From Candidatus Melainabacteria bacterium RIFCSPLOWO2_02_FULL_35_15 (GTDB taxonomy: Bacteria; Cyanobacteriota; Vampirovibrionia; 2-02-FULL-35-15): a stretch of DNA of 35,165 bases. The notes beneath the pieces are model-generated. The model saw only the letters and a list, made by a program, of their open reading frames with translations, did not search any database and was not told the DNA's origin. Shown piece by piece: positions 1-35,165 of this stretch. How positions within the stretch are numbered: position 1 is the stretch's first letter; each line of letters begins with the position of its first letter. The stretch is from the NCBI GenBank assembly GCA_001784585.1, contig MFRN01000011.1, forward strand, positions 1-35,165, written 5' to 3'. The translations under genes were made by a program, and so were the position numbers.

Positions 1-54
1 AAGAAAAAAATTATGAATTGTTTTTATCTGCGTATGAATTGTGTATGAATTAAG

Positions 55-1614
55 TTACAAATGCTTTGAGAGAATTAATGACATGGCTCTTTCAACCCAT
101 GTTTTATATTTTGGATTAATAAGCCTGTTTAATTTGTTTGAGCCAAATCTAATTACAGCAATTCCACCAGCTCCAATTAATATTGCAATTAAACCTTCAC
201 TTCCAATATTAGGTATTTTGTCTGATTTAGCTATAATAGCAAATGCATGATTTCTGATCTGTTTCATTGTTAAATCAAATTCTGCTCCCTGGGAATCTAT
301 AATAGTAACAATGTGTTCTCCATCTACTTTTTTACAGCCTTTTACTGTGTAAACATGAGTTGGTAAAAGATCTTCTTCTTTACTGGCTTTCCTTGGAGAG
401 AGCTGGTTTGTTATTTCCGGGATAGCAGGAGTTGTTAGGCTTGCCAGCATAATTAACTTTGGAGCTGAAAAAGTGTTTTGAGGAGAATGGCTGTTTCCTT
501 CTGACGTTATTTCCTCTGCTAATTTTCTGGTCGTTTCTATAAATTGTTTTGCTTTTTCTTCCGAATAAGTGTACCTTTCTTCCTGTGTAAACCACTCCAG
601 GAATTCTGATAAGTCTTTTTTAATATCTTCTAATTGAGGGTTATTAAATTTGATATTTGACGTCGTAATCTTTGTCAGGGATTGATTAGCATTACTAAAC
701 AGTTCAATTAGTTCTTCATCAGATAATGATGTTGTAAGTGGTGTACTGTGACTTTCTTCTGTAAGGAGTATTGCAGTTGATGATGGTAACCAGCTTGGTA
801 TTCCACCGTACGGCACAGAAGCTTTGTTAAGAGCATACGTGAAAATAGGTAAATAGAGCTGGTTACCTTTTACATGTGACGGTATTATTTCTTTCGGGCT
901 CATCCATTCTTTTATAATCTCGAAGGAAATGGGAACAGTACCATCATTTAATTTAACATTTACACTTAATTTTAGATTCTCTTTTGATAAATTGAATTCT
1001 GTCACAGTGACTTTGGATTTTAAAATTTGGGGACCTTCAGGAGTTAGTAAAAGTGACTGGATATCAGCCATAACCTGGCAATTAGAACGTCCTGCCTGAA
1101 TTAAGTCATATGGATTCGGACCACTTTTTCCCCACAACATTTGACTTGCAACATCAATTTCCTTAAGCAATATAATTTCATCTTTATATTTGTCACTATT
1201 TGCTGCTCTTAGTTTTGATATTAATGTTTTTATTTCTATAGATTCATCAAAAAGAGTATTATTAGAATTTAAATCTAAATCTTCAGTTTTAATACCGGCT
1301 TCTTTAATAGCTTGCTCGATTTTGCCATAGTCCCGATACTGTGAAACAAACATATCTACAGAGCTTCCACTAAGAGTTTTTTGATTTTCTAAGCTGCTTG
1401 AACAAACAGGCGTTGGCTGCTTTCCTGCTAACCTAAAGAGATCATTAACAACCTTTGAGCTGCCGGGTGTTTTTATTGCTGCATAAGTCAATAAACCTAA
1501 AATTCCAGCCCACCTGAATGTTTCAATTCCTACTCTTGCAGATTTTTTTACAATCTGTTTTATGTCCTCAGGTGCTACTACACCGCCTTGACGTACAACT
1601 CTAGGTATTAACAT
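55..1614 (-). CDS. Hypothetical protein, possible calpain-like (C2) cysteine peptidase fold
   Basis: A 519-residue protein starting with ATG. No family is certain, but the layout resembles bacterial calpain-like proteins. A Cys (about C179) sits in 'GRSNCQVMADIQSLL', where calpains have a GDC(W/Y)FLAALASL-type helix. A middle block around residues 255-310 ('LPIFTYALNKASVPYGG' to 'LSDEELIELF') resembles the calpain segment with Lys-Ala, Tyr-Gly, an LT(G) turn and a following acidic helix. A His at about 420 ('PTHVYTVKG') is followed by a beta segment ending 'HAFAII', where calpains have HAY(S/T)V. Hydrophobic stretches at about 36-48 and 474-490 suggest membrane contact. The Gly before the catalytic Cys position is Asn here, so activity is doubtful. 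It could equally be an unrelated lineage-specific protein. Confidence 0.5.
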   Translation of the reverse strand: MLIPRVVRQGGVVAPEDIKQIVKKSARVGIETFRWAGILGLLTYAAIKTPGSSKVVNDLFRLAGKQPTPVCSSSLENQKTLSGSSVDMFVSQYRDYGKIEQAIKEAGIKTEDLDLNSNNTLFDESIEIKTLISKLRAANSDKYKDEIILLKEIDVASQMLWGKSGPNPYDLIQAGRSNCQVMADIQSLLLTPEGPQILKSKVTVTEFNLSKENLKLSVNVKLNDGTVPISFEIIKEWMSPKEIIPSHVKGNQLYLPIFTYALNKASVPYGGIPSWLPSSTAILLTEESHSTPLTTSLSDEELIELFSNANQSLTKITTSNIKFNNPQLEDIKKDLSEFLEWFTQEERYTYSEEKAKQFIETTRKLAEEITSEGNSHSPQNTFSAPKLIMLASLTTPAIPEITNQLSPRKASKEEDLLPTHVYTVKGCKKVDGEHIVTIIDSQGAEFDLTMKQIRNHAFAIIAKSDKIPNIGSEGLIAILIGAGGIAVIRFGSNKLNRLINPKYKTWVERAMSLILSKHL

Positions 1615-1713
1615 TGATTTTTTTAAACTTAAATATAATTATATAAGACAATTTTGAAACTGTTTAGGATATGGTTATTTTCTTACATAATGTTCTTTTT
1701 ATACTTATATATC

Positions 1714-1787
1714 TAGCTGGAGGCGGATTTGAACCGCCGACCTATGGGTTATGAATCCATCGCTCTCACCAACTGAGCTATCCAGCC
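1714..1787 (-). tRNA. tRNA-Met (anticodon CAT)
   Basis: A 74-nt cloverleaf on the minus strand. The acceptor arms GGCTGGA (1781-1787) and TCCAGCT (1715-1721) pair with one G-T. The D arm is GCTC/GAGC, the anticodon loop is TTCATAA, and the T arm is GGCGG/CCGCC around TTCAAAT. The discriminator base is A and the 3' CCA is not encoded. The anticodon stem ends in an A-C mismatch next to the loop. CAT can be elongator Met, initiator Met or lysidine-modified Ile2. The first base pair is intact (G-U), unlike the mismatch typical of bacterial initiators, so elongator Met or Ile2 is favoured. Confidence 0.95.
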
Positions 1788-1893
1788 ATTTTTATAAACG
1801 CTCATTGATTTCCTTTAGCTTGTAAGCAACAAAGCATCATTTATTATAACTAAAATGCAGAATTTTTATTTAAAATAGGAATTGTTGCCTAAT

Positions 1894-2124
1894 ATGACCA
1901 ATAAATTAGAAAATTTGAATAATACCATGAAAAATGTTTTTAAAGGTTTTTTTATTTTAATTATTTTCTTTTTTCTTTTCTTTGCAGTTAATTTATTTAT
2001 TTCAATACAAAAAAACAAATCTAAGTCTGCCTATGATGCCCTGACTTCTGAATATGAAAAGTCACAGCTAAAACTTCAGGACACAAGAACTCATAGCTGG
2101 AGTGGAGCAGAAAAAAAGAAGTAA
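1894..2124 (+). CDS. Small single-pass membrane protein, unknown function
   Basis: A 76-residue protein from the ATG at 1894. A TTG at 1882 would add four residues but lies only 1 nt after the AGGA at 1877-1880. The protein has a polar N-terminus, one long very hydrophobic helix rich in Phe and Ile (about residues 17-38, 'GFFILIIFFFLFFAVNLF'), then a charged tail with coiled-coil-like spacing ending in Lys residues. That layout fits an inner-membrane anchor with a cytoplasmic or short extracytoplasmic tail. It ends 7 nt before the stop of the convergent gene at 2131-3507. No family recognised. Confidence 0.6.
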   Translation: MTNKLENLNNTMKNVFKGFFILIIFFFLFFAVNLFISIQKNKSKSAYDALTSEYEKSQLKLQDTRTHSWSGAEKKK

Positions 2125-2130
2125 AAACTG

Positions 2131-3507
2131 TTATTCCCCTAATGCAGATTTAACTCTCAATTTGGTAGTCCAATTAACCAGCATTATTGCACACCATACA
2201 AGGAGTGAATGCAATGCAAATCCTTTGTATAAGGTCTTAGTATGAAGATCCTCTGCTTCTTTATGAAATTGCTCTTTTGTCTTTTCATCCATATCTTTAC
2301 TATCTTTATCTACCCTGTTTAATACCTGATGAATTCTTGCCGGCTCAGGACATAAATATTTCAGATTCTCCCAGAAATCTTTTGTAACAATATCCTTAGG
2401 TCTTATACATTCTTCACTAACCAGAATTCCCTCTTTTACCTTATATTTATTTGCTAAGTACTTATCTGCATTTTTTGCTAATATTCCATTTGTTATTCTA
2501 TGACCAAGCCACCAGGAAGGAAGTATTGTAAAAAACTTAAAGATTCTTTCAACTCTCTCATACCAGCCCTGAGTTGTAATAAAAACACCAAGCCACTTTG
2601 GCACTGAAGTGTAAGTAAATAAAAGACCAAGTTTTGGATAAACTCCGTGAGTCATATCTAACTGACTGTCAATCAATGAGAGGAACCTGTTATTTTGTAC
2701 CTTATTTTTGTCTTTGGTTTTATTAAGAAAAATTGTGTTTAAGACAGGTGACAAAAGGATAGAGCTTACACCCCCAATCTTTTGAAACCAGTTTAATTCT
2801 CCACCTTCGCCAATCTTACTGCTATCTGAATCACTTAAATAACCCATAGTCCCAGTAAATCTACCCTTCTGCAAGATATACTTTCTAAAAAATCTTAAGC
2901 TAAGCCCAAAACTTCCCCAAACTCCACCCTCAATTAAACTTTCTCCAAGTATTACAGCTTTTTTTAGCCTGTATATTTTATCTCTTTGTGCTTCTGACAA
3001 TTTGCATCTTTTACAGAAATCTGTTATTTCATCTGCCTGCAAAGAATGGTATTCAGCCTGTTTTTCTTTATTTTCCATATTCTTATACAGCTCAGAAATT
3101 CTTCTTTGATCGCTTGGTTCTTCCTCAAGGATCCTTCTTAAGCCTTTCTCTAGCTGGGTTTCATTAGTTAACTCAGACATTTGAAATCTTAAATAATTAA
3201 CAGCATCTTTTTGCTCTTCTTTTGATAGGATAGATTTGCCTGCTAATTTCCCGATAAATGATGTAATTCTTGGAGCAAGGAAAATCATTACCGTACCAAT
3301 ACCAGCTTCCCAAAAAGCTTCCATAAAATTCCAAAAATTTCTAAATGCTGCAGCTGCTAAAACAGGTATATCAAAAGCTGATAAATCTAAAGCCAGTCTG
3401 TAGGTTGACTCACGCGAATCAATTATCTTTGCATAGTTTTTAGCTAAGCTTAAAAATCTATTCCATCTGGATTGCGTGTTTGGATTTGTTGCTGAAATAG
3501 GAGTCAT
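2131..3507 (-). CDS. Hypothetical multi-helix membrane-associated protein
   Basis: A 458-residue protein starting with ATG at 3507. I do not recognise a family. Hydrophobic or amphipathic segments appear around residues 48-60 ('PVLAAAAFRNFWNFMEAFW'), 65-80 ('EAGIGTVMIFLAP'), 190-210, 240-265, 330-350 and close to the C-terminus ('ALHSLLVWCAIMLVNWTT'). Between about 100 and 185 lies a charged helical region ('LRRILEEEPSDQRR') that may form a coiled coil. The short Cys-rich stretch 'DFCKRCKL' at about 163-170 has a CxxC spacing, but no second pair is evident. The gene stands alone on its strand and is convergent with the small membrane gene at 1894-2124. Probably lineage-specific. Confidence 0.6.
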   Translation of the reverse strand: MTPISATNPNTQSRWNRFLSLAKNYAKIIDSRESTYRLALDLSAFDIPVLAAAAFRNFWNFMEAFWEAGIGTVMIFLAPRITSFIGKLAGKSILSKEEQKDAVNYLRFQMSELTNETQLEKGLRRILEEEPSDQRRISELYKNMENKEKQAEYHSLQADEITDFCKRCKLSEAQRDKIYRLKKAVILGESLIEGGVWGSFGLSLRFFRKYILQKGRFTGTMGYLSDSDSSKIGEGGELNWFQKIGGVSSILLSPVLNTIFLNKTKDKNKVQNNRFLSLIDSQLDMTHGVYPKLGLLFTYTSVPKWLGVFITTQGWYERVERIFKFFTILPSWWLGHRITNGILAKNADKYLANKYKVKEGILVSEECIRPKDIVTKDFWENLKYLCPEPARIHQVLNRVDKDSKDMDEKTKEQFHKEAEDLHTKTLYKGFALHSLLVWCAIMLVNWTTKLRVKSALGE

Positions 3508-3640
3508 GTTAAAAATATTTTTTATAAAAACTAAATTAAAGTCTGCTAATAACAGCAGTCATTTATTTTAGGTATTGTATTATTTTGTCAGGTGCAATTG
3601 GTTAATTTTATATGTATCTCGCTATTTGTTTTAGGTTTTT

Positions 3641-4462
3641 TTAATGTTTATAGACAGAAACAATCTCTAATTTTGTCAGCTCTCTTAACTCATTTTCAAT
3701 ATCTTTTGCTTCTTCATGGGTTAATGTCTTAAGTGGTTTAGTGGAAAACTTTATTTTTTTTGCATCTTCTCCATGTGCACCCCTGGTTATTATGTCCCAG
3801 CCACCTGGATATGGCCTGGTAGGAGTATTCAGGGCTACTTCATCAGGTTTTATTTCATTTAATAATTTTGCCAGCTCTTTGACTTGATTTTTATTTTGTG
3901 GCATAAACATGGTTTGAATTTGCAGAAGGGGCTTGCCATGGCAAGCCTTTACAATATCTTTTTTTAGTTTTTGTATACCGGACAGAATCAAATTAAGATT
4001 TATGCCTTCTGCCGGTCTGTTAATCGCCTGTAGAGTTTTGTCGTCCGGTGCGTCAAGCTTTACTGAAATCAAATCAGCATCTAAAACATCAGATCTTACC
4101 TGAGGATCATTAAATAAAGTTGCATTGGTTAAAATGGCAATTGGTTTTTTTGTAATTTTTTTTATTTCAGAAATTACTTCTCCAATATTTATAGCTAAAG
4201 TAGGCTCACCGCTCCCGCTGAAAGTTATTACATCTGCATCTTTCCATTCGCTTGTTTTGAAATCTTCGAGAATTTTTTTTGTGGGGACAAAAGATTTTCT
4301 TTCTTTTGTTATTCTTTGAATAAAACCAAGCTGACAATAAGTACAGTTAAAAGAGCAGGTAGAAGGATCCATAATTAAGTCAATTCCTAAGGAACTTCCT
4401 GCTCTCCAGGAATTGACCGGACCATATACAGATGAAATACTTGTTGTAGGGTTGTTTTGCAT
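3641..4462 (-). CDS. Radical SAM protein, COG0731 (wyosine-synthase-related) family
   Basis: A radical SAM enzyme with the cluster motif CSFNCTYCQLG (CxxxCxxC, residues C36, C40 and C43 from this start). It is preceded by the family signature 'YGPVNSW' plus 'SLGIDLI' and followed by 'TFSGSGEPTL', the glycine-rich SAM-binding strand. COG0731 includes archaeal TYW1-type tRNA enzymes and many bacterial relatives of unknown substrate, so a tRNA role is only a family inference. I chose the ATG at 4462 (273 aa), which leaves about ten residues before YGPV as in relatives. The upstream ATG at 4510 adds 16 residues and would overlap the divergent gene by 10 bp. A perfect palindrome at 3930-3947 lies inside the coding sequence and encodes 'KACHGKP', apparently extra to the usual fold. 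Confidence 0.8.
   Translation of the reverse strand: MQNNPTTSISSVYGPVNSWRAGSSLGIDLIMDPSTCSFNCTYCQLGFIQRITKERKSFVPTKKILEDFKTSEWKDADVITFSGSGEPTLAINIGEVISEIKKITKKPIAILTNATLFNDPQVRSDVLDADLISVKLDAPDDKTLQAINRPAEGINLNLILSGIQKLKKDIVKACHGKPLLQIQTMFMPQNKNQVKELAKLLNEIKPDEVALNTPTRPYPGGWDIITRGAHGEDAKKIKFSTKPLKTLTHEEAKDIENELRELTKLEIVSVYKH
3930..3947. repeat. Perfect 18-bp palindrome with TGCCATGGCA core, inside a gene
   Basis: GGCTTGCCATGGCAAGCC is a perfect inverted repeat, flanked by AAGG/CTTT that extend it with wobble pairs. It shares the core TGCCATGGCA with palindromes at 7880-7923 and 30625-30690. It is read in frame through the radical SAM gene. Confidence 0.75.
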
Positions 4463-4500
4463 ATTTCTAATTGTAATGATATCATTTACATTTATCTCAT

Positions 4501-5280
4501 ATGAATCCACCCAGAATTGTTTCCTGTTCCCCTGCTCACAGTGAAATTATTTGTTTATTAGGCAGGCAAGATTTAATTATAGGTAAAACAGCCTACTGTG
4601 ATTTTCCGAAAGATTTATTAAAAGAAAAACCCATAATTGGTTCATGGATAAAACTTAATTATGAATTAATTGAAAAATTAAAACCGGATTTAATTATTAC
4701 AAACAGTATTGTTCAGGAAAAGGTAGCTATAAAACTGAAAGAAACTGGTTTTAATGTTTATCATTCTGATCCGTTAACCTTAGAACAAATCTATGCAGAT
4801 ATTCTGGAAATCGGAAAAATAGTAAATAACAAAAACCATGCGGAAGAATTGGTTGAAAATATTAAAAGCCAATTAAATGAGATTAAACAAAACAGTCCTT
4901 CAAAGATTTTAAAGCCAAAAGTTTATATAGAAGAGTGGCATGATCCTCCTACAATTTCAGGAAACTGGATTCCTGAGCTTGTACAAATTGCAGGTGGGGA
5001 TTATGGACTAATGAAAGCAGGCAAAAGAAGTAAACCCATCAGCATTGACAAGCTTTTTGAATATAATCCCGAAAAAATAATTATTTCCTGGTGTGGATTT
5101 GGTGAAAAGGTAGACACAATACAGGTACTAAACAGATCTGGCTGGGATTTACTAAATGCAATAAAAAATAAACAAATTTTTGTGGTTGATGATAACCTTT
5201 TAAACAGGCCAGGAGCAAGAATAGTTGAAGGAGCAAAAAAATTACAGGAAATATTTTTCAGCAAGGTACCTGCAAGATAA
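4501..5280 (+). CDS. BtuF-like (TroA superfamily) binding protein without signal peptide
   Basis: A 259-residue protein of the helical-backbone metal-receptor family (COG0614: cobalamin, siderophore and metal binding). It opens directly with the fold's first strand ('RIVSCSPAHSEIICLLG'), followed by 'LKPDLIIT' and, near the C-terminus, 'NRPGARIVEGAKKLQEI', all family hallmarks. There is no signal peptide or lipobox, and no ABC permease or ATPase partner nearby, so it is probably cytoplasmic. Bacterial cobalamin-binding proteins without export signals exist in this family, but the ligand cannot be read from sequence. No clear Shine-Dalgarno precedes the ATG. It ends 6 bp before the RNase J-like gene and may be the first gene of that run. 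Confidence 0.7.
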   Translation: MNPPRIVSCSPAHSEIICLLGRQDLIIGKTAYCDFPKDLLKEKPIIGSWIKLNYELIEKLKPDLIITNSIVQEKVAIKLKETGFNVYHSDPLTLEQIYADILEIGKIVNNKNHAEELVENIKSQLNEIKQNSPSKILKPKVYIEEWHDPPTISGNWIPELVQIAGGDYGLMKAGKRSKPISIDKLFEYNPEKIIISWCGFGEKVDTIQVLNRSGWDLLNAIKNKQIFVVDDNLLNRPGARIVEGAKKLQEIFFSKVPAR

Positions 5281-5286
5281 TTTAGG

Positions 5287-6972
5287 ATGAAAACAAAAGA
5301 TATATTAAGAGCTATTCCATTGGGTGGACACGGTGAAATTGGAAAGAATTCATGGATTCTTGAAAGTAAGGGTGAAATCTTAATTATAAATTTCGGAATG
5401 ATGCTCCCTGGTTTTGATTTGACAGGAGTAGATTTGATTTTGCCAAGCGCAGCTTATTTAAGCGAAAACCAGTCACAAATAAAAGGATTGGTACTGACTT
5501 CTGCTCATGATGATTCTTCCGGCGGAGTGTTTTACCTTTTAGATAAAGTAAAAATTCCAAAAATTTGGGGTTCAAAACTTGCTCTGGAAATGTTAAAGTC
5601 TCAGATTAAACATATAACCTTACCGGAATGTGAAGAGCTTGAGCCAAGAAAAGAATTTAATGCAGGAGAATTTAATATTCTTCCTGTAAGAAATACCTCT
5701 GTGCTTTCTGATACATATGGATTATATGTTAAACATTCTACCGGAAATGTTTTATACACTGGTTCTTATAAGATTGATCAAACTCCTCTTGATGGTAATC
5801 TTCTGGATTACTATACTTATTCTAAAGCCGGGGAAGATGGCGTAGATCTTTTGATTAGTGACTCTACAAATATTGAAACACCCGGATACTCACAATCAGA
5901 GCGCTCTATAACAAAGAAATTTGATGAAATTTTCAAAGAATCTGCTTCCAGAGTAATTATTGTTAGTTATGCAAACAATCTGCATAAATTTCAAATTATC
6001 TTTAAATCAGCACAGAAAAACGGAAAAAAAGTTTTTCTCTCCGGAGAGTACCTGGTAAATAAGGTTCACACAACAATTGATGCAGGTTTTATGGATTGTG
6101 ATAAGAAATTATTTGTACAGGAAAAAGATCTTGAAGGTTTAAAAGATAATGAAGTCGTTATTCTGGCTTCAGGAAAGTATGGAGGATTTTTATCTGCCTT
6201 AATTAGCATTGCAAAGCAGGAACATCCTCAAATTAAAATAAAACCAAAAGATATTGTAGTAATTAGCTCTAATCCTCCACCAGGAACAGCCAGAATACTT
6301 GCTCATACAATAGATCAGTTTTTTGTTCAAAAGGTACAGGTCATTGGAGGACGCGGACAAGGAGTACACGCCTCAGGTCATGCTGCGCAGGAAGAAGCAA
6401 AATTTATGCTTACTGTTGCCAAACCCAGGTCATTTGCTCCTTCGCATGGCGAGGAAAGACAGCTTGTCCAGTATGGAAATATTGCAGAGATGATAGGGGT
6501 TAGCGCAAACGATATTCATATTTTAAAAAATGGTGATGTTCTTGAACTAAGGGAACAGGTTGCAAGGATAGCAAATAAAATACCAGCTCAGTCTATTTAC
6601 TATAACCAGGCACAAAAACTGGACATAGATGAAACCACCATGAAAGAAAGAATGACATTGTCTGAAGAGGGAACTATAACTATAGCGCTTGCTCTGGATA
6701 AAAAAAGAAATATAATTGCAGGCCCTGAAATTTTAGCTGAAGCCTGTTCCTTTGCAAAAGGAAAAGACTGGAGAGCATTTTGTCTCGGGACAATAGAGTT
6801 GATAAAAGATTCAATAAAGCAGGCAGTTGAAAGAGAAGAAAAGGAAATTTTAAGTTTAAAATCAATTATTAGGGATGTAGTAAATAAAAGTGTTTTAGAG
6901 CTTATTAACAGAAGGCCTTTAATTAATGTTTCAATACAGGAAATATGTCAGAAGATCGAGATAAAAAAATAG
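5287..6972 (+). CDS. Ribonuclease J family protein with degraded active-site motifs
   Basis: A 561-residue RNase J-type protein with metallo-beta-lactamase, beta-CASP and C-terminal domains. Family signatures are 'IPLGGHGEIGKN' near the start, 'LLISDSTNIETPG' at about 188-200, 'HASGHAAQEEAKFML' at 361-375 and 'PSHGEERQLV' at 385-394. Several metal ligands are lost. The usual T-H-G-H-E-D-H motif reads TSAHDDS (71-77), so the first and last His are Ser. The His of the 'TTHSIPDS' motif is Ser138, and the Asp of TGD is Ser160. RNase J2 of Bacilli is a known partner with a weakened motif, so this may be a structural or regulatory partner of an active RNase J encoded elsewhere. The SpoU-type gene overlaps its 3' end by 28 bp. 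Confidence 0.85.
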   Translation: MKTKDILRAIPLGGHGEIGKNSWILESKGEILIINFGMMLPGFDLTGVDLILPSAAYLSENQSQIKGLVLTSAHDDSSGGVFYLLDKVKIPKIWGSKLALEMLKSQIKHITLPECEELEPRKEFNAGEFNILPVRNTSVLSDTYGLYVKHSTGNVLYTGSYKIDQTPLDGNLLDYYTYSKAGEDGVDLLISDSTNIETPGYSQSERSITKKFDEIFKESASRVIIVSYANNLHKFQIIFKSAQKNGKKVFLSGEYLVNKVHTTIDAGFMDCDKKLFVQEKDLEGLKDNEVVILASGKYGGFLSALISIAKQEHPQIKIKPKDIVVISSNPPPGTARILAHTIDQFFVQKVQVIGGRGQGVHASGHAAQEEAKFMLTVAKPRSFAPSHGEERQLVQYGNIAEMIGVSANDIHILKNGDVLELREQVARIANKIPAQSIYYNQAQKLDIDETTMKERMTLSEEGTITIALALDKKRNIIAGPEILAEACSFAKGKDWRAFCLGTIELIKDSIKQAVEREEKEILSLKSIIRDVVNKSVLELINRRPLINVSIQEICQKIEIKK

Positions 6973-7460
6973 CTGATTATTTTTCATGGACGCATCCTTT
7001 TGCAGTAGCTGTATATAACATTTCAAAAGAGTTTAATATCGGTTCTCTGCTTAGAACAGTACATTGTGCTAAAGGCAGGGAATTTTTTTTAATTGGAGAT
7101 AAAAGTTACAACACTTACGCAGCTGTTTCCAGTGACAAATGGACAAAAGTGAATTATTTTGAAAACCTGGATGATTTTCTTTTATTTGTAAAAAGCAGTG
7201 ATTATAATCTGATTTTAGTTGATCAGTCAGAAAACTCAGAGTCTTTGTTTGAATTTAATTATCCGGACAATCCTTTATTTTTCCTTGGGGCTGAAAAAGG
7301 CGGATTGCCGGCATTGCTTAAAGAAAATGGTGGCTTTCCTGTTCTTGAAATACCTCAATATGGGTTAGTTCATTCATTAAACTTATCCTGTTCAGGAAGT
7401 ATTGTAGTATATCATTATTTGTATAAGCTATATATGAAAAATTTGACTGCAAACAAATGA
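6945..7460 (+). CDS. SpoU/TrmH family (SPOUT) RNA methyltransferase
   Basis: A 171-residue SPOUT-fold 2'-O-methyltransferase. Motif 1 is 'NIGSLLRTVHCAKG', with the conserved Asn and Arg. Motif 2 is 'PLFFLGAEKGGLP', and motif 3 is 'LVHSLNLSCSGSIVVYHYL', which forms the knotted SAM pocket. The protein is about the length of a bare catalytic domain, without the N-terminal substrate-binding domain of RlmB or TsnR, so the target (tRNA or rRNA) is open. The start lies 28 bp inside the end of the RNase J-like gene, and the stop overlaps the next start by four bases, so the three genes are very likely one transcript with coupled translation. Confidence 0.85.
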   Translation: MSEDRDKKIADYFSWTHPFAVAVYNISKEFNIGSLLRTVHCAKGREFFLIGDKSYNTYAAVSSDKWTKVNYFENLDDFLLFVKSSDYNLILVDQSENSESLFEFNYPDNPLFFLGAEKGGLPALLKENGGFPVLEIPQYGLVHSLNLSCSGSIVVYHYLYKLYMKNLTANK

Positions 7461-7891
7461 AAGATCCCTATTTAAAACCTGTAATTTTTGGTGGGTTATT
7501 AATTACACTGCTTTCAGTTATTTTTGCCCCGGCTATTTTTTTATGGGCAATAACAGGAGGCTATGTGGCTGTCAGAATTGCAAATAAAATCACCAAAGAA
7601 ATTATGTCTATGAGAGATGGTCTTTTTTTAGGTTTATTTTCAGGCATTACAGGTGGAACCTGTTTAGATATTCTTACTTTAGTTTCTTTCAGATCAACTG
7701 ATAATCAACGCATGCTGATTAGGACACTGGAAAAAAATTGGCCAAAAGAAGCAGGTTCTGCGCCAAATTTTCCGGAGTTATTACCTGCTTTGTTTTTAAC
7801 TACCAGTATTTTTGTAATTGTTATTGCTGTATTATTTGCTGTAATTGGTGCCTATGGCGGGATCTTAGTATCACGCCGTAAGATCTCGTAA
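7457..7891 (+). CDS. Hypothetical small membrane protein
   Basis: A 144-residue protein with about four hydrophobic segments: residues 8-25, 27-40, 55-72 (Gly-rich, 'GLFSGITGGTCLDIL') and 108-137. The ATG overlaps the preceding stop (ATGA), indicating translational coupling to the SpoU-type gene. No family is recognised; the Gly-rich helix pair resembles small DUF-type integral membrane proteins. The last codons lie inside the palindrome at 7880-7923, which supplies the 'KIS' C-terminus and the stop codon. Confidence 0.65.
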   Translation: MKDPYLKPVIFGGLLITLLSVIFAPAIFLWAITGGYVAVRIANKITKEIMSMRDGLFLGLFSGITGGTCLDILTLVSFRSTDNQRMLIRTLEKNWPKEAGSAPNFPELLPALFLTTSIFVIVIAVLFAVIGAYGGILVSRRKIS

Positions 7892-7923
7892 AGGCGTGCC
7901 ATGGCATGCTTCTACGAGATCTT
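7880..7923. repeat. 44-bp near-perfect palindrome spanning both stop codons of a convergent gene pair
   Basis: Arms AAGATCTCGTA (7880-7890) and TACGAGATCTT (7913-7923) are exact complements. The centre carries a second, imperfect palindrome with the TGCCATGGCA core. The plus-strand gene ends at 7891 and the minus-strand gene ends at 7912, both inside it, so both proteins finish with the residues KIS. As RNA it could act as a bidirectional end hairpin, although the T run (CTTT) is short. Confidence 0.8.
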
Positions 7924-8577
7924 TAATTTGCCGTTTTTTTCTACATCTTTTTTTGTGTTTTTATTTTCCAGCAAGATTTCCAGTTTTTTAAGTTCTTCAT
8001 CCAGCAGTGGCATTATTTTTTCAGCTCTGTCTCTTATCGATCTTGTTTCTAAAATAATCTGTTTTTCATCATAAGAGCATGTCAGATTTGTAGCAATTAA
8101 AAATAAAAGTTCATCAGGTTTAGCCGGGAGTCTTATCTTTTTTGAATGTTCTTCTTCGGATATTAAATCAAAGATTTTTAAAGCTTTTGAAGCCAGTCGT
8201 TTAATCTGTTTTAAAGATAAGCTTAATTCATTGTCGACTTTTACATCTGTGTCCTCATAAGATTTAATTTCTGCTATATGATACGGCTCCTCGGTTATAA
8301 AATTTATTATTTCAAACCGCTTCCTCCCTTCAGTAAATATATTCATCATTCCTTCTTCTAAATTTTCTATGTCTATAATCTCTACTATAGTGCCTACTTT
8401 TGCATACACGTCATTTTCTCTTGCAAGCACAATTCCAAATTTTTTGTTTGCTTTTAAGCAGTCAGAAATAAGATTTTTATACCTTTCTTCAAAAATATGA
8501 AGAGGCAGGTTCATTTCCGGAAACATAACTATTTCCGGTATCGGAAAAATTGGCAATATATTCTTACTTTTAGCCAA
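7912..8577 (-). CDS. LON N-terminal substrate-binding domain protein (COG2802)
   Basis: A 221-residue stand-alone Lon N-terminal (PUA-like) domain, with no ATPase or protease part. Signatures are 'LPIFPIPEIVMFPEMNLPLH' near the start, 'IFEERYKNLISDCL' and 'EGRKRFEIINF'. Such proteins are thought to bind protein substrates or act as adaptors, but no specific role is established. The start is TTG at 8577; no ATG fits in frame nearby. It lies 28 bp after cmk and is likely the last gene of a panC-cmk-LON run. The tail (about 200-221) is charged and ends in the KIS residues encoded by the palindrome. Confidence 0.85.
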   Translation of the reverse strand: MAKSKNILPIFPIPEIVMFPEMNLPLHIFEERYKNLISDCLKANKKFGIVLARENDVYAKVGTIVEIIDIENLEEGMMNIFTEGRKRFEIINFITEEPYHIAEIKSYEDTDVKVDNELSLSLKQIKRLASKALKIFDLISEEEHSKKIRLPAKPDELLFLIATNLTCSYDEKQIILETRSIRDRAEKIMPLLDEELKKLEILLENKNTKKDVEKNGKLKIS

Positions 8578-8605
8578 GTTGCATATACCGAGTAGCTATT
8601 CTATA

Positions 8606-9292
8606 TTATTTTACCGGTAAAAGTAAACTAATTTGTTTTAAAACCTCACTAATTGTTAGGTTTGTACTGTCTATTACAATTGCATCATGCGCCTTTGATA
8701 ATGGTGAAATTGTTCTTGAGCTGTCTATATTATCGCGCTTTTGTATTTGTTTAATCAGCTCAGTTGCTGAGATCTTTTCGGAAAGTTTTGTTAAATCTTT
8801 TTTTCTTCTTACAGCTCTAATATACGGTGATGCGGTTAAATAGATTTTCAACTCTGCGTTTGGCAAAACCGTAGTCCCAATATCCCTTCCGTCCATAACA
8901 ACAAACTGGTCTTTGGCAAGTTTTTTTTGTCTTTTTACCATTTCTTGTCGGATATTTTTTTTAGCTGATACTTCGCTTACACTTTTATTCACTATTTGTG
9001 ATCTGATCTTTTTTGAAATGTCTTTATTATTTAAAATCACTATATGACCATTCTTGTTTTTCCTGAAGTTAATTTTTATTTTTTTCAAATGGCTTTTAAT
9101 TATTTTTTCTGATTTGTTCAGAAGATTCTTCTCGGTCAAATATAAGGTTACTGCGCGATACATTGCTCCGCTGTCAATGTATAAAAATCCCAGCTCCCTG
9201 GTAAGTAATTTTGCAATTGTACTTTTCCCCGAACCTGCCGGACCGTCAATCGTTATTTGATAGTGATGAGTTTTAGATTTAAGGTACTTCAA
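8606..9292 (-). CDS. cmk: Cytidylate kinase
   Basis: A 228-residue NMP kinase that phosphorylates CMP and dCMP in the cytoplasm. The P-loop is 'IDGPAGSGKST' at about 15-25, followed by 'LGFLYIDSGAMYRAVTLY', then 'VMDGRDIGTTVLPNAELK', the family's CMP-binding and LID-region signature. Length is normal. The ATG lies 14 bp inside the 3' end of panC in another frame. In Cyanobacteria these two activities are fused in the same order in one polypeptide, so this overlap looks like the unfused counterpart. Confidence 0.95.
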   Translation of the reverse strand: MKYLKSKTHHYQITIDGPAGSGKSTIAKLLTRELGFLYIDSGAMYRAVTLYLTEKNLLNKSEKIIKSHLKKIKINFRKNKNGHIVILNNKDISKKIRSQIVNKSVSEVSAKKNIRQEMVKRQKKLAKDQFVVMDGRDIGTTVLPNAELKIYLTASPYIRAVRRKKDLTKLSEKISATELIKQIQKRDNIDSSRTISPLSKAHDAIVIDSTNLTISEVLKQISLLLPVK

Positions 9293-10130
9293 TGTTATCT
9301 ATTAGCCTTACTTTTTTGATTTTTGCTGCAATTAAATAATAAAATCCGTGTTTTGTATCATTGTGTACATTAGCTAAATTTGTTTTATCTTTAGCCTCAA
9401 AATATTCCACCTTGATTTCAGGAAAATGAGAAAGAAATATAAGGCTTTCAAGAATAGCTTTATTTAACGGAAAGATTCCACTTCTGGTATTTCCCCTGGC
9501 TAATTTTAAGGCTTTGTACAAACTTGCTGCAATATTTTTTTCATCCGCAGATAAATATTTGTTTCTTGAGCTGTATGCTAATCCTGTGTGTTCCCTTACA
9601 ATAGGACAGGATTGAACAGTTACAGGCAAATTAAATTCTTTTACAAGCCATTTAATAATATAGAGCTGCTGTAAGTCTTTTTCTCCAAAATAAGCAAAAT
9701 CAGGTTCTATTATGTCAAAAAATCTTTTTATAACAGTTGCAACACCACTAAAATGATTTTCCCTGGTTTTCCCGCAAAGTATATCGGCTAATTCACAGGG
9801 AGGCGTAATTAAGTTTCTTTTGACAGATTCTATATCAGGATATATTTCATTAATTTCCGGTGCAAATACAAAATCCACATTATTTTCTTCGCAGGTTTTC
9901 AAATCGCTTGCTAAATCTTTTGGGTATTCACTGAAATCTTCATTTGGCCCAAATTGCAGAGGATTTACAAATATGTAAACTATGATTGTTTTGCATTCAC
10001 TCTTAGCTGTCTGAATCAGGGAAATATGTCCTGCATGTAATGAGCCCATGGTCGGAATCAATGCTAACGGCTTTGCAGATTTGGCAATTACATTTTTTAT
10101 ATCCTGAATTGATTTAATTAATGATGTCAT
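9279..10130 (-). CDS. panC: Pantoate-beta-alanine ligase (pantothenate synthetase)
   Basis: A 283-residue enzyme joining pantoate and beta-alanine with ATP, the last step of pantothenate synthesis. It shows the nucleotidyltransferase motif 'IPTMGSLHAGHISLI', then 'FVNPLQFGPNEDFSEYP', 'HFSGVATVIKRFF', 'YFGEKDLQQL' and the KMSKS-like 'SSRNKYL'. Length and start match the family. It is divergent from secA with only about 35 bp between starts, so both promoters must be packed there or lie within the opposing genes. First gene of a run with cmk and the LON-domain gene. Confidence 0.96.
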   Translation of the reverse strand: MTSLIKSIQDIKNVIAKSAKPLALIPTMGSLHAGHISLIQTAKSECKTIIVYIFVNPLQFGPNEDFSEYPKDLASDLKTCEENNVDFVFAPEINEIYPDIESVKRNLITPPCELADILCGKTRENHFSGVATVIKRFFDIIEPDFAYFGEKDLQQLYIIKWLVKEFNLPVTVQSCPIVREHTGLAYSSRNKYLSADEKNIAASLYKALKLARGNTRSGIFPLNKAILESLIFLSHFPEIKVEYFEAKDKTNLANVHNDTKHGFYYLIAAKIKKVRLIDNIEVP

Positions 10131-10165
10131 ATGATAAATTAGGATAACATAAGGACGTAATGTAT

Positions 10166-13087
10166 ATGCTCAAGTTACTGGAAAAATTATTCGGTGAAAA
10201 TAATGAAGCTAAAGTAAAGGCTGTTCAGCCTTTACTTGAAAAAATAAACAGCTTAGAATCAGAAGTATCAAAACTAACAGATGATGAACTTAAAGCAAAA
10301 ACTCCATATTTTAAAAACATAATAGATAATAAGCTTAAGGGTGTCGAAGATAAGTTGCTGGTAGCTGAAGATACTCCTAAAATCCCCGGAATCATTAGAA
10401 CAGCAAGGGACAAGGCTACATTTGAAGTTCTGGGTGAGATTTTACCTGAAGCTTTTGCACTGGTTCGGGAAGTTTCAAAAAGAGTTTTAAATATGAGACA
10501 TTTTGATGTGCAGCTTATGGGCGGTATTGTTCTTCATGAAGGTAAAATAGCTGAAATGAAAACCGGGGAAGGTAAGACACTGGTTGCTACATTGCCGGTT
10601 TATTTAAACGCTTTGTGCAGGCGTGGTGTTCATGTAGTTACTGTAAATGATTATCTTGTAAAACGTGACGCTGCCTGGATGGGGAAGATTTACAACTTTT
10701 TAGGAATGAGTGTCGGGCTGGTTATCCCCCATCAAAAGAAAGCAGAAAAATTACTGTCTTATAAGGCTGATATTACTTATGGTACAAACAATGAATTTGG
10801 TTTTGATTATTTAAGAGACAATATGGAAACAAATTTAAAAAACTGTGTTCAGAGAGATTATTTTTATGCAATTGTAGATGAAGTAGACAGCATTTTAATT
10901 GATGAGGCCAGAACTCCGCTTATTATTTCAGGTATGCCTACCCGCAGCCAAAGAGAAATTTACATTACTATGGCAAAACTTTCTTTGAGACTTAAAAGAG
11001 GAAAAGATAAGGATGATCAAAACTGTGATTACTGGGTAGATGAAAAAGCCAGAAATGTGGTTTTTACTGATAGTGGAATTAAAAATGCCGAGAAATTACT
11101 TGGTATTGATGATTTATGGGATATACGTGCAAACCTGGCCCATAATTTATTGCAGGCATTAAAAGCAAAAGAACTTTTTAAAAGAGATACTGATTATGTG
11201 ATTAAGCCTAATCCGGAAAATAATAATAAGCTGGAAGTAGTAATTGTAGATGAATTCACAGGAAGACTGATGATGGGACGTCGTTGGAGTGATGGTTTAC
11301 ATCAGGCTATTGAAGCTAAGGAATCAGTGCCGATTCAGGAAGAAACTCTGACTCTTGCCAGTATTACCTTTCAAAATTTATTCAGACTTTATCCAAAGCT
11401 TGCAGGCATGACTGGTACTGCTTATACAGAAAAGGATGAGTTCAGAAAAATCTATAATCTCGATGTAGTTACTATTCCTACCAATAAGAAAAATATCAGG
11501 GAAGATATTGATGATCAGGTTTACAGGACAGAAAAATATAAATTTTATTCCTGTATTGAGGAAATAGTAACAACTCATCTTAGTGGCAGGCCTGTACTGG
11601 TAGGAACTGTAAGCATAGAAAAATCAGAATTAATTTCCGAGATGTTGTCAAAGCCCCAGACAATGACAAAAGTTATGCAGGAAAACGCACAGAGAGTTTT
11701 AAGAATTTTAAAAGAAAGAAAAATCAATAATGAACAAACCGAAAAATTAGTAAAACTCTTGGACAGACCGGGAAATTTAAAAGATGCTGATATTAAACCA
11801 ATTATTGAACAGCTTAAGAATACATATAAGGATAGTGAACTTGAGTTTATTCTGGACAGGTTTGAATCTTCAGTGGTAGTAGTAGAAGCAGTTAGAAATA
11901 AAATTCCCCACAATGTTTTAAATGCTAAAAACCATGAGAAAGAAGCTTATATTGTTGCTCAGGCAGGAAGATTCGGAACAATTACAATTGCTACAAATAT
12001 GGCCGGTCGCGGTACAGACATTATCCTGGGTGGAAATCCGGAATATTTAACAGCAGAGGCTGTGATGAAATTTAAATTAGACCAAAACAGTCAGGAGTAT
12101 AAAGATAAGTGGAAAGAATTATTCAGGAAATTTAAAGATGAATGTGAACAGGAACATGAAAAAGTAGTAGAACTTGGCGGGCTTCATATTATAGGTACTG
12201 AAAGGCATGAATCCAGAAGAATAGATAACCAGCTTCGGGGAAGAGCTGCCAGACAGGGAGATCCGGGTTCTACCAAATTCTTTTTATCTCTGGAAGATAA
12301 TTTAATGAGAATCTTTGGAGGAGAAAAAATTTCTCAGATTATGACTTTTCTTAAAGCAGAAGAAGATTTACCTATTGAAGCCAAGATGGTTACGACAGCA
12401 GTGGAAGGAGCACAAAAGCGGGTTGAAGCTCATAACTTTGATCTTAGAAAACATGTTCTGCAATATGACGATGTAATGAATACCCAGAGAGAAGTAATAT
12501 ACAGAGAAAGAAGAAGAATATTAGAAGGTGCAGATATAACCGATTCGATCCTTGAAATGATTGATATTCATATGCAAAATATTTTATATGCCCATATAAA
12601 TCCTGAAACTCCGTCAGAAAGCTGGCAGGACGAAGCTTTGCCAAATTTGTATAAAGCTCTACGGGCAGATTTTCCTGTATTAAATAACACTGTAACTATT
12701 GAATCACTTAATTCCGGATCTTTTAATGAGCTAAAAGAGATTTTAAATCAAGCCGGGTTAGATGCATATTCTATTAAACAAAAAGATTTAGGACCTGAAA
12801 ATATAAAAGAAATTGAACGGCAGATTATGCTTCATGTAATTGATTCTAAGTGGGTAGATCATCTGCATAATATGGATGCTTTGCGTGATGGCATACACTT
12901 AAGAGGCTATGGTCAAAAAGATCCGTTAATGGAATATAAAAAAGAGGCCTTTGACATGTTTGAACAGTTACTTATAGATGTAAAACGTGAAGCAGTGGTA
13001 TTGCTTATGCATGCACAGATTGAAGCGGTAGAAGGTAACAGTGAGCAAGGTGAAGAAAATCAGGAAGATGAAGAAATCAGAGTTTGA
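10166..13087 (+). CDS. secA: Preprotein translocase ATPase SecA
   Basis: The motor ATPase that drives proteins through SecYEG, about 973 residues. Walker A is '[14 protein letters not shown]' and Walker B is '[18 protein letters not shown]'. The preprotein crosslinking region, the '[13 protein letters not shown]' arginine-finger motif and '[20 protein letters not shown]' are all intact. About 80 extra residues, mostly helical and charged, lie in the second nucleotide-binding domain (DNA about 11650-11897), between '[15 protein letters not shown]' and '[15 protein letters not shown]'. The Cys-rich zinc tail for SecB binding is absent; the protein ends in an acidic tail. I chose the ATG at 10166 ([10 protein letters not shown], as in relatives), 10 nt after AAGGA; the ATG at 10160 is an alternative. 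The 3' end overlaps accC by 28 bp. Confidence 0.97.
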
Positions 13088-14427
13088 GAAAACTCCCTGG
13101 TTACAAAATCAGTACTAAAATCACCGGAAATAAACTTTGGATGTTCCAATACTTTCAGGTGAAACGGAATAGTAGTATGAATTCCTGTAATTGCAAACTC
13201 ATCCAGTGCTCTAATGCCACGTTTTATAGCAAGGCTTCGATCACGATCCCAGACTATTAACTTTGCAATCATAGAGTCATAATACGGCGGGATTTCATAT
13301 CCGGTATAACAATGACTGTCTACTCTTACGCCAGGCCCACCAGGGGCTATGTATCCGTCAATTCTTCCGGGTGATGGTGCAAAGTTTTTATCAGGATCTT
13401 CTGCATTTATTCTAAACTCAATTGCATAATTATTAATTTTAATGTCATCCTGTTTTAACCAGAGCTTTTCACCAGCTGCTATTTTTATCTGAGCTTTAAT
13501 CAGATCTATATTAGTGACAGCTTCAGTAACAGGATGTTCTACCTGAATCCTTGTATTCATTTCCATGAAATAAAAATTTTTACTTTCTAAGTCTAATATA
13601 AACTCAATCGTACCTGCATTTCTGTAATTAATTGATTTTGCAGCATTTACTGCATAACGTCCAATTTTTTCTCTTAGTGCATTATCGATATGAAGACTGG
13701 GTGCCTCTTCCAGTAATTTTTGATGACGTCTTTGTACCGTACAATCTCTTTCCCCCAGGTGGATTATACTTCCATATTCATCAGCTAATATTTGTACTTC
13801 AATATGTCTTATTTTAGTTATGTATCTTTCCAGGTATATTCCTGCATTTCCAAAAGCATTGTTTGCTTCCTGGGCTGCAGAGTCAATGCTTGAAATTAAC
13901 TGCTCTTCGTCATGTGCTACCCGCATTCCTCTCCCGCCACCGCCTGCTGTAGCTTTTACAATTACAGGATATCCGATACTTTTTGCAGCTTCAGTTGCTT
14001 TTTGTGAACTGTCTATTAGTCCGTCAATTCCTGGAATTACAGGAATGCCGGAATCTTTCATAATTTTTTTAGCAGTTGCTTTATCTCCCATTTCTGAAAT
14101 GTTTTTAGATGTAGGGCCTATAAATTTAATTCCATGAGATTCACACATTTCAGCAAAGGTTGCATTTTCAGCTAAAAATCCATAGCCCGGGTGAATTGCA
14201 TCTGCTCTGCATAAAATAGCAGTGCTGATGATTGAAGGAATATTTAAATAGCTGTTAGCTGATCTGGCAGGCCCTATACAATAAGCTTCATCAGCCAGTT
14301 GTACGTGTAGTGAGTTACTGTCAGCCTGTGAATAAACCGCAACAGTTTCAATTCCAAGCTCGCGAGCTGCCCGGATAATGCGAAGTGCAATTTCACCTCT
14401 GTTTGCAATTAAAATTTTTTTAAACAT
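13060..14427 (-). CDS. accC: Biotin carboxylase subunit of acetyl-CoA carboxylase
   Basis: A 455-residue ATP-grasp enzyme that carboxylates biotin on the carrier protein, the first half-reaction of malonyl-CoA synthesis. It begins [17 protein letters not shown]. The Gly-rich ATP loop is '[10 protein letters not shown]', and the active-site segment is '[14 protein letters not shown]' at about residue 290. The open frame continues 17 codons upstream through a structured repeat, but the family start is the Met at 14427. There is no Shine-Dalgarno; a stable hairpin (14438-14470) ends 10 nt before the ATG, with an A-rich spacer. accB is not adjacent. The gene follows rplL after 105 bp and could be read from the ribosomal-protein promoter. 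Confidence 0.95.
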
Positions 14428-14437
14428 TTGTTTGCCA

Positions 14438-14527
14438 CCGGTTCTGCGGTGACGTTGCTCTTCGAACCGGCTTTGCACAGAACGCCCGGCTTGACCAAAT
14501 AAACTGGTTCAAGCCCCGCTTTTCGAG
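14438..14527 (-). repeat. Structured palindromic element, copy A (two hairpins), between rplL and accC
   Basis: Hairpin 1 pairs CCGGTTC (14438-14444) with GAACCGG (14464-14470) around a loop holding TGCGGTGACGTTGCTC. Hairpin 2 pairs GCTTGA (14489-14494) with TCAAGC (14509-14514) and CCA with TGG, leaving one bulged base (14508). The linker TTTGCACAGAACGCCCGG and the flank CGCTTTTCGAG recur, with small changes, in copy B at 16810-16900. There the stems have different bases but still pair. Orientation is given relative to the transcribed strand of rplL-accC; the true strand of action is unknown. Confidence 0.8.
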
Positions 14528-14532
14528 TTCCT

Positions 14533-14913
14533 TTACTTAAGCTCTACCTTGCCGCCGGCAGCTTCAATCTTTTTCTTAATGCCTTCTGCTTCGTCTTTTT
14601 TAACACCGTTCTTTAGTGGTTTTGGCGCTCCGTCTACGAGGTCTTTAGCTTCTTTTAAGCCAAGTCCTGTTACTTCACGTACTACTTTTAGTACTTCTAT
14701 TTTCTTATCGCCAGCACTTGTCAGGACTACATCAAATGCATCTTTTTCTTCGACAGGTGCTGCTGCCCCGCCGCCTGCTGGCATTGCTGCCATTGCCATA
14801 GGTACTGCTGCTGTAACACCAAATTTTTCTTCCATCATTTTCTTGAGTTCAGCTGCTTCAAGAATAGTCAATGAAGCTATGTCCTCAAGTAATTTTTCTG
14901 TTTTTGCTGCCAT
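14533..14913 (-). CDS. rplL: 50S ribosomal protein L7/L12
   Basis: A 126-residue stalk protein that recruits translational GTPases. It has the N-terminal dimerisation helix pair ('[19 protein letters not shown]'), an Ala/Gly/Pro-rich hinge at about 38-55, and a C-terminal domain with 'EKDAFDVVL', '[20 protein letters not shown]' and '[10 protein letters not shown]'. A good AAGGAG lies 8 nt before the ATG. It follows rplJ by 20 bp as in most bacteria. No terminator is seen after it; copy A of the structured element comes next, then accC. Confidence 0.98.
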
Positions 14914-14933
14914 GTTTTTATCTCCTTTTTAAA

Positions 14934-15455
14934 TTATTCCCTGCCACTGGAATTTTTCTTTGCTACTTCTTCTGTAAGAAGTGCAATATCTCTAATTAAA
15001 CTTTCAAATATACCTACGATGGATGCAGTGTTTGCAGTAAGCAGTCCTGCAATCTGACCAAGCAGAACTTCTTTTGAGGGTAATGATGCAAATGTTTTTA
15101 TTTCATCTTTTGAAATAAGTTTTCCTTCAAATACACCACCTTTTATTTGTCCTTTTTCTGTCTCTTTTATAAATTCAACAAATGTTTTTGCACATATAGT
15201 CGGCTCACCGAAGCTTAGCAGAATTGCTGTAGGACCTTCAAGAAATTTTTCTAATTCAGTCAAATTTGTTTCTTTAGCTGCAAGTTTAATTAATGTGTTT
15301 TTTGCAATTTTATAATCGGCATTGTTTTTATGCAGCCTTTTTCTCAGATCAGTAATTTCTGCTACTGTAAATCCCCTATAATCAGTAACGATCGTTAAAG
15401 TAGATTTTGAAAACATCTCTTTAAAGTTTTTTACTGCTTCTTTTTTCTTTTCCAT
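14934..15455 (-). CDS. rplJ: 50S ribosomal protein L10
   Basis: A 173-residue stalk base protein that holds L7/L12 dimers. Family features are 'MFSKSTLTIVTDYRGFTVAE', 'LRKRLHKNNADYKIAKNTL' and 'LEGPTAILLSF', with the L12-binding helix at the C-terminus ('ASIVGIFESLIRDIALL'). The frame stays open 20 codons further up to 15515, but that part is encoded by hairpin sequence (basic, repetitive residues), and relatives start at the Met at 15455. This start has no Shine-Dalgarno; a hairpin ends 7 nt before it, with only A residues between. Expression should be controlled by the L10 leader and attenuator at 15554-15660. Confidence 0.96.
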   Translation of the reverse strand: MEKKKEAVKNFKEMFSKSTLTIVTDYRGFTVAEITDLRKRLHKNNADYKIAKNTLIKLAAKETNLTELEKFLEGPTAILLSFGEPTICAKTFVEFIKETEKGQIKGGVFEGKLISKDEIKTFASLPSKEVLLGQIAGLLTANTASIVGIFESLIRDIALLTEEVAKKNSSGRE

Positions 15456-15462
15456 TTTTTTT

Positions 15463-15539
15463 CGCTTCAGACAAGCTGAAGCGTCCCGCTGTCGATCCTT
15501 GTCCCTGGATCGCATTTGCCGAGTAAATCGGACAAATGC
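15463..15539 (-). repeat. Three adjacent hairpins between the L10 attenuator and rplJ
   Basis: Hairpin a: CGCTTCAG (15463-15470), loop ACAAG, CTGAAGCG (15476-15483). Hairpin b: CGATCC (15493-15498) with GGATCG (15507-15512). Hairpin c: GCATTTG (15512-15518) with CAAATGC (15533-15539), plus CCGA/TCGG and a bulged base at 15532. Hairpin c has the same architecture and apex pattern as hairpin 2 of copies A and B. Hairpin a has the same loop as the hairpin at 17287-17307. Standard L10 leaders have no such insert. Confidence 0.75.
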
Positions 15540-15553
15540 TCTTATTAATTAAC

Positions 15554-15580
15554 AAAAAGCCTCACTGTAAATAGTGAGGC
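15554..15580 (-). terminator. Rho-independent attenuator of the L10 leader
   Basis: On the minus strand GCCTCACT (15573-15580 complement) pairs with AGTGAGGC (15559-15566 complement) around a 6-nt loop and is followed by TTTTTGTT. It lies just after the L10-binding fold and before rplJ, the place of the transcription attenuator in L10 leaders of many bacteria. Confidence 0.85.
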
Positions 15581-15660
15581 CAAAGAAAAGTAAATTATTT
15601 TTAATCTACCTCGGTTAGGTTTTCTTTTAAAGCGCCTGAGGCGTTCCTAACTTTCTTTGG
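15580..15660 (-). promoter_or_regulatory. Ribosomal protein L10 leader (autoregulatory RNA)
   Basis: The transcript can close a stem between CCAAAGAAAG (15651-15660 complement) and CTTTTCTTTGG (15580-15590 complement). Inside is a second stem, GTTAGG/CCTAAC, with a purine-rich internal loop containing GCCTCAGGCG, typical of the kink-turn site bound by the L10-L12 complex. It sits directly ahead of the attenuator and rplJ. Excess L10(L12)4 is expected to bind here and favour termination; this is known for the family and is inferred here. Confidence 0.8.
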
Positions 15661-15733
15661 CAAAATGCAAGTATTAATAATGTACTATTTGCTTTAGAAA
15701 GTCAAATTGTATTTCGCCAGTAATTGCAGATAA

Positions 15734-16027
15734 TTATATGTATTGAAGAGCGGCTTTTAGCGGACCACAGATTGATACCATCTGTGGAAAACCTACCTCG
15801 CCATAGTCAGATGTAAGCGGCAGATCAGTCTTTGGCTTGATTCTGTCTGGAAGTCTTGTAATGCTTTCATGCTCAGCAATTGATTCTGTGAGAAAAGTTG
15901 AAAATAATAAAGGTTCTTCAATTGTACTAATTGCCTGTGCCGGGTAAAAATTAGGTTTAGTTTGAAGATAGTTAAACTCACCCGGAGGATTAATTTGTTT
16001 TTTAACTGGTACTAATGTGTTTAACAT
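15734..16027 (-). CDS. Hypothetical protein (97 aa)
   Basis: A 97-residue soluble-looking protein rich in Pro and Thr, ending 'MVSICGPLKAALQYI'. No family recognised and no signal peptide or membrane helix. It starts 13 bp after the stop of the 118-residue gene on the same strand and lacks its own Shine-Dalgarno, so it is probably translated by re-initiation in a two-gene unit. A frame-shifted open frame over the same bases (15793-15981) looks like a shadow. Confidence 0.5.
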   Translation of the reverse strand: MLNTLVPVKKQINPPGEFNYLQTKPNFYPAQAISTIEEPLLFSTFLTESIAEHESITRLPDRIKPKTDLPLTSDYGEVGFPQMVSICGPLKAALQYI

Positions 16028-16039
16028 AAATTATTTGTT

Positions 16040-16396
16040 TTACATAAACCTTGGTGCCGGACTGATCTTTTTATAATATTGGCAATAACGCAATGCTGCA
16101 CTTAATGCCAAGACTGCTCCTTCTGCTCCAATTTTTTGAGTCACTGATGCAGTAAGTGGCAGGCAGTTTGGAAGATTTTGAATTTTTGCCGGTTGCATTG
16201 CTGCTCTTAATGCCACTGGATTTTGCTGCATTAATTTTGTAAGTTCATCTGTAAATGACTTAGCTGCACTGGTTAACCTTTGTATCTGAGGAATACTTCC
16301 GGACGATCTGTTTATGGCCGCATAGTTACCGGTAAAATAACCAGGCAGTAAATTTAGATCTTTTCCTAAATCTCTTTTTGTAAGATCTGTAGACAT
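16040..16396 (-). CDS. Hypothetical protein (118 aa)
   Basis: A 118-residue protein starting MSTDLTKRDLGKDLNLLPGY. An AGAGGA motif precedes the ATG at good spacing, supporting a real gene. A central helical part ('IQRLTSAAKSFTDELTKLM', about 38-56) is followed by an Ala-rich amphipathic region ('GAEGAVLALSAALRYCQYY'). No membrane helix is clear and no family is recognised. It forms a pair with the 97-residue gene immediately downstream. Confidence 0.55.
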   Translation of the reverse strand: MSTDLTKRDLGKDLNLLPGYFTGNYAAINRSSGSIPQIQRLTSAAKSFTDELTKLMQQNPVALRAAMQPAKIQNLPNCLPLTASVTQKIGAEGAVLALSAALRYCQYYKKISPAPRFM

Positions 16397-16487
16397 AAAT
16401 TCCTCTTTAGTCTGTTCAAAAATATTTTTTTTGGACAGCTCTTAGGGCTATCGGATGGCAAATTACCAGTAACTGGTTAAAACCAGG

Positions 16488-16751
16488 TTAATATCTTAAA
16501 AACGTCCAATTGACGTGCCTAACAGCTTCTTGTGAGGATTTTCTAATCATTTCTGATACAAATGGCAGGTTGCCTGAAATAACTGCTTCTTTTTTATCTG
16601 TTTCAGTTCTTTTATATTTTAAGTTCTGGCAAAGAGTTAAGTATCCATAAAGTCTGGCAGGAAGCTTTACCTCCTTAAATCTCTCTCTTCTTAAAATGCA
16701 AGGATAATTTTTCATAACAGACTCTGTAATATATTTACCCCTGAGGGACAT
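16488..16751 (-). CDS. Hypothetical basic protein (87 aa)
   Basis: An 87-residue basic protein rich in Arg, Lys and Tyr ('CILRRERFKEVKLPARLYGY', about 19-38). No Shine-Dalgarno stands before the ATG at 16751, and an internal Met at residue 13 could be the start. The composition would suit nucleic-acid binding, but that is only inference. It lies between the small 118-residue gene and copy B of the structured element, about 60 nt downstream of that element in the direction of transcription. It could be spurious, although its amino acid composition looks protein-like. Confidence 0.45.
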   Translation of the reverse strand: MSLRGKYITESVMKNYPCILRRERFKEVKLPARLYGYLTLCQNLKYKRTETDKKEAVISGNLPFVSEMIRKSSQEAVRHVNWTFLRY

Positions 16752-16809
16752 CTGTATTTAGGTCTTACCCTGGATAGTATTAATTTAAAATGAGATCTGT
16801 TATTACTCA

Positions 16810-16900
16810 GGTGGCTCTTGCGGTGACGTTGCTCCTCAGAGCCACCTTTGCATAGACCGCTCGGTTTGCTGAATGAATCAGGCAAACCTCGCTTTCTTAG
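16810..16900 (-). repeat. Structured palindromic element, copy B (two hairpins)
   Basis: Hairpin 1: GGTGGCTC (16810-16817) with GAGCCACC (16839-16846), the loop containing TGCGGTGACGTTGCTC, identical over 16 nt to copy A. Hairpin 2: GGTTTGC (16863-16869) with GCAAACC (16882-16888), plus TGA/TCA and a bulged base at 16881. The linker TTTGCATAGACCGCTCGG and the flank CGCTTTCTTAG match copy A closely. Stem sequences are unrelated to copy A but base-paired. It occupies most of the 224-bp gap at 16752-16975. Confidence 0.8.
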
Positions 16901-16975
16901 ATAGCCTAAATTTAGGGCATGATCATGATACCCCTGGAGTACCTGTGCAGTTACTGAGATCTATCACAATTAACG

Positions 16976-17275
16976 CTAGCTTAATCTGGTTTGTTCCAAA
17001 AGAACTAATTTTTTTGGATCCAGGTAAACCCATAGATCACCGGGTCGCCACATTATAGTTTCTTCACCTGAATACAGGTAGATCAAAAGTCTTTTAATTA
17101 TTTCCTGGGCTTTTTTATTATTCCTTCCTCTGGGATCATTTGCAAGCTTTGTTCTTAGAAGCATGGCTTCTTTTCTTGTCTGGCAAAAAGCCGGCCCTTG
17201 ATTTACTCCACCGGATCTGCATAAAAGAGCAATCTTTCCATTTGGTTGTGGCCAGCCTAAAACATAAACACTCAT
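16976..17275 (-). CDS. Hypothetical protein (99 aa)
   Basis: A 99-residue protein from the ATG at 17275 (MSVYVLGWPQPNGK). An in-frame TTG at 17293 would add six residues, but they lie inside a hairpin. The N-terminus looks like a small beta unit, followed by a basic helical stretch ('RKEAMLLRTKLANDPRGR') and another helix ('KKAQEIIKRLLIYLYSG'). No family recognised. There is no Shine-Dalgarno; a hairpin with loop CTTGT lies 11 nt upstream, as before rplJ. It starts about 36 nt after the nagA stop on the same strand and may be cotranscribed with it. Confidence 0.5.
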   Translation of the reverse strand: MSVYVLGWPQPNGKIALLCRSGGVNQGPAFCQTRKEAMLLRTKLANDPRGRNNKKAQEIIKRLLIYLYSGEETIMWRPGDLWVYLDPKKLVLLEQTRLS

Positions 17276-17286
17276 TTTTTTAACAT

Positions 17287-17307
17287 AGCGCAAGACAAGC
17301 TTGCGCT
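17287..17307 (-). repeat. Short hairpin with CTTGT loop just upstream of a start codon
   Basis: AGCGCAAG (17287-17294), loop ACAAG, CTTGCGCT (17300-17307): 8-bp arms. The loop and the position before an A-rich spacer and ATG match the hairpin at 15463-15483 ahead of rplJ, while the stem bases differ. Confidence 0.7.
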
Positions 17308-17310
17308 TCC

Positions 17311-18507
17311 CTAGTTAAAGAATATATTTTCGCCTATAATAGTTCCCTTAACTCTATTTTTCTTAGTATCCCAGAGAGTAATATTTGCTTCTTTCCCGAA
17401 ACTTAACTGACCAAGTCCTGTGTCTTTAGCAATTCTTAATTTGTTTGTTATTGGTTTTGATGCACAAATTAAAGCATCTTCTATATTACAAATCTCCCAT
17501 TGCACCAAATTTAAAACACATTTTTCCATTGTAGTTTGCCCGCCGCCTAATGTTCCATGACTTTTTGCTAAGTTAAAAAACTCTGTTGAAACCATATCTG
17601 TGGTAAGTGAAAAGTTTTCCTTACCTTTAATCCGGTACAAAAATTCTAATACTTCTTTATTTACATGCAGTCCATCAGCAATAACCATACAGCAGATATT
17701 TTTGTCTTTTAATATTGAAAGAATAATCCCATCTTTATCAGAATTAATCATGCTTTCATTATTAAGTTTTGATTTCAGGATCTCCAGATTTGCAGAACTG
17801 TTACCTCGATGTGAAAAACCTTCAATACCTCTTAGAGAATTAAACATGTGAGTAACACAACTTAATCCAAATTTTTTGATTCTATTGTTTCCTTCTTTAT
17901 AAGTAGCATTACTGTGCCCGATTGAAACTAAAATATTATTTTTTTGCAGGAATTCTACAGCTTCACCTGTTTTATCAAGCTCTGGTGCCAGAGTAAAAAT
18001 TACTACATTTTCTTTTATAAATGGCTCCAGATTTTTAAGTGTTAATTCTTTCTGTGCACAGTTACTTTTATGAACACCATATTTTGTAATGAAGATGCCT
18101 TCCAGGTGAATCCCTAAAATTTTTGCACCAGTATAATCTTTACACTGTTTTATATAAGAGTTTATATGAGTAATTGACTGAATAATTTTTTCTTTTTCGC
18201 TTGTAATAATAGTAGGGCAAAATGCAGTAACACCTGACAATGCAAGTTTTAGCCTTAAATCATCAATTTTCTTAAAATCCGGGAGTTGCCAGAAGTCACA
18301 GTCTTCAAGTCCGTTTAACTGTGGATCAATAAATCCCGGAGCAATAATACAATCCTTGCAATCAACTACCATAAAATCATCCTTAGCTGCTTGTTCTTTA
18401 GATGTAATTATTCCGTTTGATATATAAATCTCATTAATTTTTTCTAAGTCTATAGCCTTAATGAAATTAATAAGTTTTAGTTTTGATAGTCTGGTTTTGA
18501 TCTCCAT
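17311..18507 (-). CDS. nagA: N-acetylglucosamine-6-phosphate deacetylase
   Basis: A 398-residue amidohydrolase that removes acetyl from GlcNAc-6-P, giving glucosamine-6-P for cell-wall recycling or catabolism. Motifs are 'APGFIDPQLNG' at about 56-66, 'GIHLEGIFI' with metal ligand Glu136, 'SIGHSNATY' (His198), 'VTHMFNSLRG' (His220), 'IADGLHV' (His281) and the catalytic Asp304 in 'LTTDMV'. The usual Pro in HLEGPF is Ile here. Length is normal. No nagB or transporter is adjacent, so the context does not decide between recycling and uptake. Confidence 0.93.
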   Translation of the reverse strand: MEIKTRLSKLKLINFIKAIDLEKINEIYISNGIITSKEQAAKDDFMVVDCKDCIIAPGFIDPQLNGLEDCDFWQLPDFKKIDDLRLKLALSGVTAFCPTIITSEKEKIIQSITHINSYIKQCKDYTGAKILGIHLEGIFITKYGVHKSNCAQKELTLKNLEPFIKENVVIFTLAPELDKTGEAVEFLQKNNILVSIGHSNATYKEGNNRIKKFGLSCVTHMFNSLRGIEGFSHRGNSSANLEILKSKLNNESMINSDKDGIILSILKDKNICCMVIADGLHVNKEVLEFLYRIKGKENFSLTTDMVSTEFFNLAKSHGTLGGGQTTMEKCVLNLVQWEICNIEDALICASKPITNKLRIAKDTGLGQLSFGKEANITLWDTKKNRVKGTIIGENIFFN

Positions 18508-18668
18508 AAGTCCAAATTATGGCATTTAAATTACAAAAGCATAAAAATCTTTCTTAAAAAACTTGTATCACTAACAATTTCATCCTTAACCATAGTGCCA
18601 GAACCTAGACAAAACGGGCTTTTTAGCATATCATCTGGTTATAGGAATTACTTAAAAATGGAGGATAT

Positions 18669-18947
18669 ATGAACAAACAAGACTTAGTACTTCAGTTAGC
18701 AAACAAAGAACAGCTTACACAAAAAAAAGCTGATGAAATAATTTCAACAACACTGGAATCAATTATGAAAACTCTTTCAAAAGGTGAAAAAGTTACCCTT
18801 GTTGGATTTGGTACGTTTGAACCAAGAAAAAGAAAAGAAAGAATGGGTAGAAATCCAAAAACCGGAGAAGCCATTCAAATTCCAGCAAGTGTAGCCCCAA
18901 AATTTTCTGCAGGAAAACAATTTAAACAATCAGTAAACAGAAGATAA
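18669..18947 (+). CDS. hup: HU family DNA-binding protein
   Basis: A 92-residue nucleoid protein. It has 'MNKQDLVLQLANKEQLTQKK' for the helical dimerisation body, 'VTLVGFGTFEPRKRKERMGR' and 'NPKTGEAIQIPA', the beta-arm with the intercalating Pro region, then 'PKFSAGKQFKQSVN'. GGAGG lies 7 nt before the ATG, among the strongest ribosome-binding sites in the window, fitting high expression. It is transcribed alone and ends at the terminator at 18973-19007. Confidence 0.97.
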   Translation: MNKQDLVLQLANKEQLTQKKADEIISTTLESIMKTLSKGEKVTLVGFGTFEPRKRKERMGRNPKTGEAIQIPASVAPKFSAGKQFKQSVNRR

Positions 18948-18972
18948 GGTTGATGAGTGTTTGAATATCTAC

Positions 18973-19007
18973 GAAAGCAGGGTTAATTAACTCTGCTTTC
19001 TTTTTTT
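18973..19007 (+). terminator. Rho-independent terminator of the HU gene
   Basis: GAAAGCAG (18973-18980) pairs with CTGCTTTC (18993-19000), followed by an eight-T run. It overlaps the last codons of the convergent rsmI gene. There is no U run on the minus side, so it should act for the HU gene only. Confidence 0.85.
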
Positions 19008-19843
19008 ATGTACATATCGTAAAGCATTTTGCTTGATAAATCGTATTCCTTTGCAAATAATTTAGATGTTTCTTTTAATGATTTTCCCTCCTTGATCTTT
19101 TTTTTCATCAGACTGGTTATCTCTTCTTTGTTGATCTGCCTGCTTTTTTCTTTTTGAAAATCAAGTACCAGAACTATTTCACCCTTTAATTCTTTGTTTT
19201 CCAGTAAATCAGTTAAATCTTTTATTTTTCCACACCAGCTCTCTTCATATATTTTTGTCAGCTCGCGGGCGTAAAAAACATTTATTTGGGGATATTGATT
19301 GTAAATTTCTTTTATATATTTTTTTATGTCATGTGGTGCCACATATAAAACTGCCATTGAACAATTTTTACCGAATGAAGAAATTAAGTTATTTCTTTTT
19401 AAACTTTTATCTGGCAAAAACCCGAAAAAAGTAAATTCATTAAACTTTATCGGGCATACTGATAATGCACTGATTAATGCACTTGGTCCGGGAATCGGTA
19501 TGATTTTTATATGATTTTTATATACTTCTGAAATTAACTCACAGCCAGGATCTGAGATCAATGGGCTTCCTGCATCAGAAACAAGAGCTATATTTTTCCC
19601 TGATTTCAAATAAGATATTATATTTTTGGCTTCTTCTTTTTCGTTATATCGGTGAAAGGGTATAAGTTTTGTTCTGATTTCATATTTATTTAAAAGCCTT
19701 ACAGTTATGCGTTTATCCTCACACAGGATAAAATTTACTTCCTTTAGTATTCGAAGTGCCCTTAAAGTGACATCCTCTAAATTTCCAATCGGAGTAGCTA
19801 CTATATATAGAATTCCATTTCCAATATTTTTATTGCTTGCCAC
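18983..19843 (-). CDS. rsmI: 16S rRNA (cytidine1402-2'-O)-methyltransferase
   Basis: A 286-residue tetrapyrrole-methylase-fold enzyme that methylates the 2'-OH of C1402 in 16S rRNA, near the P site. Motifs are 'YIVATPIGNLEDVTLRALR', 'LCEDKRIT', 'LVSDAGSPLISDPG' and 'IPGPSALISALS', in the usual order. It starts with ATG 17 bp after the ABC ATPase stop and is likely the last gene of that transcript. The end is covered by the HU terminator. Confidence 0.95.
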   Translation of the reverse strand: MASNKNIGNGILYIVATPIGNLEDVTLRALRILKEVNFILCEDKRITVRLLNKYEIRTKLIPFHRYNEKEEAKNIISYLKSGKNIALVSDAGSPLISDPGCELISEVYKNHIKIIPIPGPSALISALSVCPIKFNEFTFFGFLPDKSLKRNNLISSFGKNCSMAVLYVAPHDIKKYIKEIYNQYPQINVFYARELTKIYEESWCGKIKDLTDLLENKELKGEIVLVLDFQKEKSRQINKEEITSLMKKKIKEGKSLKETSKLFAKEYDLSSKMLYDMYIKKESRVN

Positions 19844-19860
19844 TTATTGCTTACTGCTTT

Positions 19861-20637
19861 CTAAATATTCAGTCCCATAAATAAATCTGATTGTGAAAGT
19901 TTATCCAGAATTTTATTTCTAATACTTATCAGCTGGTTACTGTTTAAATCTCTTGGTCTTGCTACAGCAATTGTAGTGTCACAAAGTAATTTTCCGGGTT
20001 TTCCTCCTATTACTAAAATCCTGTCTGCAAGTTTTAGAGCCTCATCAACACTATGGGTTACAAATAAAACTGTTTTTTTAGCTTTTGTCATTAATCTGAT
20101 TAATTCAGTTTGCATGCTTTCCCTGCTTTGCAGATCAAGAGCTCCAAATGGTTCATCCAGCAGCAAAACCTCAGGGTCTACTGCCAGCGCTCTGGCAATA
20201 GCTACTCTTTGCTTCATACCACCTGAAAGCTGGCTTACTGAATGATCTTTATAAGCAGAAAGCTCTACCATATTTAAATATTCCAGAGCTTTTTCCCTTG
20301 CATGATTATTCTTATGATTTTTTGTAGTCAAACCAAATGCTACATTATCTAATATGTTTAGCCATGGGAACAATGCGTAATCCTGAAAAACCAGTGTGCG
20401 TGAGCTATCCGGTCTCGTTATATTTTTAGAATTAAAAAGAACATTTCCACCGGATGGTTTTATAAATCCGGCTACAAGACCTAAGATTGTAGTTTTCCCT
20501 GAACCGGAAGGTCCTAAAATACAAATAAATTCTTCTGCATAAATTTCAAAATTTAAATCCTGCAGGATAACGTCACTTTTTGAAGCGCTATCATAGGATT
20601 TTGTGACGTTTATAAATTTTATCTTCGGTGGTAACAT
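19861..20637 (-). CDS. ABC transporter ATPase, nitrate/sulfonate/taurine class
   Basis: A 258-residue ABC ATPase. Walker A is 'LGPSGSGKTT' (about 41-50), the Q-loop is 'VFQDYALFPW', the signature is 'QLSGGMKQRV', Walker B is 'LLLDEPFGALD' and the switch His lies in 'FVTHSVDEAL'. The 'PWLNILDNVAFGL' segment and the short length place it with SsuB, TauB and NrtD-type ATPases. The ATG abuts the permease stop. The substrate is not determined by this subunit. Confidence 0.92.
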   Translation of the reverse strand: MLPPKIKFINVTKSYDSASKSDVILQDLNFEIYAEEFICILGPSGSGKTTILGLVAGFIKPSGGNVLFNSKNITRPDSSRTLVFQDYALFPWLNILDNVAFGLTTKNHKNNHAREKALEYLNMVELSAYKDHSVSQLSGGMKQRVAIARALAVDPEVLLLDEPFGALDLQSRESMQTELIRLMTKAKKTVLFVTHSVDEALKLADRILVIGGKPGKLLCDTTIAVARPRDLNSNQLISIRNKILDKLSQSDLFMGLNI

Positions 20638-21396
20638 CTACCGTCCTTCCAGCCCCCAGGCAACTCTTACCTTTCTTTCCATACTTCCGAAAAATATATT
20701 TTCAGTTAAAAATCCAATTGCACCTATTGTTGTAATCATTGCAATTACCTGAGCCATGTCAGCAAGTGATCTGCCAAGCTCAAGCGTTTGTCCGATTCCG
20801 GAGCCGCTTATAAAAAGTTCGCCTGCAATTAACGCTCTCCATGCAAATGCCCAGCTTAATCTTAGTCCTGTTACAAGCTCCGGAATCATAGCTTTGATAA
20901 TTATATTTTGGTATAAATGTAATCCTTTACTCCCAAGGGTTTGTGCTGCACGGATTAAATTTTGAGGAATATTTTTCATGGCATTTTTTGTGCTAAGTGC
21001 TACCGGTAAAACAGCTTCTAAAATAATAATAAATATTACTGCACTGTCAGTTATCCCAAACCACAGTAATGCCAGCGGAACCCATGCAACGCTTGGAATG
21101 GATTGTAAAGCAAGAATTGTTTTACCAAAAGTTATATCCAGGAGGTAATATCGTGCAAGCAAAATCCCAATCATAATTCCAATACTCAATGCCATAAAGT
21201 ATCCGGTTAAAACTCTAAGCAGTGAACTGAAAATAGCACCGGTGTATCCCCCCTTTAAAAATCCATAGTAAAAGCTATAAAACACTTCTAACGGAGCAGG
21301 AAGAATATAAGATGGTATATTTCCAAGTTTTACTATTAAATACCAGACAGAAAACAGTGTGGCAAAAAAAGTAACTCTAATTAACGCTATTTTCAT
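20638..21396 (-). CDS. ABC transporter permease, nitrate/sulfonate/taurine class
   Basis: An inner-membrane permease of about 252 residues with roughly six helices and the BPD_transp_1 coupling motif region 'RAAQTLGSKGLHLYQNIII'. 'YILPAPLEV' near the N-terminus and 'SIPSVAWVPLALLWFG' are hallmarks of the SsuC, TauC and NrtB family. I chose the ATG at 21396 (MKIALIRV); a start at 21435 would add 13 residues and overlap the binding-protein gene by 59 bp rather than 20. Partner of the ATPase and binding-protein genes on either side. Confidence 0.9.
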   Translation of the reverse strand: MKIALIRVTFFATLFSVWYLIVKLGNIPSYILPAPLEVFYSFYYGFLKGGYTGAIFSSLLRVLTGYFMALSIGIMIGILLARYYLLDITFGKTILALQSIPSVAWVPLALLWFGITDSAVIFIIILEAVLPVALSTKNAMKNIPQNLIRAAQTLGSKGLHLYQNIIIKAMIPELVTGLRLSWAFAWRALIAGELFISGSGIGQTLELGRSLADMAQVIAMITTIGAIGFLTENIFFGSMERKVRVAWGLEGR

Positions 21397-22351
21397 GAAT
21401 TTTATCTGAAAAGTCTTTTCTGTAATACCCTGCAATTATGGCAATAATTTTAAATTCTTTCAATATGTTTAAATCCAAATCATTGTTAAATGTACATCTT
21501 TTAAAAGCTTTAGCGATAATACTCTGATTTATTTCTTTTTTTGAAATCCCGGATATAGCATTTGTAGTGACTTTAACTGCCTCAAGCGGGTTATTAGCTA
21601 TAAATTCAGTTGCCTTTTTATGGGCAGTTAATAATTTTTTTATTAATTCAGGATTTTCTAAATCAAACTTTTTATTGACGACAAGTAGTGTTGCAGGATA
21701 GTTTCCATTATTTAATATTGATTTTTCATCGACTAATAATTTACAAATATTTTTTTCAATTAATATTGTCCCCCATGGTTCCGGTAAACATGCTCCGTCT
21801 ATTGACATAGTGAAAAAAGCAGTTCCAGTATCCTGCGGCGGAATAGCAATAATTTTTACCTTGTCTGATAAATTATTTTCCTTTAAGTATGCTCTTAAGA
21901 GTAAATCCTGCGTGTTTCCGTATTGAGGAACTGCAATGCGCAGATTACCTGGAGGCAATTCATGAATTGCTTTTACACCTACAATGGTAGTTCCACTGTT
22001 TGCAGCATTTGCCAAGAGTTTAACTGGAATATTTCTATAAAGTGCATTAATAAACGGTCCCGGACCTATATAAGCAGCATCAATTTGATTTGTAATAAAT
22101 GCATCGATAATGCTATTTCCAATCACAAAATGAACAGGCGTAAATTTGATATTATTTCCAAGTTCATTTTGAAAAATATTTTTTTCAATTCCAATGAGTG
22201 CTGTAGCATGAGTAACATTTGGTATAAAGCCAAGGCGTAAAATATGTTTTTCTTTTTGAAAAGTACAGGATATTGAAAATATAGCTACTAAAAATATCCA
22301 GATTATTAATTTTATAAATTTCACAAATACAATTAAAACACCCTCATTCAC
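21377..22351 (-). CDS. ABC transporter substrate-binding lipoprotein, NrtA/SsuA/TauA class
   Basis: A 324-residue periplasmic-binding-protein-fold protein. A lysine-containing hydrophobic segment ends at Cys29 ('FSISC'), an imperfect lipobox, so it is probably a lipoprotein. 'LRLGFIPNVTHATALIGIEK' and 'GNSIIDAFITNQIDAAYIG' match the family fold. Later 'ACLPEPWGTILI' is the hinge region seen in aliphatic-sulfonate, nitrate and taurine binding proteins. The ligand is not deducible. The start at 22351 is GTG; a GTG at 22324 gives a more ordinary signal peptide (KFIKLIIW). First gene of the importer. Confidence 0.88.
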   Translation of the reverse strand: MNEGVLIVFVKFIKLIIWIFLVAIFSISCTFQKEKHILRLGFIPNVTHATALIGIEKNIFQNELGNNIKFTPVHFVIGNSIIDAFITNQIDAAYIGPGPFINALYRNIPVKLLANAANSGTTIVGVKAIHELPPGNLRIAVPQYGNTQDLLLRAYLKENNLSDKVKIIAIPPQDTGTAFFTMSIDGACLPEPWGTILIEKNICKLLVDEKSILNNGNYPATLLVVNKKFDLENPELIKKLLTAHKKATEFIANNPLEAVKVTTNAISGISKKEINQSIIAKAFKRCTFNNDLDLNILKEFKIIAIIAGYYRKDFSDKIHENSVN

Positions 22352-22570
22352 TCATTCCTAGCAATTATTCATAGTAAAAATCTTTTTTCTAAAAGTTAAT
22401 TAACGTAATTCTTTCATAATTCATACAAAAAGATCACGCGCTTAAACAGTTTCAAGTAGATACAGGTAAATACATGGCTGATTTTTTTAATGTGTAAAAC
22501 TATTTTAAATCTTTTATTTAGAAACCTTCTTTGAATTGTAAAGTCTATTGTAAAAGTAAAAGGAGGGAAT

Positions 22571-22669
22571 ATGGGAGATTTAACAAATTTATTAAATTCA
22601 AACATTACTTTGCTTGTAGTAATGGTAGCTGGATTTTACTGGCTCGGAAAAAAAGTAGATAAGAAATAA
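22571..22669 (+). CDS. Tiny single-helix membrane protein (32 aa)
   Basis: A 33-codon frame with a very strong ribosome-binding site: AAAAGGAGGG ends 3 nt before the ATG. The product is MGDLTNLLNSNITLLVVMV plus a Tyr/Trp end, with one membrane helix (about 12-26) and a basic tail 'KKVDKK', the topology of a small inner-membrane regulator or a type I toxin-like peptide. No family recognised. The next ATG begins one base after its stop, so it may lead a coupled chain into the broken nucleotidyltransferase module. Confidence 0.55.
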   Translation: MGDLTNLLNSNITLLVVMVAGFYWLGKKVDKK

Positions 22670-22756
22670 ATGTTACTGCTTTGCCGATATGTAGGTAGAG
22701 ATATTGTATACTGTCAGCTAAACAAAGAGAAAATTATTTTTGAAGAAGGTGCTTGA
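22670..22756 (+). CDS. Possible small ORF (28 aa)
   Basis: A 29-codon frame beginning immediately after the TAA of the previous small gene. Its TGA overlaps the ATG of the nucleotidyltransferase remnant by one base. The product starts MLLLCRYVGRDIVYCQL and ends 'IIFEEGA'. The tight chaining suggests coupled translation, but there is no other support and it may be a fortuitous frame or a gene remnant. Confidence 0.25.
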   Translation: MLLLCRYVGRDIVYCQLNKEKIIFEEGA

Positions 22757-23032
22757 TGGATATCGTCGCAACTTTAAATTTTCTTCTTGAAGAGTTTAAT
22801 AAACAAAAAATAAGCTATGCAATTATTGGTGGGCTTGCATTACATACGGCAGGAGTTCCAAGAGCAACTAGCGATATTGATTTTTTGATATTTTCAAGAT
22901 ATGTCTGATATAGAATTACTTATAAGAAATAATCATGGCAAGATTAACATAGAATTAATAAGAGAGTATTTCAAGCTCTTTAATAGAGAAAAGGATTTGG
23001 AAAAAATATTAGGTGAGATTAAAAATGCTTGA
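22756..23032 (+). pseudogene. Broken nucleotidyltransferase (MNT/AbiEii-like) gene with internal deletion
   Basis: The first 50 codons (22756-22908) encode the start of a small nucleotidyltransferase: 'YAIIGGLALHTAGVPRAT' followed by 'SDIDFLI', the GG and DxD core. The frame then ends in TGA. In another frame, from 22901 to 23032, the end of the same kind of protein follows ('DIELLIRNNHGKINIELIRE', 'EKDLEKILGEI'). About half of the expected middle is missing between the two pieces. A Shine-Dalgarno-like AAGG precedes the first ATG. Such proteins often pair with a small helical partner, and the next gene fits that. A remnant of a toxin-antitoxin-like module is my inference. Confidence 0.75.
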
Positions 23033-23225
23033 CGATATAGAAAAAAAAGAACTGTTAGAAGATGCCAGTGATCTTAAGAGGCGGGATGACTTTAGATTTT
23101 CAAGCCGCATTCCTGTAAATCTTTCATTTGATGAATATCTTAAATTTATAGATGATCTACAAAAAATATTTGGACATTTTCCAGTATCTACAAAAATAAC
23201 TGAGACAAGGTTTAATAAATTATAA
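23025..23225 (+). CDS. Small partner protein of the nucleotidyltransferase module (66 aa)
   Basis: A 66-residue charged protein, 'MLDDIEKKELLEDASDLKRR' at the start and 'LSFDEYLKFIDDLQKIFG' in the middle, ending in a short Thr/Lys tail. The ATG at 23025 lies 8 nt after AGGTGA and overlaps the end of the nucleotidyltransferase remnant by 8 bp. In many bacteria a similar small protein follows an intact nucleotidyltransferase of this type; I rely on memory of that arrangement. A GTG at 23013 is a less likely start. It appears intact although its partner is broken. Confidence 0.55.
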   Translation: MLDDIEKKELLEDASDLKRRDDFRFSSRIPVNLSFDEYLKFIDDLQKIFGHFPVSTKITETRFNKL

Positions 23226-23232
23226 TATAGTT

Positions 23233-24321
23233 ATGCTCTCTCAAATTAAACAAAAAATCTTAACAAAACAAAGAATCACTTTTGAAGAAGGTTTGTTTCT
23301 TTATAACTCAAATGATCTTTTAACCATCGGATCTCTTGGGAAGCTGGCTCGTGAAATAAAATCAGGAAAAGAAAAATCAAAATGGGTTTACTGGAATAAA
23401 AATCTTCATCTAAATCCAACAAATGTTTGTATTGGCAGATGTAATTTTTGTGCTTTTGCAAAATTGCCAAATGACAAAGGAGCGTACACTTATACTATAG
23501 ATGAGGCATTAGAGCATGTAAGAAGAGGAGTAAACAGTGGAGCTGGTGAGGTTCACATCGTCGGTGGATTAAATCCAAAAGCAGCATTACCATATTACAC
23601 GGAACTTTTAAAAGCAATAAAACAAACTTTCCCGTCTTTGCATATAAAAGGTTTTACTGCAGTTGAGATAGATTTTTTCAGTAAGCTTAAAAAAATAACA
23701 CCCAGGGAAACACTGGAGCTGCTGATTGATGCAGGATTAAATAGCCTGCCCGGAGGTGGTGCTGAGATATTCTCAAAGTCAGTTCGGGATACTACCTGCC
23801 CTGATAAAATTCCAGCCCAAACGTGGCTTGAAATTCATAATACTGCTCACAAACTAGGATTAAAATCAAATGCTACTATGCTCTGTGGTATTGGAGAAAA
23901 AGCAGAAGATCGTTTGGATCATATGATTCGGTTACGTGAGCAGCAGGATAAAAGTAAAGGCTTTCAGACTTTTATTCCTTTGCATTGTCACTATGAAGAC
24001 ACTGAGATAGCAGGAAAAATAGAGCCTGTAACTGCATTTGATTCTTTAAAAAATATTGCTATTTCCAGAATTATTCTGGACAATTTTGATCACATAAAGG
24101 CTTACTGGATTCAGCTTGGGACAGGACTTGCTCAGATTGGATTAAATTTTGGCGCAGATGATCTGGATGGAACCATTCAGGAAGAAAGTGTTACTCATGC
24201 AGCAGGAGCCGGCAAAAAAGGACTTGAAAAAGATTTTATTCAAAGGTTAATTGAAGATGCAGGATACATTCCTGTAGAAAGGGATACTGTTTACAATGTT
24301 TTAGCTGTTGCCGGGTGTTAG
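23233..24321 (+). CDS. mqnE: Aminofutalosine synthase (radical SAM)
   Basis: A 362-residue radical SAM enzyme that makes aminofutalosine in the futalosine route to menaquinone. The cluster motif is 'CIGRCNFC' (C66, C70, C73). The family blocks are 'LHLNPTNVC', 'EVHIVGGLNPKA', 'GLNSLPGGGAEIFS', 'LGLKSNATMLCG', 'EDRLDHMIRLREQQD' and 'EESVTHAAGA', typical of MqnE rather than CofH. The other mqn genes are not in the window. There is no Shine-Dalgarno; a TATAAT lies 6 nt before the ATG, so the transcript could be leaderless. It is convergent with the phosphorylase gene, 9 bp apart. Confidence 0.9.
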   Translation: MLSQIKQKILTKQRITFEEGLFLYNSNDLLTIGSLGKLAREIKSGKEKSKWVYWNKNLHLNPTNVCIGRCNFCAFAKLPNDKGAYTYTIDEALEHVRRGVNSGAGEVHIVGGLNPKAALPYYTELLKAIKQTFPSLHIKGFTAVEIDFFSKLKKITPRETLELLIDAGLNSLPGGGAEIFSKSVRDTTCPDKIPAQTWLEIHNTAHKLGLKSNATMLCGIGEKAEDRLDHMIRLREQQDKSKGFQTFIPLHCHYEDTEIAGKIEPVTAFDSLKNIAISRIILDNFDHIKAYWIQLGTGLAQIGLNFGADDLDGTIQEESVTHAAGAGKKGLEKDFIQRLIEDAGYIPVERDTVYNVLAVAGC

Positions 24322-24330
24322 TAGTACAAA

Positions 24331-25083
24331 TCAAGTCTTATCCACCAGCTTTGAAACCAGTCTATCCAGTTTTTCATTTGTCTTTTTTACCTGTTCTAAA
24401 ACTTTTTTATGTGATGGCTTATGTCCGGGATTCCAGATATTGCTAATTACTGATATTCCTGCATAGTCCAGTCCTAAGCTTTTTGCACAGATTATTTCAG
24501 GCACAGTTGACATACCTACAGCACTTACACCAAGTAACCGGAAAAGTTTTATTTCTGCAAATGTTTCATAAGAAGGACCCAACACACCGGCATAAACTCC
24601 TTTTTTAACTGTTGAGTTAAAAGTATTTGATATCTTTTTAGTCAGACTTGACTTTATTTTAAAAGGAGCCTGAATAATGCCACTTAAAGTACCTCTTTCA
24701 GTGGTTTGCATAAGATCAATAAACCCGGTTATTAACATTAAATCTCCGGCTTTAAAATTTTTATTTATTCCGCCGGCAGCATTTGTAATTATTATTTTTT
24801 TTACTCCCAGATTATAAGCAAGTCTTACGTTACTGGTTACATCACTGAAGCTTAGTCCTTCGTATAAGTGGCGCCTCCCGGAAAAAACCAGTATGTGTTT
24901 ATTGTTGATTTTATAAAGCTTTGATTTGCCTTCATGTCCTTTTATTGAAGCATTTAACTCACTATATTTAACTTCAAATATAGGCTCTTTATCTCTGAAT
25001 AGCGTTATCCCCGAGCCGGTTATAATTGCAATTTGAGGTGCTGCTTTGATTTTTTTCAATTGTTTTAACAGAAAGTTATTCAT
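24331..25083 (-). CDS. punA: Purine nucleoside phosphorylase (trimeric type)
   Basis: A 250-residue PNP/MTAP-superfamily enzyme that splits purine nucleosides with phosphate. It shows 'IAIITGSGITLF', the phosphate-site 'FSGRRHLYEG', 'IITNAAGGI', 'YAGVLGPSYETFAEI' and 'AVGMSTVPEI', and the base-contact Asn in 'ISVISN'. These match the PunA type rather than MTAP. In the futalosine pathway a separate nucleosidase acts on aminofutalosine; nothing here shows that this enzyme does. Its 5' end overlaps the divergent glycosidase-like gene by 38 bp if that gene starts at the TTG. Confidence 0.9.
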   Translation of the reverse strand: MNNFLLKQLKKIKAAPQIAIITGSGITLFRDKEPIFEVKYSELNASIKGHEGKSKLYKINNKHILVFSGRRHLYEGLSFSDVTSNVRLAYNLGVKKIIITNAAGGINKNFKAGDLMLITGFIDLMQTTERGTLSGIIQAPFKIKSSLTKKISNTFNSTVKKGVYAGVLGPSYETFAEIKLFRLLGVSAVGMSTVPEIICAKSLGLDYAGISVISNIWNPGHKPSHKKVLEQVKKTNEKLDRLVSKLVDKT

Positions 25084-27436
25084 TTTTCTTTTTGTTTTGT
25101 TTCTTGCTTTAATTTGTAGTTTAACAGACGCCAGGGCGTCTGAAAAAATCGGCGTATTGTACAGTTACAAAAATGTTGAAACCTACAACAGTAATAATAT
25201 TGTCGGGTTTCAGCAGGTCTGGAAGTCGTTTCTTGAGACATTTGAAGGAACAAACTTAGATTATCAGTTTATATGTAATATTACTCCGGAAACAAAAAAA
25301 ACAGATTTGGATGCAAATATTATTTTTTTTCCGCTTGCAATTGATATAGATTCAAATGAGCTGGGGTTTTTAAAAGATTTTTTAAATTCCGGAGGGAAGC
25401 TGGTTATAAGCTCCGGTATTGGTCCGGTCTCTGAAAATTTGAAAACTTTCTTGTCTGAACAAGGAATTGATATAAGTGAAAATGTGATTGCAAAAGGTGA
25501 ACTTAAATTAAAACACAGAACTGACGAAATTCTTTTTGAACTGCCTGTCGGGAATTTTTATTCTATATTTGAAATCCGCGGTAGTACAAAAAAAATTATT
25601 GCAAGGTGGAAGGAAACAAACCGGCCGGCAATCGGCAGCTCAAACAATACAGTTTACATAGGTTACAGCTGGGGACAGGATGTGGACACAAAAAATGATA
25701 TTGCAGCATTTCTCAAAACTATTGATTATTTTTGGGATAACATTTCATTTGACATAACAAAAAAAATATCAAATGAGGAATATAAAAAAATTGTAAAAGA
25801 AATCAATGCACTAAAATCAGAAGCTGCCCTGGTAATTCAAATTTCTGAACAGCTTGATTTGTCGGTACCTAAATATCTGTTAAAAAAACATTTTAGCGAC
25901 GGGCTGGATTTTTTTAATAGTTTTAATTCAAATTATCTCTTTGGTAATTATAAATTAGCCAGAGAAGATGCAAGCTCTGCAAAAAATGAGCTTGCATTTG
26001 TTTATTCCCTGGGTATTCCTGTAAGAAAAGTAGAAGTTCGTGCTATCTGGCTTGATCGGGGAAGTATTGTGGCATGCAAAGATGCAGTTGAGCTTAGAAA
26101 TTTGATTAAAAATCTTTCCCGTATCGGATTTAATGTAATATTTTTTGAAACAGTTAATGCCGGCTATCCGATTTATCCCTCCAGACTTCTTCCACAGAAT
26201 CCGCTTATTAAAGATTGGGATCCGTTAAGAGTAGCTATAGATGCTGCTCACGCATATGGAATGGAACTTCATGCCTGGGTCTGGACATTTGCTGTAGGAA
26301 ATACCAGGCACAATTTACTTGTAAATAAACCAGTTGAATATCCAGGTCCTGTAATTTCTACTAAGGACAAAAGCTGGGCTTTAGCAGGTCAGGACGGGCA
26401 GCTAAGAGTAGAGTTGCAGCCTGAAACCTGGATAAGTCCTGCAAATAAGAAAGCATGTGAATTTTTACAGGAATTATTTAGTGAAATAGTAACAAACTAT
26501 GATGTGGACGGTTTTCAGTTTGATTATGTAAGATTCCCGTTTCAGAAAACTTATTCTCAGGTTGGTTTTGATTTTGTCACTAAAAATGCTTTTCTGGAAG
26601 CGACTGGTAAAGCACCTTCGCTGGAAGGAAAGAACAACAGAATCTGGAGAGACTGGAAAGCTACACTTGTAAGTGATTTTGTAAAAGATACAAGTACTAA
26701 ACTCCGGACAATAAAACCAAATTTAAAAATATCAGCTGCGGTTTTTGCTCTTGACAGGACTCTTAGAATGCAGCTAATTCAGCAGGACTGGGAGACCTGG
26801 CTTATAAACAGATGGATAGATATCGTTTATCCGTTTTATTATTCTTATACAAAAGATGAAATTAAAACAAAGCTTTTAAGGGAAAGAGAACTGGTTAATG
26901 ATAAGGGAATTATTATTCCTGCTTTTAATCTGCGGGTTTTAAGTCTTGGCGAGCTGGCAGAAAGGATAACCCAGGCAAGGAATGCAGGTGTTTTAGGAGT
27001 AGCTTTATTTGCTTCAGAACATTTAGATAATGTTAAATCAAATCTGCTAAAAAATGGCCCGTTTCGTGAGAAAACAATTTTTACCCCGTATGAAAAACCA
27101 ATTCCTGCCTGTCAGAAATTACTGGATGAGTTCAATTCAATAATTGAAAAACTTGCACTTACAGGGCAGATGCAAGGACAACCATTACTTTCTGTCCTGT
27201 CTGAAAGTCAGACGCAGAAAGAAGTTTATTATTTAACCCAGGATTTAAAGGAAGAACTTGACAGGTATAGCCCTAAGCTCGCAAATGAAATTGAAAGAAA
27301 GCTTATGAATCTTCAGTTAAAAGTAAAAGACTGGCTTAGTTTGGAAAAATACCTGGATCGTGATCAAAGAGCTATGTATATAAGCAGTTACCTTGATCAA
27401 GTAAAAACATTATTAAATTATATAAGAAATGAATAG
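25046..27436 (+). CDS. Secreted family-10-like glycosyl hydrolase (COG1649/GHL10)
   Basis: A 796-residue exported protein. The signal peptide spans about 1-31 ('LFIFLFVLFLALICSL' then 'DARA'). An N-terminal ThuA/GATase-like domain (about 34-240) follows, then a helical linker. The GHL10 (DUF187) TIM barrel starts at 'RKVEVRAIWLDRGSI' and includes 'NVIFFETVNAGYPIYPS', 'GMELHAWVW', 'YDVDGFQFDYVRFPF' with the conserved Asp residues, and 'DIVYPFYYSYT'. The C-terminal 120 residues are helical. Such enzymes are common in Cyanobacteria and are thought to act on cell-wall glycans. The start is TTG at 25046, the only one giving a full signal peptide. An 18-bp inverted repeat (25125-25142) lies at the cleavage-site codons. 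Confidence 0.85.
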   Translation: MIFFNCFNRKLFIFLFVLFLALICSLTDARASEKIGVLYSYKNVETYNSNNIVGFQQVWKSFLETFEGTNLDYQFICNITPETKKTDLDANIIFFPLAIDIDSNELGFLKDFLNSGGKLVISSGIGPVSENLKTFLSEQGIDISENVIAKGELKLKHRTDEILFELPVGNFYSIFEIRGSTKKIIARWKETNRPAIGSSNNTVYIGYSWGQDVDTKNDIAAFLKTIDYFWDNISFDITKKISNEEYKKIVKEINALKSEAALVIQISEQLDLSVPKYLLKKHFSDGLDFFNSFNSNYLFGNYKLAREDASSAKNELAFVYSLGIPVRKVEVRAIWLDRGSIVACKDAVELRNLIKNLSRIGFNVIFFETVNAGYPIYPSRLLPQNPLIKDWDPLRVAIDAAHAYGMELHAWVWTFAVGNTRHNLLVNKPVEYPGPVISTKDKSWALAGQDGQLRVELQPETWISPANKKACEFLQELFSEIVTNYDVDGFQFDYVRFPFQKTYSQVGFDFVTKNAFLEATGKAPSLEGKNNRIWRDWKATLVSDFVKDTSTKLRTIKPNLKISAAVFALDRTLRMQLIQQDWETWLINRWIDIVYPFYYSYTKDEIKTKLLRERELVNDKGIIIPAFNLRVLSLGELAERITQARNAGVLGVALFASEHLDNVKSNLLKNGPFREKTIFTPYEKPIPACQKLLDEFNSIIEKLALTGQMQGQPLLSVLSESQTQKEVYYLTQDLKEELDRYSPKLANEIERKLMNLQLKVKDWLSLEKYLDRDQRAMYISSYLDQVKTLLNYIRNE

Positions 27437-27472
27437 GCTGACCCTGAGCAAGTCAAATTTCAAATTAATCAT

Positions 27473-27541
27473 AACCTCCTCTTAATTCCTCACAGATATT
27501 ATTCCGTCATAATTATTCACTTCATGTGAAAGAGGAGGGTT
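27473..27541 (+). promoter_or_regulatory. 5' leader that can hide the Shine-Dalgarno of the dockerin-like gene
   Basis: AACCTCCTCTT (27473-27483) is complementary to AAGAGGAGGGTT (27530-27541) apart from one extra G, and the latter contains the ribosome-binding site of the gene starting at 27548. Nested inside, TCACA (27490-27494) pairs with TGTGA (27525-27529). Folding would close the ribosome-binding site. What opens it (temperature, ion, protein or nothing) is unknown. Confidence 0.5.
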
Positions 27542-27547
27542 TCAGTC

Positions 27548-28627
27548 ATGTTTATTTTTCAAATAGATCCAGCAAAAGTTACAGGTGCAGAAAACAGAAA
27601 AGGTGCTTCTAATGAAATTAAAAATCCGGATTCAGTTTTATTAAACTCATTATCACAGACCTCTGAAGTAAGACCCATTAAACCACCTATTTCACCAGAG
27701 ATGTTGCTTGGGAAAATTATGGATTTATCAAATGAATATATTATTTATGCAAAAACTCATCAGAATTGGTATCGAAATGAAACTGACAAAGATGCAGATA
27801 TAGACAGACCTATACTACTGCCTCCTCCATGGGAAAGATCAAATGAATTATACGAAGCACTGGCACAATACACCAAGACTCCTGCTTCTCTTGAAAACAT
27901 AAATAATGTTAAATCTTTCTTTTATAGAATTATGGAAAATAGACCGGTTGATCCAAATCATGATGGCAAATTAGATCATAGTGATGTTCTTACTATTTGG
28001 GGAGATTACGACGGTGGGAAGATAATTAAAGGTGACATAAACGGTGATGGCCAGGTTAATCAGGAAGACGTTAATAGGCTTAGAAAGGCTCTTTTTATTG
28101 GAGATATGGACAGAGATGGGAAACTTGATGAGAAAGATTATGAAAAGTTAAAAAAAATAATAGATTCTCCTCCTCCTACCATTAGACCGTTAGAGCGTAT
28201 TTCACTTCCCTGGGGAATAAAAGGAGATTTAAATCATGATGGACAACTAGATAAAAAAGATCTTAATATTCTTAAGCATATTCTAAGAGCAGGAGATATG
28301 GATGGCGATGGGAAAATTGATAAGGCAGATGTAGAGCTTCTCATCAACATAGTAGGTAATCAAGATCCTTTACCTAAGATCAAAGATTTATCTAAAGCTT
28401 TATTGGAAGATCCATATCATCATCTGCTACAGATCCCGGAATTAGGAAAAGCATTAGCTAAGTACACAAATACTGAGTATAATCTTGGAAAAGCAGACAG
28501 ACTAATTAGCTTTTTCCTGCGGGAAAAAAGTGATTTAACCGGCGATGGAGTAATAGACTATCAGGATGTTATTGCTTTTTGGAAGAGTTTAGATCGTCCA
28601 GGTCCTATTCCACTAAAAGAGAATTAA
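27548..28627 (+). CDS. Dockerin-type EF-hand repeat protein without signal peptide
   Basis: A 359-residue protein with six DxNxDG-type calcium loops, starting at residues 135, 163, 186, 227, 250 and 329. Examples are 'DINGDGQVNQED' and 'DMDGDGKIDKAD'. Loops 2-3 and 4-5 form two dockerin-I-like pairs that resemble each other. Outside them, a segment around 100-155 ('LYEALAQYTKTPASLEN', 'DVLTIWGDYD') resembles the segment at about 299-350 ('LGKALAKYTNTEYNLGK', 'DVIAFWKSLD'), giving an A-B-B'-A' layout. There is no signal peptide, lipobox or membrane helix, and no cohesin gene is in the window. Calcium binding is well supported; the partner and location are unknown. Strong AGGAGGG ribosome-binding site. 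Confidence 0.75.
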   Translation: MFIFQIDPAKVTGAENRKGASNEIKNPDSVLLNSLSQTSEVRPIKPPISPEMLLGKIMDLSNEYIIYAKTHQNWYRNETDKDADIDRPILLPPPWERSNELYEALAQYTKTPASLENINNVKSFFYRIMENRPVDPNHDGKLDHSDVLTIWGDYDGGKIIKGDINGDGQVNQEDVNRLRKALFIGDMDRDGKLDEKDYEKLKKIIDSPPPTIRPLERISLPWGIKGDLNHDGQLDKKDLNILKHILRAGDMDGDGKIDKADVELLINIVGNQDPLPKIKDLSKALLEDPYHHLLQIPELGKALAKYTNTEYNLGKADRLISFFLREKSDLTGDGVIDYQDVIAFWKSLDRPGPIPLKEN

Positions 28628-28723
28628 ATAAAGTTTTAATGAAGATAAATACATCCTGCATGGTTTATAATTTTTAGTCGTTATCTGGTTATCCAGACAC
28701 GGAAAATTAAGGAGGGGTAAACT

Positions 28724-29680
28724 TTGACAATTGCTCCTGATGCTTTTGTAGTGTACGCTTTAGTCGGACCGACTTGTACTTATAAGTCAGGTATTGCAAT
28801 TGAATTAGCTAAGAAATTTCCGTTTGAAATTGTTTCTGCTGATTCCAGACTTATCTATAAAGAAATGGACATTGGAACTTCAAAACCTACAAATGATGAA
28901 ATGAAAGAAGTCCCGCACCATATGATTAATCTGGTTAATCCGGGAGAGGATTATTCAGCAGGTTTGTATAAGAAAGAATCCGAAGAAAAAATAAATAATA
29001 TTTTTTCAAGAGACAAAATTCCTTTGTTTGCAGGTGGAACAGGACTTTATTTAAACTCTGTACTGCTTGGGCTTTCTATTCCGGAAGTTAAACCTGATCT
29101 GAGTCTCAGAAGACAGCTTAAAGAGCTTACCCAGAAAGAGTTATATGAAAATCTGAAAAAACTTGATCCAAAAGCCACAGAAATAATTCATACAAATGAT
29201 AACTTCAGAACTATAAGAGCTTTAGAAGTTATTTATAAGACAAATGAATTGTTTTCTAAATTGAAGACTGTAAAAGAATTACCTTTTAAAGTTATCTGGA
29301 TTGGATTAACATATAAAGAACGGGAATTACACGTAAAAAAAATAAAAAAACGCTCAGAAACCTTTTTTAAAACCGGGTTTATAGACGAGGTTAAATACCT
29401 CCTGGGTAAATATGGGGAGCTTGATTTGTTTAAGCAAACAATAGGATATTCGGAAGTTATAGAATATTTAAAAAATCAGATTGATAAAGATAGCTTAGCA
29501 GAAAAAATTACTTTAAATACAAGAGGGCTTGTAAAGAGGCAAATGACCTGGTTTCGATCAAACAAACAAATTCAATGGGAATATTTAGATGATATAGATT
29601 ATAAAGATGCTTTGGAAAGAGTTTTTAGTTTGATAGAGAAAGGATCTTTAGCAAAGACATCCAAAGTATCAATATCCTGA
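28724..29680 (+). CDS. miaA: tRNA dimethylallyltransferase with atypical P-loop
   Basis: A 318-residue enzyme that adds dimethylallyl to A37 of tRNAs reading UNN codons. It shows 'PFEIVSADSRLIYKEMDIGT', 'PHHMINLVNPGEDYSAG', 'AGGTGLYLNSVL', 'NDNFRTIRALEV' and 'KRQMTWFRSNKQIQW'. The P-loop, normally GPTASGKT, reads GPTCTYKS: the Gly before Lys is Tyr. The usual DSRQ reads DSRL. Both are unusual for a working MiaA. The start is TTG, 6 nt after GGAGGGG. The last 82 bp overlap the 3' end of tsaD on the other strand. Confidence 0.92.
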   Translation: MTIAPDAFVVYALVGPTCTYKSGIAIELAKKFPFEIVSADSRLIYKEMDIGTSKPTNDEMKEVPHHMINLVNPGEDYSAGLYKKESEEKINNIFSRDKIPLFAGGTGLYLNSVLLGLSIPEVKPDLSLRRQLKELTQKELYENLKKLDPKATEIIHTNDNFRTIRALEVIYKTNELFSKLKTVKELPFKVIWIGLTYKERELHVKKIKKRSETFFKTGFIDEVKYLLGKYGELDLFKQTIGYSEVIEYLKNQIDKDSLAEKITLNTRGLVKRQMTWFRSNKQIQWEYLDDIDYKDALERVFSLIEKGSLAKTSKVSIS

Positions 29681-30606
29681 TAAATATCTCTTAAAAAATA
29701 TCCGCCAGATGCAATCATTGCAGCATTATCAGTACAGTATTTTAAATTTGGCATGAAAACCGGAATGTCGGTAGAACCCTGCAGTTTTTTTCTTAAAGTT
29801 TTATTTGCAGCTACACCACCAGCTACCACAATTTGTTTGGAATCTTTATCTTTTGCGGCTGAAATTATTTTTTTTACAAGGGTGTTTGTAACATTTTCCT
29901 GAAAGCTTGCTGCAAGATCTGCTTTACTATAATTAGTCGGTAATTTTTGTATCAGTCTTAAAACAGCAGTTTTCAATCCGCTAAAGCTAAAGTCATATGG
30001 TTTTACTTTTGCTTCCGGCAGTTTAAATATGTCAGGATCTCCGTCTTTGGCCAAAATTTCAAGATTAGGACCGCCTGGGTACGGTAATCCCAGCAATCTC
30101 CCGATTTTGTCAAAAGCCTCTCCACATGCATCGTCCAGCGTAGTACCGATAATCTCATATTCCGTATAAGTTTTCACATCTATAATTTGGGTATGCCCGC
30201 CACTTGCAAGGAGACAAATAAAAGGAGGCGCTAAATCTGATTCCAGAAAGTTTGAGCATATATGACCGAATAAATGATTTACCCCGATTAATTTTTTGTT
30301 AAACTTTTTTGCCAGCTCCCTTGCTTTCTTAAATCCAACAAGCAAAGATATTACAAGTCCAGGTCCAATAGTTACAGCTATTCCATCAATTTCATTTAAT
30401 GATAACTTTGCATCAGTTAATGTTTTATTAATTAAGCCATCTATAACTTCTTCATGTGCAAATTTAGCTACGCTTGGTTTTATGCCTCCAAACTCTTTGT
30501 GCAATTCTATTTGAGAAACTATATTGCTTGCAATGACCTGACGCCCGTTTTCTACAACTGCAACCGCAGTCTCATCACAACTTGTTTCTATGCCAAGGAT
30601 TTTCAT
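29599..30606 (-). CDS. tsaD: tRNA N6-threonylcarbamoyladenosine transferase subunit TsaD
   Basis: A 335-residue ASKHA-fold enzyme that attaches the threonylcarbamoyl group to A37 of ANN-decoding tRNAs. It shows 'MKILGIETSCDETAVAVV', the metal-binding 'GVNHLFGHICSNFL', 'LLASGGHTQI', 'GGVAANKTLRKKL' and 'CTDNAAMIASGGY'. The ATG at 30606 is the family start; the open frame further up is read through repeat sequence. Its 3' end overlaps miaA by 82 bp, tail to tail. Both genes act on A37, of different tRNA sets. Confidence 0.97.
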   Translation of the reverse strand: MKILGIETSCDETAVAVVENGRQVIASNIVSQIELHKEFGGIKPSVAKFAHEEVIDGLINKTLTDAKLSLNEIDGIAVTIGPGLVISLLVGFKKARELAKKFNKKLIGVNHLFGHICSNFLESDLAPPFICLLASGGHTQIIDVKTYTEYEIIGTTLDDACGEAFDKIGRLLGLPYPGGPNLEILAKDGDPDIFKLPEAKVKPYDFSFSGLKTAVLRLIQKLPTNYSKADLAASFQENVTNTLVKKIISAAKDKDSKQIVVAGGVAANKTLRKKLQGSTDIPVFMPNLKYCTDNAAMIASGGYFLRDIYQDIDTLDVFAKDPFSIKLKTLSKASL

Positions 30607-30624
30607 AGTAACAAGAATAACATG

Positions 30625-30690
30625 GTAGGGGCATGCCATGGTAGTAGGAGCATGCCATGGCAGTAGGAGCATGCCATGGCATGCTCCTAC
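30625..30690. repeat. Array of TGCCATGGCA palindromic half-units, 19-bp period, between tsaD and trmD
   Basis: Three units starting GTAGG(G/A)GCATGCCATGG begin at 30625, 30644 and 30663, a 19-bp period. The last is completed to a perfect 28-bp palindrome (30663-30690). The array fills most of the 102-bp gap between two divergent start codons. It resembles the GTAGGGGC...GCCCCTAC class of REP-like repeats found in several phyla. The core is shared with 3930-3947 and 7880-7923. Confidence 0.85.
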
Positions 30691-30708
30691 TACGCTATAA
30701 TTTTAAAT

Positions 30709-31377
30709 ATGCAGTTTGATGTTATTACCTTATTTCCGGATTTTATTAAAAGTTACTGCCAGTTCGGCATTATTGGCAGGGCTTATAAAGAAGAAAAAAT
30801 TAAACTTAACACTGTTGATTTAAGACAGTTTGGGCTTGGTAAGCACAAACAGGTTGATGACTTATCTTATGGCGGCGGAGTTGGCTTAATCCTAATGGTT
30901 GAGCCACTTTTTAACGCTTTAAAGAAGATCCCAAAAAAAGAAAAATCCAAGATTTTAATTACCTCAGCCAGCGGGAAAAAATGGGATCAAGATTTTGCAA
31001 ACAAATTAAAAAATGAAGAACAAATTATTATAATTTGTGGTCGTTACGAAGGGTATGATGAAAGAGTTTTGAATATTATTGATCATGAGATTTGTCTGGG
31101 TGATTTTATTTTAACTGGTGGTGAACTTTGTGCACTTGCAGTTATCGATTCTGTTTCAAGGCTTGTTCAAGGGGTCCTAAGGAAAGAAGAAACCCTGGAA
31201 GAAGAATCTTTTAAAGGCGGGTGTCTCGAATATCCACAATACACAAGACCAAATGAATTTAATAGCTGGAAGGTTCCAGATATCTTACTAAGTGGTCATC
31301 ATGCCGAGATAAAAAAATGGCGAGAAGAGCAGGCTAAGGAAAAAACCAGAAAAAACCGGCCTGATTTAGTGAAGTGA
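30709..31377 (+). CDS. trmD: tRNA (guanine37-N1)-methyltransferase
   Basis: A 222-residue SPOUT enzyme that makes m1G37 in tRNAs and prevents frameshifting. It shows 'MQFDVITLFPDFIKSY', 'YGGGVGLILMVEPLF', the knot motif 'IICGRYEGYDERV' and 'LGDFILTGGELCALAVIDS'. The start at 30709 matches the family; upstream codons belong to the repeat. A TATAAT lies 7 nt before the ATG and there is no Shine-Dalgarno, so the transcript may be leaderless. The stop overlaps the GTG start of uppP. Confidence 0.97.
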   Translation: MQFDVITLFPDFIKSYCQFGIIGRAYKEEKIKLNTVDLRQFGLGKHKQVDDLSYGGGVGLILMVEPLFNALKKIPKKEKSKILITSASGKKWDQDFANKLKNEEQIIIICGRYEGYDERVLNIIDHEICLGDFILTGGELCALAVIDSVSRLVQGVLRKEETLEEESFKGGCLEYPQYTRPNEFNSWKVPDILLSGHHAEIKKWREEQAKEKTRKNRPDLVK

Positions 31378-32222
31378 ATTCTATTTTTCAGTCAATTATT
31401 TTAGGAATTATTCAAGGAGTAACAGAATTTTTACCTATAAGCAGTACTGCACATTTAAGAATTGTTCCTGCGCTTCTTCACTGGAATGATCCTGGCACAG
31501 CATTCTCTGCTGTAATACAGTCAGGAACTATGTTTGCAGTAGTAATTTATTTTTGGAAAGATCTAAGTAAAATCTACGGGGCATTATTAAGTAATTTAGC
31601 TACACAGGGGAAAAGAAAAACTTTACTAACCACGCCTGAATCAAAAACCGCGTTGTGGATTTTGATTGGTACTGTTCCAATATGTGTTTTTGGATTACTA
31701 TTCAAAGAGCAAATTGAGAAAGGAATGGTAAGGAATTTAAATCTTATTTCTTTTTATCTTATTTTTTTTGGTATCTTACTTCTTTTAAGTGAAATTATTG
31801 GAAAACAGTCAAGAAATCTTAATAAGATTAACGCACTTGATGTTATTTTGCTTGGACTAGCTCAGTCTTTTGCTTTAATCCCAGGCGTTTCACGCTCAGG
31901 AGTTACTATATTTGCAGGATTGCTTTTAGGATTTAAAAGGGCAGATGCTGCCAGGTTCTCTTTTTTATTAAGTGTACCTGCAGTACTTATAAGCAGTTTA
32001 GTGGAATTAAATACTTTGTTTTATGCTATAAAAGCTGGTAGTGAAAATATAATCTGGATGGATTTATTTATCGGTGTAATTTGTGCTTTTGCAGCAGGTT
32101 ATTTTTCTATACATTTTCTTTTAAAATATTTACAGACAAATAAGACAAATATATTTGTTATTTATCGTGTATTGCTTGGGATCTTGGTTATTTATTTAAA
32201 TTATAAAGGTATTATTCATTAG
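31374..32222 (+). CDS. uppP: Undecaprenyl-diphosphatase (BacA/UppP type)
   Basis: A 282-residue integral membrane phosphatase that recycles the undecaprenyl carrier for peptidoglycan and other glycans. It shows 'GIIQGVTEFLPISSTAHLRI' (motif 1, with catalytic Glu and Ser) and 'IPGVSRSGVTIFAGLLLGF' (motif 2, with the essential Arg), with about seven to eight hydrophobic helices. The start is GTG, overlapping the trmD stop (GTGA), so the two are translationally coupled. Confidence 0.96.
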   Translation: MNSIFQSIILGIIQGVTEFLPISSTAHLRIVPALLHWNDPGTAFSAVIQSGTMFAVVIYFWKDLSKIYGALLSNLATQGKRKTLLTTPESKTALWILIGTVPICVFGLLFKEQIEKGMVRNLNLISFYLIFFGILLLLSEIIGKQSRNLNKINALDVILLGLAQSFALIPGVSRSGVTIFAGLLLGFKRADAARFSFLLSVPAVLISSLVELNTLFYAIKAGSENIIWMDLFIGVICAFAAGYFSIHFLLKYLQTNKTNIFVIYRVLLGILVIYLNYKGIIH

Positions 32223-32298
32223 ATAAAGTAGCAAGCAATTTAAAGCCGAAGGGACACTATTTGTTGTATTATATTCATTATTTGGAGGTAGATAAAAT

Positions 32299-32859
32299 AT
32301 GCAAGCAGCAGATGTTTTAAAAAGTGTAGAAGAACAGATGAAAAAAGCTGTCAGCCTTACACAGAAAGAGCTTCAGGCGATTAGAACAGGCAGGGCAAAT
32401 CCCGGGTTGCTGGACAGAGTAGTTGTAGATTACTATGGAGCCCCCACGCCACTGAAACAAATTGCAAATATTTCAACTCCTGACGGAAAGTGTCTGGTTA
32501 TTCAGCCGTACGACAAAAGCTCTTTGAAAGATATTGAAATAGCTATAAACAAATCTGATACTGGAATGACGCCAAATAACGACGGCAATGTAATAAGAAT
32601 TGTGGTACCAGCATTAACAGAAGAGAGAAGAAAAAGCCTGGTAAAAGATATTAAAAAAATTGCCGAGGATAACAAAGTATCAGTTAGAAATGCCCGCAGA
32701 GATGCTCTGGAATCCGTAAAAAAACTTGAAAAAGATAAAGCTATTTCTGAAGATCAATCCAAAAAAGAACAGGAGCATATTCAAAAATTCACTGATAAAT
32801 ATTCAAAAGAAATAGATGAACTGACTGCTTCCAAAGAAAAAGAAGTAATGGTGGTTTAA
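32299..32859 (+). CDS. frr: Ribosome recycling factor
   Basis: A 186-residue factor that splits post-termination ribosomes with EF-G. It shows 'ELQAIRTGRANPGLLDRVVV', 'YYGAPTPLKQIANIS', 'NNDGNVIRIVVPALTEERRK' and 'VRNARRDALESVKKLEK', with the long three-helix bundle at both ends. GGAGGT stands 9 nt before the ATG. It lies 76 bp after uppP and its stop overlaps the gcvT stop by four bases, tail to tail. pyrH and tsf, often neighbours, are not here. Confidence 0.98.
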   Translation: MQAADVLKSVEEQMKKAVSLTQKELQAIRTGRANPGLLDRVVVDYYGAPTPLKQIANISTPDGKCLVIQPYDKSSLKDIEIAINKSDTGMTPNNDGNVIRIVVPALTEERRKSLVKDIKKIAEDNKVSVRNARRDALESVKKLEKDKAISEDQSKKEQEHIQKFTDKYSKEIDELTASKEKEVMVV

Positions 32860-33944
32860 GTCTTTTTATAAAATGGTCTCCGGACAACAGTTGCAGAAGT
32901 AAGTTTATCCCTTATATTAATTAATAATTCTGTTCCGACCTCACTGAAATTTGGCGGGACAAATGCTGTTGCTATAGGATAACCTACTGTTATTCCCTGT
33001 GATCCGCTTGCAATAATTCCTATCTCAGTTTTATCTTTTGAAAATACTTTGTATCCCTGCCTTGCAATGAGTCTGTCATTTATTTTCAGGCAAATCATTT
33101 TCTTTTTTAGTCCTTCGTTTTTTTGTTTTAATAAAACTTGTTTCCCGATAAAATCACATTCTTTATCCGGTTTTACACTCCATCCCAAGCCAGCTTCAAG
33201 CGGAGAAATATCGTCAGTTAATTCATGTCCATAAAGCGGATAAGCAGCTTCCAGCCTCAAAGTATCTCTAGCGCCTAATCCACAAGGTTCAGCGCTTAAG
33301 CTAATTAATTCTTTCCAGATTGTAACTGCTCTAGTAGGATTATCGATAAAAACCTCAAAACCATCTTCTCCTGTATATCCTGTCTTTGCAATCCAGTCCT
33401 GATTGTGTTTTCTTATACAAAAATATTTTTGTAATTTTAAATTATCAGAGCTTATCTTTAAAGCCTTAGCTAAAATATCTAAACTGTTTGGTCCCTGAAT
33501 AGCAAGTAGTGAAATATTTTCAGAGAGATTTTCTAATTCAACATTAAAACCTTTTTTATTTTTATTAAACCAGTTCCAGTCCTTGTCTATATTTGACGCA
33601 TTGACTACCACTAAAAAACTCGAATCTAATCTGTAAATAATCAGGTCATCAACCGTTCCACCTTTTTCGTTACAAATTTGTGTGTAAAGTCCGGTACCAG
33701 CCTTTTCGATTTTTTTTACATTATTTGGTACAAGATAATTTAAATAATTCAGTGCATCATCGCCGGAAATCATAAACTCTCCCATGTGAGAGACATCAAA
33801 AATTCCGACATTTTCTCTTACTGCACCGTGCTCAGCAATAATTCCTTTATATTGTACTGGCATTGCAAAGCCAGCAAATTCCACTAGTTTTCCTCCACAT
33901 TTTTTATGTTCTTCAAAAAGAGGTGTTTTTTTTAAGGTTAGCAC
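32856..33944 (-). CDS. gcvT: Glycine cleavage system T protein (aminomethyltransferase)
   Basis: A 362-residue folate enzyme that takes the aminomethyl group from the H protein and releases ammonia and methylene-THF. It shows 'VEFAGFAMPVQYKGIIAEH', 'GIFDVSHMGEF', 'TGYTGEDGFEVF', 'CGLGARDTLRLEAAYPLYGH' and 'SPLEAGLGWSV', all in order. The start is GTG at 33944, about 12 nt after AAGGAG. The H and P genes are not adjacent. thiO, another glycine-using gene, lies on the same strand upstream, separated by a small opposite-strand ORF. Confidence 0.96.
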   Translation of the reverse strand: MLTLKKTPLFEEHKKCGGKLVEFAGFAMPVQYKGIIAEHGAVRENVGIFDVSHMGEFMISGDDALNYLNYLVPNNVKKIEKAGTGLYTQICNEKGGTVDDLIIYRLDSSFLVVVNASNIDKDWNWFNKNKKGFNVELENLSENISLLAIQGPNSLDILAKALKISSDNLKLQKYFCIRKHNQDWIAKTGYTGEDGFEVFIDNPTRAVTIWKELISLSAEPCGLGARDTLRLEAAYPLYGHELTDDISPLEAGLGWSVKPDKECDFIGKQVLLKQKNEGLKKKMICLKINDRLIARQGYKVFSKDKTEIGIIASGSQGITVGYPIATAFVPPNFSEVGTELLINIRDKLTSATVVRRPFYKKT

Positions 33945-34003
33945 TTATGGTTATCTCCTTTTACTACATAGTTTAACTTATTAAGCAAAGCTATTACTTT
34001 CCG

Positions 34004-34216
34004 ATGATTATATCGTATATGCCATACCAGGTTATTAAAAATAAGGTTGAAAATATTAATCCGGAAGAAAAATATTTTGATATTCCTGTTTATAAAAAAA
34101 AGTATCCAAGCTGCTATCAATATAATGTTTTGATAATGCTTGCAAAGAGGCTTATCAAGCAAGATGCAAACAGGATGTATTTAGATAAAAAATTTTCAGA
34201 AAGAATCCTTAAATAG
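34004..34216 (+). CDS. Hypothetical small protein (70 aa)
   Basis: A 70-residue basic protein, or 65 residues from the internal Met at 34019. It has a Tyr/Lys-rich middle ('DIPVYKKKYPSCYQYN') followed by an amphipathic helix ('VLIMLAKRLIKQDANRMY') and a charged tail. The 'NVLIMLAKR' helix faintly recalls RNA polymerase omega subunits, but the rest does not fit. No Shine-Dalgarno. It sits between gcvT and thiO on the opposite strand, and its stop lies within the hairpin at 34215-34238. Confidence 0.4.
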   Translation: MIISYMPYQVIKNKVENINPEEKYFDIPVYKKKYPSCYQYNVLIMLAKRLIKQDANRMYLDKKFSERILK

Positions 34217-35165
34217 AGGCATATTTTGGTATGCCTCTTATTTGTGTTTCAAATAAACGATTTATCTGAAATGGTTCAATATTATATTCTGTAGAGTTTT
34301 CCAGAATCAAATCTTTTAAAATCTTTCCTGAGAATGGTCCTGTTAAAATTCCATTTCTATAGTGCCCAAGCGAGCAATATAAATTTTCTATTTCAGGAAT
34401 CTTTCCAATGACAGGAAGGTTGTCTTTCGTTTGGGGACGCAACCCTGCCCAGCAGCCAGAAACTAAATAGTCTTTATAGTCCGGCACTAAAGTCTTAAAG
34501 AGATTTATTAATGATGATATGCCTGAAACAGTGTTTGAAAGGGGGGGTTGTATTTTGTCCAGATCAACCTCGTCGCTTGTACTGCCGATTAAAACAGAAT
34601 CAGTTTCAAAAGCATTTGTGGCAGGCCTTGGAAGCATATAACCATTAGAGCAAAAAATAATTTTCCGCAGAGGCATTGCATGTAACGCCTTTACACAGAT
34701 GATTTCACCTCTTATTGCTTTTATTATATTTTTATCGGTATTAAAAATCTCTTTTAAAAAATTATTTGCCCATACACCATTACAAAAAACAAATTTTCCT
34801 GCAGAAATTACCTGACCATTATCCAAAACAATATTTTCAACAATATTACTGCTTATATTTAGTTTTTTAACAGTTGTATTTAGAAATTCAACTTTGTTTT
34901 CAATGCAGTACAGATAGATTGCTTTTAAAAATTTAGGGTTGTTAATATAAGCTTCGCTGGGATAGTGATATGCACCGATTACATCTCTGGTTATTAAGGG
35001 TTCATACTTTGGGATTTCTACTTTACTTAAAAATGAAAGTCTTGGTTCAATTGTTTTTAAATTTCTTGCTTCATTTTCTTTTTGTGCAAATTCTGAATTT
35101 GAAAAAATTAAATATAAAGAACCAGCCTGTCTATAACCCAGATCAATATGTTTTGCAGATGAACC
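34209..35165 (-). CDS. thiO: FAD-dependent glycine oxidase ThiO-like, N-terminus beyond the window
   Basis: Open frame from the window edge to the stop at 34209, 318 codons of a D-amino-acid/glycine oxidase (DAO-fold) protein. It supplies dehydroglycine for the thiamine thiazole in aerobes. Visible blocks are 'AGSLYLIFSNSEF', 'YHYPSEAYINNPKFL', 'FVFCNGVWANNFL', 'LVSGCWAGLRPQTKDNLPVI' and 'CSLGHYRNGILTGPFSGKIL', the C-terminal FAD-contact region. The N-terminal Rossmann GxGxxG motif is not in the window. The TTG at 34826 is not the start, since homologous sequence continues above it. Family members also include sarcosine oxidases, so the exact substrate is inferred. Confidence 0.82.
   Translation of the reverse strand, partial: GSSAKHIDLGYRQAGSLYLIFSNSEFAQKENEARNLKTIEPRLSFLSKVEIPKYEPLITRDVIGAYHYPSEAYINNPKFLKAIYLYCIENKVEFLNTTVKKLNISSNIVENIVLDNGQVISAGKFVFCNGVWANNFLKEIFNTDKNIIKAIRGEIICVKALHAMPLRKIIFCSNGYMLPRPATNAFETDSVLIGSTSDEVDLDKIQPPLSNTVSGISSLINLFKTLVPDYKDYLVSGCWAGLRPQTKDNLPVIGKIPEIENLYCSLGHYRNGILTGPFSGKILKDLILENSTEYNIEPFQINRLFETQIRGIPKYASI
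34215..34238 (+). terminator. Hairpin at the convergent ends of the 70-aa gene and thiO
   Basis: AGAGGCATA (34215-34223) pairs with TATGCCTCT (34230-34238) around TTTTGG, followed by TATTTGTGTTT on the plus strand. It overlaps both stop codons. The T run is interrupted, so termination is plausible but not certain. Confidence 0.5.

Follow-up and report, generated by a model that had tools for sequence, protein, structure and literature searches.

Firmicutes such as Staphylococcus aureus, S. epidermidis, Bacillus subtilis and Enterococcus faecalis carry, beside an intact RNase J1, a second paralogue with a degraded active-site motif, RNase J2. The two metals of S. epidermidis J1 are coordinated by D78, H79, D164 and H390 and by H74, H76, H142 and D164, respectively (PMC7864078); the J2 of this species, despite its substitutions, is still active and holds a single Mn (PMC7864078). 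For E. faecalis J2, either of the single exchanges H69A or H71A abolishes activity, and catalytically dead mutants still bind J1 with nearly unchanged affinity (PMC5383250). In S. aureus, the active site of J2 is dispensable while deletion of J2 is harmful, and a mainly structural role has been proposed (PMC3937233). Why RNase J should enter hetero-oligomers with a weak or dead paralogue has yet to be settled, as J2 is not wholly dead and its activity is hard to separate from a scaffolding role.

A comparable arrangement is found among the eukaryotic 3'-end endonucleases, where the metallo-beta-lactamase (MBL)/beta-CASP pseudoenzymes INTS9 and CPSF100 co-occur with their active paralogues INTS11 and CPSF73. 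INTS9 has lost three of the four HxHxDH ligands, and both INTS9 and CPSF100 are held to their active partners by C-terminal domains (PMC7980224). In RNase J itself, the C-terminal domain has been reported as necessary for the B. subtilis and Thermus thermophilus enzymes to oligomerize, while the Mycobacterium tuberculosis enzyme dimerizes without needing it (PMC10119312). In the papers that we searched, none linked RNase J with Melainabacteria.

Identification of a degenerate RNase J paralogue

The window analysed here is a stretch of 35,165 nucleotides (contig MFRN01000011.1) from a melainabacterial genome of 1.94 Mb that is 99% complete. Positions 5287–6972 of its forward strand hold an uninterrupted frame of 561 codons, free of frameshifts, which encodes a protein with metallo-beta-lactamase, beta-CASP and C-terminal domains. 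We refer to this degenerate copy and its orthologues as J', to the intact RNase J copy as J, and to the families of the class as f1 to f8, with f1 being the window's own. An earlier note, made from the sequence alone, had taken the protein for an RNase J paralogue, and this assignment is well supported: residues 9–550 match the RNase J family profile TIGR00649 with 417.1 bits (curated cut-off 400), and residues 8–552 match B. subtilis RNase J1 (PDB 3zq4; E 5.6e-99). Three Pfam domains (PF22505, PF07521 and PF17770) score above their cut-offs in the order typical of RNase J, with E-values of 2.3e-27 for RNase_J_b_CASP and 1.8e-12 for RNase_J_C and an additional match to RMMBL, while MBL profiles remain slightly below theirs. 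The C-terminal domain implicated in oligomerization (PF17770) is encoded at 6619–6969 (+). One divergent f7 orthologue reaches only 205.7 bits against TIGR00649, below the cut-off. AlphaFold2, run on J' as a single sequence, returned a pLDDT of 33 and a pTM of 0.22, and no structural argument is based on this model.

Using S. epidermidis J1 numbering as the reference for the seven metal ligands (H74, H76, D78, H79, H142, D164 and H390; PMC7864078), four are lost from J' in the window: H74 is replaced by S72, H79 by S77, H142 by S138 and D164 by S160. The first two losses fall within codons 72–77 (5500–5517, +), where S72-A73-H74-D75-D76-S77 stands in place of H-x-H-x-D-H, so that ligands 76 and 78 are kept as H74 and D76. 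Ser138 (5698–5700, +) occupies the position of the third-motif histidine, and Ser160 (5764–5766, +) that of the metal-bridging aspartate of the TGD motif. The third retained ligand is His387 (6445–6447, +; H390 in J1), which is lost in most other families. Close to the bridging position, Lys162 (5770–5772, +; K166 in J1) is invariant in all 67 J' and all 73 active J sequences counted. The residues had thus been read correctly in the earlier note, including the loss of most metal ligands and the persistence of His361, His365 and His387; of these, however, only His387 is a metal ligand. His361 and His365, which had been counted towards the metal site, belong with Ser363 to the H361-A-S363-G-H365 stretch (6367–6381, +), which by alignment retains the 5'-phosphate pocket triad H364/S366/H368 of J1; J1 H364 and H368 were studied in S. 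epidermidis as phosphate-recognition residues and not as metal ligands (PMC7864078). With four ligands gone, J' would be unable to build the two-metal centre, and RNA cleavage by it is therefore most likely absent.

The note had also suggested searching the genome for a further RNase J whose motif is intact, and exactly one other RNase J match was found (G000:C35:111445–113082). A lack of any other RNase J, named in the note as part of what would refute its reading, is thereby excluded. It shares 36% identity with J', scores 604.7 bits against TIGR00649 and has all its motifs intact (HGHEDH, NTHSIAD, HSGDFKFD and PAHGEYR). Like the RNase J of other Cyanobacteriota, this J belongs to the same family as J' and has the same domain order, but it keeps the ligands H142, D164 and H390 together with HGHEDH. 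The genes for J and J' are unlinked in this genome, which also encodes RNase E/G, as do 39 of the 40 relatives searched; a search of the same genome for RNase Y found none.

Ligand loss across orthologues

The pattern seen in the window extends to J' as a whole. Among 66 orthologues, position 74 is occupied by Asn in 50 and by Ser in 16; D, N, S, F or Y, but in no case His, occurs at 142; and at 164, Ser predominates and Asp is absent throughout. Because the loss of these three ligands recurs in every one of the 66, it cannot be attributed to chance, and its being common to all J' suggests that it preceded the split of the families. Three of the seven ligands are retained in 6 orthologues, two in 47, one in 11 and none in 2. 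The retained set differs between families, the seven-ligand string being SHDSSSH in f1, NHEHDSL in f2 and NKTHYTI in f7, where each copy retains 0 or 1 ligand; this variation leaves no common replacement metal site. In f2, the largest family, N-x-H-x-E-H is conserved together with D or N at position 142, which could conceivably bind one metal, so that residual or altered activity could persist there. For J' in general, a non-catalytic role, as proposed in the earlier note, is strongly supported by the sequences.

The earlier comparison with Bacillus J2 likewise holds, in that the decay of J' both goes further than that of Firmicutes J2 and differs from it. In Firmicutes J2, the first two histidines and that of the third motif are present, one metal is bound and activity is weak (PMC7864078, PMC5383250), whereas ligands 74, 142 and 164 are always lost from J'. 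In S. epidermidis, J2 is changed at 78, 79, 164 and 389 and keeps 74, 76 and 142, making its substitutions nearly complementary to those of J'. Nor is the J2 signature, in which H74 and H76 are retained while D78 is replaced by H, H79 by A and D164 by E, seen in J' of the window, where the corresponding five positions read S-H-D-S-S.

Distribution and origin

RNase J-family genes were found in 78 of 194 genomes of the melainabacterial class. When the fetched copies were sorted by their ligands, 64 of these 78 genomes had one intact and one degenerate copy, and one further genome (G004) paired an intact copy with only a fragment of J', located at the end of a contig. An intact copy alone was seen in 8 genomes, one of which (G136) has a second match whose sequence was left out of the sorting, and a degenerate copy alone in 5. 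Two of the latter (G037 and G130) contain pieces of J on other contigs, and assembly gaps therefore account for at least part of the single-copy genomes; G026 (93% complete) is the sole J'-only genome of at least 93% completeness without a trace of J. Most of the genomes without one copy of each kind are incomplete assemblies. Two intact copies were seen in none of the 78 genomes. In a search of the phylum, a single copy was found in each of the 131 genomes from other classes that have an RNase J, and the 19 copies that were read were all intact.

Neither J nor J' was found in f3, f5 and f8. Since these families form one clade, the absence counts as at most one event, and we have discounted the joint loss of J and J' as evidence for pairing. 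One half of the class (for example G012, G014 and G017) is thus without RNase J; f5 has RNase Y instead, and f3 and f8 have RNase E/G with neither J nor a strong RNase Y match.

Placement in an RNase J tree, which the earlier note had called for, resolved J' as one clade: in a tree of 101 sequences, all 39 J' lie on one side of a branch with a support of 100. After removal of the seven ligand columns and of the long-branch f7 copies, the support was 100/99. Within J', f2 (with f7) separates from f1, f4 and f6, and the same split is seen in active J and in a SecA species tree, the latter placing the J-bearing families in a clade of their own (support 100/99), to which f3, f5 and f8 are sister. 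Long-branch attraction was considered as the source of the J' clade; the clade survives both removals, and its inner order is that of the species tree. A duplication inside the class, with J' grouping with the J of the same class, was not rejected (p-AU 0.42), though the exact point at which J' attaches is uncertain. On the simplest reading of these trees, a single duplication of RNase J probably took place at the base of the J-bearing clade, before the five families diverged, and we propose that J' has been inherited vertically beside the intact RNase J since these families split.

Selection and domain constraint

J' is under purifying selection, which is strong outside f7, as indicated by a dN/dS of 0.034–0.089 in seven pairs and 0.15 in f7, with active J at 0.02–0.06. 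The two copies differ in where this constraint lies. When J' was compared with J in 29 non-overlapping pairs of genomes, each pair from within one family, its catalytic domains evolved 2.4-fold faster (median), whereas the rate of its C-terminal domain was 0.87-fold that of J; active J is accordingly the slower copy in its catalytic domains and similar or faster in its C-terminal domain. The J'/J rate ratio of the core exceeded that of the C-terminal domain in 27 of the 29 pairs (Wilcoxon p 2.6e-7). Constraint in J' has therefore shifted toward the C-terminal domain. The C-terminal-domain rates of J and J' are weakly correlated (partial rank correlation 0.28, n = 29). In addition, G49 and D51, which by alignment are the likely equivalents of the Deinococcus interface residues Gly59 and Asp61, are invariant in all 67 J'.

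Residues associated with RNA contacts are less evenly conserved. The H-S-H phosphate triad is intact in 8 of 10 J' of f1 and in 30 of 44 of f2, and is broken in f4, f6 and f7, so that RNA binding by J' is plausible but not uniform across families. All five J' of f6 (L043, L045, L046, L047 and L052) have N-terminal tails of about 65–115 residues that are rich in R, G, N and S. Such tails are absent from J' of the other families and resemble disordered RNA-binding or condensate-forming tails.

Proposed role and alternative explanations

We consider J' to be an RNase J pseudoenzyme, and the explanation that we favour as the likeliest is that it serves as a non-catalytic partner subunit of active RNase J. 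Following the duplication, ligands 74, 142 and 164 would have disappeared from the copy that became J' ahead of the family divergence, and this copy would then have been passed on beside J, retaining its overall fold, its C-terminal domain and, in f1, the 5'-phosphate pocket. Through the C-terminal domain, it would join active RNase J as a non-catalytic subunit, and it may thereby influence how the active subunit assembles, is fed with RNA or selects 5' ends, similar to what has been proposed for staphylococcal J2 with respect to J1. A physical partnership between J and J' is indirectly suggested by the constraint on the C-terminal domain together with the co-retention of J' with J. Several points count against the partner model: the two genes are unlinked, the rates of the two C-terminal domains are weakly correlated, dimerization in Mycobacterium does without this domain, and a J' homo-oligomer would conserve it equally. 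Because the selection data agree equally well with an RNA-binding homo-oligomer that acts alone, our confidence in the partner model is moderate.

Such a homo-oligomer, holding or shielding 5'-monophosphorylated ends or acting as a scaffold with RNase E without touching RNase J, is in our view unlikely, though it deserves serious consideration. It would agree with the phosphate triad in most J' of f1 and f2, with the f6 tails and their likeness to RNA-binding disordered regions, with the near-ubiquity of RNase E/G among the relatives and with the unlinked genes of J and J'. Yet, the broken triad in f4, f6 and f7 means that end binding by this triad cannot be the shared function, and J' nearly always occurs with J, G026 alone among the five J'-only genomes combining high completeness with the lack of any trace of it. 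That J' is still a nuclease, with an altered single-metal centre as in Firmicutes J2, we regard as very improbable. S. epidermidis J2 provides a precedent (PMC7864078), J' of the window retains H74, D76 and H387, and the conserved motif of f2 with D/N142 could be read in this way. Against this, every J' lacks the first His, the third-motif His and the bridging Asp, whereas J2 retains its first two histidines as well as that of the third motif; loss of just one of two motif histidines is sufficient to inactivate E. faecalis J2 (PMC5383250); and the retained ligands vary by family, down to 0 or 1 in f7, leaving no common alternative metal site.

Orthology of J' with Firmicutes RNase J2, by vertical descent or transfer, would account for the presence, in both groups, of a J1-like copy with intact motifs and a second, degenerate one, but has still less to recommend it: the bit score of J' is higher against RNase J1 (335 bits) than against S. 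epidermidis J2 (252–257 bits), the substitutions of J' and J2 are nearly complementary, and our tree, which contains no J2 sequences, does not reject a grouping of J' with J of the class. We therefore treat J' and J2, which occur in different phyla, as probably of separate origin. Finally, the loss of catalytic residues and an evolution faster than that of the active paralogue might be expected of a decaying pseudogene or of an assembly or annotation artefact. Hardly any weight attaches to either: the frames are open and full-length in five families at a dN/dS of 0.03–0.15, on which grounds we reject a pseudogene, the clade is as old as the families, its C-terminal domain is conserved as in the active enzyme, and the same losses appear in dozens of independent assemblies.

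A dead RNase J-like partner is a known kind of protein, of which J', assuming the non-catalytic partner role, is probably a more degenerate, clade-wide example of separate origin. Like INTS9 and CPSF100, it is an MBL/beta-CASP pseudoenzyme accompanying an active paralogue, although those proteins belong to another beta-CASP branch. Tentatively, the non-photosynthetic Cyanobacteriota might have evolved their own obligate pair of active and inactive RNase J, a separate bacterial case beside CPSF73/CPSF100, INTS11/INTS9 and J1/J2, in which the dead subunit became fixed across five families, its C-terminal assembly domain came under relatively more constraint than its core and RG-rich tails resembling RNA-binding regions were gained in one family. 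If this pairing is true, the beta-CASP family would have converged repeatedly on the combination of an active and an inactive subunit, in bacterial RNA decay and eukaryotic 3'-end processing alike. As dozens of natural pairs have a second copy devoid of shared catalytic ligands, a purely structural role is testable in this clade.

Gene neighbourhood and other features of the window

J' is preceded by a gene for a BtuF/TroA-like binding protein (Peripla_BP_2; 4501–5280, +), which ends 6 bases upstream, begins without an obvious signal peptide and is found in the same place across f1. The end of J' is overlapped by a gene for a SpoU/TrmH-type RNA 2'-O-methyltransferase of 171 aa (6945–7460, +), followed by a hydrophobic protein of 144 aa (7457–7891) that lies downstream of the methylase across f1 and has no Pfam or NCBIfam match. 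The order of BtuF-like protein, J', SpoU methylase and membrane protein is kept in nearly all f1 members; outside f1, the neighbours of J' differ (e.g., mfd in f4), and the link to an RNA methyltransferase proposed earlier is weak. The linkage is thus local to f1 and no guide to the function of J', and we have dropped it as a functional clue. A scan for promoters and terminators gave results at chance level only.

Elsewhere in the window, the frames at 55–1614 (519 aa) and 2131–3507 (458 aa) have no Pfam match above the cut-off, with relatives of the latter located at the same place in two congeners. In one congener, a further gene for an MBL-fold protein (L003, 305–1717), whose LTHAHLDH motif is intact, lies roughly 6 kb upstream of J'; the window has no such gene at the corresponding place. 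A GHL10 glycoside hydrolase-like protein (25046–27436) precedes a protein of 359 aa (27548–28627) with dockerin type I and EF-hand-like matches, which are unexpected in this lineage. SecA of the window (10160–13087) appears to contain an insert of about 80 residues (about 498–579), as its alignments are interrupted at residues 497 and 579 when the compared SecA is from f5 or another class, whereas those to the other families of the class run through.
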